A DNA stretch of 64,000 nt. It comes from Allorhizobium paknamense. GTDB taxonomy: Bacteria > Pseudomonadota > Alphaproteobacteria > Rhizobiales > Rhizobiaceae. The position numbers and the translations under genes are program-made. The stretch is from the NCBI RefSeq assembly GCF_030815125.1, contig NZ_JAUSWH010000009.1:62001-126000 (forward strand), in the 5' to 3' direction. Below are positions 1 through 64,000 of this stretch, piece by piece; positions within the stretch are counted from its first letter, which is position 1, and every line of letters begins with the position of its first letter. The notes beneath the pieces were generated by a model. The model saw nothing but the letters and a program-made list of their open reading frames with translations. It was not told the DNA's origin and did no database searches.

Positions 1-600
1 GTGCCAGGCGCGGAGATCCGCCGTCTCGTAGCAGGTCTGCCCAAGCATGTGCTGCTGGTGCTGGACGCCGCCTATGCCGAATATGTGCGCCGCAATGATT
101 ACGAAGCAGGCATCGAGATCGTCTCGGAAAACCGCAATGTGGTGATGACGCGCACCTTCTCGAAGATCTACGGGCTGGCCGCACTTCGGATCGGCTGGAT
201 CTATGCGCCCGCCGCCATCATCGACGCCATGAACCGCGTGCGTGGCCCCTTCAACCTGAACAGTGCCGCGATTGCCGCCGGGGCCGAAGCCATTCTGGAT
301 CGGGAGTTCACCGACAAGGTGGTGGATTTCAATCTGGGCTGGCTCACCCGGCTGACACAGGAGTTCGAGGCCATGGGGCTGAAGGTAACGCCTTCGGTCA
401 CCAACTTCCTGCTCATTCATTTCCCGGATGAGGATGGCAAGCGCGCGCCGGAGGCCGATGAATTCCTGACCTCGCGCGGCTATATCCTGCGCGCCGTCAA
501 GGCCTATGGCTTCCCCAATTCGCTGCGCATGTCGATTGGCACGGAAGAGGCCAATCTCGGCGTGATCGCCGCGCTCAAAGACTTTCTGGGACGGAGTTGA
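1..600 (+). CDS. hisC: Histidinol-phosphate aminotransferase, C-terminal part (5' end outside window)
   Basis: PLP-dependent class I/II aminotransferase that transaminates histidinol phosphate in histidine synthesis; in rhizobia HisC-type enzymes can also serve aromatic amino acid synthesis. The visible 199 residues carry the end of the PLP domain: LDAAYAEY (about 21-28) and the Schiff-base lysine motif [17 protein letters not shown] with K55 of the fragment. The family is about 350-370 residues, so roughly 150 N-terminal residues lie before the window and the GTG at base 1 is not a real start. The stop TGA overlaps the ATG of tyrC by one base, suggesting translational coupling and an aromatic or histidine biosynthetic operon. 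Function is confident; the exact substrate is inferred from family and neighbour. Confidence 0.88.
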
Positions 601-1526
601 TGGAGCCGCTTTTTAATCGGATTGCGCTGATCGGCATCGGCCTGATCGGCTCGTCCATCGCACGCGATGTCCGCAAGCTCGGCCTTGCGCAGGAGATCGT
701 CATTTCCACCCGCTCGGCGGCGACGCTTGCCCAGGCGGAAGCGTTGAAGCTGGGTGATCGTTACACCACCTCCGCCGCAAGTGCTGCCGATGGTGCCGAT
801 CTCATCATCGTATCGGTCCCGGTCGGCGCCTCGGAAAGCGTGGCGGTGCAGATCGCTCCGGCGCTGAAGCCGGGCGCAATCATCACCGATGTCGGCTCCA
901 CCAAGGCCTCCGTCATCGCCCAGATGGCGCCGCATATGCCGCAGGATGTGCATTTCATTCCGGGCCACCCGCTGGCGGGTACGGAAAAATCCGGCCCCGA
1001 GGCCGGTTTTTCCGGTCTGTTCAAGGGGCGCTGGTGCATCTTCACACCACTACCGGACACGAATGCCGAGGCCCTTGCCAAGCTTCGCCAGTTCTGGGAA
1101 GCACTGGGGTCCAAAGTGGATGAAATGGACCCGCAGCATCATGACAAGGTGCTGGCCATCGTCTCCCACCTGCCGCATATCATCGCCTACAACATCGTCG
1201 GCACGGCGGACGATCTGGAAACGGTGACCGAATCCGAAGTCATCAAATATTCCGCCTCCGGTTTCCGCGACTTTACCCGCCTTGCCGCATCCGATCCGAC
1301 CATGTGGCGGGACGTATGCCTGCACAACAAGGACGCGATCCTGGAAATGCTGGCCCGCTTTTCCGAGGATCTTGCCTCGCTGCAACGCGCCATCCGCTGG
1401 GGCGAAGGCGACAAGCTGTTCGAGCTTTTCACCCGCACCCGCACCATTCGCCGCTCCATCGTCGAAGCCGGTCAAGATGTGGATGTGCCGGACTTTGGCC
1501 GCCATGCGCTGGACGACAAACGGTAA
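600..1526 (+). CDS. tyrC: Prephenate/arogenate dehydrogenase
   Basis: Cyclohexadienyl (prephenate/arogenate) dehydrogenase, which oxidatively decarboxylates the ring precursor on the way to tyrosine using NAD(P)+. The 308-residue protein opens with a Rossmann dinucleotide site, GIGLIG at residues 12-17, and contains the family segment PGHPLAGTEKSGPEAG (about 121-136), typical of TyrA-type dehydrogenases. No chorismate mutase or ACT domain is fused. The ATG at 600 overlaps the hisC stop by one base; an in-frame TTG three bases upstream is less likely. The gene is followed at once by a perfect hairpin that includes its own stop codon. The name tyrC rather than tyrA follows usual rhizobial annotation. 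Confidence 0.92.
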   Translation: MEPLFNRIALIGIGLIGSSIARDVRKLGLAQEIVISTRSAATLAQAEALKLGDRYTTSAASAADGADLIIVSVPVGASESVAVQIAPALKPGAIITDVGSTKASVIAQMAPHMPQDVHFIPGHPLAGTEKSGPEAGFSGLFKGRWCIFTPLPDTNAEALAKLRQFWEALGSKVDEMDPQHHDKVLAIVSHLPHIIAYNIVGTADDLETVTESEVIKYSASGFRDFTRLAASDPTMWRDVCLHNKDAILEMLARFSEDLASLQRAIRWGEGDKLFELFTRTRTIRRSIVEAGQDVDVPDFGRHALDDKR

Positions 1527-1545
1527 GAAAACACTTACCGTTTTA
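1518..1545 (+). terminator. Rho-independent terminator of hisC-tyrC
   Basis: A perfect 10-bp stem (AAACGGTAAG at 1518-1527 with CTTACCGTTT at 1534-1543) closes an AAAACA loop and runs into TTTTAA. The tyrC stop codon lies inside the left arm. Confidence 0.7.
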
Positions 1546-1555
1546 ATCCCGTCTT

Positions 1556-1588
1556 ATACGAGGAGTCATTGAAAATGACTCCTCGTAT
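1556..1588. repeat. Perfect 15-bp hairpin, single module of repeat family C
   Basis: ATACGAGGAGTCATT (1556-1570) and its exact complement (1574-1588) enclose a GAA loop. It sits between the convergent genes tyrC and the DUF2125 gene and touches the latter's stop codon, so it could end transcription from both sides. The same ATACGA-GTCATT-GAAA unit forms the outer hairpin of the longer family C elements at 3164-3287 and 35670-35893. Confidence 0.75.
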
Positions 1589-2601
1589 TACAGCGGCGGA
1601 ATATTCCCGAGCGGAATGAAGCCGAGCACGATGACACCATTGGTGATTTGCAGGGTCACACTGCCCTGGTTCTGGCCCATGAACAGGGCCTTGAGCCCCT
1701 TTGCGGCCATGCGCGCAACGTCCTTCGTCTGCGGATAGGCGGCGATGACCATGTCACGCCAGCTATCGACCTTCTCCACTTCCAGCTTCAGCGTGCCGGA
1801 GACAAGGCCGTTATTGTCAACGGTGAGCGGGCCGCTGGCGGTCAGCTTGCGCCCCTCGCCCATATCCACCACCAGCCCGTTGAGCTGGCCCTGAAGTCCG
1901 CGCACCTGCAGGGGCTCGGGATGATCGATATCAAGGACGCCCGCCTGCCCGAGCAAGATCAGATCACCGTGAAGATTGGCATTCGGCAATTTCGGACCGT
2001 CATCGTTTTCGCCAATGCCAAGCGCGGTGACTTGCATGCCGGCAAACAGGTCCGCGCCAGTCCGCTTCAGCCGCACCCGGCCCTGATCAGCGTTCAAGGC
2101 CAGCGTCGCACCGGTCAGAGCTTCCGTGAAATTGGCCTGCCATTGCAGCAGATTGGTGGAAGCCGAATCAATTCCGTCGAAGCCCATGGAGATATTGGAA
2201 TGCATACGATCCCAGCGCAGGGTCGCAGCAAGATGATTGGCGGTCTGCACGATGGCAGGCCCGTCCAATTCCCAGGTGATATTGCCGGGGCGGAAAATCT
2301 GGGCCGAGGACCGGAAGCTGCCAGCCGTGCCGAGAATGCCGTTGCGACGGTCATTGATCGTCACTTTCGTGCAATTCAGCCCCAGACGCAGCGGAAAACC
2401 GGCGATTTTCATGTCATCGCAATCGAGAGCCGCCGCCAGCGGATTATCGCCGTCGAAGACCGATTCAACTTTTTGCGTGGCGTAATTGGCCAGCGCAAAC
2501 CAGGCTGCGCTGTAAACAAGGACCGCAACGATTACCCAGATGCTGATCGAAAGCAGTCGCCGATTGCGTGTCCGGCAATCTGTTTCGCTTGACGTGGCCA
2601 T
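1588..2601 (-). CDS. DUF2125 domain-containing protein
   Basis: A 337-residue protein of the DUF2125 family, common next to tyrC in Hyphomicrobiales; its molecular role is not known to me. A short basic N-terminus (CRTRNRR) precedes one hydrophobic segment (LLSISIWVIVAVLVYSAAWF, about 16-35), so it is probably membrane-anchored with the rest in the periplasm. The remainder is beta-rich and repetitive in feel (Gly/Asn/Leu alternation), resembling AsmA-like or lipid-contacting beta sheets, but this likeness is only impressionistic. The ATG at 2601 has GGAGAAG seven bases upstream and is preferred to a TTG 12 bases further out. The gene is convergent with tyrC. Confidence 0.8.
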   Translation of the reverse strand: MATSSETDCRTRNRRLLSISIWVIVAVLVYSAAWFALANYATQKVESVFDGDNPLAAALDCDDMKIAGFPLRLGLNCTKVTINDRRNGILGTAGSFRSSAQIFRPGNITWELDGPAIVQTANHLAATLRWDRMHSNISMGFDGIDSASTNLLQWQANFTEALTGATLALNADQGRVRLKRTGADLFAGMQVTALGIGENDDGPKLPNANLHGDLILLGQAGVLDIDHPEPLQVRGLQGQLNGLVVDMGEGRKLTASGPLTVDNNGLVSGTLKLEVEKVDSWRDMVIAAYPQTKDVARMAAKGLKALFMGQNQGSVTLQITNGVIVLGFIPLGNIPPL

Positions 2602-2652
2602 GCGCTTCTCCAATTGTGTGCCGCCTCGAAGCTCTCTGGTATGAACTGCGAT

Positions 2653-3165
2653 ATGAACGAATTTTGGGTCTTTGGCTACGGTTCTTTAATGTGGAATCCC
2701 GGTTTCCCGTTCCACGAGCGGATCAGCGCCCGCGCGCACGGCTATCGCCGCGCCCTTTGTGTCCGCTCCTGGTATCATCGCGGCAGTGAAGCGGAACCGG
2801 GCCTCGTGCTGGGTCTCGACCATGGCGGTTCCTGTCATGGCGTGGCGTTTCAGGTGGCAGCCGAAGATTGGCCGGAGACGCTTGCCTATCTGCGCGAACG
2901 CGAGCTTGTAACCCAGGTTTACAAGGAGCGCAGGCTGCGCCTGACACTTGCCGATGGCCGTCTCGTGCAGGCGCTGACCTATGTGGTGGACCGACAGCAT
3001 AAGCAATATGCCGGTGCGCTGACCGTGGCGGAAGCCATCGACATCGTGCGCCGCGCCAACGGCCATTCCGGCCCCAACGACGCCTATGTGCTGAACACCG
3101 TGCAGCATTTGCGCAGCATGGGCATTCGCGACAAATGGCTGGAAGGCGTGGCGAATGGGCTATGA
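2653..3165 (+). CDS. ChaC-type glutathione-specific gamma-glutamylcyclotransferase
   Basis: Likely gamma-glutamylcyclotransferase of the ChaC/GCG family, which cleaves the gamma-glutamyl group of glutathione to 5-oxoproline plus Cys-Gly in the cytoplasm. The 170-residue protein starts MNEFWVFGYGSLMWNPGF, containing the diagnostic YGSLMW substrate-binding loop (residues 9-14), and continues with YLRERE (about 81-86), which holds the conserved catalytic Glu region of this family. Upstream in-frame ATG codons exist (2614, 2641), but the fold begins at the ATG at 2653. The start is divergent from the DUF2125 gene with a gap of about 50 bp, so the two may share a promoter region. E. coli ChaC is somewhat longer. 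Confidence 0.85.
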   Translation: MNEFWVFGYGSLMWNPGFPFHERISARAHGYRRALCVRSWYHRGSEAEPGLVLGLDHGGSCHGVAFQVAAEDWPETLAYLRERELVTQVYKERRLRLTLADGRLVQALTYVVDRQHKQYAGALTVAEAIDIVRRANGHSGPNDAYVLNTVQHLRSMGIRDKWLEGVANGL

Positions 3166-3287
3166 TACGAAGAGTCATTGAAAATGGCAGTTCGTATTCC
3201 CATTTCGAATATCTCAAGCCCTTGATGCATTTGAGATATTCGAAATCCCTTCAAGGCGAGGATGCATTAGCATCTTCGAGCCTTGGC
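3164..3287 (-). repeat. Family C mosaic repeat, uninterrupted copy
   Basis: Three linked parts: an outer hairpin (ATACGAAGAGTCATT, GAAA loop), a second palindrome (TTTCGAATATCTCAAG with CTTGAGATATTCGAAA-like arms around 3203-3246) and a tail with GGCGAGGATGCATTAGCATC. The same parts, in the same order on the opposite strand, recur at 35670-35893, where a second element has split the tail. It lies between the convergent genes chaC and plsC. Confidence 0.8.
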
Positions 3288-3292
3288 ATGAG

Positions 3293-4090
3293 TCACGTCC
3301 CCGAATTGCCCGCAAGCGCCTCCAGCCGCGCCTTGGCAGTGGGGGGCAAGGGCAGGTCGGGATTGGTGCGGGCGGCGTCAACCAGCAACTCGTCGCTCGC
3401 CGTCTCCAGCTCCGCGATCAGTTTTTCAAAGAAGGCATCCGGCTCCATCCCCGGCAGGATCGGCGGCAGGATGCGCAGCTTGTAATGGCCGGGATAGCGC
3501 ATCATGCTGCGCCTTGGCCAGAACAGCCCGGCATGCACGGCAACGGGCACGACGGGAACATTGAGATCCCGGTAAAGGCGGGCAATGCCGTATTTATATT
3601 GCGGTTCGGCCCCCGGCGGCAGACGGGTTCCTTCCGGATAGATCACCAGTTGCCGTCCGTTTCGCATCTCTTCGGCGGTGCGCTGCATGACCTTCACCAT
3701 GGATTTGCCGCGCGCGCCGCGATTGACGGGGATCATGCGCTGCTTGGCCGCATACCAGCCGAAGAGCGGGATCCACATCAGCTCCCGCTTCAGAATATAG
3801 ACCGGATCATCCATCCACGGCAGCAGGGCATAGACATCCCAGAAGGACTGATGCTTCGGCGCAAGGATATAGCCACCGTCGGGAATATGCTCCAGCCCCT
3901 CGATCTCGATGGTGGTGCCCACCACGGTCTTCATCAGCCAATGATTGGATCTCGCCCAGGCTTTCGGAATGCGGAAAGCCAGCTTTCTCGGAAGAAAAAA
4001 ATAGATCGGCGACAGCACGATCATGCGGATGATCAGGTTGGCATAAAAAAGCACATTGAAAAGATGGGCGCGCAGGGCAAGCATGGTCAT
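3293..4090 (-). CDS. plsC: 1-acyl-sn-glycerol-3-phosphate acyltransferase
   Basis: Membrane-associated lysophosphatidate acyltransferase, making phosphatidic acid from 1-acylglycerol-3-phosphate. In 265 residues there are N-terminal hydrophobic stretches (about 10-35), the catalytic H-X4-D box as H80-QSFW-D85, and the glycerol-phosphate binding box PEGTR at 151-155, all at the expected spacing. It is the last gene of a leftward group ftsE-ftsX-ydcF-plsC and is followed by a family C repeat that may end the transcript. A second PlsC-like protein is encoded at 57857-58756, but with altered boxes. Confidence 0.92.
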   Translation of the reverse strand: MTMLALRAHLFNVLFYANLIIRMIVLSPIYFFLPRKLAFRIPKAWARSNHWLMKTVVGTTIEIEGLEHIPDGGYILAPKHQSFWDVYALLPWMDDPVYILKRELMWIPLFGWYAAKQRMIPVNRGARGKSMVKVMQRTAEEMRNGRQLVIYPEGTRLPPGAEPQYKYGIARLYRDLNVPVVPVAVHAGLFWPRRSMMRYPGHYKLRILPPILPGMEPDAFFEKLIAELETASDELLVDAARTNPDLPLPPTAKARLEALAGNSGT

Positions 4091-4174
4091 GATCCAGACG
4101 GCAATTGCGCCCTGCCTATACGAAATCCGTGACGGGAAAAAGCCAATTCCCCGGCTTTCTTCGGGGTGATCCCG

Positions 4175-4873
4175 TCATTCCTCGCCGGTGCGCAATCCGC
4201 TCCAGCTTTCCCAGCCGAGAAGATCGCGGCCATAGGCAATCAGCATCTTCACATATTCGGCCAGCATGGTGCGCAGCGCATTCGGATCGGAAAACCAGGC
4301 CTTGGTGCGCAGGTCGCCGTTCACCACCGGATAGGCGATGAAATCCGTGCGGGAATCGAGACGCCGCAATTCCATCAGGCTGCGTTGCATATGGTAATTG
4401 CTGGTCACGATCAGCACCGATTGATAGCGCTTGTCATGGATCCAGCGCGTCGCCTCGTTCGCGTTTCCAACGGTGTCGATGGCCTGATAGCCGATATCGA
4501 CGCAACAATCGAACAGGCTGGAGGAGGTTTGCGTCATCCTGCGGATCTGCGCCGGGCTGGTGCTGGGATCGACACCGGAAATCAGCAGCCGCTGGCCCGC
4601 GCCCTTCTGCAGCAGTTCCATGGCCTTGTCGATGCGCTGATAGCCGCCGGTCAGCACCACGATGGCATCCGCCTTCGGATCGGCGGGCGGCGCCATCATC
4701 GTCACCCGGTCGGCAAAATGCAGGAAGCCGGCCACCAGGCAGGCCCCCAGAAGCAATGTCGTATAGCCGAGAATGCGCAACAGGCGGCGAATGCTGCCAT
4801 TGCGCGAAAACAGCCGTCCCGGCGGGCGGGCGGGCTGCAATCGGTTCGGCGAATCTTTCCGGCGCATGCTCAT
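4175..4873 (-). CDS. YdcF family (DUF218/ElyC-like) membrane protein
   Basis: A YdcF/SanA/ElyC-type protein with one N-terminal membrane segment (ILGYTTLLLGACLVAGFLHF) followed by the DUF218 domain: ADAIVVLTGGYQRIDKAMEL, LLISGVDP and VTSNYHMQRSLMELRR are the characteristic blocks. Members affect the cell envelope in E. coli, but the reaction is not known. The protein is 232 residues from the ATG at 4873, or 230 from the ATG at 4867; GGACGGG sits 1 base before the first and 7 before the second, so the second start is also plausible. It follows ftsX by about 75 bp, suggesting one transcript concerned with envelope and division. Confidence 0.85.
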   Translation of the reverse strand: MSMRRKDSPNRLQPARPPGRLFSRNGSIRRLLRILGYTTLLLGACLVAGFLHFADRVTMMAPPADPKADAIVVLTGGYQRIDKAMELLQKGAGQRLLISGVDPSTSPAQIRRMTQTSSSLFDCCVDIGYQAIDTVGNANEATRWIHDKRYQSVLIVTSNYHMQRSLMELRRLDSRTDFIAYPVVNGDLRTKAWFSDPNALRTMLAEYVKMLIAYGRDLLGWESWSGLRTGEE

Positions 4874-4946
4874 ACCCGTCCATAATCCGAAATCGCGCCG
4901 AGGAACAGGAGCATCGATCCAGGGATCACCATGATCGGTCCATGCG

Positions 4947-6014
4947 TCAATCCTGAGGCAGACCATCGGTGCGGCTGGGATCGGAGCGAATCTGGTCGAT
5001 CTCATAGATTGCGCGCATCACGGTCAGCCGGGCGGTGACCGTCGTCAGCAGGGCAATCACGATCATGGTGGCGAAAATGCCCATATAGCCGCTGAAACCG
5101 ATCTCGAACCGCCCGAACAGCGCCGTTGCCTGATCGGCCTGCGGCGTGGCCAGCCTCTGGTCCTGCCAGAAACTCGCCAGCGCAAACAGCGAGGCCGCCG
5201 CGACACTGCCCACGGCAGACCCCTTGAGGCTGATCTTCAGAAAATGCTTCTGGAATTCGCGGGCCACGAACGGGCTTTCCGCCCCGACGAAATGCAGAAC
5301 CTCGATGATGTGGCGGTTGCCGGAAAGTGCGCCCCGGGTGGCGAAAATCACCGTCAGCACCATGGCGGTGAAGACGAGAATGAGAATGCCGAAGCCAATC
5401 AGCACAGTGGTGCGCGCCATGGAAACCAGCCGGTCCACCCAGGTGCGGTGATCATCCAGGAAAGCCTGCGGGATCTGCGAGGTCAGCAGGTCGCGCATCG
5501 CGGCAAAATCGGGCGGATTGTTCTCGTCTATGGTGATGATGACAAGGCGCGGCACCGGCAGGTCATTGATGTCGAGCCCGGAGCCCAGCCAGGGCTCCAG
5601 CAGCCGGGCCGTGGCGGCCTCATCGACAATCTGGCCGCTCTTGGTGCCGACGAAGGTGAGTGCCAGATCCCGCGCCCGCGTCAGCGCCTGGTTCATATCA
5701 ATGCTGTCATCCGGCTTGATCTGGATGGTGACCTCGCGGGAAATCTGGCTTTGCCAGCTTGCGGCGGTCGCCCGCACCATCGACACGGCCCCGAGCGTCA
5801 GGCAGGCCAGAAACGCCATGATGGCGATCACCACCATCAGCGCATTGCCCTGGATATTCGAAGGCGGCAGGATGGCGCCGGTGGGACGCACCTGGATTTC
5901 GCCCTTGCGCGGCGGCGGCGGACCATCACTGCGCTGCGGCGCACGCGCTGCGGGAGCCGGCCGCGGGGCCGTGCGTTGCGACGGTGTCTGGGAGGGCGGG
6001 GGCCGGTTATTCAT
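4947..6014 (-). CDS. ftsX: Cell division ABC transporter permease FtsX
   Basis: Inner-membrane partner of FtsE in the FtsEX complex, which links the divisome to periplasmic peptidoglycan hydrolases. The 355-residue protein has a long Pro/Arg-rich cytoplasmic N-terminus (about 1-55), a first membrane helix (ALMVVIAIMAFLACLTLGAV), an extended periplasmic domain (about 85-190), and three further helices in the C-terminal FtsX/MacB-type permease domain (TTVLIGFGILILVFTAMVLT and two more). The Pro-rich extension is longer than in E. coli but common in rhizobia. It overlaps the ftsE stop by 8 bp, as usual for coupled ftsEX. Confidence 0.93.
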   Translation of the reverse strand: MNNRPPPSQTPSQRTAPRPAPAARAPQRSDGPPPPRKGEIQVRPTGAILPPSNIQGNALMVVIAIMAFLACLTLGAVSMVRATAASWQSQISREVTIQIKPDDSIDMNQALTRARDLALTFVGTKSGQIVDEAATARLLEPWLGSGLDINDLPVPRLVIITIDENNPPDFAAMRDLLTSQIPQAFLDDHRTWVDRLVSMARTTVLIGFGILILVFTAMVLTVIFATRGALSGNRHIIEVLHFVGAESPFVAREFQKHFLKISLKGSAVGSVAAASLFALASFWQDQRLATPQADQATALFGRFEIGFSGYMGIFATMIVIALLTTVTARLTVMRAIYEIDQIRSDPSRTDGLPQD

Positions 6015-6714
6015 AGATGTCCAGCCGCCCCTCGGTCAAAATCATCCGCCGTGCATCCAGTTGATCCATCAGCGCCAGATCGTGGGTGGCGATCACCACG
6101 GCAGTGCCCAGCCGGTTCAACTCCAGAAACAGGCTGAGAAGGCGCCTCGCCATCGGCGGATCGACATTGCCGGTCGGCTCGTCGGCCAGAAGCAGTTCAG
6201 GGCGGTCGATCAGGGCGCGGGCAATGGCAACGCGCTGCTTTTCACCCCCGGACAGGACTGCCGGCAGCACATTGATGCGCTCGCCAAGCCCCACCCATTT
6301 CAAGAGTTCCAGCACGTCCTGCCGGTAGGACGATTCCTCCTTGCCGCGGACGCGCAGCGGCAGGGCGACATTTTCATAGGTGGTCAAATGGTCGAGCAGG
6401 CGAAAATCCTGAAACACGATGCCGATCCGCCGCCGGAGCAGCGGCAGTTCATCCCGCGGAATCTGGGTAATGTCGCGCCCGAAACTGCGGATCAGCCCGC
6501 GCGTCGGCTTGAGCGACATGAACAAGAGGCGCAGCAGCGTGGTCTTGCCCGCGCCGGAGGGGCCGGTCAGGAACTGAAAGGAGCGCTTTGGAATGTCGAA
6601 GGTCAGGTCCCGCAGGATTTCCGGGCCCATGCCATATCTCAGTCCGACATTTTCGAAATGGATCAAAGGGAGCGCCTGCTCTGTTGCGGTGGATCGCTGC
6701 TTCACGCCTGCCAT
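6007..6714 (-). CDS. ftsE: Cell division ATP-binding protein FtsE
   Basis: ABC-type ATPase of the FtsEX complex. From the ATG at 6714 the protein has 235 residues: Walker A GPSGAGKTT (51-59), Q-loop in IGIVFQDFRLLDH, signature LSGGEKQRVAIARA, Walker B LLADEPT and the H-loop ATHD. The conserved domain begins IHFENVGLRYG, so a TTG at 6666 giving a protein of about 219 residues, the usual family length, is an equally good start. The frame stays open to 6831 but that extension looks non-coding. It is transcribed divergently from the gene at 6863, with a gap of roughly 150 bp for both promoters. Confidence 0.92.
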   Translation of the reverse strand: MAGVKQRSTATEQALPLIHFENVGLRYGMGPEILRDLTFDIPKRSFQFLTGPSGAGKTTLLRLLFMSLKPTRGLIRSFGRDITQIPRDELPLLRRRIGIVFQDFRLLDHLTTYENVALPLRVRGKEESSYRQDVLELLKWVGLGERINVLPAVLSGGEKQRVAIARALIDRPELLLADEPTGNVDPPMARRLLSLFLELNRLGTAVVIATHDLALMDQLDARRMILTEGRLDIYE

Positions 6715-6862
6715 GCCCGGGCTCGGATGCGGCAGACCATTCAGTGACTTGTTAAGGCTCCCGGTTACCATCCGGTAAACATCCGGTTTGAAGCGGCAAA
6801 TTCCGGCAATTTTTTGCAAATCATTAACCATTCGAATTTACCTCTGGGGAGAATTGGTTTCA

Positions 6863-7579
6863 ATGCCCCTCGCGCCCTGGCCGCGATGGCGCGATCAGGG
6901 AGGCCGGATGAGCGGCTTTGGCTTTCGCAGGAAACGGCTGGAGCCGGATGTCGATCTCCTCTTGCCGGAGCGTCGCCCCCGGCCCGCGCCTCGCCCGGGC
7001 TTTGTGCTCGCCGATGACATTGTCGATGCCAGTTTCGTCACGGTGAAAGACCCGGTGGGTGATCTCAGAGCCCGCCTGCGCCAGGAATTTGCCCCCAAGG
7101 GAGTTGCAGCGGAACCCACTGCGGCAGAGAGGCTGCACGCGCTGACGGAACAGATGGAGATGTCCCTGCATCGCCTGTCCGTGAGCGGCTTCGTCATGCT
7201 GGTTGCCGTCTTTTGCCTCTCAGTCTTTCTGCTGGCGGGCGGAACGCGCCTGATCCTGGGCGACGGTAACGCCGCCGCACCCGCAAAGCCGCTGGATATC
7301 AGCCATGTCACGCTGACGGAGCAGGATTCCGCCGGCATGCCGGTTCTGCTGGTCAATGCCATCCTCGAAAATCACGGCCCCGCCTGGCAAGCCCTGCCGC
7401 CGGTGCGCGCCGACCTCTACCTCGATGGCCGGTTGGCCGCCTCGACGCTGATCGATCCGCCCGCGGCAGGGCTTGAGCCGGGCCACAGCCGCGGCATTGC
7501 CGCGCGGCTGCGCCATCCCGGTGGAAAAAATCCGCAACTGAAGCTTTCTTTCGATCCATCGGCTGTCGCGCAGCGATAA
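6863..7579 (+). CDS. Membrane-anchored protein of unknown function (DUF3426-like C-terminus)
   Basis: I do not recognise this protein with certainty. The 238-residue product has a basic, proline-rich N-terminal half (about 1-100), one membrane helix (FVMLVAVFCLSVFLLAGGTRLI, about 113-134) and a C-terminal domain of about 90 residues with alternating beta pattern (VTLTEQDSAGMPVLLVNAILENHG, VRADLYLDGRLAASTLIDPPAAGL) that resembles the DUF3426 domain of zinc-ribbon MJ0042 proteins found beside ftsE in related bacteria. No CxxC zinc ribbon is visible. ATG at 6863 lies 10 bases after GGGGAGA; ATG at 6908 with GGGAGG four bases upstream is an alternative. It precedes hpt by about 75 bp. Confidence 0.6.
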   Translation: MPLAPWPRWRDQGGRMSGFGFRRKRLEPDVDLLLPERRPRPAPRPGFVLADDIVDASFVTVKDPVGDLRARLRQEFAPKGVAAEPTAAERLHALTEQMEMSLHRLSVSGFVMLVAVFCLSVFLLAGGTRLILGDGNAAAPAKPLDISHVTLTEQDSAGMPVLLVNAILENHGPAWQALPPVRADLYLDGRLAASTLIDPPAAGLEPGHSRGIAARLRHPGGKNPQLKLSFDPSAVAQR

Positions 7580-7653
7580 ATGCAGTAGAGAAAAGGAAAG
7601 TGCGTGGCCTTTTGCCGCCTTTTTTCAACCCCCATGACCATTCCGGAGTGTCC

Positions 7654-8196
7654 ATGCCTGTCGTGCGCGGAAAGACCATCGAGCCCTTGTTCACCGCCGA
7701 GGTGATCGCCGCCCGCAATACGGAAATCGCCGAGGCGATTTCAAAAGGCCCCTCGGACGACCTGCTGGTCATCGCCGTTCTCAAGGGCTCCTTCATCTTC
7801 GCAGCCGATCTTATTCGCGCCCTGCACCATACCGGCCTTGCCCCGGAGGTGGAATTCATCACCCTGTCGAGTTACGGCACCGGCACCGTCTCCAAGGGTG
7901 TCAAGATCATCAAGGATATCGACAGCGATGTGCGGGGCCGCAATGTTCTGCTGATCGACGACATTCTGGAATCCGGCCGCACCCTGCAATTTGCCAGGAA
8001 TCTGATGTTCGAGCGCGGTGCAGCCAATGTCTCCATCGCCGTGCTGCTGGACAAGAAGGTGAAGCGAACCGAAGACTTCGAGGCCGATTATGTCGGCTTC
8101 GAATGCCCGGATTATTTCGTCGTCGGTTACGGCATGGACGTGGCCTATGCCTTCCGCGAGCTTCCCTTTGTCGGCGTGGTGACAGGCGACGCCTGA
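7654..8196 (+). CDS. hpt: Hypoxanthine phosphoribosyltransferase
   Basis: Purine salvage enzyme converting hypoxanthine or guanine plus PRPP to IMP or GMP in the cytoplasm. The 180-residue protein shows the 5-phosphoribosyl binding loop VLLIDDILESGRT (98-110), the AVLKGSFIF motif (about 41-49) and the flexible-loop SSYGTGTVS (72-80). Length matches the family (about 175-185). The ATG at 7654 follows GGAG; the frame opens earlier at 7600 but that stretch is unconserved in character. It is followed by about 285 bp before cpdR, containing no evident gene. Confidence 0.93.
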   Translation: MPVVRGKTIEPLFTAEVIAARNTEIAEAISKGPSDDLLVIAVLKGSFIFAADLIRALHHTGLAPEVEFITLSSYGTGTVSKGVKIIKDIDSDVRGRNVLLIDDILESGRTLQFARNLMFERGAANVSIAVLLDKKVKRTEDFEADYVGFECPDYFVVGYGMDVAYAFRELPFVGVVTGDA

Positions 8197-8481
8197 TTCC
8201 GCCAAACACCGGCTGAAGCTTATTCCCGATAGGGCCAGCACCGCGAACACGACCGGCGACGCTGTCAGCTTTTGAGACGACTTGTTAACCATTCATTCGC
8301 TTCGTCTCATCGATGTTTACCGATCGAAAAGGAAAAGCTGGTGATTTGAGCGACGGGACGCTTGGCTGGGAGGAGTAGAGCTGATTCGATCAGTTTTTCG
8401 CACTCCCGCATATCGCGTGCCGCCCGTTCCGAGAGAAACGCATGAGGTGTTTCCGGAGCGCTGTCAGTTAGGAATTCGAGC

Positions 8482-8841
8482 ATGGCCAAAATTCTGATCA
8501 CCGAAGACGAGGATTCGCTTCGATCCTTTGTTGCCCGGGCATTGCGGCTCGATGGACATGAAACCCATGAGGCAGCCGATGGCGCGGAAGGGCTGGAAAT
8601 GCTGTCCACCAGCCATTTCGACCTGCTGCTGTCCGACATCCGGATGCCGGTCATGGACGGTATCGAACTTGCGCATCGCGCGCATGCGGATTTCCCCGGA
8701 TTGAAAATTCTGCTGATGACCGGCTATGCCGAGCAGCGGGAACGGGCCGAAGACCTGATGCAGAAGGTTGTCGATGTTGTCCCCAAGCCCTTTGCCCTGC
8801 CGGATATCCGCAAGGCCGTGGCGCTGGCGCTCGCCGCCTGA
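8482..8841 (+). CDS. cpdR: CpdR single-domain response regulator
   Basis: A 119-residue receiver-only response regulator matching CpdR, which in Caulobacter and Sinorhizobium is phosphorylated through the CckA-ChpT relay and, when unphosphorylated, primes ClpXP to degrade cell-cycle substrates such as CtrA-pathway proteins. Phospho-acceptor D52 lies in LLLSDIRMPVMDG; the acidic pair (E8, D9), the Thr switch in LLMTGYA and the Lys in VPKPF complete the receiver site. No output domain follows. The C-terminus ends ALALAA, a hydrophobic tail that fits a ClpXP substrate. Identification rests on size, tail and sequence pattern, not on a database search. Confidence 0.85.
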   Translation: MAKILITEDEDSLRSFVARALRLDGHETHEAADGAEGLEMLSTSHFDLLLSDIRMPVMDGIELAHRAHADFPGLKILLMTGYAEQRERAEDLMQKVVDVVPKPFALPDIRKAVALALAA

Positions 8842-8917
8842 GGCGCGCCTGCGTCCAATCCAACCTCTACGAAACAATCCAGCTAGACGCCGCGTTCTGT
8901 CTGCGGCCCGCATGGGC

Positions 8918-8933
8918 CGTGGCATGTCAAGGC
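8918..8933. other. Short GC-rich hairpin downstream of cpdR
   Basis: Around 8903-8919 the sequence CGGCCC-gcat-GGGCCG forms a short stem, the only obvious structure in the 271 bp between cpdR and the following permease gene. It lacks a T-run, so any terminator role is doubtful. Coordinates are approximate. Confidence 0.25.
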
Positions 8934-9112
8934 GGATCAGGCCGTTCCAAGAACGTCGCCGAGACAGGGGCACAATCATTCACTGCATAAAAAGGTGCCT
9001 CCACCCATAAAAAGAGCGGGTTTGCCTCGAAATTTTCACAGGCTTTTGAGATGTCTGGTGTAGATTTACAGATATCTGGTAGAAGACCCCGGGCAACCGC
9101 AGGGCGGAGTGG

Positions 9113-10306
9113 ATGACAGTGAGCTTGAGAAGCGCCAAGAATGATCAGAGTTCGCTGACCGTGACACCCGCCGGACGCCGCACCGTCTCGGAGCGTAATG
9201 CACTTGTCGGCCCCACATCGGCAGCCCGCTGGCTGCTGGTCGCCGTGCTTCTGGCCAGTGCCTATTTTTTCTATGGTTTCATCGTGCCGGTTCTGGCGGC
9301 GATGGTGATCGGCTTCGCCAGTTGGCCCGCCTATCGGCAATTGCTGAATGCCGTCGGCGGCAATCGGACGCTGGGCGCCACCATTGCCATTATTCTTGTG
9401 GTTTCCTTCATCGTCGTGCCGATTTTTCTCGCCGGCATTTATGCCGTGGATGAGGTAAAAACCTGGGGTGCCTGGGCGCTGAAGGCCAATGAGATCGGCG
9501 CGCCGACCCCCGCCTGGCTGCTACAGGTCCCCTTGGCCGGGGAGTGGCTGGCGGATCACTGGAGCCGCTATGTGGGCCATCCTGGCGCCATGGGCGAACT
9601 GGTGCAATTGTTCAGCGGCGCCAATATCGGCACCATCTATCGTGGCCTGCTGGTCATCGGCTCCTCTGCCTTTCATGGCCTGCTGACCCTGCTTTTCATG
9701 CTCATCTCGCTGTTTTTCGTCTATCGCGACGGGGAGCGCATCGTGGAGCAACTGGATGTGGTTGGGGAGCGTATCCTGCCTGGCCGCTGGGAACGGGTTT
9801 CGCGCCTCGTGCCGCTCACCATCAGTTCCACCGTCACAGGCATGGGTGTGATTGCCGTCGGCGAAGGCATCGTGCTTGGAACCGCCTACTGGATTGCGGG
9901 CGTGCCCTCGCCGGTCACGCTCGGCATCATGACCGGCTTCATGGCGCTCATTCCGGGCGGCGCGCCGCTTTCCTTCACGCTGGTCTCGATCTATCTCGCC
10001 GCCAGCGGCTCCGTGGTCGCCGGGATCGGCCTCCTGGCCTGGGGCACGGTCGAGCTTTTCATCGTGGACAAGACGCTTCGCCCGCGCCTCGTGGGCGGGC
10101 CGATCAAGCTGCCCTTCCTGCCCACCTTCTTCGGACTGGTGGGTGGCGTCAAGACGATGGGCTTTCTCGGCTTGTTCGTCGGCCCGGTGCTGATGGCCAT
10201 TCTGGTCGCCATCTGGCGTGAATGGCTGCACGAAGCCCGGCAAACGGCACCGGCCAAGGATGTGGCCGCTCCGCTGCCGCAGGCGGCTGCCAATAAAGTC
10301 AGTTGA
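9113..10306 (+). CDS. AI-2E family (PerM/UPF0118) transporter
   Basis: Polytopic inner-membrane protein of the AI-2E exporter superfamily, whose members include TqsA (AI-2 release) and Na+/H+ antiporter-like proteins; the substrate here cannot be read from sequence. The 397-residue protein has paired N-terminal helices (WLLVAVLLASAYFFYGFIV, then VPVLAAMVIGFASW), a soluble middle segment (about 120-190), and a C-terminal helix bundle with the typical ALIPGGAPLSF (about 282-292) and VDKTLRPRLVGG (about 319-330) signatures. Start ATG follows GGCGGAG. Its end overlaps the end of convergent visR by 8 bp. Confidence 0.85.
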   Translation: MTVSLRSAKNDQSSLTVTPAGRRTVSERNALVGPTSAARWLLVAVLLASAYFFYGFIVPVLAAMVIGFASWPAYRQLLNAVGGNRTLGATIAIILVVSFIVVPIFLAGIYAVDEVKTWGAWALKANEIGAPTPAWLLQVPLAGEWLADHWSRYVGHPGAMGELVQLFSGANIGTIYRGLLVIGSSAFHGLLTLLFMLISLFFVYRDGERIVEQLDVVGERILPGRWERVSRLVPLTISSTVTGMGVIAVGEGIVLGTAYWIAGVPSPVTLGIMTGFMALIPGGAPLSFTLVSIYLAASGSVVAGIGLLAWGTVELFIVDKTLRPRLVGGPIKLPFLPTFFGLVGGVKTMGFLGLFVGPVLMAILVAIWREWLHEARQTAPAKDVAAPLPQAAANKVS

Positions 10307-11051
10307 TGTAGCCGAGCCGGATAGCCTTGGCGATGGCCTGGATGCGATTGACCGAATCCAGCTTGATCGTCGCGGAGCCGAGATAAGCATTGACCGTGTG
10401 CACGGACAGGCCAAGATTTTCAGCGATTTCTTCACTGATGCGGCCATCGCCTGCCAGTTGAAGGCAGGCAATCTCGCGATCGCTGAGCGCCTCGGAGGGT
10501 GCGGCCTTGCGCTCCGCCAGCGACAGCAGATCCAGCATCAGCTTGCAGCACCGATTGTGCAGATCGATGATCAGACTGCTGCCGATATCGGTGGAAGCGT
10601 TGAACCCGAAAATCACATAGCCATTGCCCACTGCGCCCAGCCGTACCGGAAAGGCAATGCCCGCGAAAGGCAGCGAACTCACCGGCAGCCGGGTAACAAA
10701 GGCCCCGAACTCGCCACTTTGGCAGAGAACCTCTTCATCGCGGGAATTCCAGATCAGCGGCAGCAGCAATTCATCGATATGCTTCAGCAGGAACTCGCCG
10801 TAGCAGGCCACGAACGCATCGCTCTGGCCACCATGCGCGCCCGGCCCCCAGCTTTCGAATTCGCAATGCAGCTTGCGCTTGCGCGGCAAGCCGGACCCGA
10901 CGACGCGGAAAATCGCAAAACTGCGCGCGCCCAGGCTCTTTTGCATGGCAATCAGCTTGGGAAAGATCTCGCTGCGTCCCGCCGTCAACCGGCCGCGCAT
11001 ATCCCCCGCCGCCCCCATTCTGCCGCTGGATATATCTGCGTTGAAAGCCAT
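10299..11051 (-). CDS. visR: LuxR-family motility regulator VisR
   Basis: Second half of the VisN/VisR pair, LuxR-type proteins acting together as the top activator of flagellar, motility and chemotaxis genes in rhizobia. The 250-residue protein has an N-terminal ligand-binding-like domain (about 1-170) and a C-terminal LuxR helix-turn-helix (ALSDREIACLQLAGDGRISEE through SVHTVNAYLGSATIKL, about 185-240). It lies 9 bp downstream of visN and next to the che/fliF block, which is the arrangement known from Sinorhizobium. Whether a small molecule binds the N-terminal domain is unknown. Confidence 0.88.
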   Translation of the reverse strand: MAFNADISSGRMGAAGDMRGRLTAGRSEIFPKLIAMQKSLGARSFAIFRVVGSGLPRKRKLHCEFESWGPGAHGGQSDAFVACYGEFLLKHIDELLLPLIWNSRDEEVLCQSGEFGAFVTRLPVSSLPFAGIAFPVRLGAVGNGYVIFGFNASTDIGSSLIIDLHNRCCKLMLDLLSLAERKAAPSEALSDREIACLQLAGDGRISEEIAENLGLSVHTVNAYLGSATIKLDSVNRIQAIAKAIRLGYIN

Positions 11052-11060
11052 TGTTATCTC

Positions 11061-11807
11061 TTAAACAAGATTGTTTCGAACGGCATAGGCAATGGCTTCG
11101 GACCGCGTCTTGGTGGCCGTCTTGCGCATGACGCTGGTGATATAATTATTGATAGTATTACGTGAAATTCCAAGAATGGTCGCGATCTCGTCGCTCGTCT
11201 TGCCTTCGGCAATCCAGAACAGGCATTCCAGTTCGCGTTCCGTCAGTTCGAAATCGCGATCGGCCTTCTGATCGCGCCCGGTGGACAGGCTGACACAATA
11301 AGCCGCCAGCAGGCCGACTTCCCGCAGGCGATCCGGGGAGATGATGAAGCCTTCCGGCAGCAGCATCACCAGCGCAAACCGCGTGCGCCCGACATTGAAC
11401 ATCACCGAGCAATATTGGCGGCTGGCGCCTTCCGGAACATCCAGATCATCCGGCAGAAGCACGAATTTCGCCTGTAGCAGCGAAAGGCATTTTTCCAGTT
11501 CCGTGCTGCGGGAGCAGGCCGAGGACAGTTCGATGGCGAGACCGCGCACGAGGTCGAACGGCCAATCGGCCGTCACCACGAAATCGAGCCCCTGTTCCTG
11601 GATGAGGTCGTAACGCGCGAGGAGGAAATGCGAGGCACCGGCATAGCTGGTCAACACCCGCATGGCCGCCCGAAGATTTCCAAGCGAGGCAGAGGCTGAT
11701 AGTCGCGCGATCATCTGCTCGCGCATACGGTCAGCCTCAAGCAATTCTGCCGTATTCAGGCCTCGGAGCCCCTGAATACCCCTTGGCTCAAGGAGTTCAA
11801 CGTCCAT
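11061..11807 (-). CDS. visN: LuxR-family motility regulator VisN
   Basis: First gene of the visNR pair, a 248-residue LuxR-type regulator. The C-terminal helix-turn-helix is clear (ELTERELECLFWIAEGKTSD, then ISRNTINNYITSVMRKTATK, about 180-230); the N-terminal 160 residues resemble the autoinducer-binding fold but carry no residue pattern that would identify a ligand. VisN and VisR are thought to work as a heterodimer, in keeping with the tight spacing to visR. The promoter must lie in the 240 bp between this gene and fliF, where a hairpin oriented for the opposite strand is also found. Confidence 0.88.
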   Translation of the reverse strand: MDVELLEPRGIQGLRGLNTAELLEADRMREQMIARLSASASLGNLRAAMRVLTSYAGASHFLLARYDLIQEQGLDFVVTADWPFDLVRGLAIELSSACSRSTELEKCLSLLQAKFVLLPDDLDVPEGASRQYCSVMFNVGRTRFALVMLLPEGFIISPDRLREVGLLAAYCVSLSTGRDQKADRDFELTERELECLFWIAEGKTSDEIATILGISRNTINNYITSVMRKTATKTRSEAIAYAVRNNLV

Positions 11808-11991
11808 AATCTTTCCCTTTCAAGGGATAAAACGGCCATCCTCTCTTGAATACGGCTGCGGAAGCCGCCCATTCCGCAGTGAGTCCGTTGATTCGAGCCC
11901 CCGAATCATCACTGGTTATTTTAGATAAATAATTGGCGAAGGCTACTCGCTTGCGGGGTCAAGCTGTTGCATATCTGCACCAATTACACAG

Positions 11992-12026
11992 AAGCCTGCG
12001 GAGAAATGACCTCCGCAGGCTTTTTG
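11992..12026 (+). terminator. Strong intrinsic terminator read on the + strand, no gene before it
   Basis: A perfect 12-bp stem (AAGCCTGCGGAG at 11992-12003, CTCCGCAGGCTT at 12011-12022) with a 7-base loop is followed by TTTTTG on the + strand. Both neighbours, fliF and visN, run on the minus strand, where no T-run follows. It may still stop fliF transcription weakly, or end an unannotated + strand transcript. Confidence 0.6.
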
Positions 12027-12048
12027 ACGTGATTTGATCAGCAAATGG

Positions 12049-13734
12049 TCAGGCAGCTTTGTCTACAGCCCATTTCCGGAGGATCTTCGCGGCCCGCTCC
12101 TCGGAGATCTCCACCATACGCGCCAGGCGACGTTCTGGACCTTCCTTGACACGGCGATTGAATCCGCCATTCGGGTCGTTGTCGAGGGCCAGAACTTCGT
12201 CGGCGCTGTCGAATCCGAAGTCCGAACCGAAGCCGTCCATCAGCGAGCCGCCGCCGGCATCGAGGCCCGGAGAGAAGTCCGGCAATTCAAGACCGGCCAC
12301 GGCATCCGAGCCGCCCTCGGCCGTGGCCACGCCACCGCCACCCATGGAGCGGATCATCGGACGCAGGCCCATCCAGACGATGAGGAAGGCGACGGCAACG
12401 AAGGCAAGCGAGTTGATGATGCCAGCAAGGTTGCGGCTCAGCATGTCCATGACGCCGGGGCCGGTGGAGGCATCCTCCAGTAGCTGGCTTTCCATGAAGT
12501 CCATGGCAGTCAGCGTCACGAGGTCGCCGCGCTTGGGATCGATACCGGCAGCCGAGGTGACGATCTTCTGCATTTCAGCCAGATAGGCATCGATCTTGGC
12601 CTGGTCGACGGGCTCGCCGACCATGGACGCGATCCGCTGCTTGTTGACGACCACCGCAACCGACAGCTTTTCCAGCTTATAGCCATTCTTGACCGTGGCG
12701 ATCGTCTTGCTGTTGATTTCGTAATTGGTCTGCTCTTCCTTCTTGTCCTGCTGGTCGGAAGATTGCGGACCCGCGCCGCCGGACTGGGGCGCAGCCTGCG
12801 GAATGTTCTGCTCCACCGTCGCTGCGGTGTCGGACTGGCGCTGCTCGGACTTCTGCGCTTCCTTGGTGGTGCGCACCGAACGCTCGACCTTGGATTCCGG
12901 ATCGTAAATGGTTTCCTGGATCTGCTGCTGGTCGGTATTGAGTTGCGCGGTCACGCTGGAGCGGAAATTGTCCATGCCGAGGAAGGGCGCGAGAGCCTTG
13001 TCGATGTTCGATTCGACTTCCTGCTGGAACGACTGAACAGCCGTCAGGTTGCGGTTGGCAACACCGCCGGTCTCATCCCCGGAGGCCAGCAATTGCCCGG
13101 TGGAATCGAGAATGGTGACATCATCAACGTCAAGCCCCGGCACCGCCGAGGCAACCAGATGACGGATCGAGGCGGCGGCCTTGCGGCCTGTCGCCGTGCT
13201 GGCACGAATCATCACAGACGCCGTGGGCTTTTGCTCGCCCCGGCGGAAATTGCCGACATCCGGCATGACGATATGCACGCGAGCTGCGGCGATACCATTG
13301 ATCTGTTGGATGGTCCGACCGATTTCCCCTTCAAGCGCGCGGACCCGGGTCACTTCCTGCATGAAGGAGGTGAGGCCGAGAGAACCGACATTGTCGAAGA
13401 GCTCGTAACCGGCATTGGTGCTATTGGGCAGGCCGCGCTCCGCCAGCAGCAGGCGCGCCTTGCCGGTCATGCCAGCCTGCACCTGCACGCTCTTGCCATC
13501 GGTGCCGGTCTGGAAACCGATGCCGGCTTCGGCGAGCGCGATGCTGATCTGATTGATGTCCGAGGGCTCCAGGCCCACATAGAGCGTTTCATAGGCCGGT
13601 TTGTTGACAAAATAGGCCGCGCCGATGATCAGCGCCATGGACACGAGTCCGACCCCGGCAAGGGTCCAGAGTTTTGCAGGTCCCAGAGACGACAGATTCT
13701 TCAGGACTTGTAGGAATTGATTGAACAGATTCAT
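12049..13734 (-). CDS. fliF: Flagellar MS-ring protein FliF
   Basis: Forms the membrane MS ring on which the flagellar rotor and export gate assemble. From the ATG at 13734 the protein has 561 residues starting MNLFNQFLQVLKNL, the usual rhizobial start. There is an N-terminal membrane helix (WTLAGVGLVSMALIIGAAYF, about 22-41), the periplasmic ring-building domains (about 45-430), a second helix (IINSLAFVAVAFLIVWMGL, about 440-458) and a C-terminal FliG-binding tail rich in acidic residues ending LRKWAVDKAA. It follows cheT in the same direction but a terminator-like hairpin between them suggests a separate promoter. Confidence 0.94.
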   Translation of the reverse strand: MNLFNQFLQVLKNLSSLGPAKLWTLAGVGLVSMALIIGAAYFVNKPAYETLYVGLEPSDINQISIALAEAGIGFQTGTDGKSVQVQAGMTGKARLLLAERGLPNSTNAGYELFDNVGSLGLTSFMQEVTRVRALEGEIGRTIQQINGIAAARVHIVMPDVGNFRRGEQKPTASVMIRASTATGRKAAASIRHLVASAVPGLDVDDVTILDSTGQLLASGDETGGVANRNLTAVQSFQQEVESNIDKALAPFLGMDNFRSSVTAQLNTDQQQIQETIYDPESKVERSVRTTKEAQKSEQRQSDTAATVEQNIPQAAPQSGGAGPQSSDQQDKKEEQTNYEINSKTIATVKNGYKLEKLSVAVVVNKQRIASMVGEPVDQAKIDAYLAEMQKIVTSAAGIDPKRGDLVTLTAMDFMESQLLEDASTGPGVMDMLSRNLAGIINSLAFVAVAFLIVWMGLRPMIRSMGGGGVATAEGGSDAVAGLELPDFSPGLDAGGGSLMDGFGSDFGFDSADEVLALDNDPNGGFNRRVKEGPERRLARMVEISEERAAKILRKWAVDKAA

Positions 13735-13851
13735 TCTGTCTCGCACCGTCAAACAGAGAGGTTACGGCTTTTGCCCTGCCGCGACCCTAGCTGGCGAAAC
13801 TTGTGCGAGCGTTTCCTTTAAGGACTTCTTGAATACAAACTACACCTTCAA

Positions 13852-13886
13852 AAACGAAAACGACCCCCGTCCTGAAACGAGGGCCG
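13852..13886 (-). terminator. Probable terminator at the end of the che operon
   Basis: Read leftwards, CCCTCGT-ttcagg-ACGGGGG forms a 7-bp stem (one G-T pair, about 13865-13884) followed by TCGTTTTCGTTTTTG. It lies 110 bp after cheT and 115 bp before fliF, so it would separate the che operon from fliF. Confidence 0.5.
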
Positions 13887-13993
13887 CCATGTCATGAAAG
13901 CGTGTTGCGCCATCCGCCGCCTGATTTCAAGAGACTGGAAGATCGCGGGGGCGAGCGTCTTCCCTGCCCTTTTACCCGGCTGCTGTGACAGCA

Positions 13994-14377
13994 TCAGAAG
14001 AAATCGAAATCCCCGGACGCCTTGTTGAGCGGCTGTGAGTGGCCGTGGCGAAGCCCCTCGCCCAGCGCCCGCTGCATTTCCGCAAGCTTGACGAGGCTGA
14101 GTGCCGTCGTCATGTCCACGGTCCAGTTTTCAGGCACATCTGCGGTGATCGTATCCACGAATTCGGCAAGGCCCCGTGCCTTTTGCACGGCAAGATCGAT
14201 CCCTTGCAAAACCTTCACCGCCTCAGGCGATTCCAGCACTTTCGGGCCGCCGATGTCCAGGATCTGCGGTTCTATCCTCTCGATCAGATAGGCGACATCG
14301 TGCAGTTCGGTCACGACACGCATGAGAATTTGCGGCAGGGATTCTTCCACGCCCGTGATGTCTGTTGTTTCCTGCAT
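13994..14377 (-). CDS. cheT: Chemotaxis accessory protein CheT
   Basis: Small protein at the last position of the rhizobial che operon, matching CheT (the former orf10 position) by size and place. The 127-residue, mostly helical protein contains D61-L-A-V-Q65, inside LQGIDLAVQKARGL, the same D-L-x-x-Q pattern that forms the CheY-P phosphatase site of E. coli CheZ (D143, Q147). It ends SGDFDFF, an acidic-aromatic tail also seen at the end of CheD here. I infer a role in CheY phosphate removal; this is not shown by the sequence alone. A GTG at 14386 is a possible earlier start. Confidence 0.75.
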   Translation of the reverse strand: MQETTDITGVEESLPQILMRVVTELHDVAYLIERIEPQILDIGGPKVLESPEAVKVLQGIDLAVQKARGLAEFVDTITADVPENWTVDMTTALSLVKLAEMQRALGEGLRHGHSQPLNKASGDFDFF

Positions 14378-14397
14378 GTGTCGCACACGTCCCCGAT

Positions 14398-14955
14398 TTA
14401 GAAGAATTCGATAGAACTTTCGACCGGCTTCTGCACGGGCGCAGGTCTCTGCTGCTCCATGGCCACCGTCTTCTGCGTTTCAGCACCGGTCAACGGATAC
14501 TGCCTTGCCCGGCCACTGACCGGCCAGAATTCCAGCTTGCGCCCATGCTCGCCGCCGACGGAGGAACCAATGACCTTGATGCCTTCATCCCGGAGAAACT
14601 GCATGGCGAAGGCAGCGTTCTGCTCGCCGACATTGGAAAAGGTGGCAATGGTCTTGGCGCCGCCAAAGATCTTTGCCTCCAGACGATCACGCCTTGCGCC
14701 CTTCTTCAGCAAGCCGTTGATCAAAAGCTCCATAAGATGCACGCCATATCGCGTTGCATCGCCACCGCCCATTCCGGGCGAGGCAGATCCGGGCAGGAGG
14801 AAATGATTCATACCCCCGACTCCTGCCACCGGATCCCGCAAGCATGCGGCCACGCAGGAGCCCAGAATGGTCGACAGCACCACGTTCGGGTCGCTGATAA
14901 CCTTATATTCCCCTTGAATGATATGGACCCTGCGAGCCGCAGCTTCTTCGTTCAT
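14398..14955 (-). CDS. cheD: Chemoreceptor glutamine deamidase CheD
   Basis: Deamidates specific glutamines in chemoreceptors and takes part in adaptation together with CheC- or CheY-type partners. The 185-residue protein has the catalytic cysteine in ILGSC34VAACLRDP and the catalytic histidine in GGMNH51FLLP, with the 17-residue spacing of Thermotoga CheD (C27, H44). After the core (ending near 150) there is a 30-residue linker rich in Gln/Pro and a terminal SSIEFF, which is unusual for CheD and shared in form with CheT. It overlaps cheY2 by 4 bp. Confidence 0.93.
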
Positions 14956-15341
14956 TTTAACGCTCCGAACACAGCTTCGATGGCGGCCTTCATCTTTTCG
15001 ATGGTGAAAGGCTTCGCCAGGACGTTGTTGGCGCCCAGTTGCGCCGCCTTCTGCACCAGTGCCCGATCGCCCTGGGCGGTCAGGATGATGAAGGCGGCCT
15101 TCTTGGTCGCGGGATTGCTTCTAACGGCCTGCAGGAGACCCAGCCCATCCATCTTCGGCATGTTGAAGTCGGAAATGACCAGGTGATGCGGCTGTTGCGC
15201 CATGATTTTCATGCCCTGCTCGCCGTCACCCGCAGCCGTGATCTGCTTGAAGCCGAGCTGCGTCAGCGCATCGCTGAGCAACAATCGGCTGGTGACTTGG
15301 TCGTCCACGATCAGGACTTTAATTTTTTCAGCTATCGACAT
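14952..15341 (-). CDS. cheY2: Chemotaxis response regulator CheY2
   Basis: Single-domain receiver of 129 residues, the second CheY of the operon. In Sinorhizobium CheY2-P is the form that acts on the flagellar motor, whereas CheY1 drains phosphate; the assignment here rests on operon position. Acidic pocket D13-D14, phospho-site D58 in [13 protein letters not shown], Thr in FIILTAQG and Lys in NVLAKPFT are present. The start overlaps no gene (5 bp after cheB) and its end overlaps cheD, consistent with one mRNA. Confidence 0.92.
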
Positions 15342-15346
15342 TATTC

Positions 15347-16384
15347 TTAACCTTCTTTCCGTGCGGCCGTGAGTTTGAGAATTTCTTCGCCGATCGATCC
15401 AAGCGGCAATTGATGCTCGACTGCGCCCAATTCATAGGCGACCCGAGGCATTCCGTAGACCACACAGGTCTTTTCGTTCTGCCCGATGGTCCGTGCGCCT
15501 GCACTTCGCATCTTGAGCAATCCGGCTGCTCCATCGCGTCCCATACCCGTGAGTATGACGCCGACAGCATTGCGTCCGGCCAGTTCCGCCACCGAATCGA
15601 AGAGCACATCGACCGAAGGCCGATGGCCGTTGACAGGCGGCTGTTCGACCAGGCGGCAGCAGGGCGCGGAGGGATTGACCACCTGAAGGTGACGCTCCCC
15701 GCCCGGGGCGAGGTAGATCTTGCCGATCTCCAGCCGGGCTCCGTCCGTTGCTTCCTGGACAACAGGGGCGCAGAGGCGGTTCAGGCGCTCTGCAAAACTC
15801 TTGGTAAAGGTTGGCGGCATGTGCTGCGTAATCACCGTCGGCGGGCAATTGCGCGGGAATTTTTGCAGTACGGCAATCAGCGCCTCGACACCTCCGGTGG
15901 AGGAGCCGATAGCGACGATCTTGCGGCCAACGCGGAAATCGGTGGCAGGCGCGGCAGCGGGAGCCGTCGGTGGCGGCACCACACGCCGGCGCTGCGAGCG
16001 CGCGGCGGCCTTGACCTTTTCGGCCAGATCGCCGAAGGGGCGTGGCTCACCCGGCATCGGTTTGCCGACGCAATCGAAGGCACCGATTTCCAGCGCGGCC
16101 AGTGTCGCCTCCGCACCACGATGGGTCATGGTGGAGACCATGATGACCGGCATGGGCCTGAGCCGCATGATTTTTTCGAGAAATTCCAGACCGTTCATGT
16201 CCGGCATTTCGATATCCAGCGTCACCACGTCCGGGTTGAGCTGCTTGATGGCGGCGCGTGCCTCCATGGCATCCTTCGCCTGACCAATAACGCTGACTTC
16301 GGGATCAGAATTCAAGACCGCCGTGATCAGCCCACGCATGGTGGGGCTGTCGTCGACGACAAGAACGCGAGCAGGTGACGTCAT
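15347..16384 (-). CDS. cheB: Protein-glutamate methylesterase CheB
   Basis: Two-domain adaptation enzyme that removes methyl groups from chemoreceptors when phosphorylated by CheA. In 345 residues: receiver domain (1-120) with D57 in [13 protein letters not shown], a Pro/Ala-rich linker (about 130-155), and the C-terminal methylesterase with the nucleophile motif AIGSSTGG (about 160-167), the His motif VITQHMPP and the Asp motif ILTGMGRDG. Length equals the family standard. It overlaps cheR by 4 bp, a common coupling of the opposing adaptation enzymes. Confidence 0.95.
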
Positions 16385-17289
16385 GCCCTGCGCCCTCCAA
16401 ATTTTCCAGTATATTTATAGGTGGTGATAGCGGTGTTATCGAAAACATTCTTTGCATCGCCCGACACCCGTTCGGAATGGCCGATGTAAAGATGCCCGCC
16501 CTCGGCCAGCAATCCCGCAAAGCGCGACCAGATCTTCATCTGGGTCGGCTCATCGAAATAGATGACGACGTTGCGGCAGAAGATCACGTCGAAAGGGCCT
16601 TTGACAGGCCATTGCGACATCAGGTTCAGCTCGTTGAAGGTGATCAGCTTCTTCACCCGATCATCGACCTGGAACTTTCGCCGTCCACCGACATCCACCT
16701 CGCGGAACCATTGCTTGCGCATGGCCGGATTGACGGTCTCCAGCGAATTTTCGTCATAGGCACCAGCCCGGGCAAGGGCGAGGATCTTCGGATCGATATC
16801 CGTTGCCAGAATGCGGAAATCGTAATCGGCAATATTCTGCATCAGCGACAAGACAGTCAGCGCGATGGAATAGGGTTCCTGACCGTCCGAACAGGCCGCT
16901 GACCAGATGCGCACGCGGCCACCGGACTTGGCGCGGTTGATCAATCCCGGCAGAACTTCGGTCCGCAGGTGATCGAAATGATGGTTTTCCCGGAAGAAGC
17001 GGGTGAAATTGGTGGTCAGATGCGACAGCATCTCACGACGCGCCGCCGCGCCCTCCGGAGAGGCCACCAACTGGCAATATTCGCGAAAGCCGCTGAGCCC
17101 CAGATTGCGGATGTGCTTGGACAGCCGCGAATAGACCAGCGAAGCCTTGGAATCGTTCAGCGCAATGCCGGCGTCCGAATAGATCATGGCGGCGATCTCG
17201 TTCAGATCGCGGCGCGTCAGCGGGTATTCGCCGCTTGCCATGACCTCGTCGTCCGCCTGACGGCTATGCGCAGAAAAGCTGTTGATCAT
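16381..17289 (-). CDS. cheR: Chemotaxis protein methyltransferase CheR
   Basis: S-adenosylmethionine-dependent methyltransferase that adds methyl groups to glutamates in chemoreceptors. The 302-residue protein shows the N-terminal helical CheR_N domain (about 20-80), the SAM-binding motif [18 protein letters not shown] (about 121-138) and the downstream [13 protein letters not shown] block (about 225-237). No TPR or CheW extension is present. The start overlaps the cheW stop by 4 bp. The chemoreceptors in this window show no obvious C-terminal CheR-docking pentapeptide. Confidence 0.95.
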
Positions 17290-17753
17290 GCGGCTTCGCT
17301 TTCGGGTTCACTGAATAGACCTGCCAGTTCGATCAGACAGATCATTCGCTTTTCGATGGCCAGGATGCCTCGGGCATACTGGCGCTCCAGATCCGAAGAA
17401 ATCTCCGGAGTAGGCTGAATATTATCGTCGGTCACCGTTAAGATGTCGGAAACCGCATCCACGAGAAGACCGACAACCTTGGAGCGAACCTGGGCCACGA
17501 TGATGACGTGGCGCGGGGTCGGCTCCGCCGGTTTCATTGCAAGCCGTGACGCCAGATCGATGATCGGCAGCACGGCACCGCGCAGGTTGATGACACCCAT
17601 GACGTAATGCGGTGAATGCGGCAGTGGCGTTGCGGGCGTCCAACCACGAATCTCCCGCACCGACATGATGTTGACGCAAAACTCTTGATCACCGATCCGG
17701 AAGGCGATGAGCTCCCGATTTCCCTGAGCCAGATTTTTGACCGCATACGACAT
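17286..17753 (-). CDS. cheW: Chemotaxis coupling protein CheW (operon copy)
   Basis: Adaptor that joins chemoreceptors to the CheA P5 domain. The 155-residue protein is a single CheW SH3-like domain: [37 protein letters not shown]-type block ([17 protein letters not shown], about 69-85) and [10 protein letters not shown]. It sits 4 bp downstream of cheA. A second, separately transcribed CheW is encoded at 33785-34264 and differs mainly in its N-terminus and surface residues. Confidence 0.95.
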
Positions 17754-17757
17754 GCAA

Positions 17758-20064
17758 TTACCCTGCGACGGCTAGCGACATTTCCTGCTTGAGTGACTGA
17801 CCGCGAGAAGCGGCAACGACGGCATCGACGTCCAGGATGAGCGCCACGCGGCCATCACCCAGGATGGTTGCGGCGGCAATGCCCGGAACATGCGTGTAGT
17901 TGGCTTCCAGCGACTTGATGACCACCTGGCGCTGCCCCTGGATGGCATCGACCATCAGAGCGCGCTGGCCGCCACCTTCCGATTCCACCAGCAGCGCCAC
18001 GCCGTCCATCGGGTTGGCCTGGCTGGAGCGGAAGTTCAGAATGCGACCGACATCGACCAGCGGGCAGAAGCTGTTGCGGATCGAGATCAGGCGCTGGTTG
18101 GCGCCGAAGGAGTGAATGTTCTGCGCTTCCGGCTGCAGGGTTTCGACAATCGCCGTCAGCGGTACGACCAGGGTCTGACCGGCAACCGTCACCACCATGC
18201 CATCCAGAACGGCCAGCGTCAGCGGCAGGCTCATGGTGAAGGTCGAGCCCTGACCGGGGCGCGAGCTGATGGAAATGCGGCCGCCCAGCGCCTGGATCGA
18301 GCGCTTGACCACGTCCATGCCGACGCCTCGGCCGGAAATGTCGGAGATCTTGTCCGCCGTCGAGAAGCCCGGCATGAAGATCAGGTTGTCGATTTCCTCG
18401 TCGGACAGGTTGGCGTCCGCCGGGATCAGGTCGTTGTCGATTGCCTTCTGGCGAACCTTCTCGCGGTTGATGCCGGCACCGTCATCCACCAACTCGATCA
18501 CGATACGGCCCGAGCGATGCTTGGCGGTCAGCTTGACCGTGCCTTCCGGGTTCTTGCCGTTGGCGATGCGCTTTTCAGGCGTTTCGATACCGTGGTCCAC
18601 GGCATTGCGGATCATGTGGGTCAGCGGCTCGGCGAGCTTGTCGATAACCGTCTTGTCCACTTCGGTGTTTTCACCTTCCGTGACAAGGCGGATGGACTTG
18701 CCCACCATATCGGCCACTTCGCGGACGATACGCGACATGCGCTGGAAGACCGGCTTGACCGGCTGCGCGCGGATGGCCATCACCGAATCCTGGATCTCGC
18801 GGGTGAGCTGCTGCAGCTCTTCGAGACCCATATTGATAGAAGACGTGCCGTTGGTGTCGTTTTCAATCACGCTCTGGGAGAGCATGGCCTGGTTGATGAC
18901 AAGCTCGCCCACCAGGTTGATCAGGCGATCGACGCGGTCGAGATCGACGCGGATGGTCTGAACGGCCTGGGAGGCCTGGTTCTGCGCGGCTGCGGCGGCA
19001 GCAGCGGCTGCGGCAGCCGCGGGCGATTCCTTTTTCTCGCGGGCGGCAGATGCGGCCATATTGACGACCTTGGTCGCCGTCTCGGCGGCTTCCACGGCAT
19101 CGGCCACGGTGCTGTCACCTGCGTCGCTGTCCTCGTCGGCTTCGGAAACGCCTTCATCGAGAACGGAGAGATCGAAGGGCACCGGCACCATCGGCAGTTC
19201 TTCTGCGTCTTCAGCCGCCTCTTCCTGAACCTTGACCTCAAGGTCGCAGTCCCATTCGGCGAATTCGAAGACGGTGCGCACACCTTCCTCACCCTTTTCG
19301 GAGGTGATGGCGATCTTCCAGGAGAAATAGGCTTCTTCCGGATCGAGGCTGTCGAGCGTCGGAACGCTATCGGTATTGCAGTTGAGGCTCATCTCGCCGA
19401 TGCGGGAGAGGTCGCGCAACAGCAGAGCGGCATCATTGCCCTTGGAATAAAGCTCGCGCCGCGGCTTGAACATGACCTCAAGGGTCGGCGCCACGATAAC
19501 CGGTTCTTCCTCATCGGAAAATTCATCGAAGGAAAATGGAATGGGCTGGAAGCCGCTGTCGTCTGTCGGCGGCGGCGGTGCCGCCGGGGCCTCGGCCTTG
19601 GGGGCCGCCTTGGGCGCGGCGGCCTTTGCTGCCGGCTTTGCCGCAGGCTTGGGCGCGGCGGCCGCCGAAGGCGCAGGCGTCTGACCATTGGCCAGCGCCT
19701 CCAGTTCCTTGACGAGGCCGCTGGAGCGGGACTCGTCGACACTGCCGCCGTCGCGGGCGGCATTGGTCAGGTCCGCCAGCACGTCGGCAGAGCGGAGCAT
19801 GACCTTCAGAACATCCTGCGTGGGTTCGAGCTTGTTCGAACGCACGCAATCGAGAGTGGTCTCGAAGACATGTGCGAAGGAAACCAGGTCATCGAGACCG
19901 AATGCGCCCGCGCCGCCCTTGATGGAATGAACAGCTCGGAAAACGGCGTTGACCGTCTCCGGATCGCGATCTCCATCATTCATTTTGAGAAGACCGGATT
20001 CCAGTTCCGCGAGTTGCTCCTCGCATTCCTGGAAGAAGATCTCTTTGATTTCGTTCATATCCAT
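17758..20064 (-). CDS. cheA: Chemotaxis histidine kinase CheA
   Basis: Central kinase of the chemotaxis pathway. The 768 residues divide into P1 with phospho-H46 ([14 protein letters not shown]), an Ala/Pro/Lys-rich linker (about 130-170), a P2-like region (about 185-300) that would dock CheY/CheB, a second low-complexity linker with an alanine run of 13 (about 350-365), P3 dimerisation (about 375-435), P4 ATPase with N box [11 protein letters not shown]1 LVDDGAG, F box MPGFST and G2 GRGVGMDV (about 470-600), and a C-terminal P5 CheW-like domain. The long linkers agree with other rhizobial CheA proteins. It is 16 bp downstream of cheY1. Confidence 0.96.
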
Positions 20065-20080
20065 CGCGGGAAACCTTGCT

Positions 20081-20446
20081 TTAGGCGGTTACACGTTCGA
20101 TTGCGTCGATCAGCTTGGTCGGATCGAAGGGCTTGACGATCCAGCCGGTCGCACCGGCCTGGCGGGCGCGGTTCTTCTTCTCGGCATCGCTTTCCGTGGT
20201 GAGAACGAGGATCGGAACGGCCCGATATTTCTCGTTCTTGCGAACGCCTTCGATGAAGCCGAAGCCATCGAGACGCGGCATATTGATATCCGTGACGATG
20301 ACGTCCGGATTGCACTCTTCCAGAACTTCAAGTCCCTCGACGCCATCCTCTGCCTGGATGGTTTCGAACCCTGCATTGTTCAGGGTGACGAGGAGCATGT
20401 TCCGGATCGTCCGGGAATCATCCACCGTCAGTACTTTTTTCTTCAT
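20081..20446 (-). CDS. cheY1: Chemotaxis response regulator CheY1
   Basis: Receiver-only protein of 121 residues with the acidic pocket D9-D10, phospho-site D53 in VIVTDINMPRLDG, Thr in ILVLTTES and Lys in WIVKPFD. By operon position it matches CheY1 of Sinorhizobium, described as a phosphate sink that takes phosphate back from CheY2-P through CheA. The start overlaps the stop of cheS by 4 bp, which pairs it with that protein. Confidence 0.93.
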   Translation of the reverse strand: MKKKVLTVDDSRTIRNMLLVTLNNAGFETIQAEDGVEGLEVLEECNPDVIVTDINMPRLDGFGFIEGVRKNEKYRAVPILVLTTESDAEKKNRARQAGATGWIVKPFDPTKLIDAIERVTA

Positions 20447-20742
20447 TGCCCAATCTCCTTCGCGATCAGTTGATCGTTGTTCAAGCCCAAGAGCTGCAGA
20501 GTTTTTGTAAAAGCTTCAGACGCCTTGGTAATGGAAAACGCATGCTTGTCCTCTTCCCAGGTCTTCTGTCCGGACACCAGCACCTGGGCGCACAGGGCAC
20601 CCATGCGCTCCACCCCGGATGCATCGATCTCCACCGCACCGCCCCTCAACCCCAGAAGCTTGTCCTTGAGGGCGGAAGCTTCATTCAAGTCCAGAACCGA
20701 AGGCAGCTTCAGCTCCTTCGATGCACCCTTCTTGCCAGCCAT
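20443..20742 (-). CDS. cheS: STAS-domain chemotaxis protein CheS
   Basis: A 99-residue STAS-domain protein at the position of cheS (old orf2) in the rhizobial che operon. CheS of Sinorhizobium binds CheA and speeds dephosphorylation of CheY1. The STAS core is visible as LKLPSVLDLNEASALKDKL (about 11-29) and AVEIDASGVERMGALCAQVL (about 36-55). In anti-sigma antagonists the equivalent loop holds a phosphorylated Ser; here a Ser is present in DASGVE, but whether it is at the equivalent site is unclear. It is coupled to cheY1 by a 4-bp overlap. Confidence 0.85.
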   Translation of the reverse strand: MAGKKGASKELKLPSVLDLNEASALKDKLLGLRGGAVEIDASGVERMGALCAQVLVSGQKTWEEDKHAFSITKASEAFTKTLQLLGLNNDQLIAKEIGQ

Positions 20743-20872
20743 CGCTCATTCCTTACGTTGCCGTTGTCTCACCCCTACCGCGCGTCGGTTAAAAACCCGT
20801 CTTTGCGGGCTCCGAAGGCGGAAAATTGCAGCACCCAAGCCCTGTTGTATAAGAGCTTGGTAAATAAACCGC

Positions 20873-22498
20873 TCACGCCGAGAGCCCTTCCATGCGAATC
20901 GGGAACAGAAAATCGGTATTTTTTTCGGTTTCGAAGGCAATCAGCGGGGCTGAGGGCGCCTCCACAGGCGCCACCGGCGCATAACTGGGTCTCTCCTGCC
21001 GATAGGCCCGTTCGATCCGGAACTGTCGGACCGTCTTTCCGAGTTCGAGAATGACGGTGTGAAGATCGCCCCCCTGCTCCTCGGCAGCGTGGGCAAGACT
21101 GGCCGCCCCCTCCACATCGCGTCCGCAGGCGGCAATATCGCCCGCCAGCGCCGTCAGTTCGCCCGCCTGACGTCCGGTCTCCCCCGCAAGATGGGAAACG
21201 ACGTCATTAATGCCGGAGACCTGGGAAACGATGGCGGAGATGGCATCCTGTGTCCGGTTGACCATCTGCACGCCCGCATCCACCTGATCCTTGGTGGTGG
21301 CCACCAGCGCCTTGATCTGGCGGGCGGATTCGGCCGAGCGCTGCGCCAGCGCCCGCACTTCCTGGGCCACGACGGCAAAACCGCGACCGGAATCACCGGC
21401 GCGCGCCGCCTCGATACCGGCATTGAGCGCCAGAAGATTGGTCTGGAAGGCAATCTCGTCGATGGAGCCGATGATCTTGCCGATTTCCTCGGCGGACGCC
21501 TCGATATCGGCCATGGCATTCATGGCCTTGCCGGCGATTTCGCCGCTTTCCTCCACAGCCCTGGCCGTTCTGGCGACCTGGGCTTCGGTATCGCGGGAGC
21601 GGCTGGCGCTGCCCTTCAGATCGTCCGCCGCCTTGCGCAGGGCCTCACCGCTGACCGACAGGCGGGATGTCAGCGCAGTTGCGCGCTCGCTGAAGCGCCC
21701 GGCATCCTCGCCGAGTGCCGCACTGGCTGCCTCGGCGGTTTCACGATAACCATCCGCAGCGGAAAGGGCCGCGCAGATGCTGTCCATGGCGGCATTGAAG
21801 GTGGTGACGAGATCGCGATAGTCCTCTGGCACTTCGGTTTCGAGGCGGCAGGACAGATCACCCTCCGCAAGCGACTGGAAGGCATCGCGAAACAGCGCAT
21901 TCACCTGTTCCCGCTCGCTACGCCGGGTCTCGGCCACATCCTTATGATGCTTGACGCGCAATTCATTGAAGCGGAGCGATACCGCGATCTCCACATCCAC
22001 CATGACGAGGCGGATGAGGGCCGCGACGAGGCCCTTCAATTCCTGAAGACGCTTCTTGCTGGACGGGAAAAAGCCGCGCCCCGCCAGATCGCCCATCACC
22101 GCCGTCACCAACCGTTCCAGCACCAGGCCATGGCCGGCGATATGCCAGCGCGGATCGAGCCCCATGCGGCTCTGGGTGTCGGAGAGCAGCTTGACGCGTT
22201 CGGCATAGAGCCCATCGAAACGCGCATCCGTCATCACCTCCCAATGGGAGGCGTAAAGATCCTGAAGGCGATCCAATTGCCGATCGCCTGAAAATTGCCG
22301 CGCGGCGGCAGGCGTGTTCTGCAAGCGGCGAAAAAACTCGCGAATGCCCTCCTGAGCACCCGGCTCGAGCTTCAGGCGATGCTGGCGGATCAGCGCGCAG
22401 ATCTCCTGATCGAGGCCCGAAAAATTCAACCTGTCACGCAAGCTGCCCGTTTGCGATGCGCTTGCCTTGTCTGTTTCGCTCTGCTGCACCACTGCCAT
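20873..22498 (-). CDS. Soluble globin-coupled chemoreceptor (IcpA-like)
   Basis: First gene of the che operon. No membrane segment is seen, so this is a cytoplasmic receptor, as IcpA of Sinorhizobium. Residues about 25-180 resemble the globin sensor domain of HemAT-type proteins: [21 protein letters not shown] lines up with the proximal-helix block of Bacillus HemAT ([20 protein letters not shown]), but Gln109 stands where HemAT has the heme ligand His123. A HAMP-like or coiled segment follows, then the signalling domain with the hairpin tip [23 protein letters not shown]. No CheR-docking pentapeptide is seen at the end ([10 protein letters not shown]). The start is uncertain: ATG at 22498 is chosen; the frame extends to 22600. 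Confidence 0.85.
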
Positions 22499-22967
22499 CC
22501 CCGCAAGATCGGCGCTGAGGCCGGAACCCCCACAAAGGCTCGGGGCTGCCGATCTCGGCCACCCGCTGCCCGCCACGGACATTTTCTGGATACGGTGCAA
22601 ACCGAGGACATTTTTGCCCCTATCCGAAAAACGTCAGTCTCATCTCGATCGATAAAGAAGATACCGGAGTAAAACCGGCACGGAGGGATGGCGTCATGCC
22701 GGGCAGATCGTTTGATCCGCTCCTACGTCCTGCACTGGCAACGCGCTGCGACTTGTTCGACACACCGTTCAAGACTTTCGCGGTTACCGTAAACTTTTTA
22801 TGGTTAATTTATTAATCCCGAGTTAATACTCTTTAAGGAATTTGACCAGCATGTGTCACAGCAGCTTTCTTTTTAGAAAACAAGCAAAGCGCATGCATCC
22901 TCCAGTCTCGGGCAAGCTTTCTCTGCCTTAGTTTTTCAAGGCCAAGGTGGCCTTTGAGGAGTGAACA
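22499..22967. promoter_or_regulatory. Divergent control region of the che operon
   Basis: About 470 bp without a convincing gene between the che receptor gene (leftward) and the small ORF at 22968 (rightward). It is AT-rich around 22790-22880 and holds a CtrA-type box at 22812-22826. No terminator-like structure was seen. Promoters for both directions are expected here, but no confident -35/-10 pair could be named. Confidence 0.5.
22812..22826. promoter_or_regulatory. CtrA-type binding site
   Basis: TTAATCCCGAGTTAA is an exact TTAA-N7-TTAA match to the full binding site of the cell-cycle regulator CtrA. A further TTAA half site lies just before it (22804) and another after it (22833). It is about 310 bp upstream of the che receptor gene and 145 bp upstream of the small ORF at 22968. 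Confidence 0.55.
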
Positions 22968-23075
22968 ATGATTGTTCTTGGGCTTGGCGCCGCCATCATT
23001 GCCGTTTGCACGATCGCAGCCGTTTCGATCTTGAATCGGATCAAGGCTGAGGGACCTTTTCTCCCTACTTTTTGA
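22968..23075 (+). CDS. Possible 35-residue single-span membrane peptide
   Basis: Too short for standard gene calls, but GAGGAG at 22956-22961 is a near-ideal ribosome binding site six bases before ATG. The product begins MIVLGLGAAIIAVCTIAAV and continues SILNRIKAEGPFLPTF: one hydrophobic helix of about 20 residues followed by a short basic-then-aromatic tail. This is the shape of a small inner-membrane protein. It lies between the che operon and dxr, downstream of a CtrA-type box. No homologue is recalled; coding status is inferred only from the ribosome site, the hydrophobic pattern and the clean stop. Confidence 0.45.
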   Translation: MIVLGLGAAIIAVCTIAAVSILNRIKAEGPFLPTF

Positions 23076-23136
23076 GGGGAGATGAGTTGATCCTCGCGCA
23101 GCCAATTGCCCGCACGCCCCATCCCTGGAGTATTTC

Positions 23137-23291
23137 CATGCTCCATAGAAGCGTGGAAACACTTTAGCTCTTTGTTTTCACGTGTTTCCGGACGGAAAAC
23201 CGGCTTCCACTTTTCCTGGAAACACTCTGGCTCTTTGTTTCTGCGTATTTCCGGACGGAAAACCGGCTTCCACTTTTCCTGGAAACACTCT
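23137..23291 (+). repeat. Family B palindromic repeat, two full copies plus a partial one in tandem
   Basis: Two copies (23169-23228 and 23231-23291) of CTCTTTGTTTT-CGTxTTTCCGGACGG-AAAACCGGCTTCCACTTTTCC-TGGAAACACTCT follow each other directly, preceded by a fragment ending GGAAACACTTTAG. Each unit can fold through TTTCC...GGAAA and CCGG palindromes. Single copies recur at 26939, 27153, 34324, 58986 and 61826. It fills most of the space before dxr. Confidence 0.8.
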
Positions 23292-23359
23292 AGTAGAGGC
23301 TGGGTATCAAGCCTTCCGGCTGTCCGGCGGGCGCGTTAACACCTCTGCCGGATCGTTGC

Positions 23360-24550
23360 ATGAGCATGGCCAAAGCCAATCCACGCCGCCTGACTATTCT
23401 TGGGTCCACGGGATCGATCGGCGTCAACACGCTGGATGTCATCCGCCAACTGGGCGGCAGCGATCGTTATGAGATCATGGCGATCACCGGCCAAGCCAAT
23501 ATTCGGCTTTTGGCCGAGCAGGCCAAGGCCTGCCGCGCGCAACTGGCCGTCACCGCCGACCCCTCTCTTTATAATGCCCTGAAGGATGCTCTTGCCGGAA
23601 GCGGCATTGCCGTTGCCGCCGGCGAAAGCGGACTTCAGGAAGCAGCCGAGGCCGAAGCGGATTGGGTCATGGCCGCCATTGCCGGCACGGCAGGTCTGGC
23701 GCCGACACTGGCCGCTGCCCGGCGCGGCGCAGATATCGCGCTTGCCAATAAGGAATGTCTGGTGTCAGCCGGTGCTCTTTTCATGGAGACCATCGATCGG
23801 GCTGGCGGGCGGCTGTTGCCGGTGGATAGCGAACATTCGGCCATTTTCCAATGCCTGACCGGCGATCACCGCGCCGCATTGGAGCGGATCGTGCTCACGG
23901 CATCAGGCGGCCCTTTCCGCACCTTCAGCCGTGCCGAAATGGCGGATGTCACTGTCGAGACGGCCCGCAGCCATCCGAACTGGTCCATGGGCCTGAAGGT
24001 CTCGATCGGCAGCGCCTCGATGTTCAACAAGGCGCTGGAGATGATCGAGGCTAAGCATCTCTTTCATTTGCGGCCGGATCAGGTGGAAGTCATCATCCAC
24101 CCGCAATCCATCGTGCATTCCATGGTGGGCTATAGCGATGGGTCGGTGATGGCGCAGCTTGGCGTGCCCGACATGCGCACCGCCATTGCCTATGCGCTGA
24201 CCTATCCGGAGCGCGGGCAACTGGATGTCGAGCGGCTGGATTTTACCAAACTGGCGCGGCTCGATTTCGAAGCGCCGGACGAATCACGTTTTCCAGCCCT
24301 TCGGCTGGCACGCACCGCATTGGAACGGGGCGGACTGCAGGCCGCCGTGCTGAATGCTGCGGAGGAAACGGCGTTTCACGCCTTCGTGGAGGGGCGTATC
24401 GGCTTTCTCTCCATGGCGGAGATCGTGGAAGAGGTCATGGACGCGCTTCAGACCTTCGAAAACACTCAGGGGCTGGACGCTGTCCTGGCTGCCGATGCGC
24501 AAGCGCGCCGCCAAGCCCGGGTCATCATCGAAAAAGCCGCCGCTGCCTGA
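23360..24550 (+). CDS. dxr: 1-deoxy-D-xylulose 5-phosphate reductoisomerase
   Basis: Second enzyme of the MEP isoprenoid pathway; rearranges and reduces DXP to 2-C-methyl-D-erythritol 4-phosphate with NADPH and a divalent metal. In 396 residues: NADPH motif LTILGSTGSIGVNTLDV (about 11-27), the metal-site block LPVDSEHSAIFQ (about 153-164), ASGGPFR and the substrate loop GSASMFNKALEMIEAKHLF (about 216-234), then the C-terminal helical domain. Length is standard. An ATG two codons downstream is also possible. The gene stands alone, with repeats on both sides, and is convergent with hemA. Confidence 0.95.
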   Translation: MSMAKANPRRLTILGSTGSIGVNTLDVIRQLGGSDRYEIMAITGQANIRLLAEQAKACRAQLAVTADPSLYNALKDALAGSGIAVAAGESGLQEAAEAEADWVMAAIAGTAGLAPTLAAARRGADIALANKECLVSAGALFMETIDRAGGRLLPVDSEHSAIFQCLTGDHRAALERIVLTASGGPFRTFSRAEMADVTVETARSHPNWSMGLKVSIGSASMFNKALEMIEAKHLFHLRPDQVEVIIHPQSIVHSMVGYSDGSVMAQLGVPDMRTAIAYALTYPERGQLDVERLDFTKLARLDFEAPDESRFPALRLARTALERGGLQAAVLNAAEETAFHAFVEGRIGFLSMAEIVEEVMDALQTFENTQGLDAVLAADAQARRQARVIIEKAAAA

Positions 24551-24559
24551 AATGTTATC

Positions 24560-24624
24560 GTGTTTCCGGACCGAAACACCGACAACGCCGTGCATTTGAG
24601 AAAACACACGGCGCAGTAAATGCA
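24560..24624. repeat. Truncated family B and family A repeat fragments
   Basis: GTGTTTCCGGACCGAAACAC (a short palindrome like the core of family B) is followed by ACGCCGTGCATTTGAGAAAACACACGG-type arms (24584-24613) and GCGCAGTAAATGCA, a decayed copy of the second hairpin of family A. It lies between the convergent ends of dxr and hemA, where it could act as a bidirectional terminator. Confidence 0.55.
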
Positions 24625-24658
24625 CCCGCGCTTCGACAGATCGGAATAGAGATAAAGC

Positions 24659-25873
24659 TCAGGCCACCGCGCGGGCCAGGGCACAGCGCGACCACAATTG
24701 ATGCAGCGCCCCGACCAGATGCTCCAGATCCGCATCGGAATGCAGCGGCGTCGGCGTGATACGCAAACGTTCGGTCTTTTTCGGCACCGTGGGATAGTTG
24801 ATCGGCTGGACGTAGATGTTGAAATTGTCCAGCAGGATATCGGAAATCCACTTGCACTTGGCAGCGTCGCCCACCATCACCGGCACGATATGGCTGGGAT
24901 TGGGCATATGCGGAATGCCGCTCGCATCCAGCATGGACCGCAGGCGACGCACACGCTCCTGATGAGCGAAACGCTCCAGCTGGCTGGACTTTAAATGGCG
25001 GATCGAAGCGATGGCGCCTGCGGCCAGCGACGGCGGCAGCGCTGTGGTGAAAATGAAGCCGGAGGCAAAGGAGCGGATGAAATCGCACAGCGCGTTGGAG
25101 GCCGCGATATAGCCACCCATGACACCGAAAGCCTTGCCGAGCGTGCCTTCAATAATGGTCAGGCGGTCCATCAAGCCTTCGCGTTCGGCAACACCGCCGC
25201 CACGCGGGCCATACATGCCCACCGCATGCACTTCATCAAGATAGGTCATGGCGCCAAAGCGATCGGCAAGATCACAGATCTCCTTGATCGGCGCGATATC
25301 GCCATCCATGGAATAGACGGATTCAAAGGCAATCAGCTTCGGCGCCTTCGGATCGGCTGCAGCAAGCTTGGCTTCGAGATCTTTCAGATCGTTATGCTTC
25401 CAGATGACTTTTTCGCAGCGGCCATAGCGAATGCCTTCAATCATCGAAGCGTGATTGAGCGCATCGGAAAAAATGATCAAACCGGGAATTTTCTGGCCAA
25501 GCGTGCCGAGCGTCGCCCAGTTGGAAATATAGCCGGAAGTGAAGATCAGCGCCGATTCCTTACCATGCAGATCGGCGAGTTCCTGCTCCAGCAGGACGTG
25601 GTAGTGATTGGTGCCGGAGATATTGCGGGTGCCTCCAGCACCCGCGCCACAGTGATCGATGGCTTCTTTCATGGCCGCGATCACGGACGGGTTCTGGCCC
25701 ATGCCGAGATAGTCGTTGGAACACCAGACCGTCACATCATGGGAGCCGGCTTCGGTGTAGCGCGTGGCGCGGGGAAACTGGCCCTGCTGGCGTTCCAGAT
25801 CGGCGAACACCCGGTAGCGGCCCTCTTCATGCAGACCACCCAGTTCGCTCTTGAAAAACGCCTCGAAATCCAT
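24659..25873 (-). CDS. hemA: 5-aminolevulinate synthase
   Basis: PLP enzyme that condenses glycine and succinyl-CoA to 5-aminolevulinate, the C4 entry to heme typical of alphaproteobacteria. The 404-residue protein shows [12 protein letters not shown] (51-62), [13 protein letters not shown] (76-88), [13 protein letters not shown] (211-223) and the cofactor lysine K247 in [13 protein letters not shown], one residue from the position reported for the Rhodobacter enzyme. Length fits the family. It is monocistronic in appearance. About 770 bp of non-coding DNA lies upstream, with several long hairpins and an FNR/FixK box, pointing to oxygen control. Confidence 0.96.
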
Positions 25874-25992
25874 TGCGCTTGCTCCAATCTTCTCAACACT
25901 CTTTTGAGTGTGTTCCGGGCTGCGGTCAACCCTGTTTTATATAGTCATTCTAAACTGCGACAAATGGCGCGAGCCCCCGCGACCTCTTCTTC

Positions 25993-26042
25993 CTGCCGCA
26001 TGAATAGGCAAATCGGACAGGATTTGCCCATTCATGCGGCAG
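25993..26042. repeat. Long hairpin upstream of hemA
   Basis: CTGCCGCATGAAT-A-GGCAAATC (25993-26014) pairs with GATTTGCC-C-ATTCATGCGGCAG (26021-26042): a 22-bp stem with one mismatch and a 6-base loop, about 120 bp upstream of the hemA start. Followed leftwards by AAGAAGAGG, it has no T-run for a classical terminator. Confidence 0.7.
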
Positions 26043-26079
26043 AAAACGGAAAACACCGCCTGATCCTGTAAAACCGGCT

Positions 26080-26157
26080 CTAGTGGTTTGATTGTGACAT
26101 TTGCACCCCTGTGCAGCACCCCTCGAGAGCAAATGTCACAATCATGAAAACCACTAG
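26080..26157. repeat. CTAG-bounded palindromic repeat (family D), copy 1
   Basis: Begins CTAGTGGTTT and ends CCACTAG with inner arms TGATTGTGACATTTGC and GCAAATGTCACAATCA. The centre contains CCCCTCGAGAGC. Almost the whole 78 bp can form one hairpin. Confidence 0.75.
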
Positions 26158-26170
26158 CAACCTTATGATT

Positions 26171-26249
26171 CTAGTGGAATTTTCGAATTTGACATTTGAT
26201 CCTCGAGATCACCGCAAATGGGTATCAAATGTCAAATTCATTCCACTAG
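26171..26249. repeat. CTAG-bounded palindromic repeat (family D), copy 2
   Basis: Begins CTAGTGGAAT and ends ATTCCACTAG with inner arms GAATTTGACATTTGAT and ATCAAATGTCAAATTC. The centre has ATCCTCGAGATC. It lies 13 bp from copy 1; the ends and centre are conserved while the arms differ but remain self-complementary. Confidence 0.75.
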
Positions 26250-26337
26250 CCTCCGGTCCGGTCTTGCAGGCTTGTCCGGGAGACATCCATGCGTGCTTTC
26301 CGCCTATCCTCTCTAGACCCGATCATCCTCGCCAATC

Positions 26338-26351
26338 TTGATCTGAATCAA
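26338..26351 (-). promoter_or_regulatory. FNR/FixK-type box upstream of hemA
   Basis: TTGATCTGAATCAA is a perfect TTGAT-N4-ATCAA anaerobox, the site of FNR, FnrN and FixK proteins. Leftwards, TCTAGA at 26317-26312 is centred 30 bp away, the distance expected between an activator at -41.5 and a -10 element. That would start a hemA transcript near 26303 with a leader of about 430 nt. No comparable -10 is seen in the rightward direction. Confidence 0.65.
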
Positions 26352-26643
26352 GTTCCAACGGAATGATCACTTCGACCCACCCTCTCCTGGACAGCCCAAT
26401 TGATCCCGCCTTCATCAGAAGTCTCTAATCAACATCTGAAGACTGCGTTAAAAATCAGCAGCCGAACAGTGGACTTTCCTTAAGTGAACGATATTTTGCC
26501 ACCATGCCGCCCTTCTCGGACAGTACGTCACGGGCAGCCTTGGAGGGGCAATTCATCCTGCAGCATCCTGAAAACCGGGGTGCCGAAGGGGAGTGTGGGG
26601 CTCCTGCGGCTGAAAAAATACGGATTACAAGGTGGAGAAAACC

Positions 26644-26907
26644 ATGAAGAAGGCAATCATACTCATTATTGCCGGTCTGGCCGTCGCAGGCTGCACCGAA
26701 ACGGAAAAGGGTGCAGGGATCGGGGCAGCCTCCGGCGCTGTCATCGGGGGCCTGGCTACGGGCAATGTTCGCGGCGCAGCCGTCGGTGCCGCCATCGGCG
26801 GCGTTGCTGGCGCGGTGATCGGCAATGTGCGCGACCAGCCGGGCCAGTGCTATTATCGCGATCGCTACGGCCGCCGCTACATCGACGCCTGCCCGCGCAA
26901 TTACTGA
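26644..26907 (+). CDS. Glycine-zipper lipoprotein
   Basis: Small outer-membrane-type lipoprotein of 87 residues. A signal peptide MKKAIILIIAGLAVAGC ends in the lipobox VAGC with acylation at C17. The mature part has a glycine-zipper segment, GIGAASGAVIGGLATG and AAVGAAIGGVAGAVIG (about 27-62), that can form a membrane-inserting helical hairpin, then a Tyr/Arg-rich tail with CYYRDRYGRRYIDACP holding two Cys. The start ATG follows GGTGGAG; an ATG four codons upstream is less well placed. Related proteins (YmgG, OsmB type) are common in rhizobia and of unclear role. Confidence 0.8.
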   Translation: MKKAIILIIAGLAVAGCTETEKGAGIGAASGAVIGGLATGNVRGAAVGAAIGGVAGAVIGNVRDQPGQCYYRDRYGRRYIDACPRNY

Positions 26908-26938
26908 TTTTTCCGAGAGCATCGGATCGAAGATCAGA

Positions 26939-26993
26939 GCATTTCCAGGAAAAGTGTAGTCACGGTTTTCCGTCCGGAAATGCATAAAAGCAA
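26939..26993 (-). repeat. Family B palindromic repeat
   Basis: GAGCATTTCCAGGAAAAGTG...CGGTTTTCCGTCCGGAAATGC is the family B unit in reverse orientation, slightly decayed in the middle (TAGTCA in place of GAAGC). Confidence 0.7.
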
Positions 26994-26996
26994 AAG

Positions 26997-27042
26997 CTTA
27001 GAGCACGTCCGGTGAACCCGTGTTCACCGGACGTGCTCTAAG
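26997..27042. repeat. Perfect 21-bp hairpin with TTAGAGC ends (family E)
   Basis: The arm 26997-27017 (starting CTTAGAGCACGTCC) is exactly complementary to 27022-27042, with a CCGT loop. The TTAGAGC...GCTCTAA ends are shared with the hairpin at 46839-46877, while the stem interior differs. No T-run follows on either strand. Confidence 0.75.
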
Positions 27043-27092
27043 AACCGGCCCAGGCCTGCCGCAGTCATGTTGCAGCAACACCTGGGCCGGTT
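27043..27092. repeat. Hairpin with 12-bp GC-rich stem
   Basis: AACCGGCCCAGG (27043-27054) pairs perfectly with CCTGGGCCGGTT (27081-27092) around a 26-base loop that contains a smaller TGC...GCA pairing. It directly follows the family E hairpin; TTTCGTGCCTTG follows on the + strand. Confidence 0.55.
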
Positions 27093-27152
27093 TCGTGCCT
27101 TGTTAGCAGCGACGAACCTTCCCAGACTGTTCAAGCTTGGGATTTCAGGCTA

Positions 27153-27205
27153 GAGTGCTGGCAGGAAAAGTGGGAACCGGTTTTCCGTTCTGAAACACGG
27201 ACATA
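27153..27205 (-). repeat. Family B palindromic repeat
   Basis: TAGAGTGCTGGCAGGAAAAGTGG...CCGGTTTTCCGTTCTGAAACACGG is a reverse copy of the family B unit with a few substitutions. Confidence 0.7.
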
Positions 27206-27320
27206 GTTTAGTGTCCCTTTCCGGAACAGGGTGATCGACTGCTCTTGACCTGCAGGCCCTTCCAGGCCGGTTCGTCGGTGTGGCAGGGCTTGAAGCGCCC
27301 GTTTCTGCACTTTGAGAAGA

Positions 27321-27362
27321 TGAAAGCGCCGAGGCGGATCGCCTGGCGATCAGGCGCTTTCA
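27321..27362. repeat. Hairpin upstream of tamA
   Basis: TGAAAGCGCC (27321-27330) pairs with GGCGCTTTCA (27353-27362), enclosing GGCGGATCGCC-like inner pairings. It is about 35 bp before the earliest tamA start and could lie in its leader. Confidence 0.45.
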
Positions 27363-27396
27363 GCATGCGTGGTGGACGGCATGAGGCTTTCCATGG

Positions 27397-29406
27397 GTGT
27401 TGAACTACAAGCATGAGGAGCGTTGTACGCTGCTTGTATTGGGTGTCTTCGTGCCGGGAATAAGTATTGCGTTTCATCGGGCTGATACCGGCTCATCCGG
27501 ACTGCGGCGGAGCAGGCGTTCCGTCGTCGCGTTGTTGCGCGCTGGTCTTATCGCAACACTCATTTCAACCGGCCTGCTTGCTCCGCGCGAGGCGCACGCC
27601 TTCAAACTTTTCGGCATCACGCTTTGGGGCGAACGCGACAAGGGCTCGGATGTCATCGACCCGGTGCGCTACAGCCTGACCTTCGAGAGCCCGGGGAGCG
27701 ACAAGGACCTGCGCAAGGTTCTGGAAAACAGTTCTCTGCTGCTGGCCGACAAGGAAAAGCCGGTTTCCGGCGATCTCGGCGTCGTCGTCAAGGCCCGCGA
27801 AGACCGGGAAAGGCTGATCGCCGCCCTTTATGAGCAATCCCGCTATGGCGGCACCGTCACGGTGACGGTCAATGGGACACCGCTCGATGCGCTGCCGCCC
27901 AATCCGACTTTTCCGAGAAACGCTCCCGTTCCCGTCAGTGTGACGGTCGATCCGGGACCGGCCTTTACCTTGGGCCACGTCACGCTTGAGGGGGACGCTG
28001 CCGGGCTCGATCCGGCGAAATACGATCTCGTACCGGGCAAGCCTGCCGGATCCCTGGTGATCATCGGCGCAGCCAACCGCATGGTCAATGACCTGAAAGC
28101 CGGAAGCCATCCTCTCGCCGCCGTGGCCGACCGGCAGGTGGTGGCCGACCATGCCACCAACCGTGTCGATGTCACGCTGCGCATTGCCGCCGGTCCGGTT
28201 GCGCCGCTCGGCCCCGTGACGGTCACAGGCTCCAAGCGGGTCGATGCGGGCTTCATTCAGAAATATTCTCGGCTCAAGCCCGGCCAGGCCTATTCACCGG
28301 ATGAATTGCGCAAGGCCAATGACCGGCTGCGCAAGCTCGGCGTCTTTTCCAGTGTCACCGTCAAGCAGGCGGAGACGCTGGATGCCAATGGCGCCATTCC
28401 GCTCACCATCGACGTTTCAGAAGGCAAGTTCCGCTATTTCGGCGTCGGCGCCACCTATTCCACCATCGACGGCGCCGGGCTGCAGGGCTATTGGGGCCAT
28501 CGCAACCTGTTCGGCGAGGCAGAATCGCTCAGGCTGGAGGGGTCCGTCAGCGGCCTCGGCCAGAATGGCGTCGGCGATCTGAATTATGCCGCAGGCATCA
28601 CCTTTACCAAGCCGGGTTACCTTCTGCCCTCCGGCACGCTGGAAGCCAGCATCAAGGCCGCCACGCTCAGCACGGATTCCTATGATGCCGACACCATCAC
28701 GGGCAAGCTTGGCTATTCCTATGAACTCAACGATTACGACACCCTCTCGGCCGCGACCGCGCTGGAATTTGCCCGCGTCGATGACGCCTTCGGCAAGAAC
28801 GACTATCTGACCTTCTCCGTGCCGCTGGAATATGTGCGCGACACCCGCGACGACAAGATGAACCCGAAGGAAGGATATAAGGCGAGCCTGTCCATGGCGC
28901 CCTCCTACGAATTCCTCGGCAGCAACGTCTTCACCAATCTCGAAGGCTCGATTTCCGGCTATTACGGGCTCGGTCAGGAAGACCGGGTGGTGCTGGCGGG
29001 CAAGCTGTCGCTCGGCACGCTGTTTTCCACCGGTGATCTTGCTGACATTCCGGCCACGCGCCGTTTCTTTGCGGGCGGCGGCGGGTCGGTGCGCGGCTAT
29101 GCCTATCAGGGCATTTCCCCCCGCAACGGCAATGACGATGCCACCGGTGGCCTGTCCTACATGACCGCCTCGCTGGAAGCCCGTGTGGGCATTACCGATA
29201 CCATTGGCCTCGTGCCCTTTTTCGATGTCGGCACGGTTTCCACCGGCCATGTCCCGGATTTTTCCGATATCCGCGCCGGTGCGGGGCTTGGCCTGCGCTA
29301 TGCCACGCCCTTCGGCCCCATCCGCCTTGATGTGGCCCTACCACTCAATCCCTATCCCGATGGCGATAAATACGGCATATATGTCGGTATCGGACAAAGT
29401 TTCTGA
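27397..29406 (+). CDS. tamA: Outer-membrane TamA (Omp85 family)
   Basis: Omp85-family barrel subunit of the translocation and assembly module, which with TamB helps insert or lipid-supply the outer membrane. From the GTG at 27397 there are 669 residues. A twin-basic signal region (RRSRRSVVALLRAGLIATLISTG ending AHA, near residue 68) suggests secretion; the stretch before it may be non-coding, so the true start could be a later GTG or TTG. POTRA-like repeats cover about 90-340, and the barrel about 345-669, with the Omp85 lid motif GGGGSVRGYAYQG and a terminal aromatic Phe. It is 36 bp before tamB. Confidence 0.88.
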   Translation: MLNYKHEERCTLLVLGVFVPGISIAFHRADTGSSGLRRSRRSVVALLRAGLIATLISTGLLAPREAHAFKLFGITLWGERDKGSDVIDPVRYSLTFESPGSDKDLRKVLENSSLLLADKEKPVSGDLGVVVKAREDRERLIAALYEQSRYGGTVTVTVNGTPLDALPPNPTFPRNAPVPVSVTVDPGPAFTLGHVTLEGDAAGLDPAKYDLVPGKPAGSLVIIGAANRMVNDLKAGSHPLAAVADRQVVADHATNRVDVTLRIAAGPVAPLGPVTVTGSKRVDAGFIQKYSRLKPGQAYSPDELRKANDRLRKLGVFSSVTVKQAETLDANGAIPLTIDVSEGKFRYFGVGATYSTIDGAGLQGYWGHRNLFGEAESLRLEGSVSGLGQNGVGDLNYAAGITFTKPGYLLPSGTLEASIKAATLSTDSYDADTITGKLGYSYELNDYDTLSAATALEFARVDDAFGKNDYLTFSVPLEYVRDTRDDKMNPKEGYKASLSMAPSYEFLGSNVFTNLEGSISGYYGLGQEDRVVLAGKLSLGTLFSTGDLADIPATRRFFAGGGGSVRGYAYQGISPRNGNDDATGGLSYMTASLEARVGITDTIGLVPFFDVGTVSTGHVPDFSDIRAGAGLGLRYATPFGPIRLDVALPLNPYPDGDKYGIYVGIGQSF

Positions 29407-29442
29407 CGCATTTGCGCCGTTGTGGAAGGCGAAGAAGACCGG

Positions 29443-32400
29443 ATGAGATTTCTGACTGCGACCACCCGCTTTGCCCTTTACGGGCTGCTGATCCTCCTGG
29501 GCATGCTGGTCATCGGGCTGGCCTTGGCCGGAGGCACGCGCGCCGGTGGCCAGATGGTGGCCGATTTTGCCGCCTCCATTCTGTCCAAGCCCAACCGGAT
29601 GATCGAGATCGATGACCCGTCCGGGCTGATGAGCGGCGAGTGGAAGGTGGCGCGCATTACCCTTTCCGACCAGAAAGGCCCCTATCTCGACATTCGGGAC
29701 GTCTTCATCGACTGGTCGCCACTGGCGCTGCTGTCGCGGCGGGTGGAAGCGCAATCGGTGGCCGCCCGCTCCATCACGTTGCTGCGCAAGCCGCTGCAGG
29801 ATGCCGAGCAGACCGAAAAACAGACCAGCAACAATACCGGCTTTTCCCTGCCGGTGACCATCGACGTGGCACGGCTGGATGTGCCGAGCCTCAAGCTTGG
29901 CAAGGAGGTCATGGGCACTGAGGCGGAACTGGCGCTGGCGGGCCGCGTGCTGGCACGCACGCAAGGCATCGATAGCGATTTGTCGCTCAGCCGTGCCCGT
30001 GTTCCCGATGCCAAGCTGAATGCCAGTCTGATCTACGACCCCAATGCCAATCGGCTCGATATCGACGCCAGGCTGCAGGAGCCGAAGGACGGTATTCTGG
30101 CGAAGCTCGTACAGATTCCGGGCGCACCGCCGGTGACCATTTCGCTCTCCGGCCAGGGGCCGATCGATGACTGGAAGGCCTCAGCCCGCGCTGCACTGGA
30201 TGGTCAACCGCGTCTCGCCGTCGATCTGACCCACCGGGTGATGGCTGAAGGCCGCGCCGTCAGCCTCAAGGGCGCAGGGGACTTCGCCGATCTCGTACCG
30301 CCCGATCTGCGCGGACTGTTTGCGGGCAGCACCTCGATCGATCTCGCGGCTTTGATATCTGAGCAAGGCAGCATCACCATTCAGCGCGGCTCGGTGGAAA
30401 CCGACAGCCTGTCGCTGACCGCCGGGGGCCGATACGATCCGCAGGGGGATAATGATCTCTCCGTCAAGCTCACGGGCAAGCAGGGGCCGGTCGCCCTTCG
30501 CTGGCCGCTGGCCGAAGGCACGCTTTCCGCCGCCTTGCAGCAGGTGGATCTCTCCATTGCCGGACAGGCCTCCACCGCGAAGATCAAGGCCCATGCAGCC
30601 CTGGCAGAACTGTCCCTGCCGCAGGGAAAGCTGAGCGGACTAGCGCTCGACGCCAGCTCTGACGCCTTCAACCTGACGGATCGGGCTGGCACGCTGCAAT
30701 CGGCACTGACGGTGGAGACCACAGCCCTTGCCGATGACAATCTCCAGCGGGCGTTCACCGCACCGCTGAAGATCACGGCCCCCGTCACGCTCAGCAGGGA
30801 AAAGATCACGACTGACAGGCTGGACATCGCCAGCCAAACCCTCAAGGCCACCGCCAGGGCCGCCTATGACCTTGCATCCAAAGCAGCGACAGCATCGATA
30901 ACCACAACGCTTGACCCGCAAGCCCTGCCCGCCCAGATGGGGCAGAAGCTGGAAGGTCCAGTCTCCCTTGAGGCCGAGATCGCCAGTGCAGGCTCCAACC
31001 TGTCCATCCCGTCCTTCTCCGTTACCTCCAGCCTGATCGATAGCACGGGGCAGATGCAGCTGGAAAACAACACGCTCTCGGCAAAGCTCGAGGGTAGGAT
31101 CAAGCAACTGGCGAAACTAACCCCGCAGGCCAGCGGCAGCGGACGTTTTTCGGTCGATGCAACGGGGCCGATGGATCATCTGGCCGCAACCGGCACCTTC
31201 ACTATCGATGAGGCCATGATGGCGGGCCGCCGTCTGAACGGCTTTGCGCTCACCGCCAAGGCGGACCTGAAGCGCGGCGCGCCCTCGGCCTCGCTCTCGG
31301 CCACCGGCAGCCTGGATGGCAAGCCGGTCACGGCGGCGCTGGATCTTGCCTCCAAGGATGGCCGGACCTCGATCCCGAAACTGACGCTGGATGTCGGCCC
31401 CAACCATCTGGATGGCACGATGATGCTGTCCGGCGCCATGCTGCCCAGCGGCGAAATCCGCTTCCGCTTTCCCGATCTCGGCCTGCTGGCTGCTCTTGGC
31501 GGCCAGACCGCCTCCGGTGATCTTGCCGGTGACGTGACGCTGAAGGAAAATGCGGGACGCATCGCCGCCACCATCCAGGCCAGTGGCAAGAGCCTGCGCT
31601 CCGGCACCGTGGAGGTCGATGCACCGGATATCGATGTCAGCACGCCGGATCTGGCAGCCCTTGCCATTGATGGCCGCGCCAAGGCCGGACGGGTTTCGAC
31701 AGGCTCGGCGCTGCTTGAAAACCCTGCCCTCACCTTCACCCGCCGCGGAAGCCGCACCGATATTGCGCTCGGCGGGCGGTATGACGGCGCACCGCTCACC
31801 GGTTCCGTCCTGGTCCAGCAGGATGTGGACACACTGCTGGTCAAGCTCAACAGCTTTTCCGCCGTGCCGCGCGGCATTGCCGTGAAGCTGAATGAACCCA
31901 CCACCATTCGGGTGGAAGATGGCACGGCCTTCATCGATGGCCTGACGCTCACGGCAGGCGGCGGATCGGTCTCGCTCAAGGGAGAGGCCGGGAAGACGCT
32001 CGATCTGCAAGCGGTCATCCGCGCCCTGCCCGCCTCTTTGGCCAACAGCTTTTCCGCCGGTCTCGATGCGGGCGGGACGATCGCCGGGACAATCGACGCC
32101 AAGGGCACGAGCAGTGCGCCGCAAGTGACCTATGATCTCAGCTGGCGCGATGCGACCGTGGCCCAGCTCAAGGCGGCAGGGCTGACGCCGCTTGCCATCA
32201 CCGCCAAAGGCGATTTTCGCAATCAGCGGCTTGGGGTTCAAACCACCGTCAGCGGCGGTGGCTTGAACGTCACCGGCGGCGGCGGTCTGACGCTCACCGG
32301 CACCCGCCCCATCGACATGAGCTTCGATCTGCGCCTGCCCTTCCAGGCCCTGCAAGGCCTGCTCAGCGCCCAGGGTCTGGTTCTGGAAGGTCAGGCCAAT

Positions 32401-33594
32401 GGTTCCATCAAGGTTGCGGGCACGCTTTCCTCGCCGCAACTTTCCGGCGGCATCAGCACCAATGGTGCGCGGCTCATCGACGTGCAGCGCAATCTCGCTC
32501 TGGAAGGGCTGTCGGCGGATATTCGCCTTGAGGGAAAGCGCGCCACGCTGGCCAGCCTGAACGGCAGGCTTTCCACCGGTGGCCGAATTTCCGCCAACGG
32601 CTCCGTGGATCTCGCTGGTGAAGGCATGCCGGCGGATCTGTCCGTACAGCTTCAAAACGCGGTCTATGTGAATGGCGATCTGGTGACGGCCACCGGCAAT
32701 GGCACACTCTCGCTGAAAGGGCCATTGAAGGCGGGGCCGACGCTATCCGGCAAGCTGACACTGGAAAAGACCTCCATCACCATTCCAGCCAAGCTGCCAA
32801 GCTCGATTGCAGAGCTGAATATCAAGCACAAGAATGCGCCCAAGGATGTGCGCCGCCAGATGCAAGCGCTTTCGCCGAACGACGCTCGCGCCTCCTCTTC
32901 CCCCATCAAGCTCGATTTGCAGATTTCCGCTCCCTCGCAGATCTTCGTGCGCGGCCGTGGCATTGATGCCGAGCTGAACGGCGATGTCGCCGTGCGGGGA
33001 ACGGCGGCGGAACCGCAGGTGGCTGGCGGCTTTACGCTCAAGCGCGGCCGCATTGTCATTCTCACCAAGCGGCTGGATTTCAGCGAAGGCAAGATCACCT
33101 TCGGCGGCGGTCTCATTCCGCTGGTGGATTTCACCGCCTCCAGCACCTCCGGCAGCACCACGTTGAACGCCACGGTGGAAGGCATGGCCAACGATCCGCA
33201 GATCGGCTTTTCCTCCTCGCCTGCCCTGCCGCAGGATGAAATTCTGGCGCAGCTGATCTTCGGTCAATCGCTGTCGAAACTGTCGCCGCTGCAAATTGCC
33301 CAGCTCGCCGATGCTGTCGGCCAGCTGGCGGGCGGGCGCTCGACCTCGCTGTTCAACAGCCTGCGCAATTCGGTGGGCGTCGATGATCTCGATATTTCGA
33401 CCGATTCCAAGGGCGATGCCCAGGTCAGCGCCGGAAAATATCTCAACGACAAGACCTATCTGGAGTTTCAGCAAAGCTCCACAGGCAGCCGTGCGGTGAT
33501 CAATCTCGATGTCGGGCGCGGCGTCAAGCTCAAGGGACAGGCAGGCGCCAATGGCGACAGCGGCGGCGGCATCTATTACGAGAAGGAATATTGA
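29443..33594 (+). CDS. tamB: Translocation and assembly module protein TamB
   Basis: Very long periplasm-spanning protein of the AsmA/TamB superfamily (1383 residues), thought to form a hydrophobic groove that carries phospholipids between the membranes and to partner TamA. One N-terminal anchor (FALYGLLILLGMLVIGLAL, about 9-27) is followed by repeating beta strands and the conserved C-terminal TamB domain (about 1120-1383) with GKITFGGGLIPLVDFTAS, DEILAQLIFGQSLSKLSPLQ and ISTDSKGDAQVSAGKYLND. The ATG at 29443 is used; a GTG seven codons earlier is weaker. Position directly after tamA supports a shared operon. Confidence 0.93.
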   Translation: MRFLTATTRFALYGLLILLGMLVIGLALAGGTRAGGQMVADFAASILSKPNRMIEIDDPSGLMSGEWKVARITLSDQKGPYLDIRDVFIDWSPLALLSRRVEAQSVAARSITLLRKPLQDAEQTEKQTSNNTGFSLPVTIDVARLDVPSLKLGKEVMGTEAELALAGRVLARTQGIDSDLSLSRARVPDAKLNASLIYDPNANRLDIDARLQEPKDGILAKLVQIPGAPPVTISLSGQGPIDDWKASARAALDGQPRLAVDLTHRVMAEGRAVSLKGAGDFADLVPPDLRGLFAGSTSIDLAALISEQGSITIQRGSVETDSLSLTAGGRYDPQGDNDLSVKLTGKQGPVALRWPLAEGTLSAALQQVDLSIAGQASTAKIKAHAALAELSLPQGKLSGLALDASSDAFNLTDRAGTLQSALTVETTALADDNLQRAFTAPLKITAPVTLSREKITTDRLDIASQTLKATARAAYDLASKAATASITTTLDPQALPAQMGQKLEGPVSLEAEIASAGSNLSIPSFSVTSSLIDSTGQMQLENNTLSAKLEGRIKQLAKLTPQASGSGRFSVDATGPMDHLAATGTFTIDEAMMAGRRLNGFALTAKADLKRGAPSASLSATGSLDGKPVTAALDLASKDGRTSIPKLTLDVGPNHLDGTMMLSGAMLPSGEIRFRFPDLGLLAALGGQTASGDLAGDVTLKENAGRIAATIQASGKSLRSGTVEVDAPDIDVSTPDLAALAIDGRAKAGRVSTGSALLENPALTFTRRGSRTDIALGGRYDGAPLTGSVLVQQDVDTLLVKLNSFSAVPRGIAVKLNEPTTIRVEDGTAFIDGLTLTAGGGSVSLKGEAGKTLDLQAVIRALPASLANSFSAGLDAGGTIAGTIDAKGTSSAPQVTYDLSWRDATVAQLKAAGLTPLAITAKGDFRNQRLGVQTTVSGGGLNVTGGGGLTLTGTRPIDMSFDLRLPFQALQGLLSAQGLVLEGQANGSIKVAGTLSSPQLSGGISTNGARLIDVQRNLALEGLSADIRLEGKRATLASLNGRLSTGGRISANGSVDLAGEGMPADLSVQLQNAVYVNGDLVTATGNGTLSLKGPLKAGPTLSGKLTLEKTSITIPAKLPSSIAELNIKHKNAPKDVRRQMQALSPNDARASSSPIKLDLQISAPSQIFVRGRGIDAELNGDVAVRGTAAEPQVAGGFTLKRGRIVILTKRLDFSEGKITFGGGLIPLVDFTASSTSGSTTLNATVEGMANDPQIGFSSSPALPQDEILAQLIFGQSLSKLSPLQIAQLADAVGQLAGGRSTSLFNSLRNSVGVDDLDISTDSKGDAQVSAGKYLNDKTYLEFQQSSTGSRAVINLDVGRGVKLKGQAGANGDSGGGIYYEKEY

Positions 33595-33784
33595 GTGCGT
33601 AAATGTCTATTGAACCGCGCAAAAGGAAGGGTTCTGATTCAGATTTAAGAAACACTCTTGCGCTAATATGCCCGTGTGACAGGTGGAAAGACCACCGACC
33701 GCACAGGTGGCGACGAAACAGAATCAGCGGTACCGCGCTTTTCAGGCGCGATGGCATCGGTGAAGAACAGGCGGAACGAAGCGC

Positions 33785-34264
33785 ATGGCAACGACGATCA
33801 GCTCAACGAGTTTTGGCAGTGAAAACCTTGAAATCATTGCGTTTCGTCTGCACGATCAGGAATTCTGCGTGAAGACGACCACCATCCGCGAAATTCGCGG
33901 CTGGGCTCCGTCCACCCCCATTCCGCATGCGCCGGCCGATGTGATTGGCGTCATGAACCTGCGCGGCTCGGTCATCCCGATCATCGACCTCGCCTACAAG
34001 CTCGGCATGAAGAGCACGGTCGCCAACGAGCGCTCGGCCATCGTCGTTGCCGAGGTGCATAACATGGTCATCGGCATGCTGGTGGACCGCGTTTCCGACA
34101 TTCTCACCATTTCCGCCAGCCAGATCCAGCCGGTGCCGGAAGTGTCCGCCTCCTTCGACAAGTCCTTCTCGGAAGGCATCATCGCCAATGAAACCGGCAT
34201 GATCTGCTTCCTGAACCTTTCGAAGATGTTCAAGGGCACGGAAATGGACGATCTGGCGGCTTGA
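33785..34264 (+). CDS. Orphan chemotaxis coupling protein CheW
   Basis: A second CheW-domain protein of 159 residues, 16 kb from the che operon. Blocks IIAFRLHDQEFCVK, TIREIRGWAPSTPIP, VIGVMNLRGSVIPIIDL and VDRVSDILTI follow the same order as the operon CheW; the two are clearly related but differ along most surface positions. An N-terminal Ser/Thr-rich extension (MATTISSTSFGS) is longer than in the operon copy. It is a single gene with its own strong terminator, so it may be expressed independently, perhaps to join a different receptor set to CheA. Confidence 0.92.
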   Translation: MATTISSTSFGSENLEIIAFRLHDQEFCVKTTTIREIRGWAPSTPIPHAPADVIGVMNLRGSVIPIIDLAYKLGMKSTVANERSAIVVAEVHNMVIGMLVDRVSDILTISASQIQPVPEVSASFDKSFSEGIIANETGMICFLNLSKMFKGTEMDDLAA

Positions 34265-34285
34265 TCCGCCAAAATGAAATTTCAC

Positions 34286-34314
34286 AAAAAAGCCGCCCAC
34301 CCGGGCGGCTTTTT
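34286..34314 (+). terminator. Rho-independent terminator of the orphan cheW
   Basis: AGCCGCCC (34291-34298) and GGGCGGCT (34303-34310) form a perfect stem with an ACCC loop, preceded by a run of A and followed by TTTTTC. The flanking A and T runs extend the stem, so it can work in both directions. Confidence 0.88.
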
Positions 34315-34323
34315 CGTTGCTGG

Positions 34324-34386
34324 ATCTTTGTTTTTACGCATGTCCGGACGGAAAACCGGTTTCCACTTTTCGCGGGACAATGCTCT
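34324..34386 (+). repeat. Family B palindromic repeat
   Basis: CTTTGTTTTTACGCATGTCCGGACGG...AAACCGGTTTCCACTTTTCGCGGGACAATGCTCT. The right end has GCGGGACAATGC instead of CTGGAAACAC, a variant shared with the copy at 61826. It ends at the stop codon of the aldo/keto reductase gene. Confidence 0.75.
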
Positions 34387-35428
34387 ATTTCTTGTCAAAA
34401 GGCTGCGGGATGCGGGCAGCGCTCTGGCGGTCCAGCATCCAGCCCGGATATTCGGGCGGCAGGGCACTGACCGCATCCAGGCGTTCCAGATCTTCAGTCG
34501 TCAGCTTAAGGTCAACGGCGCGAATATTCTGCTCCAGCTGTTCCAGCCGCTTGGCGCCAATGATGACGCTGGTCACGAAAGGCTTGGCGAGAATATAGGC
34601 GAGTGCCACTTCCGCAACGCTGGCGCCGTGGCGCTCACCAATCTCGCGCATCAGCGCCACGCAGTCCCAGGCGCGGTCCTTGTTGACCGGCGGAAAGTCG
34701 AAATTGGCGCGGCGGCCTTCGCCGTTGCCCGGCGCGCCGGGACCGTATTTGCCCGAAAGCAGCCCGCCCGCCAAAGGTGACCAGACCATCAGGCCGAGCT
34801 TTTCCTCCTTGAGCAGCGGCACGATGTCCCGCTCCAGATCCCGGCCTGCGATCGAATAATAGGCCTGCACCGTCTCGAAACGGGCAAAGCCCCGGCGTTC
34901 CGAAATTCCAAGCGCCTTGGCAATGCGCCAGGCTGCCCAGTTGGAGACGCCGACATAGCGGACGAGGCCACGGGAGACGAGATCGTCCAGGGCCCGCAAT
35001 GTCTCGTCGATGGGCGTGACAATATCGGTGGCGTGGATCTGGTAGAGATCGATATGGTCCATTTGCAGCCGCTCCAGGCTCGCCTGCACCTGATCCATGA
35101 TATGCCCGCGTGACGCGCCGCGATCGTTCGGCCCATCCCCCATGACCCCATAGACCTTGGTGGCGACGACGACATCCTGCCGCTTGACCCCGAGATTGCG
35201 GAAGGCCTGGCCGAGCATCTTTTCGGAAACGCCGAAGGAATAGACATTGGCCGTATCGAAGAAGTTGATACCGGCAGAAAGCGCGCGCTCGACGATGCGG
35301 TCGGCGGCGGCCTGATCGACATCGGCAATCGCACCCCACATGCTGGAGCCGGCTTCGCCGAACGTCATGGTGCCAAGGCAGAGTTCAGACACGAACAGCC
35401 CGGTATGACCCAGTTGATTGTAACGCAT
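34385..35428 (-). CDS. Aldo/keto reductase
   Basis: NADPH-dependent oxidoreductase of the aldo/keto reductase superfamily (YghZ/Kv-beta-like branch by length and pattern); substrate unknown. The 347-residue protein has the catalytic tetrad D58 and Y63 (GINFFDTANVYSFG), K91 (VVVATKVYG) and H132 (DLYQIHATD), plus the C-terminal cofactor motif VTSVIIGAKRLEQLEQN. The ATG at 35428 lies 7 bases after GGGAG; the frame is open for 35 more codons upstream without clear coding character. It is flanked by repeats on both sides and not evidently linked to a pathway. Confidence 0.88.
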   Translation of the reverse strand: MRYNQLGHTGLFVSELCLGTMTFGEAGSSMWGAIADVDQAAADRIVERALSAGINFFDTANVYSFGVSEKMLGQAFRNLGVKRQDVVVATKVYGVMGDGPNDRGASRGHIMDQVQASLERLQMDHIDLYQIHATDIVTPIDETLRALDDLVSRGLVRYVGVSNWAAWRIAKALGISERRGFARFETVQAYYSIAGRDLERDIVPLLKEEKLGLMVWSPLAGGLLSGKYGPGAPGNGEGRRANFDFPPVNKDRAWDCVALMREIGERHGASVAEVALAYILAKPFVTSVIIGAKRLEQLEQNIRAVDLKLTTEDLERLDAVSALPPEYPGWMLDRQSAARIPQPFDKK

Positions 35429-35615
35429 GATGGAAACTCCCATGATGGGAAAGGAAGGAAAAGGCGGCCCCAAAGCCGCACGACAGACGCCCCGGCGATA
35501 AAAATGGACAAAGAGCCCGGCAGCATCCAGCACTTAACGTAAAGTCTCGACCAGACCGTTCAAGGGGGCGAGGATCACGAACCCTCATTCTCTCCAAAGA
35601 AAAGGGGCTCTCCAA

Positions 35616-35641
35616 CAAAAAAGGGCGACCGAAGCCGCCCT
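35616..35641 (-). terminator. Rho-independent terminator of the OFA transporter gene
   Basis: Read leftwards, AGGGCG-gcttcggt-CGCCCT is followed by TTTTTTG. It is 250 bp beyond the transporter stop, on the far side of the nested repeats. Confidence 0.7.
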
Positions 35642-35669
35642 CATCATCTCCTTCAAGCCTGGACTTATA

Positions 35670-35893
35670 CCAAGGCTCGAAGATGCTACTGCATAATTCC
35701 TTAAATCGGAATCGATTTAAGGTGAAATTATGCAGCAGATTTAAAGTCTTACAGCATGCTTTGTGCGTTTGATAAAACGCACGGCGCTGTAAAGCATCCT
35801 CGCCTTGAAAAGATTTCGAATATCTCAAATGCATCGAAGGCTTGAGATATTCGAAAAGGGAATACGAAGAGCCATTTTCAATGACTCATCGTA
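35670..35893 (+). repeat. Family C mosaic repeat interrupted by a family A element
   Basis: Left part CAAGGCTCGAAGATGC (35671-35686), then the family A insert, then GCATCCTCGCCTTGAAAAG, the palindrome around TTTCGAATATCTCAAATGC and CTTGAGATATTCGAAA (35814-35856), and the outer hairpin GAATACGAAGAGCC...GACTCATCGTATT. Without the insert the order and sequence match the reverse complement of 3164-3287 closely. Confidence 0.85.
35687..35791 (+). mobile_element. Family A element (MITE-like), inserted in a family C repeat
   Basis: A 101-bp core flanked by TA on both sides. It contains two hairpins: CTGCATAATTCCTTAAATCG with its complement (35689-35734, one arm slightly altered) and a second around TGCGTTTGATAAAACGCA ending CGGCGCTGTA. 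Compared with the uninterrupted family C copy, the target GATGC-TA-ATGCATCC has become GATGC-TA-insert-TA-AAGCATCC, as expected from insertion at TA with a TA duplication. Confidence 0.75.
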
Positions 35894-37549
35894 TTATCCG
35901 AACAGCACGAAGCTGCTCTTCAACGTCACCCAGACACCCCAGACCAGCGGGATACCGACGGCCAGCCAGGCGAGAGCCGCCTTGGCATCCAGGCCACCCT
36001 TGCCGATGCCGAAGGAGCCGGTGGGACCGGCATTGGCCGCTGCCGACTTGGCCTGCAGGGCCGCCACTTCTTCATCCGACATGTACCACTTTTCCGGCAG
36101 GGGCCGGACCAGGGCGTTGCAGATCAGACCGAGCGCCAGCATGCCCGCAAGGATATACATGGTGCTGGTGTAGAGCGCCGGTCCCGGGGCGACACCGGCG
36201 GCGATCTGCGCCTCGCGGATATAGTTTACCACGACCGGACCCACGATGCCCGCCGTGGACCAGGCCGTCAGCAACCGGCCATGGATGGCGCCGACGAATT
36301 GCGTGCCGAAGATATCGGCGAGATAGGCCGGTACCGTGGCGAAGCCGCCGCCATACATCGACAGGATGATGCCGAAGGCCAGAACGAAGAGAGCCTTGGA
36401 GCCCATCAGCGCCAGGGTCGGCGCAAGCGCGTAGAGAATGATGCCGAGGATGAAGAAGCAGAAATAGGTGTTCTTGCGGCCCAGCTTGTCAGACATCGAG
36501 GCCCAGAAGAACCGGCCACCAATGTTGAAAAGCGAGAGCAGGCCGGTGAAGCCGGCCGCAATGGCGGCGATCTGCGCCTTGCCCGCCGGATCGAGCTGGG
36601 CAAACGCAACGCCCGGCTGGCCGATCAGGGAACCGGCAAAGATTTCCTGCAGCATGGGCGAGGCCATGCCGATCACGCCGATGCCTGCCGAAACGTTGAG
36701 GCAAAGCACAGCCCAGATCAGCCAGAACTGCGGCGTCTTGTGCGCGTTGCGCAGATGAACGTGGCGATGGGTGATCATGCTGCTCTTGGCCGCCGGCGGC
36801 GTCCAGCCTTCCGGACGCCAGCCTGCCGGCGGAATGCGATAGCCAAAGGCACCGCCCATCATGAAGACGAAATAGATCGCCGCCATGACCATGAAGGTCT
36901 GCCAGACGCCGGGACCGGCCTCGGACTTGAACACGCCCATCAGCAGGTTGGCGAGCGGCGCGCCGATCATGGCCCCGCCGCCAAAGCCCATGATGGCCAT
37001 GCCCGTTGCCATGCCGCGACGGTCCGGGAACCACTTGATCAGCGTCGATACCGGCGAAATATAGCCAAGGCCAAGACCGACGCCACCAATGACGCCTGCA
37101 CCCAGCCACATCAGCCAGAGCTGATGCGTCATCACGCCAATCGACGCGACGAGAATGCCGCCGCACCAGCACAGTGCCGAGACGAAACCCGCCTTGCGCG
37201 GACCGACACGCTCCAGCCAACCACCCCAAAGCGCCGCCGAGCAGCCGAGCAACACGAAGAACAGGGTGTAGATCCAGCCGAGATCCGCCACGCGCCAGTT
37301 GCAGCTGGTGGTGAAAAGCGCATCCATCAGCGTCAGGCTGGCGCAGCTTGGGTCCGTCACCGGCAGCGCCTTGCTGAGCGGCAGCCAGAACACACTGAAG
37401 CCATAGGCCATGCCGATGCAAAGGTGAATGGCCAGCGCCGCAGGCGGGACCAGCCAGCGATTGAAGCCAGCCTTGGCGATAATTCTTTCACGGTCCAGAA
37501 GACCGCCTGCCGGGGATGTCCCCACCCCGGATGAGCTTGTGACAGCCAT
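35894..37549 (-). CDS. OFA-family MFS transporter (oxalate/formate antiporter type)
   Basis: Major facilitator protein of the oxalate:formate antiporter family, 551 residues with about 12-14 membrane spans. A first helix begins WLVPPAALAIHLCIGMAYGFSVF; the loop between helices 2 and 3 has WGGWLERVGPRKAG and the central loop a long insert (about 245-290). The C-terminal cytosolic segment LPEKWYMSDEEVAALQAKS is followed by one more predicted helix. GGAGAGAAGGGT precedes the ATG. It lies 270 bp downstream of fdsD on the same strand, so formate or oxalate uptake for the formate dehydrogenase is a reasonable inference; sequence alone does not fix the substrate. Confidence 0.85.
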   Translation of the reverse strand: MAVTSSSGVGTSPAGGLLDRERIIAKAGFNRWLVPPAALAIHLCIGMAYGFSVFWLPLSKALPVTDPSCASLTLMDALFTTSCNWRVADLGWIYTLFFVLLGCSAALWGGWLERVGPRKAGFVSALCWCGGILVASIGVMTHQLWLMWLGAGVIGGVGLGLGYISPVSTLIKWFPDRRGMATGMAIMGFGGGAMIGAPLANLLMGVFKSEAGPGVWQTFMVMAAIYFVFMMGGAFGYRIPPAGWRPEGWTPPAAKSSMITHRHVHLRNAHKTPQFWLIWAVLCLNVSAGIGVIGMASPMLQEIFAGSLIGQPGVAFAQLDPAGKAQIAAIAAGFTGLLSLFNIGGRFFWASMSDKLGRKNTYFCFFILGIILYALAPTLALMGSKALFVLAFGIILSMYGGGFATVPAYLADIFGTQFVGAIHGRLLTAWSTAGIVGPVVVNYIREAQIAAGVAPGPALYTSTMYILAGMLALGLICNALVRPLPEKWYMSDEEVAALQAKSAAANAGPTGSFGIGKGGLDAKAALAWLAVGIPLVWGVWVTLKSSFVLFG

Positions 37550-37819
37550 ACCCTTCTCTCCTTGTTATGATGAAACACCTCACGCCGCCCTGAAGAGCAC
37601 GAGGAGTATTTTTGAGGCACCAGGCGGAAAACAGAGCCCGGCTATTCCAAATACGACACCCCAAAATCTCAGGGGTTATTGACGAATGACAAATCAGCTT
37701 TCAAGCCGAGGAACGGGTTTTGCCGCCATTATTTCGCAGGCGCACAAAAAATGGTTAGCAAATAGGGTGTTAATCGCTCTCACCTTTGAGGGTGTGAACC
37801 CTATGAGAACGATGTCTCG

Positions 37820-38080
37820 TCATGCCGGTATGCGCCCTTCCGGCTGCGCCACTTCAGCCGGGCGGCGAATGCGGGCGGCAGCTTCCATCACCAGCGGATC
37901 GAAGCCCTCTCCTCCCGCATCGATCATCTCGAAGAAATGCCGGCGCATGCGCGGTTCCCAGAATTTGTTGATATGCGTGGCAATGCCTGGCACCCGCTCC
38001 GCTTCCGGCTGAGATTTGAAGAAGGTGGCGATCTGGTTGGCCATGCGCACCAGTTTTGCGGCGGTCTCGTCATGCGACAT
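37820..38080 (-). CDS. fdsD: NAD-dependent formate dehydrogenase delta subunit
   Basis: Small fifth protein of the fds operon, 86 residues, without known cofactor sites. The family pattern is visible: KLVRMANQIATFFKSQP (9-25), THINKFWEPRMRRHFFEM (36-53) and a short C-terminal tail. FdsD is needed for full activity or assembly of the soluble molybdenum formate dehydrogenase in related bacteria. Its start ATG overlaps the fdhD stop by 11 bp (38070-38080), so translation is coupled. It ends the operon before a 270-bp gap to the transporter gene. Confidence 0.88.
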   Translation of the reverse strand: MSHDETAAKLVRMANQIATFFKSQPEAERVPGIATHINKFWEPRMRRHFFEMIDAGGEGFDPLVMEAAARIRRPAEVAQPEGRIPA

Positions 38081-38891
38081 CGGCTTCGTCTCCTCCCGTC
38101 ACCCGGTCTGGCCGGGTGAAAATCTCAAAATCCTCACCCCGGGCAATGCCGATCAACGTCATGCCCGCGGCCTCCGCCGTCTCGATGGCCAGCGCTGTCG
38201 GGGCGGAAATCGCCGCCAGCACCGGCGCGCCGAGAATGGCAGCCTTCTGCACCATTTCCACGGAGAGGCGGCTGGTCACCACCACCATGCCCTCATCGCC
38301 CTTGCGCCCGGCGCGCAACACCGCGCCCACCAGTTTGTCGAGCGCATTGTGGCGGCCGACATCCTCACGGATGGCCAGCAACCCTTCTCCCGGAATGAAG
38401 AAGCCCGCCCCATGGACGGCATGGGTTTCCCGGTTCAGGCTTTGGGCGCGGCCAAGCGCCCGCATCGCCTCATGAATGTGCTCGGGTGTTACGCTAAAGC
38501 CGGGCACAGTCACTTGCGGCACTTGCCGTGTCGCCTGCTCGATGGATTCGATGCCGCACAAACCGCAACCCACAGGCCCGGCCATGCGGCGGCGGCGCGC
38601 CACCAGCGCCTCGGCGCTGTCATCCTGAAGCGTCACCTGCACATCGATGCCAGCCCCGGCCTCCACCGGTTCCACCGACAGCACGTCGGCGGCGCTGGTG
38701 ATGATGCCTTCCGCCAGTGAAAAACCCAGCGCAAAATCCTCCAGATCCTGCGGCGTGCCCATCATCACGGCATGGGTGGAGCCGCCATAGGAAAAGGCAA
38801 TCGGCACTTCTTCCGGGACGATGCGGGAGGCCGCGGTGATGACCCCGGCCTGAAACCGCTTTTCCCGGACCGCCCGGCTGGCTTTTGTCAT
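38070..38891 (-). CDS. fdhD: Formate dehydrogenase accessory sulfurtransferase FdhD/FdsC
   Basis: Delivers sulfur to the molybdenum or bis-MGD cofactor of formate dehydrogenase. From the ATG at 38891 there are 273 residues with the sulfur-relay motif C109-G-L-C112 (GPVGCGLCGIES), GAGFFIPGEGLLAIREDVGRHNA-type block (about 160-182) and VVTSRLSVEMVQKA. GGAAGG precedes this ATG; a GTG at 38909 that overlaps the fdsA stop is an alternative. Position between fdsA and fdsD equals that of fdsC in other fds operons. Confidence 0.93.
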   Translation of the reverse strand: MTKASRAVREKRFQAGVITAASRIVPEEVPIAFSYGGSTHAVMMGTPQDLEDFALGFSLAEGIITSAADVLSVEPVEAGAGIDVQVTLQDDSAEALVARRRRMAGPVGCGLCGIESIEQATRQVPQVTVPGFSVTPEHIHEAMRALGRAQSLNRETHAVHGAGFFIPGEGLLAIREDVGRHNALDKLVGAVLRAGRKGDEGMVVVTSRLSVEMVQKAAILGAPVLAAISAPTALAIETAEAAGMTLIGIARGEDFEIFTRPDRVTGGDEADVA

Positions 38892-38905
38892 ACCCTTCCT
38901 TTCAC

Positions 38906-41785
38906 TCACTCCGCCGCCTCAAGCTTGCCGGCAATGCGGCGGGACTTGCGCGACAGGTCTTCATAATCCTGCTGCCATTCACTCGGCCCGTTAGAAGGCG
39001 AAACCTGCACCGCCGTCACCTTGTATTCCGGGCAATTGGTTGCCCAATCCGAGAAATCGGTGGTGATGACATTGGCCTGCGTGCCCGGATGATGGAAGGT
39101 GGTATAGACCACGCCCGGCGCAACGCGATCGGTGATCAGAGCCCTGAGCGTCGTATCGCCCGAGCGGCTGGCCAGCTTGATCCAGTCACCATCCTTGATG
39201 CCGCGCTGTTCGGCATCATGCGGATGGATCTCCAGCCGGTCCTCCTCATGCCAGACGACATTATCGGTGCGCCGCGTTTGCGCGCCGACATTATACTGGC
39301 TGAGGATGCGGCCCGTGGTGAGCAGCAGCGGGAAGCGCGGACCGGTCTTTTCATCCGTCGGCACATATTCCGTGCGGATGAACTTGCCCTTGCCGCGTAC
39401 GAAGCCATCCACATGCATGATCGGCGAACCGACCGGGAATTTCTCGTTGCAGGGCCACTGCACCGAGCCCATCTTTTCGAGATAATCATAGGAAACGCCC
39501 GCGAAACTCGGTGTCGTCGCGGCAATTTCATCCATGATCTGAGAGGGATGGGTATAGTTCCAGCCAAGCCCCATGGCCTCGGCCAGTTTCTGCGTCACTT
39601 CCCAGTCGGCATAGCCGTTCTTCGGTGTCATGACTTTACGCACACGGTTGATGCGGCGTTCAGCATTGGTGAAGGTGCCGTCTTTTTCCAGGAAGGTGGA
39701 ACCCGGCAGGAAGACATGGGCAAAGCGGGCCGTCTCGTTCAGGAAGAGATCATGCACCACCACGCATTCCATGGCCTCCAGACCGGCGGAGACATGTTTC
39801 GTATCCGGGTCGGACTGAAGAATATCCTCGCCCTGAATATAGATGCCCTTGAACGTGCCTTCGACAGCCGCATCCAGCATGTTGGGAATACGCAGGCCCG
39901 GTTCGTTGTTCAGCGTCACGCCCCAGAGCTTTTCAAAAGTCTCGCGGGTGGCATCGTCGGAGATATGGCGATAGCCCGGCAGTTCATGCGGAAAGGACCC
40001 CATGTCACAGGAGCCCTGCACATTATTCTGCCCCCGCAGCGGATTTACCCCCACGCCTGGACGACCGATATTGCCCGTGGCCATGGCCAGATTGGCAATG
40101 GCCATGACGGTGGTGGAGCCCTGGCTGTGCTCCGTCACACCCAGACCGTAATAGATCGCACCATTACCGCCGGTGGCGTAGAGCCTTGCAGCGCCGCGCA
40201 GGGCTTCCGCCGGAACGCCGGTAAACTTTTCCGTTTCTTCCGGGCTATGCGCGGGATCGGCCACGAAGGCCGCCCAATCCTCAAATTCCGACCAGTCGCA
40301 GCGTTCGCGAATAAAGGCTTCATCCGCCAGCCCTTCGGTGATGATGACATGGGCCAGCGCCGTCAGCACCGCAACATTGGTGCCGGGCTTCAGCGGCAGG
40401 TGATAAGCGGCTTCAATATGAGCGCTGCGCACCAGATCGATGCGGCGCGGATCGATGACGATCAGCTTCGCCCCCTTGCGCAGCCGTTTCTTCAGCCGCG
40501 AGCCGAAGACCGGATGGCCGTCAGTCGGATTGGCGCCGATCACCATCACCACATCGGCATGTTCGACACTGTCGAAATCCTGCGTGCCCGCCGAGGTGCC
40601 GAAGGCCTGACCCAGACCATAGCCGGTCGGCGAATGACAGACGCGGGCGCAGGTATCGACATTGTTGTTGCCGAAACCGGCCCGGATCAGTTTCTGCACC
40701 AGATAGGTTTCTTCATTGGTGCAGCGCGAGGAGGTAATACCGCCAATGGCATCGCGGCCATATTGATACTGGATGCGCCGGAATTGCGAGGCCACATGCG
40801 CGAAGGCCTCTTCCCACGTCACTTCCCGCCAGGGATCGGTGATGTTTTCGCGGATCATCGGGTTGAGAATGCGGTCCTTATGGCTGGCATAGCCATAGGC
40901 AAACCGGCCCTTGACGCAGGAATGGCCGCGATTGGCCTTGCCATCCTTGAAGGGCACCATGCGCACCAGTTCCTCGCCACGCATTTCCGCCTTGAAGGAA
41001 CAGCCAACGCCGCAATAGGCGCAGGTCGTGACCACCGAATGTTCGGGCTGACCGATGGCAATCACCGATTTTTCGGTCAGCGTCGCGGTGGGACAGGCCT
41101 GTACGCAGGCCCCGCAGGAGACGCATTCCGACTCCAGAAACGCCTCATGCGCGCCGGGAGAAACCCGGCTGTCGAAACCGCGTCCCTCGATGGTCAGCGC
41201 AAACGTGCCCTGCACTTCTTCGCAGGCCCGCACGCAACGCGAACAGACGATGCATTTCGACGGATCATAGGTGAAATAGGGATTGCTCTCATCCTTCGGC
41301 ATGTAACGGGCATTGGGCAGATCCCCGGCCCGGGCCTTGACGTGATTGTCGCCCTCATAACCGTAGCGCACGTCGCGCAGCCCGACCGCGCCCGCCATAT
41401 CCTGCAATTCGCAATCGCCATTGGCCGCGCAGGTCAGGCAGTCCAGCGGATGATCGGAGATGTAAAGCTCCATCACGCCCTTGCGGATCTGCTTCAGCCG
41501 TTCCGTCTGGGTATGAACGACAAGCCCTTGCGCAACCGGCGTGGTGCAGGAGGCGGGGGTGCCGTTGCGACCCTCCACCTCCACCAGACAGAGACGACAG
41601 GAACCGAAGGCATCCACCATATCGGTGGCGCAAAGTTTCGGCACCTGAATACCGGCCTCCATGGAGGCGCGCATGATGGATGTGCCGGCAGAAACCGTGA
41701 CCTCACGGCCATCAATGGTCAGCGTCACCGTTTCGGTGGCTTTAGAAGCAGGCGTACCGTAGTCGATTTCATGAATGAGAGACAT
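38906..41785 (-). CDS. fdsA: NAD-dependent formate dehydrogenase alpha subunit (molybdenum)
   Basis: Catalytic subunit that oxidises formate to CO2 at a bis-MGD molybdenum centre. In 959 residues: N-terminal 2Fe-2S ferredoxin domain (Cys in CATDMVDAFGSCRLC and SCTTP, about 52-80), a His-Cys3 4Fe-4S site (DHPLDCLTCAANGDC), two 4Fe-4S ferredoxin motifs (CIVCSRCVRAC and CVSCGACVQAC, about 180-235), a further cluster at CAYCGVGC, then the molybdopterin domains. The molybdenum-ligand Cys is expected in TCARVCHSPTGYGLG. Size and layout match soluble FdsA of Cupriavidus and Rhodobacter. It follows fdsB by 5 bp. Confidence 0.95.
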   Translation of the reverse strand: MSLIHEIDYGTPASKATETVTLTIDGREVTVSAGTSIMRASMEAGIQVPKLCATDMVDAFGSCRLCLVEVEGRNGTPASCTTPVAQGLVVHTQTERLKQIRKGVMELYISDHPLDCLTCAANGDCELQDMAGAVGLRDVRYGYEGDNHVKARAGDLPNARYMPKDESNPYFTYDPSKCIVCSRCVRACEEVQGTFALTIEGRGFDSRVSPGAHEAFLESECVSCGACVQACPTATLTEKSVIAIGQPEHSVVTTCAYCGVGCSFKAEMRGEELVRMVPFKDGKANRGHSCVKGRFAYGYASHKDRILNPMIRENITDPWREVTWEEAFAHVASQFRRIQYQYGRDAIGGITSSRCTNEETYLVQKLIRAGFGNNNVDTCARVCHSPTGYGLGQAFGTSAGTQDFDSVEHADVVMVIGANPTDGHPVFGSRLKKRLRKGAKLIVIDPRRIDLVRSAHIEAAYHLPLKPGTNVAVLTALAHVIITEGLADEAFIRERCDWSEFEDWAAFVADPAHSPEETEKFTGVPAEALRGAARLYATGGNGAIYYGLGVTEHSQGSTTVMAIANLAMATGNIGRPGVGVNPLRGQNNVQGSCDMGSFPHELPGYRHISDDATRETFEKLWGVTLNNEPGLRIPNMLDAAVEGTFKGIYIQGEDILQSDPDTKHVSAGLEAMECVVVHDLFLNETARFAHVFLPGSTFLEKDGTFTNAERRINRVRKVMTPKNGYADWEVTQKLAEAMGLGWNYTHPSQIMDEIAATTPSFAGVSYDYLEKMGSVQWPCNEKFPVGSPIMHVDGFVRGKGKFIRTEYVPTDEKTGPRFPLLLTTGRILSQYNVGAQTRRTDNVVWHEEDRLEIHPHDAEQRGIKDGDWIKLASRSGDTTLRALITDRVAPGVVYTTFHHPGTQANVITTDFSDWATNCPEYKVTAVQVSPSNGPSEWQQDYEDLSRKSRRIAGKLEAAE

Positions 41786-41790
41786 GGAGA

Positions 41791-43347
41791 TTACTCCGCA
41801 GCTTCAACGAGGGGTGCCGGCTGAAAATCCTCCGGGAAATGCGTCATCGCACTCATCACCGGATAGGGCGTGAAACCGCCCAGCGCGCACAGCGACCCGA
41901 ATTTCATGGTGTTGCACAGATCGGCCAGCAGGGCCTTGTTCTTCTCAGGCTCGATACCGCGCGCGATGCGATCCACGGTTTCCACACCGCGCGTCGAGCC
42001 GATGCGGCAAGGCGTGCATTTACCACAGCTTTCCACGGCGCAGAACTCCATGGCAAAACGGGCCTGTTTCAACATGTCCGCCGTGTCGTCGAAAACCACG
42101 ATCCCGGCATGACCGATCAACCCGCCTCTGGCGGCAAAGGCTTCGTAATCGAACACCGTATCGAAGAGCGACGGCGGGAAATAGGCCCCCAGCGGCCCAC
42201 CCACCTGCACGGCCTTGACCGGACGGCCCGATAGCGTGCCGCCGCCGATGTCGTTGACGATTTCCCCTAGTGTCAGGCCAAAAGCCGTCTCATAAAGGCC
42301 GCCATGCTTTACGTTTCCGGCAATCTGGATCGGAATGGTGCCATGGGATTTGCCGACACCGTAATCGCGGTAGAAGGATGCGCCCCGGTCCATGATCACC
42401 GGAATGGAGGCCAGCGACATGACATTATTCACCACCGTCGGCTTGCCGAACAGGCCTTCCAGCGCAGGCAGCGGCGGCTTGGCCCGCACCACGCCGCGCT
42501 TCCCCTCAAGGCTGTTCAGCAGCGAGGTCTCCTCGCCGCAGACATAGGCGCCCGCCCCTTCCCGCACCTCCATATCGAAGGCGTAAGGCGAACCCAGCAC
42601 CGAAGGTCCGAGAATGCCAGCCTGGCGCGCCAGTTCAATGGCCTGCCGCATCGTCGCGATCGCATGCGGATATTCCGAGCGCGTATAGACATAGCCCCTG
42701 GTGGCGCCCACCGCGATCCCGGCAATCACCATGCCTTCGATCAGCACGAAGGGATCGCCTTCCATGATCATCCGGTCGGCAAAGGTGCCGCTATCGCCTT
42801 CATCGGCATTGCAGACGATGTATTTCTGGTCGGCACTGGCATCCGCCACCGTCTTCCATTTCACACCGGTCGGGAAACCGGCGCCGCCACGTCCGCGCAG
42901 ACCACTCTCCGTGACCTGTTTGACGATATCGGCCGGGGCGAGGCCAAGGGCCTTTTCCAGCCCCTTCAGCCCCTGATAATGCCGGTAGTCCGCCAGCGAC
43001 AAGGGATCGGTCACGCCACAGCGGGAAAAGGTCAGCCGCGTCTGGTTTTTGAGGAAAGGCATTTCCCTGGTCAGCCCGTGGGCCAGCGGATGCGCGCCAC
43101 CGGTGAGAAAACCGGCATCGAAGAGCGACGGCACATCGGACGCCTTCACCGGACCATAGGCGACGCGCCCGTGCTCCGTGCGCACCTCGACCAGCACCTC
43201 CAGCCACAGAAGACCACGCGAGCCGTTGCGAACAATCGTGACATCCAGCTTGCGGGCCTCTGCCTCACGGGCAATCGCCGCAGCCACCTTATCGGCACCG
43301 ACGGCCAGGGACGCGGCATCACGGGGCACAAAAACAGTCACACTCAT
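41791..43347 (-). CDS. fdsB: NAD-dependent formate dehydrogenase beta subunit (NADH site)
   Basis: NuoF-like flavoprotein carrying FMN, the NAD+ site and a 4Fe-4S cluster, passing electrons from the alpha subunit to NAD+. The 518-residue protein has an N-terminal thioredoxin-like region (about 1-115), the Gly-rich NADH/FMN site GLRGRGGAGFPTGVKW (about 149-164), NADEGDSGTFADR, GAGAYVCGEETSLLNSLEG, and the cluster motif ESCGKCTPCRIGSTRG near 435-450. Overlap of 4 bp with the fdsG stop suggests coupled translation. Confidence 0.95.
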   Translation of the reverse strand: MSVTVFVPRDAASLAVGADKVAAAIAREAEARKLDVTIVRNGSRGLLWLEVLVEVRTEHGRVAYGPVKASDVPSLFDAGFLTGGAHPLAHGLTREMPFLKNQTRLTFSRCGVTDPLSLADYRHYQGLKGLEKALGLAPADIVKQVTESGLRGRGGAGFPTGVKWKTVADASADQKYIVCNADEGDSGTFADRMIMEGDPFVLIEGMVIAGIAVGATRGYVYTRSEYPHAIATMRQAIELARQAGILGPSVLGSPYAFDMEVREGAGAYVCGEETSLLNSLEGKRGVVRAKPPLPALEGLFGKPTVVNNVMSLASIPVIMDRGASFYRDYGVGKSHGTIPIQIAGNVKHGGLYETAFGLTLGEIVNDIGGGTLSGRPVKAVQVGGPLGAYFPPSLFDTVFDYEAFAARGGLIGHAGIVVFDDTADMLKQARFAMEFCAVESCGKCTPCRIGSTRGVETVDRIARGIEPEKNKALLADLCNTMKFGSLCALGGFTPYPVMSAMTHFPEDFQPAPLVEAAE

Positions 43348-43823
43348 CGGCTGACCTCCTTCAGGAGGCCGGTCAGACAGTGCTCATCCAGCCGGGCATG
43401 AACCTCGCCATCCAGCATGGCAGCGGGGGCCTGGGCACAGAGGCCGAGACAGAAGACAGGCTCCAGCGTCACCGCGCCATCGGCAGTGGTTTCATGCCAG
43501 TCAATGCCGAGCATGGTCTTCACCCGTTCGGCAAGAGGCTCACCATTCATCGACTGGCAAGCCTCGGCGCGACAAAGTTTCAGCACATGACGGCCGGTGG
43601 GATGGTCACGAAAATCATGATAGAAGGTCACGACACCATGCACTTCGGCGCGCGAAAGATTGAGCGCAGTGGCAATCATCTGCTTGGCGTACTCGGGAAT
43701 ATAGCCGAATTCCCGCTGAACACCGTGAAGAATGGGCAAAAGCGGCCCTTCACTCTGCCGGAATTCCTCAATGATTGCCGCGATTGCGGCAAGGTCGCCG
43801 TCTGCGGCAGCCCTTATATTCAT
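43344..43823 (-). CDS. fdsG: NAD-dependent formate dehydrogenase gamma subunit
   Basis: NuoE-like 2Fe-2S subunit and first gene of the fds operon. From the ATG at 43823 there are 159 residues: a helical N-terminus (ILHGVQREFGYIPE, 31-44) and a thioredoxin-like fold with the cluster ligands C84-X4-C89 and C125-X3-C129 (LKLCRAEACQ, PVFCLGLCA). GGAGG five bases before this ATG fixes the start, though the frame runs open to 44009. Upstream come a decayed family C repeat and a dyad that may be the regulator's binding site. Confidence 0.93.
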   Translation of the reverse strand: MNIRAAADGDLAAIAAIIEEFRQSEGPLLPILHGVQREFGYIPEYAKQMIATALNLSRAEVHGVVTFYHDFRDHPTGRHVLKLCRAEACQSMNGEPLAERVKTMLGIDWHETTADGAVTLEPVFCLGLCAQAPAAMLDGEVHARLDEHCLTGLLKEVSR

Positions 43824-43879
43824 GCTGACCTCCACCCTGTGGGCAGCCATCCGAAACGCAGACAGCCTCCACTCAACCC

Positions 43880-43957
43880 AAGCCGCGAAGATGCTTGCGC
43901 ATCCTCGACTTGAAAGATTCCGAATACGCAGCGTCATCTTCAATGCCGCGACGTATA
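43880..43957 (+). repeat. Short, diverged family C repeat
   Basis: CAAGCCGCGAAGATGCTTGCGCATCCTCGACTTGAAAG followed at once by the outer hairpin CGAATACGCAGCG...CAATGCCGCGACGTATA. The middle palindrome of the longer copies is absent, showing that the family is modular. It lies in the fds promoter region. Confidence 0.6.
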
Positions 43958-44001
43958 ACACCTCCCGCGCCGAACCCCGGGGACATCCGGCATGTGTTCG
44001 A

Positions 44002-44017
44002 CTTGTCATTGCACAAG
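44002..44017. promoter_or_regulatory. Candidate operator of the fds LysR regulator
   Basis: CTTGTCATTGCACAAG is a perfect 5-bp dyad with a 6-base spacer and contains two overlapping T-N11-A matches, the general LysR-type pattern. It lies between the lysR stop and fdsG, about 180 bp upstream of the fdsG start. Confidence 0.4.
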
Positions 44018-44034
44018 AATGGAGAAGCCTGGAG

Positions 44035-44970
44035 TCAGGTCAATATCGGCTTTTCGTTACGCGATAGAATATTTCTATCAAACACCTGTGCAGATGCGAG
44101 ATGACGCGCCTCATGCAACAGTGCGGACACCAGCGGCGTATAGGGTTCCCGGTGGGTGGCCACCAGGCCGACAAGATGCTCCGCTTCCGGCTCGACAATC
44201 GGAACCATGCGGATTTCTTCGGAAAAACCGAAGGATTCCGCAACGTTACGGGGCATGACCGACGCCCATTGTCCTGTGCGGATATGGGAGAACAGCACGA
44301 TCATCGAATTCGATTCCAGCGTGGGCTTGGCCTTGACGCCCGCCTCCGCCAGATGATGATTGATAATCCGGCGGTTTTGCATATCCGCCGTCAAGAGACA
44401 AAGCCGAAGATCGGCCACCTCCCGCCATTTCACGCTTTCGCGATCCGCAAGCGGCGTTCCGGCCGCCGCGATCAGGTGATAACGTTCCGCGTAAAGCGGG
44501 ACGGAGGTAACACGGCCCAGCGGCTCATGATCGAGATAGGTGATCCCTGCATCGATCTCGAGATTTTCCAGAAGGCTCAGGACCTGCAAGGAGGTCCGTG
44601 ACAGCACGGAAAACGTCACTGCCGGATGGCGGGCTTGAAAGGGCTCCGTCAGCTTTTGCACCATGGCAAGCGCGGTCGGGATGACCGCCAGCCGGATATG
44701 GCCTGCAAGACCCTTGCGGGCCGCGCGCATTTCCTCCCGCATGGTACGGGTATCACCGACGATGCGGCGCGCCCATTCCAGAACCCGCTGGCCTTCCGGC
44801 GTCAGCCCCTGAAAACGCGAGCCGCGGCTGACCAGCATCACGCCAAGCTGGTCCTCCAGCTGACGCACGGCGGCAGACAGGGTGGGCTGGGAAATGCCGC
44901 ACTCCTCGGCGGCCCGCCCGAAATGCTGATGGCGCGCCAGCGCTATGAAAAACTCGAGCTTATCGATCAT
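44035..44970 (-). CDS. LysR-family regulator of the formate dehydrogenase operon
   Basis: LysR-type transcriptional regulator of 311 residues directly upstream of fdsG and in the same direction, the place of FdsR in other bacteria. The N-terminal winged helix-turn-helix is clear (FFIALARHQHFGRAAEECGI, SQPTLSAAVRQLEDQLG, about 7-43) and is followed by the periplasmic-binding-like effector domain (about 90-300). Formate or a related metabolite as effector is an inference from context. The ATG at 44970 begins MIDKLEFF, standard for the family; 30 open codons upstream are probably untranslated. Confidence 0.88.
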   Translation of the reverse strand: MIDKLEFFIALARHQHFGRAAEECGISQPTLSAAVRQLEDQLGVMLVSRGSRFQGLTPEGQRVLEWARRIVGDTRTMREEMRAARKGLAGHIRLAVIPTALAMVQKLTEPFQARHPAVTFSVLSRTSLQVLSLLENLEIDAGITYLDHEPLGRVTSVPLYAERYHLIAAAGTPLADRESVKWREVADLRLCLLTADMQNRRIINHHLAEAGVKAKPTLESNSMIVLFSHIRTGQWASVMPRNVAESFGFSEEIRMVPIVEPEAEHLVGLVATHREPYTPLVSALLHEARHLASAQVFDRNILSRNEKPILT

Positions 44971-45103
44971 CCCGTGCCAACACCCGCGAACCCGAAAGGC
45001 TTCCGCGCGGCAGAGGCGTTCCTGTTCAAATCTGGGAAGAGGCCTGCGATCGCCTTGCACAAAGGACGTATTTTATAAGCTCTCTTTGTCGCAAAACCGC
45101 AGG

Positions 45104-45418
45104 TCAAGCCACTTCCGTCTGCGGCGTACAATACATACGATACAGCACCGAGACCAGTTCTCCCACCGCAGGATTGGCGATGGAATAGAAAATCTGGCGA
45201 CCTTCACGGCGACTATTGACCAGATGATCGAGGCGCAAGCGCGCCAATTGCTGCGAAACGATGGCCTGTTGCAGACCGAGCATGTCCTCTAGCTGCCCAA
45301 CAGTTTTTTCACCCGTGCCCAGAATGCACAGGATCAGCAGGCGGCTTTCATGGGAAAGCGCCTTCAACAATGCGGCAGCGGCATGGGCCTGCTGCATGAA
45401 CTCGGCAAGCCGGTCCAT
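45104..45418 (-). CDS. ArsR-family repressor, BigR/SqrR-like
   Basis: Small winged-helix repressor of 104 residues: recognition helix in VGQLEDMLGLQQAIVSQQLARLR (about 40-62), wing SRREGRQIFYSI. C31 (LLILCILG) and C97 (YRMYCTPQ) are 66 residues apart, the same distance as the two sensing cysteines of BigR (C42, C108) and SqrR (C41, C107), which sense persulfide or polysulfide. No metal-binding CxC motif of ArsR type is present. No sulfide:quinone reductase or persulfide dioxygenase gene is near; the neighbours are L-lactate dehydrogenase (upstream, same strand) and the fds regulator. The start is somewhat uncertain, the frame being open to 45511. Confidence 0.82.
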   Translation of the reverse strand: MDRLAEFMQQAHAAAALLKALSHESRLLILCILGTGEKTVGQLEDMLGLQQAIVSQQLARLRLDHLVNSRREGRQIFYSIANPAVGELVSVLYRMYCTPQTEVA

Positions 45419-45463
45419 CGAAACATGAGTCTCCAAAGAGGTAGGAACGACAGTACTTAACAC

Positions 45464-45494
45464 AAAAAAGCCCTCAAAGCCGCGCGATAGCGGC
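45464..45494 (-). terminator. Weak terminator between ldh and the ArsR gene
   Basis: A 5-bp stem GCCGC-tatcgc-GCGGC (45479-45494) followed leftwards by TTTGAGGGCTTTTTTG. The T-run is about 10 bases from the stem, so efficiency is doubtful. Confidence 0.35.
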
Positions 45495-45521
45495 AAACAC
45501 CCTTCAAGCAAAAAACCAGTG

Positions 45522-46454
45522 TCAGACAGGTATGGAGACGGCGATCTCCTTCAACATGGAAAGACTTTCCTTCAAAGCCTGCTGCTCGTGGGGCTCGAGC
45601 GGCGGGATCAGATCTGCAATGACGCCATCACGGCCGATGACGCGCGGCACCGACGCCGCAACGTCACGCACGCCCGCAAGTTCGGGCATGACGCAGGAAA
45701 CGGACAGGACATCCCGCTGGTCACGGGCAATCGCCTTGGCAATCGTCGCCAGACCAGCGCCGATCCCGTAATAGGTCGCACCCTTGCCATGAATGATCTT
45801 GTAGGCTGCATTACGGACATCGTCTTCGATATGGGTTTTAACCTCCGGCGTCATCGGCCGCTTGACCTGCTCTGCAAAGGAGAGCAGCGGCACGGACCCG
45901 ATCCGGACACTGGACCAGGCCAGGACTTCGCTATCGCCATGTTCGGCCAGCACATAGGCATGCACCGATTGCGGCGAAACGCCGAGATGACGGCCAAGCA
46001 GACTGCGAAATCTCGCCGTATCGAGGATGGTGCCTGAACCAATGACCCGGCTGGGCGGCAGGCCGGAAATACGGGTGGCGATATCGGTCATGATATCGAC
46101 CGGGTTGGACGCAATCAGCAGGATCGCCTGAGGCGCAACCGCAAGCACCTGCCCCACCACATCCCGAAAGACCCGGGCATTGCGCCCGAGAAGCTCCAGC
46201 CGCGTTTCGCCAGGCTTCTGACTCACGCCAGCCGCGATCATCACGATGCCGGCTCCGTCCAAAGCCGAATAATCACCTGCCCGGACAGTGGTGGCCGAAA
46301 CAAAGGGCACGGCGTGGGAAATATCTTCCGCCTGGGCAACCGCCAGCGCGGTATTATGATCCACCAGCACCAGTTCCTGGGCAATGCCCAGCATGGCAAG
46401 CGCATAGGCGGCGGAACTGCCGACCATGCCCGCGCCAATGATGCCAATTTTCAT
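45522..46454 (-). CDS. ldh: L-lactate dehydrogenase (NAD-dependent)
   Basis: Interconverts pyruvate and L-lactate with NAD(H). The 310-residue protein has the Rossmann motif GIIGAGMVGSS (4-14), D32 for NAD selectivity, the substrate loop V-S-Q79-KPGETR85 (Gln at the position that separates lactate from malate dehydrogenases, which have Arg), D145/R148 and the catalytic H172 in VLAEHGDSE. The ATG at 46454 follows GGGGAG; the seven-codon upstream extension is unlikely. L-LDH is not universal in rhizobia; here it is a single gene. Base composition looks like its neighbours. Confidence 0.92.
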   Translation of the reverse strand: MKIGIIGAGMVGSSAAYALAMLGIAQELVLVDHNTALAVAQAEDISHAVPFVSATTVRAGDYSALDGAGIVMIAAGVSQKPGETRLELLGRNARVFRDVVGQVLAVAPQAILLIASNPVDIMTDIATRISGLPPSRVIGSGTILDTARFRSLLGRHLGVSPQSVHAYVLAEHGDSEVLAWSSVRIGSVPLLSFAEQVKRPMTPEVKTHIEDDVRNAAYKIIHGKGATYYGIGAGLATIAKAIARDQRDVLSVSCVMPELAGVRDVAASVPRVIGRDGVIADLIPPLEPHEQQALKESLSMLKEIAVSIPV

Positions 46455-46957
46455 GCTCCCCGCTCCCTCATCCAAGCCGTCCTGAACTTAAAGCAAATCT
46501 ACCTGTGATTGAAAGCGGAAATATCTCAATAACCACCTTCTACCCCCATTCCCAGAAAAGAACGACGCGTCAGGAAGGCGCGCCGAAGCAAGCTTCAAAA
46601 AGCCATTCAGAGACAGTGGCGAGGCGCAGGGACGCTGTCAATTGCACTCACGAGAAAGCCTCAAAAAGGTCGAGGCCAATACTGGGACAGATTTGTTCAA
46701 TTGCGACACGTCGCCAGCGAAACATGAATAGAATTCAGAAAACAGAAAAGCGGCCCCGAAGGACCGCTTATTTCTTTAAAGTATAATCCGACCGGAGTGA
46801 AACGAGGATCGATAAGATTATGCTCCAAAAATAAGATGTTAGAGCGCCGATCTGCTTCAATCAGATCGGCGCTCTAAACATGACAGAATTATACTGTTTA
46901 TTCAGCGTCTGCGGGCTGCTGTGGCACCGACCATCAGGGATGGTCCAGACCGGCAGC
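46455..46957. other. Intergenic region between ldh and the atp operon
   Basis: About 500 bp. The ldh promoter must lie near 46460-46600, which is AT-rich. A hairpin AAGCGG...CCGCTT near 46750-46771 followed by ATTTCTTT looks like a rightward terminator without a gene before it. The family E hairpin at 46839-46877 ends the atp operon. No coding potential was convincing. Confidence 0.5.
46839..46877 (-). terminator. Terminator of the atp operon (family E hairpin)
   Basis: TTAGAGCGCCGATCTG (46839-46854) pairs perfectly with CAGATCGGCGCTCTAA (46862-46877) around a 7-base loop. Read leftwards it continues CATCTTATTTTTGG, giving a fair T-rich tail 80 bp after atpC. The ends match those of the hairpin at 26997-27042. 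Confidence 0.7.
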
Positions 46958-47365
46958 TTAGTTGCGCGTCACCACATTGTTCAAATGCGTCAGTTCCGCC
47001 AGGAAATGTTCCAGCTTGCTGCGATGTTCGTGATGTTCGGCATTGTCCAGTTCCGTCTGGGCTATGTCGATGCGGCGCTTCAGTGCATCGCCGCTCAACT
47101 CATCCACCGGTACGGCGCTTTCGGCCAGCAAGGTGCAGCCCGTCGGCGTGACATCGGCGAAACCACCAAACACGACATAGCGCGCCGTCTTGCCGGAGGC
47201 GAAGGTCACCGAAACAACGCCCGGCTTGATTGTCGTCATGGTCGGTGCATGCAGGGCCATGACGGTCATTTCACCCTCGCTCGCCGGAATAACGACCTCG
47301 CGAACCTTTTCCGAGATCAACAGGCGCTCGGGCGAAACGAGTTCAAAATTGAAGTTGTCGGCCAT
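46958..47365 (-). CDS. atpC: F1 ATP synthase epsilon subunit
   Basis: Rotor subunit of F1 that connects gamma to the c ring and regulates ATP hydrolysis. The 135-residue protein shows the N-terminal beta sandwich (NFNFELVSPERLLISEKV, VVIPASEGEMTVMALHAPTM) and the C-terminal helical pair (AVPVDELSGDALKRRIDIA and NAEHHEHRSKLEHFLAELT). It is the last gene of atpHAGDC, separated from atpD by about 130 bp that contain a GC-rich hairpin. Confidence 0.94.
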   Translation of the reverse strand: MADNFNFELVSPERLLISEKVREVVIPASEGEMTVMALHAPTMTTIKPGVVSVTFASGKTARYVVFGGFADVTPTGCTLLAESAVPVDELSGDALKRRIDIAQTELDNAEHHEHRSKLEHFLAELTHLNNVVTRN

Positions 47366-47464
47366 GACTGTTCACTTCTCAAAAGCACGCCATGCCTGCC
47401 GCTACGGACAGGACACGACCTGCGTGGACCCTTGATCGAGAGCAGAGACCCTCCGCTCCGGAAA

Positions 47465-47483
47465 GCGGGGCTCAGCGCCCCGC
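47465..47483 (-). terminator. GC-rich hairpin between atpD and atpC
   Basis: GCGGGGC (47465-47471) pairs with GCCCCGC (47477-47483) around TCAGC. There is no T-run, so it may weaken read-through or protect the upstream mRNA end, lowering atpC relative to atpD. Confidence 0.4.
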
Positions 47484-47494
47484 CCCTTTCATGC

Positions 47495-48961
<1,467 letters not shown>

Positions 48962-49837
48962 TCAGAGCGCTTCCGCGCCCGCAATGATTTCAATGAGTTC
49001 GGTGGTGATCTTGGCCTGACGCTGGCGGTTGTAGCTGAGCGTCAGCTTGTTGATCATTTCACCGGCGTTGCGCGTGGCATTGTCCATGGCGCTCATCTTG
49101 GCGCCCATTTCACCCGCAACGTTTTCAAGAAGCGCCCGGAAGATCTGGACAGAGATGTTGCGCGGAATGAGATCGTTGAGGATCGCGCCCGCATCGGGTT
49201 CGTATTCGTAGATCGCCGTGCTTTCCGATACCGGAGCTTCACCGGCAACAGCCGGGATCAACTGCTGGGCGGTCGGCACCTGGCTGATGACGGACTTGAA
49301 CTCCGAGTAGAACAGCGTGCAGACGTCGAACTCGCCGCGCTCGAACATCGAAATGATCTTGCGGCCAATGGCGTCGGCATTGTCGAAACCGATGCGCTTG
49401 ACGTCACGCAACTCCGTGCGCTCCACGATCAGCGAAGCAAACTCACGGCGCAGGCTGTCATAACCCTTCTTGCCAACGCAGTAGATCTTCACCGTCTTGC
49501 CGGCAGCCAGCAGGCTTCTGGCATGATCGCGGGCAAAGCGCGCGATCTGCGAGTTGAAGCCGCCGCAAAGGCCGCGTTCCGCCGTGCACACTACGAGAAG
49601 ATGCACGTCTTCCTTGCCCGTGCCGGTCATCAGCAGCGGCACGTCCTGATCCGGGCCAACCGCCTGGGCGATATTGGCGAGAACAGCACCCATCCGCTGC
49701 GAATAAGGCCGGGCGGCCTCGGCCGCTTCCTGAGCGCGACGCAGTTTTGCCGCAGCGACCATTTTCATCGCCTTGGTGATCTTCTGCGTCGCCTTCACGG
49801 AGGCGATCCGGTTTTTCAGATCCTTAAGGGAAGGCAT
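48962..49837 (-). CDS. atpG: F1 ATP synthase gamma subunit
   Basis: Central shaft of F1. The 291-residue protein has the conserved N-terminal helix ([20 protein letters not shown], 4-23) and C-terminal helix ([20 protein letters not shown], about 255-274) that form the coiled-coil shaft, with the Rossmann-like middle domain (about 70-220, [10 protein letters not shown]). A short insertion around 190-210 ([16 protein letters not shown]) may relate to alphaproteobacterial zeta-subunit inhibition, but this is only a guess from family knowledge. It is 29 bp downstream of atpA. Confidence 0.96.
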
Positions 49838-49866
49838 CCGTTATCCGTCCTTCGAAACAATACCGA

Positions 49867-51396
49867 TCAGGCGAAGGTCTTGGCGAAGGCATCGAGGGCG
49901 GCCTTGAGCTTGCCCTTGGTGTCGTCGCTGATGGCCTTCTCCGTGCGGATGGCGTCCAGTATAGCCTTGCCTTCGTGGCGCAGGTAATGCAGCAGGCCCT
50001 GCTCGAACTTGCCGACATCGGAGACGGCCAGCTTGTCGAGGTAACCGTTCACACCGGCGAAGATCACGGCAACCTGCTCTTCCGTCTTCAGCGGCGAGAA
50101 CTGCGGCTGCTTCAGGAGTTCGGTGAGGCGTGCACCACGGTTCAGAAGGCGCTGGGTGGCGGCATCGAGGTCCGAACCGAACTGGGCGAAGGCGGCCATT
50201 TCACGATACTGGGCAAGCTCGCCCTTGATGGAACCGGCAACCTGCTTCATCGCCTTGATCTGGGCGGAGGAGCCAACGCGCGAAACCGACAGACCGACGT
50301 TCACGGCCGGGCGGATACCCTGATAGAACAGGTCGGTTTCGAGGAAGATCTGACCGTCGGTGATCGAGATCACGTTGGTCGGAATGAAGGCAGACACGTC
50401 GTTGCCCTGGGTCTCGATGACCGGCAGAGCCGTCAGCGAACCGGCGCCACGCTCGTCGGAGAGCTTTGCAGCACGCTCGAGCAGGCGCGAATGCAGGTAG
50501 AAAACATCGCCCGGATAGGCTTCGCGGCCCGGCGGACGGCGCAGAAGCAGCGACATCTGACGATAGGACACAGCCTGCTTGGACAGGTCGTCATAGGCGA
50601 TCAGGGCGTGCTGACCGTTGTCACGGAAATACTCACCCATGGCGCAACCGGCGAACGGGGCAAGATACTGCATCGGAGCCGGATCGGAAGCCGTTGCGGC
50701 GATGACGATGGAGTACTGCAGCGCGCCGCGCTCTTCCAGAACCTTGACGAACTGGGCAACGGTCGAACGCTTCTGGCCGACGGCGACGTAGACGCAGAAC
50801 AGCTTGTCATTGTCCGGGCCGTTGTCGTGAATCGGCTTCTGGTTCAGGAAGGTATCGAGAATGATCGCGGTCTTGCCGGTCTGGCGGTCGCCGATCACCA
50901 GCTCGCGCTGGCCACGGCCAACCGGGATCAGGGCATCGATGGCCTTGAGACCCGTGGACATCGGCTCATGCACCGACTTGCGCGGAATAATGCCTGGAGC
51001 CTTAACGTCAACGCGGGCGCGGCGGGTCGCGGCAATCGGACCCTTGCCGTCGATCGGGTTGCCGAGGGCGTCGACGACGCGGCCCAGCAGTTCCGGACCG
51101 ACCGGCACGTCAACAATGGCGCCGGTCCGCTTGACGGTGTCGCCTTCCTTGATGTCGCGGTCGGAGCCGAAGATAACCACGCCGACATTGTCGGCTTCGA
51201 GGTTCAGCGCCATGCCGCGAATGCCGCCCGGGAATTCGACCATTTCACCGGCCTGGACATTATCCAGACCGTAAACGCGGGCGATACCGTCGCCGACGGA
51301 AAGCACCTGGCCGACTTCGGAAACTTCAGCTTCCTGACCGAAGTTCTTGATTTGATCTTTAAGAATTGCGGAAATTTCCGCGGCGCGGATATCCAT
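49867..51396 (-). CDS. atpA: F1 ATP synthase alpha subunit
   Basis: Non-catalytic nucleotide-binding subunit of the F1 head, 509 residues. Conserved N-terminus ([20 protein letters not shown]), Walker [11 protein letters not shown] (about 169-178), [14 protein letters not shown], and the C-terminal [16 protein letters not shown] block (about 372-387) carry the family signature. Its ATG overlaps the atpH stop by one base, so the operon is tightly coupled. Confidence 0.97.
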
Positions 51397-51956
51397 CAGC
51401 CAACCTCTTTCAGTGCAAGCTTAAGGGTAGAAAGTTTGGTGCGGAGAGACGTGTCGATCTGACGCGAGCCGACCTTGACGATCAGGCCACCCAGAAGCGA
51501 CGGATCGACCGTCACGTTCAGGAGGACGGTCTTGCCGGTCACGCTCTTCAGCGCCTCTTTCAGTTCGTTCTGCTGCTCTTCGGACAGAGCGTGGGCCGAA
51601 GCCACGTCAGCCGTCACTTCGCCGCGATGGCGAGCGACCAGCAGGGTGTAGGCGGAAATCATGCCGCTGATGGCAAACAGACGGCGGTTTGCGGTCACGA
51701 CGCGCAGGAAATTGCCGGTCAGCCCGGCAATGCCGGCCTTGGCCGAAAGCGCCGAAATGGCGGCCAGCTGCTGGTCGGCGGTGAAGACGGGGCTCAACAC
51801 CAGCCGCTTCAGATCCGCGCTTTCATCGATCATTGCCTGGAAGCGCTTCAGATCGGCAGCGACGGTATCGATGGCGCCAGCTTCGAGCGCCAATTCGAAA
51901 AGCGAGGAAGCATAACGCTCCGCTACACCGGAAGTCAGCTGGGATGTGTCTGCCAC
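51396..51956 (-). CDS. atpH: F1 ATP synthase delta subunit
   Basis: Peripheral-stalk subunit that ties the F1 head to the b subunits; first gene of atpHAGDC. The 186-residue protein has the N-terminal helical domain ([18 protein letters not shown], 9-26) and the C-terminal strand pair ([28 protein letters not shown]-type end). The F0 genes (atpIBEF) are not in this window, as is usual in rhizobia, where F0 and F1 operons are separate. Upstream 260 bp would hold the operon promoter. Confidence 0.94.
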
Positions 51957-52220
51957 GGGCCCAAATTTCCCTGATTTGGATTCAAGCTGGCCTCCTCGCG
52001 ACGAGACGCGACACCAGATTGATATCGTTTAAAATTCCCCCGGAAACACAAGGACCGAAGGCCTGCGTTATCCAAATTCGCGGTCCGTCTAGCATAGGAG
52101 ACCCGGACTCGCAACACGGGTAATAACGGATTAAGCCGCAAGGGCAATGGGGGAAGGGCAATTTTATCGGTTAAGTCGGGAAAATCCTTGAGTCAGACGC
52201 CCAGCTTTTGGAGTTTTTGT

Positions 52221-52604
52221 TCAGGCAAGACCGAAAACATAGGCAAGCGGAAGAGCAGCAAGCAGCAAAAAAACAACCAGAAGAAGAACATTGCGCCAGC
52301 TTGCGCCGTGATCGGAGAGAATGGAGAGGATTCGCCCGAAGCAGCCGAGACCGAGTGCCGCACCCAGCGCAAGATAGACCATGGGCTGGGCAAGGAGCAG
52401 TGCCGAAAGGCCAAGCCCGAGCAGCACGCCGCCGCCCCCGCGCAGCGCGCCGAAGCCTTCATTGCGGCCCTCCAGCGGCACAAGACCGAGAAAACGCAAA
52501 ATGAGGCCCGGAGCAAACATGACGACCAGACCGATAAAGGCCGTGAGCGCAGCACCGGTGAAGGCCATCTGCTCGCCGAATTCCGTTGGAAAATAAAACT
52601 CCAC
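52221..52604 (-). CDS. Small four-helix membrane protein (DUF4345-like)
   Basis: A 127-residue inner-membrane protein with four predicted helices: FTGAALTAFIGLVVMFAPGLI, GVLLGLGLSALLLAQPMVYLAL, LGAALGLGCFGRILSIL and VLLLVVFLLLAALPLAYVFG. The pattern of a short N-terminus (VEFYFPTEFGEQ), a Gly-rich second helix with NEGFGALRGGGGV and a GRILSILSD turn resembles DUF4345-type proteins; no function is known to me. GTG at 52604 is the likely start, with GGAGAGG three bases before it. It lies between priA and atpH on the same strand. Confidence 0.65.
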   Translation of the reverse strand: MEFYFPTEFGEQMAFTGAALTAFIGLVVMFAPGLILRFLGLVPLEGRNEGFGALRGGGGVLLGLGLSALLLAQPMVYLALGAALGLGCFGRILSILSDHGASWRNVLLLVVFLLLAALPLAYVFGLA

Positions 52605-52904
52605 AGACCTCTCCTTTTCTGCGCTGCGAGCCGGTGACCACAAAACGGAATCAGCTCCACCCTTTTCCGGCAGGGTTCTACTGCATAATTCCTTAAATCG
52701 GAATCGATTTAAGGATAAAATTATGCAGCAGATTTAAAGCGTTACAGCGAACCTTTGTGCGCCATATATGGCGCACGGCGCTGTAAAGCATGTTCGCCAA
52801 GGGTGTGAAGAAAATTTACTGCGACAACGACCGCAATGGCACGAAAAGACGAGCCCCACGGGAGACACCATGATCCGGTCAATCCAGAGAATGCCCCGCA
52901 AGCC
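52605..52904. other. Intergenic region with a family A element
   Basis: About 300 bp between the priA stop and the small membrane protein gene. Apart from the family A element at 52679-52785 nothing was recognised. Confidence 0.5.
52679..52785 (+). mobile_element. Family A element (MITE-like)
   Basis: TA-flanked core of 103 bp (52681-52783): first hairpin CTGCATAATTCCTTAAATCG with complementary arm ending TTATGCAG, then GATTTAAAGCGTTACAGCG, then a second hairpin with inner arms TGTGCGCCAT and ATGGCGCAC and the end CGGCGCTG. Confidence 0.75.
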
Positions 52905-55106
52905 TTACAGAAAGCTCTGCGGATCGACATCCACCTGCACCTGGATGGAGCGGCGCTCCTTGGGGCCGTTGTCGAGCATGGCGCGCACGAAACCCTGCAT
53001 GTCGCTGCCACGGCGGCCATGCACCAGCAGGCGAAAACGATGGCGTCCCCGGATCATCGCCAGCGGCGCCTCCGCAGGCCCCAGAATGGAAATGCCGCTG
53101 GCCTGCGGCGCCGCCTGGCGCAATTGCCGGGCGTGGGTCTCCGCTTCGGCACGGCTATCGGCGGAGACGATGATCGAGACGAGGCGACCGAAGGGAGGGA
53201 GGATGGCTTTTTCCCGCTCGACGATCTCCCGCTCATAAAAAGCGTCGGCATCGCCGGAGACGATGGCCTGCATGACGGGATGCTGCGGCTGATAGGTCTG
53301 GAGCAGGCCGTGGCTTTTCAGGCCGGTGCGGCCCGCGCGGCCCGTGACCTGGCTCAGCAGTTGAAAGGTGCGCTCGGCTGCGCGCGGATCGCCATTGGCA
53401 AGACCGACATCGGCATCGACAATGCCCACAAGCGTCATCAGCGGGAAATTATGGCCCTTGGCCACCAGCTGCGTGCCGATGACGATATCCGCTTCGCCCC
53501 TGGCAACAGCCTCCAGTTCCAGCCTTAAACGCTTGACTCCCCCGAGATCGGAGGACAGCACCAGCGTGCGCGCATCGGGAAAATGCCGCTCCACCTCCTC
53601 GGCAATACGCTCCACCCCCGGCCCGCAGGCCACGAGATGATCAAGCGTGCCGCATTCCGGGCAGGCTTGCGGGGTGGGCTCGGCATAGCCGCATTGATGG
53701 CACTGGATCTGGCCCCGGAAGCGATGCTCCACCAGCCAGCTCGAACATTGCGGACATTGAAACCGGTGCCCGCAGACCCGGCACAGCGTCAGCGGCGCAT
53801 AGCCGCGCCGGTTGAGAAACAGCAGCGCCTGCTGCTGCCGCTCGATGGTCTTGCCCACGGCTCTCAGCAGAACCGGCGAGAGAAAGCCTCCGCGTTCCGG
53901 CGGATGGCGGCGCATGTCGATGAGATGCAGATCCGGCATGGCCGCATCGGCAAAGCGGGTGGGCAGGTGGATGCGGGTATAGCGCCCCTGCTGGCTGTTG
54001 ACCTGGCTTTCGACGGAAGGCGTCGCCGAGACCAGAACGACGGGAACCTTGGCAAGCCGTCCGCGCACCACCGCCATGTCGCGGGCATTGTAGAAGACCC
54101 GGTCCTCCTGTTTGAAGGCGGGATCATGCTCTTCATCGACGATGATCAGGCCGAGATTTTCAAAGGGCAGGAAAAGCGCGGAACGCGCACCGGCGACCAC
54201 GCGGATCTCGCCTGTGGCGGCCTGCCGCCAGACTTTTTCCCGGGTGCGGGTGGCAAGATCGGAATGCCATTCCGCCGGCTTTGCCCCGAAGCGCTCGTGA
54301 AACCGGTCGAGAAAGGCGGTGGTTAGGGCGATTTCCGGCAGCAGGATCAAGGCCTGCCGTCCCTGCCGCAGGCACTCGGCGATGGCTTCGAAATAGACTT
54401 CCGTCTTGCCGGAGCCGGTGACGCCATCGATCAGCGCCACGGAAAAATCCCGCGCCTTCACCGCATCCACCGCGATCTCCGCCGCATCCATCTGGCGGCC
54501 CGCCAGCCGGTGCGGCGCATAATCGGGATCAGGCGGGGCCACCAGCGGCGGCGGCGGCAGGAAGACCTGCTCGAATACACCCTGCTTCACCATGCCATCG
54601 ATGACCGAGGTGGAAACGCCAGCGGCATGCGCAAGACCGCTCTTGGTCCAGGACAGGCCATCGGCGGCCATCTCCAGCACCTTGCGGCGGGCGGGCGTCA
54701 GCTTGTCGGGTTCATGACCGCAAAAGCGCAAGCCCTCCACCATCGGCTCGGGGTCAAAAGCCGCAGGCGCGCGCAACGCCATCCGCGCCACCAGACCGGG
54801 CGGCGAGAGTGTGTAGGACGCCACCCAATCGATAAACCGCCGCATGGAGGGATCAAGCGGCGGACAATCGAAGATTTTCTCCACCGGCCTCAGCTTGCGG
54901 GCATCGACGGCATTTTCTCCGCCATCCCAGACAACGCCGACCACCTTGCGCGGCCCCAGCGGCACCTGCACCACCGAACCCGGCGGCGCCACCATGCCGT
55001 CCGGCAGGCTATAGCTGTAGGGCGTGGCGGCAGGCATGGGCACCAGCACCGGCACGGAACGGGCCGGGGATGCGGGAGAGAAGAGATCGTGCGAATCCTG
55101 TTTCAT
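52905..55106 (-). CDS. priA: Primosomal protein N' (replication restart helicase PriA)
   Basis: DNA helicase that restarts stalled replication forks. The 733-residue protein has the N-terminal DNA-binding domain (about 15-115), the helicase core with Walker A GVTGSGKTEVYFE (about 224-236) and DEEH box VDEEHDPAFKQ, an inserted zinc-binding region with eight Cys (CRVCGHRFQCPQC and CHQCGYAEPTPQACPEC, about 440-485), motif V/VI GTQLVAKGHNFP and TGRAGR. All key residues are present. An in-frame GTG one codon upstream is possible. Together with xerC and the MCP it runs in a conserved housekeeping neighbourhood near atpHAGDC. Confidence 0.96.
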   Translation of the reverse strand: MKQDSHDLFSPASPARSVPVLVPMPAATPYSYSLPDGMVAPPGSVVQVPLGPRKVVGVVWDGGENAVDARKLRPVEKIFDCPPLDPSMRRFIDWVASYTLSPPGLVARMALRAPAAFDPEPMVEGLRFCGHEPDKLTPARRKVLEMAADGLSWTKSGLAHAAGVSTSVIDGMVKQGVFEQVFLPPPPLVAPPDPDYAPHRLAGRQMDAAEIAVDAVKARDFSVALIDGVTGSGKTEVYFEAIAECLRQGRQALILLPEIALTTAFLDRFHERFGAKPAEWHSDLATRTREKVWRQAATGEIRVVAGARSALFLPFENLGLIIVDEEHDPAFKQEDRVFYNARDMAVVRGRLAKVPVVLVSATPSVESQVNSQQGRYTRIHLPTRFADAAMPDLHLIDMRRHPPERGGFLSPVLLRAVGKTIERQQQALLFLNRRGYAPLTLCRVCGHRFQCPQCSSWLVEHRFRGQIQCHQCGYAEPTPQACPECGTLDHLVACGPGVERIAEEVERHFPDARTLVLSSDLGGVKRLRLELEAVARGEADIVIGTQLVAKGHNFPLMTLVGIVDADVGLANGDPRAAERTFQLLSQVTGRAGRTGLKSHGLLQTYQPQHPVMQAIVSGDADAFYEREIVEREKAILPPFGRLVSIIVSADSRAEAETHARQLRQAAPQASGISILGPAEAPLAMIRGRHRFRLLVHGRRGSDMQGFVRAMLDNGPKERRSIQVQVDVDPQSFL

Positions 55107-55154
55107 CACGCGGGAACTTGCCCTTTTGAAACCGGAAAGAAAATCAAAAAATAA

Positions 55155-55187
55155 ATGGGAAACGCCTGCCCCGGCGAGGGCAGGCGT
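55155..55187 (-). terminator. Rho-independent terminator of the chemoreceptor gene
   Basis: ACGCCTGCCC (55162-55171) and GGGCAGGCGT (55178-55187) form a perfect 10-bp stem with a 6-base loop; read leftwards it is followed by TTCCCATTTATTTTTTG. It lies 110 bp after the receptor gene and 50 bp before priA. Confidence 0.8.
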
Positions 55188-55299
55188 CTGAAGCGATCTC
55201 AGAGGGGGGCAGGAAAAAATGGAACCGCCTTACCCGGCAAAACCCAGGAATGACAGGTCTGCCTCAGTGATTCCGAGCCTGTTTGACTGTGGCGAGCAG

Positions 55300-57627
55300 T
55301 CATCCGACCCGGCGCAGTGCGGAACTTTCCATGGCCGAAGCGCCGCCTTGCAACTGGAAGCGGCCGACCAGTTCGATGAGGCGCGAGGCCTCGGCGGCCA
55401 GTGTAGCGCCTGCGGCATTGGTTTCCTCCACCATGGCAGCATTTTTCTGCGTCACCTGGTCCATCTGGTTGACGGCGGTGTTCACCTCGGACAGGCCGGT
55501 GGCCTGCTCTCGGGCAGAGGTCGCGATGGCATCCATGTGCTGGTTGACCGTGACGATGTAGCCAACGATGGTTTTCAGCGCCTCGCCCGTATCGCGCACC
55601 AGTCGCACGCCATTCTCCACTTCGACTGTGGAATTGCGGATGAGATCCTTGATTTCCCTGGCCGCCTGCGCCGACCGCTGGGCAAGTTCACGCACCTCCT
55701 GCGCCACCACGGCAAAGCCCTTGCCCGCCTCACCGGCGCGTGCGGCTTCCACACCGGCATTGAGGGCCAGAAGATTGGTCTGGAAGGCAATTTCGTCGAT
55801 GACGCCGATAATGTTGGAGATTTGCTGCGACGATTGTTCGATACGTTGCATGGCATCCACTGCATCGGCCACCACCACGCCCGACTGAGTAGCGCTGTAA
55901 TTGGCCTCTACGGCCACGGCCCTGGCTTCTTCCGCCCGCCGTGACGAATTGCCGACATTGGCGGTAATCTCATCCAGCGCAGCGGCGGTTTCCTCCAGCG
56001 ACGCGGCCTGCTGTTCAGTACGCTTCGAAAGATCGTCCGCACTGCGGCTGATTTCGCGCGACCCGCCATCCATGGAAAGCGATGCCTGTGCGACGGCGCT
56101 CATCGTATCGGCCAGTTGCTGGACAGCACTATTGAAATCGTTGCGCAAAGCCTCGAATTCAGCCGCGAAGGGCTGGTGCAGGCGAAAGGTGAGGTCGGCA
56201 TCGGCAAGATGCTTGAGACCCTTGGCCAGGCCGGAGGTTGCTTCTGCCATGGCCTCGGCGCGCTGCCTTTCCATTTCGGCGTTGCGTTCTCTTTCACTTT
56301 CGCTGCTGCGGCGGGCACTTTCAGCTTCATCCTGCAGGCGGCGATTGGCAATGGCATTATCGCGGAACACACCGACCGCATCGGCCATGGCGCCGATTTC
56401 ATCGCTGCGGCCAATCCCGGGCACGACAAGATCGGTACGACCAGCAGCAAGCTGGCGCATGCTGGCGGTCATGGCGCGAATGGGGCCGGCAATACTGCGT
56501 GCCACCATCCACATGGCGGCAATGGCACAAACGGCAATCACCAACGCCACGGCAAACTGCATGGCAATATCCCGGGTAGCGCGCGCTGTCAGCGCCTGAT
56601 CGAGCGTAATGGCCTCGGCCAGCGCCACGGCCCGCGGCACGGTGATCAGCACCGACCAAGGCGTTTTGGTGCGCCCGATGGTGATGGGCGAGAAAGCGGT
56701 AAAGGCATCACCGGACGTCTGGACATCGGCCCTGCCGGCCTGGATCGTCGCCAGATAGGTGCTCAATTGACTATTGAGCCTGTCAAAGGGCTGACCAATG
56801 GTTTCGGGATGGTCGCTATCTGCCACCACCAGACCCTTGTAGCTGACGATCTTGACTCCCGCCTTGCCGCCAAAGATCGAACCGCGCACGTCTTCCGCCA
56901 GTTTCTGTACGAAAGACAGATCGAAATCTGCTCCGGCCACACCGCGGAACCTGCCAGACACCATGATTGGCACCGACATGGTGGCCAGATACACATTCTT
57001 CCCCTGAACGATATAAGGCAACGGATCGAGAATGCTTTCGCCGCCGCCCTTCTGTGGGCCGATATACCAGCCCCCTTTCATGACGCCGTTCGGATGCAGT
57101 TCAGCGCTGTCATATTCGACAAGCGGCTGGATAGCGATCTTGCCGGCGGTATCGCGCGTCCAGTAGGGCAGAAAGCGTCCGGTGGCATCAGAGCCGGCAT
57201 CGCGACGGTTCTTGAATTCCTCATCGCGACCATCCAGCGCATTGGGCTCCCAAGCGCTGTAGGTGCCATTAAACCGCGGATTGTCCTTGAGCACGTTGAG
57301 AAGCATGGCATTGAACTGCGCACGCCGCTCACCGGGCGGGGTAGCGTCCATCCCCTCGCCTGCGGCAACCTCGAAGCTGCGGGCGAGGTTGCGGGCCGCA
57401 TCGAAGGCCCCGTCCAGCGAAGAGCGAATAATGCCGGCCTGGGTAGAGGCAAGGGTCGCCAGACCTTCCCGGGTCTTCTGCTCCGTGAGCGTGGAGACGG
57501 ACTGTCCGACAAAAGCCTGTTTGTCATTGGACGCGACGATATCATAGGCAACGAGCCCCGTCGTCGCCGCAAGAACGCAAAGGCCCGAAAGCACTGCGAT
57601 CTTCATTTGTATGGATTTGAACTGCAT
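55300..57627 (-). CDS. Methyl-accepting chemotaxis protein with periplasmic dCACHE domain
   Basis: Transmembrane chemoreceptor of 775 residues. First membrane helix (MKIAVLSGLCVLAATTGLVAY, 8-28), a large periplasmic sensor (about 35-340) with the dCACHE-type segments FNGTYSAWEPNALDGRD, PYWTRDTAGKIAIQPLVEYD, GWYIGPQKGGGES and GVAGADFDLSFVQKL, second helix (IAMQFAVALVIAVCAIAAMW), HAMP domain (RSIAGPIRAMTASMRQLA), a second HAMP-like stretch and the signalling domain with [23 protein letters not shown]. No C-terminal pentapeptide is seen. The ATG at 57627 has GGAGG six bases upstream. Such dCACHE receptors often sense amino acids or organic acids; the ligand is unknown. Confidence 0.92.
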   Translation of the reverse strand: MQFKSIQMKIAVLSGLCVLAATTGLVAYDIVASNDKQAFVGQSVSTLTEQKTREGLATLASTQAGIIRSSLDGAFDAARNLARSFEVAAGEGMDATPPGERRAQFNAMLLNVLKDNPRFNGTYSAWEPNALDGRDEEFKNRRDAGSDATGRFLPYWTRDTAGKIAIQPLVEYDSAELHPNGVMKGGWYIGPQKGGGESILDPLPYIVQGKNVYLATMSVPIMVSGRFRGVAGADFDLSFVQKLAEDVRGSIFGGKAGVKIVSYKGLVVADSDHPETIGQPFDRLNSQLSTYLATIQAGRADVQTSGDAFTAFSPITIGRTKTPWSVLITVPRAVALAEAITLDQALTARATRDIAMQFAVALVIAVCAIAAMWMVARSIAGPIRAMTASMRQLAAGRTDLVVPGIGRSDEIGAMADAVGVFRDNAIANRRLQDEAESARRSSESERERNAEMERQRAEAMAEATSGLAKGLKHLADADLTFRLHQPFAAEFEALRNDFNSAVQQLADTMSAVAQASLSMDGGSREISRSADDLSKRTEQQAASLEETAAALDEITANVGNSSRRAEEARAVAVEANYSATQSGVVVADAVDAMQRIEQSSQQISNIIGVIDEIAFQTNLLALNAGVEAARAGEAGKGFAVVAQEVRELAQRSAQAAREIKDLIRNSTVEVENGVRLVRDTGEALKTIVGYIVTVNQHMDAIATSAREQATGLSEVNTAVNQMDQVTQKNAAMVEETNAAGATLAAEASRLIELVGRFQLQGGASAMESSALRRVG

Positions 57628-57856
57628 GGATAACCTCCTCGAATGCACGGAGGTCCATCAGGCCTCCAGTCGGCGCTGAACAGCAGGGGCTCCTGCGTCA
57701 GATGAGGCAAATTTAGAAATTTAAAATATTAAAGAACCCCTACAAATTTAGGGATTCAAGAGGCTAAGTCGATGAATTCGAACGGATTTTGACGTTCATC
57801 AACTCGGGCTCGACTAAAGGGGGAAACGCAAGACGAGCAAAACGCCTTGCTCACAG

Positions 57857-58756
57857 TCAAGGGCTGAAGAGAGCATCTCCATCCTCGGCCAGACGGTGCA
57901 CGCAATGGTCCTCCAGTGCTTTTGTCAGCGCCGCCGGATCTCCCTCCAGATACTCCACCGGAATAGGCTGACCGACGGTGATATCGAAACGCTGACCCTT
58001 CTTGTTGAGAAGTTCGTAAAAGACCGTCATGTCGCGAAGCTCGGTAGACCAGTTGGCGAACCAGTAGAACAGGCCGGAATTGCGTGCCCGCATATGAATG
58101 GGCAGGAGCGGCAGGCCATATTTGCGGGCAAGCCCGATCGCCGAGGTTTTCCAGGGCCTTTCATTGAGGCGCCCATCGGCCCAATAGGCAATGCGTCCGG
58201 AGGGAAACAGCACCGTGACCTTGCCTTCGGCGATGGCGCGATGGGTGATTTCCAGCGTTTCCCGCGTTTTGAGCTTGGATTTATGCTCCTCGCGCCACTC
58301 CACCGGAATCACCATCTCCACGAAACGGGGATTGACCCTGACCGCGTCGCGATTGGCAAAGAACATCATATCCGGACGGCGCTGTTTCAGGAGATCGAAG
58401 ACCGCGACCCCATCGGCAATGCCGGTGGGATGATTGCTGATCAGCAGGAAACCGCCTTTTTCGGGAATGCGCTCGGGATTGAGCACCCTCAGATCAAGGT
58501 TCAGCGACCGGCTGAGATAGTCGAAAGACTGAAAGCCCGGCAGGTTTTCAATGGCATTGGCAAATTCGATCGCCCGGTCATAGCGCAGCAGGCTGTAGAG
58601 AAAGGGACGCATCAGCGGCCAGAGCGGATGACGCACCAGCCGCGTGCCGCGCTCGGCAATCAGCACATCCACGATGTGGCCCGGCTGTCCGTGCGAAAGG
58701 AGGCTCAGCGTTTCCGCCAGCTGTCCGAACATCGTCATGGATTGACGCCGCGCCAT
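57857..58756 (-). CDS. PlsC-like lysophospholipid acyltransferase family protein
   Basis: Acyltransferase-fold protein of 299 residues, related to the hemolysin-like/OlsA group rather than to classic PlsC. The histidine box reads NH109-PTGIA-D115, with five residues between His and Asp instead of four, and the second box is FPSGR in place of PEGTR. A basic N-terminus and no clear membrane span suggest peripheral binding. AGGAG eight bases before the ATG at 58756 supports the start. It might act on ornithine-lipid or other lyso-lipid substrates; that is a guess from family resemblance. It stands alone beside a repeat. Confidence 0.75.
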   Translation of the reverse strand: MARRQSMTMFGQLAETLSLLSHGQPGHIVDVLIAERGTRLVRHPLWPLMRPFLYSLLRYDRAIEFANAIENLPGFQSFDYLSRSLNLDLRVLNPERIPEKGGFLLISNHPTGIADGVAVFDLLKQRRPDMMFFANRDAVRVNPRFVEMVIPVEWREEHKSKLKTRETLEITHRAIAEGKVTVLFPSGRIAYWADGRLNERPWKTSAIGLARKYGLPLLPIHMRARNSGLFYWFANWSTELRDMTVFYELLNKKGQRFDITVGQPIPVEYLEGDPAALTKALEDHCVHRLAEDGDALFSP

Positions 58757-58822
58757 GAGCCTATCTCCTTGTGTCTTCAACCTTGGCAAGCCCGTGTGAT
58801 CACGAGATGACAACGAAGCCGC

Positions 58823-58929
58823 TACTGCATAATTCCTTGAATCCTAATCGATTTAAGGTGAAAATTATGCAGCAGATTTAAAGCGTTACAGCGAACCTTT
58901 GTGCGCCATTTATGGCGCACGGCGCTGTA
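58823..58929 (+). mobile_element. Family A element (MITE-like)
   Basis: TA-flanked core of 103 bp (58825-58927): CTGCATAATTCCTTGAATCC with partner arm ending TTATGCAG, GATTTAAAGCGTTACAGCG, then the TGTGCGCCAT/ATGGCGCAC hairpin and CGGCGCTG. Confidence 0.75.
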
Positions 58930-58985
58930 TGTTAACAATTCCATAACGGCTCTGACGCAATCTGTGTCCCTTCATGCGGGACAAG

Positions 58986-59046
58986 CGTGTCTTATTTGCG
59001 CATTTCCGGACGGAAAACCGATTTCCACTTTTCCTGGAAACGCTTT
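58986..59046 (+). repeat. Family B palindromic repeat
   Basis: GCGTGTCTTATTTGCGCATTTCCGGACGG, AAAACCGATTTCCACTTTTCC, TGGAAACGCTTT. It is immediately upstream of the xerC ribosome binding site. Confidence 0.75.
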
Positions 59047-59060
59047 AAAAGGATGTCTTT

Positions 59061-60002
59061 GTGGCGGAATTGCTGATGATGGCTGCAGCCGAGGTGCTGG
59101 ACAAGCGGCAGCTCTGGCTGCAGACGCTGGCCTCAGAACGCCGTTTTTCCGAGAACACGCTGACGGCCTATGAACGCGACAGCCGCCAGTTCCTCACCTT
59201 TCTCACCGGGCATTTCGGCGGCCCTGTCAGTCTGGACGATATTGCCGCTCTGAAACCTTCCGATCTCCGCGCCTTTCTGGCGGCGCGGCGCAAGGAGGGG
59301 TCCGGTTCGCGCTCGCTCGGGCGGTATCTGGCGGGGCTGCGTTCCTTCCTGCGATTCCTGCAGCGGCAGGGGCTGGTCAATGCTGCGGGCGCGGAAGCCG
59401 TGCGGGCGCCCAAGCAGCCGAAGAGCCTGCCCAAGCCGCTATCCGAGAAGGACGCCACCCGGCTGGTGGAGGCCGGCGAGCAATTGCAGGACGAGCCGTG
59501 GCTGGCCGCGCGCGATGCCGCAGTGCTGACCCTGCTCTACGGCTGCGGCCTGCGCATCTCCGAGGCTCTGGACCTGACGCCCGCAGCCTTTGCCGGGGAA
59601 GCCACATCCCTTCGCATCACCGGCAAGGGCGGCAAGATGCGTCTGGTGCCGCTTCTTCCCGCCGTGCTCGTAGCCGTCAACGACTATCGCAAGCTCTGCC
59701 CCTATCATCTTCCGGAAAACGAGCCGCTCTTTCGCGGCGCGCGCGGCGGCAAGCTGCAACAGGCCATTATTCAGCGGCAGATGCAGAAATTGCGCTCGGC
59801 GCTCGGACTTCCCGACAGCGCCACGCCGCATGCGCTGCGCCACTCCTTCGCCACCCACCTTCTCAGCGGCGGCGGCGACCTGCGCAGCATTCAGGAACTT
59901 CTGGGTCATGCCAGCCTGTCCACCACCCAGGTCTATACGGGCGTGGATTCCGCCCGGCTGCTGGATGTCTATGAGAGGGCACATCCCCGCGCCCGCGCCT
60001 GA
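59061..60002 (+). CDS. xerC: Tyrosine recombinase XerC
   Basis: Site-specific recombinase that resolves chromosome dimers at dif together with XerD. From the GTG at 59061 there are 313 residues: SAM-like N-terminal domain (about 12-105) and catalytic domain with Arg I in YGCGLRISEAL, Lys in ITGKGGKMRLVPL, His-x-x-Arg in HALRHSFATHLL, His in LGHASLSTTQ and nucleophile Tyr in VYTGVDSARLL. AAAGGA lies seven bases before the GTG. The choice of XerC over XerD rests on neighbourhood with lpdA and priA as recalled from other rhizobia; the sequences are too alike to decide otherwise. Confidence 0.88.
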   Translation: MAELLMMAAAEVLDKRQLWLQTLASERRFSENTLTAYERDSRQFLTFLTGHFGGPVSLDDIAALKPSDLRAFLAARRKEGSGSRSLGRYLAGLRSFLRFLQRQGLVNAAGAEAVRAPKQPKSLPKPLSEKDATRLVEAGEQLQDEPWLAARDAAVLTLLYGCGLRISEALDLTPAAFAGEATSLRITGKGGKMRLVPLLPAVLVAVNDYRKLCPYHLPENEPLFRGARGGKLQQAIIQRQMQKLRSALGLPDSATPHALRHSFATHLLSGGGDLRSIQELLGHASLSTTQVYTGVDSARLLDVYERAHPRARA

Positions 60003-60050
60003 CACCAAAAATTTGTCCATGCCCCGGATAAGGCCAGCACGCGTCGCGCT

Positions 60051-60148
60051 TACTGCATAATTCCTTAAATCGGAATCGATTTAAGGAATTATGCAGCAGA
60101 TTTAGAGTGTTACAGCGCCGTGCGTTTGATAAAACGCACGGCGCTGTA
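60051..60148 (+). mobile_element. Family A element (MITE-like), most symmetrical copy
   Basis: TA-flanked core of 94 bp (60053-60146). Here both hairpins are perfect: CTGCATAATTCCTTAAATCG with its exact complement, and ACAGCGCCGTGCGTTT-gata-AAACGCACGGCGCTGT. The shorter length compared with the other copies is due to loss of a few bases in the arms. Confidence 0.78.
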
Positions 60149-60245
60149 GAGATCTGCAGATGTTAAGAGATCCTGAAGCCTAAGGCGCTATAGCGTCAAA
60201 ACTCTATCTGCCGCATCCGGAACCAATTTCAAAAGGGAGAACAGG

Positions 60246-61292
60246 ATGGACCGTTGGCTGAAACAAGCATGCCGCGCCGCAGCCGCATTGCCGCTGATGC
60301 TTCTGCTGCTTCTCCTCTCCACGCTGGCACTGGTACAGCCCGCTCGGTCAGAGGATGCCAGCACCTGCCACGCCCATAATCTCCTGCCGGAATTTGAAAA
60401 GACCGAACCCGAAGCCTTTGCCAGAGTGCAGGCTGAGGCGCGGCAAACGCCAAATGGCAACAGTATCTTCTGGAAACTTGAAAAGCCGGGCCGGGAACCC
60501 TCCTGGCTTCTGGGAACGATGCACCTGACCGACCCGCGCGTCACCGCCATGCCGCCTGCCGCACGCGAGGCTTTCCAGGCGGCGGATACGGTGGTGCTGG
60601 AATCCGATGAGATTCTCGACCCGAAGAAGGCGGCGTTTGCGATTCTGGCGAAGCCGGAATTTTCGACCTTCACCGATGGATCGACCCTGACCGGACTGCT
60701 ATCTGCCGAGGATGTGGCAACCATTGATGCGGCTCTGAAACCGAAGGGCCTTTCGGTAAAGGGCCTGAACCGCATGAAGCCGTGGCTGATTTCCGCCATG
60801 CTGGCTCTGCCCGGTTGCGAGATGAGCCGCAAGGGTCAGGGAGGCTTGTTTCTGGATATGAAGCTGGCTGTCGATGCCGCCAAGGCCGGCAAAGAAGTTT
60901 TGGGGGTCGAGACCCTGGCCGAACAGTTCGAGGCCATGAACGCTGTCCCGATCGATGTGCATTTGAAGTCGCTGGTGAGCGTCGCCAAGGCCAAGGACCA
61001 GATCAATGACGTCATGGAAACCATGATTGATCTCTATCTGAACGGTCAGATTGGCATGATTACGCCGACCTTGCGGGCCGCTGCACCGGATGGCACGGAA
61101 GCAACTCCGTTCGAACAACGGATGATCGTTGACCGCAACAAGGTCATGGCGCAGCGCGGCGGGCCGATCCTCGATAATGGCAATGTCTTCATGGCTGTCG
61201 GAGCCCTGCATCTGCCGGGCAAGGACGGGCTGATCGAACTGCTGCGCCAGCAGGGTTTCACGATCACCCCCGTTGCGTCTACGCCGGGATAA
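60246..61292 (+). CDS. TraB/GumN family exported protein
   Basis: A 348-residue protein of the TraB/GumN family, some members of which are thought to be metalloproteases, though bacterial roles are not settled. A long signal peptide (hydrophobic stretch AAALPLMLLLLLLSTLALV, ending near residue 35) directs export. Family blocks: WLLGTMHLTDPRV (about 87-99, with the first conserved His), VLESDE, GLNRMKPWLISAM, and near the end NGNVFMAVGALHLPGKDGLIELLRQ, with the second GxxH motif. GGGAGAACAG precedes the ATG. It is followed by convergent cytochrome b561. Confidence 0.85.
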   Translation: MDRWLKQACRAAAALPLMLLLLLLSTLALVQPARSEDASTCHAHNLLPEFEKTEPEAFARVQAEARQTPNGNSIFWKLEKPGREPSWLLGTMHLTDPRVTAMPPAAREAFQAADTVVLESDEILDPKKAAFAILAKPEFSTFTDGSTLTGLLSAEDVATIDAALKPKGLSVKGLNRMKPWLISAMLALPGCEMSRKGQGGLFLDMKLAVDAAKAGKEVLGVETLAEQFEAMNAVPIDVHLKSLVSVAKAKDQINDVMETMIDLYLNGQIGMITPTLRAAAPDGTEATPFEQRMIVDRNKVMAQRGGPILDNGNVFMAVGALHLPGKDGLIELLRQQGFTITPVASTPG

Positions 61293-61298
61293 CGAGGT

Positions 61299-61802
61299 TT
61301 ATACGCCCTTCGTCATGCGGGCCAGCACGTCGGTCTTCCAGTAGAACTGATGGACCAGCGCACCCGCAACATGCAGCACAATCAGCGCCCACAGCAGGAG
61401 CTTCAGCGGTCCGCCGTGCAATTCACCGAGCACGGCATTGCCGAAATAATATTTGGCGATCCCTGACAGCGGCACGGCAAGAAACAACAGATAGAAAGCG
61501 CCATGGGTGACCCTGGCGGCCAGCTTGAGCAAGGCTGGCTCATTTTCAGGCGGCTGCGGCGCGCCCTGCACAAGGCGGAGCGCAAGCCGCATCAGACAGA
61601 GCGCCAGAATGGCAATGCCGACATAGGCATGGATATTGGCGGATGCGATGTCATCCGGCGTCACAGGCTCGCCCCGGCGCACCAGCCTGTTCCAGTGCTC
61701 CATACCATCCGAAAAAATCAGGTTGAAAAAAATCATCAGCGCCATCAGCCAGTGAAGCACGCGCTGGGCCAGGGAATAGCCGGTAACCGGTGTCGCAACC
61801 AT
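61299..61802 (-). CDS. Cytochrome b561 family protein
   Basis: Di-heme b-type cytochrome in the inner membrane, 167 residues with four helices: LAQRVLHWLMALMIFFNLIF, ANIHAYVGIAILALCLMRLAL, HGAFYLLFLAVPLSGIAKYYF and LLLWALIVLHVAGALVHQFYW. Paired His residues for heme are present (H in RVLHW, NIHAY, VTHGAFY, VLHVAGALVHQ). In bacteria such proteins pass electrons between ubiquinol and other acceptors, including superoxide in E. coli CybB. The start ATG at 61802 gives the normal family length; the frame upstream runs into a family B repeat. Confidence 0.88.
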   Translation of the reverse strand: MVATPVTGYSLAQRVLHWLMALMIFFNLIFSDGMEHWNRLVRRGEPVTPDDIASANIHAYVGIAILALCLMRLALRLVQGAPQPPENEPALLKLAARVTHGAFYLLFLAVPLSGIAKYYFGNAVLGELHGGPLKLLLWALIVLHVAGALVHQFYWKTDVLARMTKGV

Positions 61803-61825
61803 TGTTTCTGCCTTTAGTCTTTCCG

Positions 61826-61882
61826 TGTTTCCGTGTTTCCAGACGGAAAACCGGACTCCACTTTTCTCGGGACAATGCTTTA
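61826..61882 (+). repeat. Family B palindromic repeat
   Basis: GTGTTTCCGTGTTTCCAGACGG, AAAACCGGACTCCACTTTTC, TCGGGACAATGCTTTA. Has the same right-end variant (CGGGACAATGCT) as the copy at 34324. It lies just upstream of cytochrome b561. Confidence 0.7.
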
Positions 61883-61913
61883 TCAAGAAAAAAAATTCTT
61901 CGCGACCATGATA

Positions 61914-61946
61914 AAAGCCGCATCCTGTAATACAAGATGCGGCTTT
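61914..61946 (-). terminator. Terminator of lpdA
   Basis: AAAGCCGCATC (61914-61924) pairs with GATGCGGCTTT (61936-61946), with further pairing TGTA/TACA in the loop. Read leftwards TTTTATC follows. It is 60 bp after the lpdA stop. Confidence 0.7.
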
Positions 61947-62006
61947 CAATATTACCGAAATATAATAGTTGCCTTTTACAGTCCGGTTTGAACGGAACTG
62001 CAGGAC

Positions 62007-63413
62007 TTACATATGGATCGGCTTGAAGAAGGTCGCCAGCGCTGCCTCCTTCACGGCTTCCGACATGGTGGGATGCGCATGGCAGGTACGGCCCAGATCC
62101 TCGGAGGAACCGCCGAATTCCATCAATACAGCGGCTTCATGGATCATTTCGCCTGCACCAAAGCCGACGATATGCACGCCGAGCACGCGGTCCGTCTCCT
62201 TGTCGGCCAGCACCTTGACGAACCCATCCGTCACCTGCATGGCACGCGCGCGGCCATTGGCGGTGAAGGGGAACTTGCCAGCCTTGTAAGAAACGCCAGC
62301 AGCCTTTAGCTCCTCTTCCGTCTTGCCGACGGAGGCCACTTCCGGCTGGGTATAAACAACACCCGGAATGACATCGTAATTCACATGGCCATGCTGACCG
62401 GCCAGGATTTCGGCAAGAGCAACACCCTCATCCTCAGCCTTGTGCGCCAGCATCGGACCCTTGACGACATCGCCGATGGCATAAATGCCCGCAACATTGG
62501 TGCGGAAATGACCGTCGATTTCGACGCGGCCACGATTGTCGAGCGCCACACCGGCCTCTTCCAGGCCGAGGCCCGCCGTATAGGGCTTGCGGCCCGTGGC
62601 CACCAGCACGACATCGGCTTCCAGCGTCTGCGCTTCACCGCCCTTGACCGGTTCGAAGGTAACCTTGGCGCCGTTGCCAGACTTCACAACCGCCGTCACC
62701 TTGGCGCCGAGGTTGAATTCCATGCCCTGCTTGGCCAGCATGCGCTGGAACTGCTTGGACACTTCGCCGTCCATGCCGCCGAGAATGGTATCGAGATATT
62801 CGACCACCGTGACCTTCGCGCCCAGGCGCGACCAGACCGAACCCAGTTCCAGGCCGATCACGCCGCCACCGACGACGATCATCTTGCCCGGCACCTTGTC
62901 CAGCGCGATGCCGCCGGTGGAGGAAACGATGACCTTCTCATCGATCTCGACGGCGACGCCCGGAATGCCGGCCACTTCCGAACCGGTGGCGATGACGATG
63001 TTCTTTGTTTCCAGAACCTGCTCTTCGCCCTTTTCATTGGTGACGGCGACCTTGCCGGCGGCCACGATCTTGCCGGTGCCCTGGATGCCATCGATCTTGT
63101 TCTTCTTGAACAGGAAGGAAACGCCCTCGACATTGGCCTTCACGACGCTGTCCTTATGGGCCATCATCTTGGCGAGGTTCAGCTTCGGCGCGGGCACTTC
63201 GACGCCGAGATCGGCCATGCCATGCGCAGCATGGGCAAACATTTCCGATGCATGCAGCAGCGCCTTGGAGGGAATGCAGCCGACATTGAGGCAGGTGCCG
63301 CCATAGGTGGCCCGCTTTTCGACCACGGCCACCTTCATGCCCAGCTGCGCTGCCTTGATGGCGCAGACATAACCACCGGGGCCGGAGCCGATTACCACGA
63401 GATCATAAGCCAT
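62007..63413 (-). CDS. lpdA: Dihydrolipoamide dehydrogenase (E3)
   Basis: Flavoenzyme that reoxidises the lipoyl groups of 2-oxoacid dehydrogenase complexes with NAD+. The 468-residue protein has the FAD motif VIGSGPGGYVCAIKA (8-22), the redox-active disulfide C41-X4-C46 (GGTCLNVGCIPSK), the NAD motif VVGGGVIGLELGSVW, and the C-terminal HAHPTMSEA with the active His-Glu pair. The ATG at 63413 with GGAACGACTGAA upstream is the clear start. In rhizobia this copy often follows sucAB; here a LysE-family gene lies upstream, so its complex cannot be told from the window. Confidence 0.95.
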   Translation of the reverse strand: MAYDLVVIGSGPGGYVCAIKAAQLGMKVAVVEKRATYGGTCLNVGCIPSKALLHASEMFAHAAHGMADLGVEVPAPKLNLAKMMAHKDSVVKANVEGVSFLFKKNKIDGIQGTGKIVAAGKVAVTNEKGEEQVLETKNIVIATGSEVAGIPGVAVEIDEKVIVSSTGGIALDKVPGKMIVVGGGVIGLELGSVWSRLGAKVTVVEYLDTILGGMDGEVSKQFQRMLAKQGMEFNLGAKVTAVVKSGNGAKVTFEPVKGGEAQTLEADVVLVATGRKPYTAGLGLEEAGVALDNRGRVEIDGHFRTNVAGIYAIGDVVKGPMLAHKAEDEGVALAEILAGQHGHVNYDVIPGVVYTQPEVASVGKTEEELKAAGVSYKAGKFPFTANGRARAMQVTDGFVKVLADKETDRVLGVHIVGFGAGEMIHEAAVLMEFGGSSEDLGRTCHAHPTMSEAVKEAALATFFKPIHM

Positions 63414-63498
63414 TTCAGTCGTTCCTTTGTCTTGATTCAGCGGCCAGACCGCAGTCCGGCGTAAGTCTATGAGCGTCAAGCGCTCAGGTTGAAAAAAA

Positions 63499-64000
63499 TC
63501 AGCCTGCTTTTTCCGTTGCCAGCTTCAGCCCCAGCACGATGAAGACCGCCCCGCTCACCCGATCGATCCATTGGCTGGCGCGGGAAAAAGCCATGCGCAT
63601 CTTCGGCGTCGTCATGAAAATGCTGACACCCACGAACCAGGCAATCAGACAGCTTGCCATGACCAGCCCGTAACCGAACTTCACCATCATCGGCGTGTGC
63701 AGGCTGACCACCGTCGAGAAGATCGACAGGAAGAAGAAAACCGGTTTCGGATTGAGCGCATTGGCGGCGAAGCCCAGCCCGAAAGCTTTTGCCACAGACT
63801 GGCGACGGCTCTCCCCGGCCACCTTGTTCTGCTCAACCGTCATATCCGTCTTGCCAGCTCTCAGCGACTTGATGCCGATATAAACAAGATAGGCGACACC
63901 GCACCACTTGACGATATTGAACAGGTAGATCGACTGGGAAATGATCAGCCCAAGGCCAAGAATGGTGTAGGTCACATGGAACATCAGCGATGTGCCGATG
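63499..64000 (-). CDS. LysE/RhtB family amino acid exporter (5' end outside window)
   Basis: C-terminal 166 residues of a LysE-superfamily translocator, inner-membrane exporters of amino acids. Visible: part of helix 2-3 (LGLGLIISQSIYLFNIVKWCG), VAYLVYIGIKSLRAGK, the typical central segment FGLGFAANALNPKPVFFFLSIFSTVV, a following helix (VMASCLIAWFVGVSIFMT) and the last helix VSGAVFIVLGLKLATEK. The frame is still open at base 64000, with IGTSL directly before the first Met in the window, so the real start lies outside; about 40 residues are missing compared with the usual length of about 205-210. Confidence 0.85.
   Translation of the reverse strand, partial: IGTSLMFHVTYTILGLGLIISQSIYLFNIVKWCGVAYLVYIGIKSLRAGKTDMTVEQNKVAGESRRQSVAKAFGLGFAANALNPKPVFFFLSIFSTVVSLHTPMMVKFGYGLVMASCLIAWFVGVSIFMTTPKMRMAFSRASQWIDRVSGAVFIVLGLKLATEKAG

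Follow-up and report, generated by a model that had tools for sequence, protein, structure and literature searches.

How did a short repeat come to lie inside another repeat with TA on both of its sides, and do these repeats move? In the window, by which we mean the whole 64,000-nucleotide stretch of Allorhizobium paknamense DNA analyzed here, the plus strand from 35668 to 35893 reads as the left part of family C, TA, a 101-bp family A repeat, TA, and the right part of family C (Table 1). The original prediction that A is nested within C is confirmed: this stretch is a composite, no insertion interrupts the C copy at 3166-3288, and the sequences quoted for the copies at 35670-35893 and 3164 are all present. 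The three other A copies named there, at 52679, 58823, and 60051, are indeed flanked by TA; the single body length of 101 bp given for the family did not carry over to them, their bodies measuring 103, 103, and 94 bp. Directly after the right TA comes AAGCATCC at the nested site, as against ATGCATCC in the copy at 3164. Because the commonest C apex in the window's genome is TAAC (29 of 54 C copies), this contrast comes down to single-base differences. The last two bases of the uninterrupted C copy are CA, not TA.

We propose, with a probability of about 0.8, that family A is a RIME1/CIR-type element (both kinds are described below) with a borrowed transposase and insertion at YTAR, and that family C is a second element, with a TNA target, that A has entered. 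Family A would thus be a small, nonautonomous mobile element; a transposase supplied from elsewhere would move it, and its insertion at YTAR leaves TA on both sides, as the empty sites below show. At this locus, C would have landed first, at TTA, and A would later have entered the YTAR at the C apex. The nesting itself shows this order, as does, for another copy, an orthologous C that is empty in a sister strain.

Table 1. Positions of the family A and family C features within the window
Feature	Position	Strand	Remark
Uninterrupted family C without A	3166-3288	+	TGA at 3163-3165 and 3289-3291
TTA, family C left target duplication	35665-35667	.	TNA rule for C
C-left (TACCAAGG...GATGC)	35668-35686	-	split at apex by A insertion
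TA, family A left target duplication	35687-35688	.	
Family A body, 101 bp	35689-35789	+	two hairpins, no gene (RIME1/CIR-like)
Hairpin 1 of A (CTGCATAATT...AATTATGCAG)	35689-35735	+	single-strand DNA fold
GAATC (GANTC site), loop of hairpin 1	35709-35713	+	same position in 51/60 copies
Hairpin 2 of A (TTACAGC...GCTGTAA)	35749-35792	+	right TA among outer base pairs
TA, family A right target duplication	35790-35791	.	
C-right, terminating CGTA	35792-35893	-	
TTA, family C right target duplication	35894-35896	.	
Family A copy, body 103 bp	52679-52785	+	TA both sides
Family A copy, body 103 bp	58823-58929	+	TA both sides
Family A copy, body 94 bp	60051-60148	+	TA both sides

Family A is abundant in the window's genome, which is 5.33 Mb in size and belongs to the genus Allorhizobium. 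There were 214 loose candidates, 40 of them scored, and 706 kb of this genome held 40 matches, 28 of them full length. Across the bacterial family, a match was found in 46 of 199 genomes, representing 30 of 109 genera, and on 350 of 72,556 plasmid records, mostly from Rhizobium, Sinorhizobium, and Agrobacterium. To define the flanks, we used 60 distinct full copies, 50 from the window's genome and 10 from its best-matching genome, G007, which appears to be Allorhizobium undicola. Copies were included if no more than two model positions were missing at either end, and duplicates were removed; because the set was drawn from best-scoring matches and from fetched sequence, it favors well-preserved copies.

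The TA flanks are not due to chance. TA is found on the left in 47 of the 60 copies, on the right in 58, and on both sides in 45; the original prediction had staked itself on most copies not lacking flanking TA. The preference extends outward as well. Among the 45 copies with TA on both sides, the preceding base is C or T in all 45 and the following base is A or G in 42, and YTAR is the target of 35 of 38 non-nested copies, compared to 13 of 92 background TAs in the flanks (P = 1.7e-17). Targeting by dyad symmetry or hairpin apices was considered and rejected, the symmetry of 45 targets (70) being lower than the shuffled expectation of 83.4.

The two sides are not equivalent, however. The left TA has been lost more often than the right (13 versus 2 of 60 copies; P = 0.007), and plain duplication does not predict this bias. 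Since the right TA is base paired within hairpin 2, one can speculate that hairpin-templated repair preserves the TA on that side. The commonest replacement of the left TA is TG (5 of 13), which would lengthen the pairing of hairpin 1. At a TA site, duplication would be indistinguishable from the joining of a target TA to a right TA that the element brings with it.

Comparison of sister genomes shows that family A has been mobile recently, inserting at TA and leaving TA on both sides. The genomes compared (G012, G015, G033, and G042) are mostly 93 to 97% alike at one compared locus; G042 and G033 appear to be A. vitis CG957 (CP146241) and A. vitis T60/94 (NZ_CP118261), respectively. Within this A. 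vitis group, 28 of 57 A copies can be compared with the corresponding place in another genome: 13 are shared, 10 were read (flank gap of -30 to +10), and 5 with other gaps were left unjudged; the other 29 have no comparable place within the fetched sequence. At 11 polymorphic loci, filled in one genome and empty in a sister, TA is present at the empty junction in 7. On a plasmid of A. vitis CG957, the filled site reads CTC-TA-[A]-TA-AGG versus CTC-TA-AGG in the T60/94 and S4 plasmids, the one clean case among six A. vitis plasmid copies searched for empty sites. The empty sites read GGC-TA-CA for G042:3045858, ACT-TA-AA for G033:2679008, and CTC-TA-AA for G042:2812016, where the filled site now has TC on the left; for G042:2118735, YTAG is found in two empties and the filled site now has CG on the left. 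Two more are less clean: for G033:2507059, an older A has its left TA at the junction, and for G012:259158, there is one TA in G033 and G042 and TATA in G015. Among the remaining four, two are one base off TA (CA for G042:1692068 and TC for G042:3032235) and two are unclear, G033:2214226 and G042:2517776, the latter with empty sites that lack TA and a filled site with CC on the left and TA on the right. With 7 of 11 empty sites having a junction TA and 45 of 60 copies flanked by TA, the predicted mobility and insertion with TA duplication are borne out. A. undicola and the window's genome are too diverged from each other to give usable empty sites. On four R. leguminosarum-group plasmids, 20 A loci (part of 30 fetched) gave no empty site; at 19 of them, the flanks match those of a copy on another of the four plasmids.

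The locus G042:2517776, taken with the unequal flanks and with two hairpins lacking inverted ends, would also fit a REPIN-like element moved at its hairpins by a Y1 (RAYT/IS200-type) transposase, the right TA being part of the element and no real duplication taking place. One genome, G029, has both A copies and a Y1_Tnp match. Yet Y1_Tnp is found in just 2 of the 63 genomes of the genus (G001 and G029) and in none of six A-rich ones, the window's own among them (G000, G007, G012, G015, G033, and G042), and at the two loci above whose left pair is now TC or CG, the empty site has TA. We therefore consider movement by a Y1 enzyme very improbable.

Nesting of A at the same TA of C has recurred. 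The left A-in-C junction was found at 5 places in the window's genome, 5 in A. undicola, and 1 in G042, always at the same C TA, and C resumes to the right of A in 10 of these 11 loci, in some of them diverged or short. These come from 26 A-in-C junction matches listed, of which 12 were read; the twelfth candidate, from A. undicola, has no recognizable C. Of the 14 unread matches, ten have matched letters that indicate a C lacking A, and the four others, in G026, G045, G033, and G093, are doubtful three-mismatch matches that were left out of the count. In two of the 10 loci, one per genome, A has no hairpin 2. In both of these copies (L132, at C4:105218 of the window's genome, and L125, at C3:2813 of G007), hairpin 2 was lost at the same point, which leaves TTACAGC next to ATCCTCGCC; the probable cause is a deletion between short AGCAT repeats in A and C.

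The common TA at all 11 left junctions read could mean that a nested C[A] moved once as a composite and was then copied, which would reduce the repeated nesting to a single event. The nested A copies vary in length class, however, and each of the 8 that belong to the 60-copy set is most similar to a solo copy. Moreover, an orthologous C without A exists: at G042:3032235, A lies in the C apex, and the G033 orthologue is C alone. YTAR is present at the apex in 32 of 54 full C copies and elsewhere in these copies only three times in total. That TA is thus almost the only YTAR in C, so that the YTAR rule alone explains the hot spot, including the preference for the apex, and a single composite event seems to us very unlikely. 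Beyond two short matches at unrelated offsets, no orthologous flanks were found for the nested A copies.

The window also shows rearrangement relative to A. undicola: the stretch between 34268-35895 and 61273-61298 is inverted. The C[A] composite ends no more than two bases from one aligned block of this comparison, and the A. undicola breakpoints have a partial A and a hairpin resembling hairpin 2 of A, followed by T's.

Family C is itself a small mobile element, a point missed by the original prediction. With its limits set as TACC...CGTA and 53 of 54 copies used (one without the closing A was omitted), TNA is found on both sides of 42 copies, and the middle base agrees in 34 of the 42. Shuffling gives an expected agreement of 12.8, and none of 10,000 shuffles reached 34. 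The two C copies in the window illustrate the rule, with TGA/TGA at 3166-3288 and TTA/TTA at 35668-35893. Statistically, then, C is shown to have a 3-bp TNA duplication, such as is typical of some IS5-family groups, and it looks like part of another system. Given that C uses TNA and A uses TA, the window contains one mobile element inside another, with different target rules.

What in family A might a transposase recognize? The repeat is made up of two long inverted repeats and a linker, and the 106 bases folded as single-stranded DNA give -32.1 kcal/mol (z = -9.4). In 24 diverse A copies, 8 of 32 predicted stem pairs have changed on both sides with pairing kept in at least one sequence; these compensatory changes show maintenance of the hairpins and no more. 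Terminal inverted repeats were tested for and are absent: CTGCATAATT and the reversed CAGCGCCGTG share only C-GC, and since these are the sole matching letters, the earlier description of the ends as only weakly inverted was right. The outer stems of both hairpins would be the best candidates for end recognition. GANTC is found at the loop of hairpin 1 in 51 of the 60 full copies. Special conservation of GANTC is not supported: in the 60 copies, the variation at its positions equals or slightly exceeds that of the adjoining stem. A search of Rfam gave no match at the gathering score. One can envision a broader scheme in which RIME1/CIR-type repeats form part of a TA-duplicating class with a transposase that recognizes, in place of terminal inverted repeats, the outer stems of two dissimilar hairpins, methylation of the loop GANTC perhaps acting as a gate; we regard it as unlikely.

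Strong folding and compensatory changes are what one would expect of a static regulatory hairpin (an RNA or terminator) under selection, with differences in presence arising by deletion. The flanks shared by 19 of 20 fetched R. leguminosarum-group plasmid copies and the 13 shared among 28 comparable A. vitis-group copies would fit as well. Against this, the empty sites show no gap but a TA precisely where the junction lies, A has inserted inside another repeat, and near-identical A copies are found at unshared places. In the A. vitis group, among the matches listed, copies 97 to 99% identical to one query occupy differing places. As a full account of A, the static hairpin is refuted, and we give it hardly any weight; an additional function of the mobile element is possible. 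The same group holds a subfamily with GCGCCATATATGGCGC in hairpin 2 (L302 to L331), many copies of which are 95 to 99% identical to one query and lie at unlike places. This subfamily is a recent burst, located mostly in G042 among the matches listed.

That leaves the enzyme. It seems most likely that the mobile element A would be moved by a DDE transposase specific for TA. We weakly prefer one of the IS630/Tc1-mariner type over one of the IS5/IS427 type: TA duplication is the rule for IS630, and the data do not separate the two. The original prediction assigned A to an IS630/mariner enzyme, for which we did not find the expected counterpart. IS630 matches are present in 37 of the 63 genomes of the genus. 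CTGC/CAGC ends were found at none of the IS630 loci inspected (30 plus 15 stretches, some of the same elements), many of which gave no clear ends. Readable TA-flanked IS630 ends were of the GAGC/GAGT-, GTGG-, or GTCACC-type and lay in YTA...TAR. No longer element with the ends of A was found in 1.84 Mb or in the IS630 loci. One 12-base resemblance, in C17 of the window's genome, lies inside another reading frame.

PF13340 (IS5/IS427-type) matches are about as widespread, in 38 of the 63 genomes. Ends were clear in 11 of 30 fetched IS5/IS427-type loci, each in YTA...TAR, so that the target cannot separate this type from IS630. Movement of A by an IS5-family (IS427/IS711-type) transposase would also be in keeping with IS711, which is reported to duplicate the TA of YTAR and to favor Bru-RS palindromes (PMC2266754, in the part available), and with G026, which has A copies and PF13340 matches and no IS630 match. 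On the other side, the IS5-type ends (GGCC, GGTC, GGGTC, or GAGCC) do not match CTGC/CAGC, and both G011 and G029 have A copies without a PF13340 match. We see the IS5-family enzyme as a possible mover of A, on the doubtful side. G011 lacks an IS630 match as well, which also weighs against the IS630 assignment. In G011 and G026, A may thus have been moved by a different enzyme, or its enzyme may since have disappeared.

Another palindrome family in the window, with a GGAAAACCG core, is found at 23154-23279, 26963-27199, 34310-34372, 58972-59034, and 61805-61867. It has GCTCTA/TAGAGC ends in several places, such as the 34310 copy. IS630 elements of the genus (e.g., L231, L232, and L247) have TAGAGC ends. 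Because of these common ends, the GGAAAACCG-core palindrome may be an IS630-derived small element.

For decades, the double-hairpin repeats of rhizobia and caulobacteria have been listed as intergenic sequences with no known function. The empty sites demonstrate the mobility of one family of this kind and define its ends and its target (YTAR, with TA duplicated). They also point to A. vitis CG957 and T60/94 (as we have named these strains above) as strains with recent movement, and they turn the missing A transposase into a defined problem. Two nested mobile systems, TA for A and TNA for C, are separated as well. The kind of element is already known; evidence of recent movement and the target rule are new. 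Family A is best filed as RIME1/CIR-like. It duplicates its target as a MITE does, and the absence of terminal inverted repeats keeps it from being a MITE in the strict sense. Of the features of IS630-derived elements, A has the TA target and its duplication; ends in common with an autonomous IS630 were not found in a sampling that is incomplete.

RIME1, a Rhizobium-specific intergenic mosaic element, was reportedly described by Osteras et al. in 1995 as 108 bp long, with two large palindromes, and present in several Rhizobiaceae. Compared by description only, family A is similar: it has two palindromes, bodies of 94 to 103 bp in the four window copies, and a home on plasmids of Rhizobium, Sinorhizobium, and Agrobacterium. 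From this resemblance, we take RIME1 to be the likely older name of family A. In the available parts of PMC2245857 and PMC2573895, RIMEs are named only as repeats, the latter placing them among sequences of unknown function.

As described in a 2007 review (PMC2229807, in the part available), the CIRs (Caulobacter CcrM-associated intergenic repeats) are about 110 bp long and consist of two arms joined by a linker; one of the arms carries GANTC at its loop, the ends are TA, terminal inverted repeats are lacking, and the mechanism of mobility is left open. By description, though not by CIR1-4 sequence, family A agrees at each anatomical point tested, including TA ends (both sides in 45 of 60). 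The table of that review, in the part seen, marks the CIR target duplication with a question mark; for A, in contrast, duplication is shown, and our result bears on this question mark. In the literature searched, mostly without subscription papers and in part as excerpts, we found no report of target duplication for a RIME or CIR.

RUP, ERIC, and Correia elements are also small, with TA ends and target duplication, according to the available part of the same review (PMC2229807). Unlike A, they have terminal inverted repeats (9, 7, and 24 bp, respectively), and RUP has a matching IS630 partner (PMC2229807, same part); none was found for A. REPINs and their RAYTs resemble A in short palindromes and high copy number and differ in that the six A-rich genomes have no Y1 transposase. 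The arrangement in the window recalls Bru-RS and IS711 of Brucella, where palindromic repeats are preferred places for an IS with a YTAR target (PMC2266754, in the part available). There, an IS lands in a palindrome; here, a small repeat lands in another repeat.
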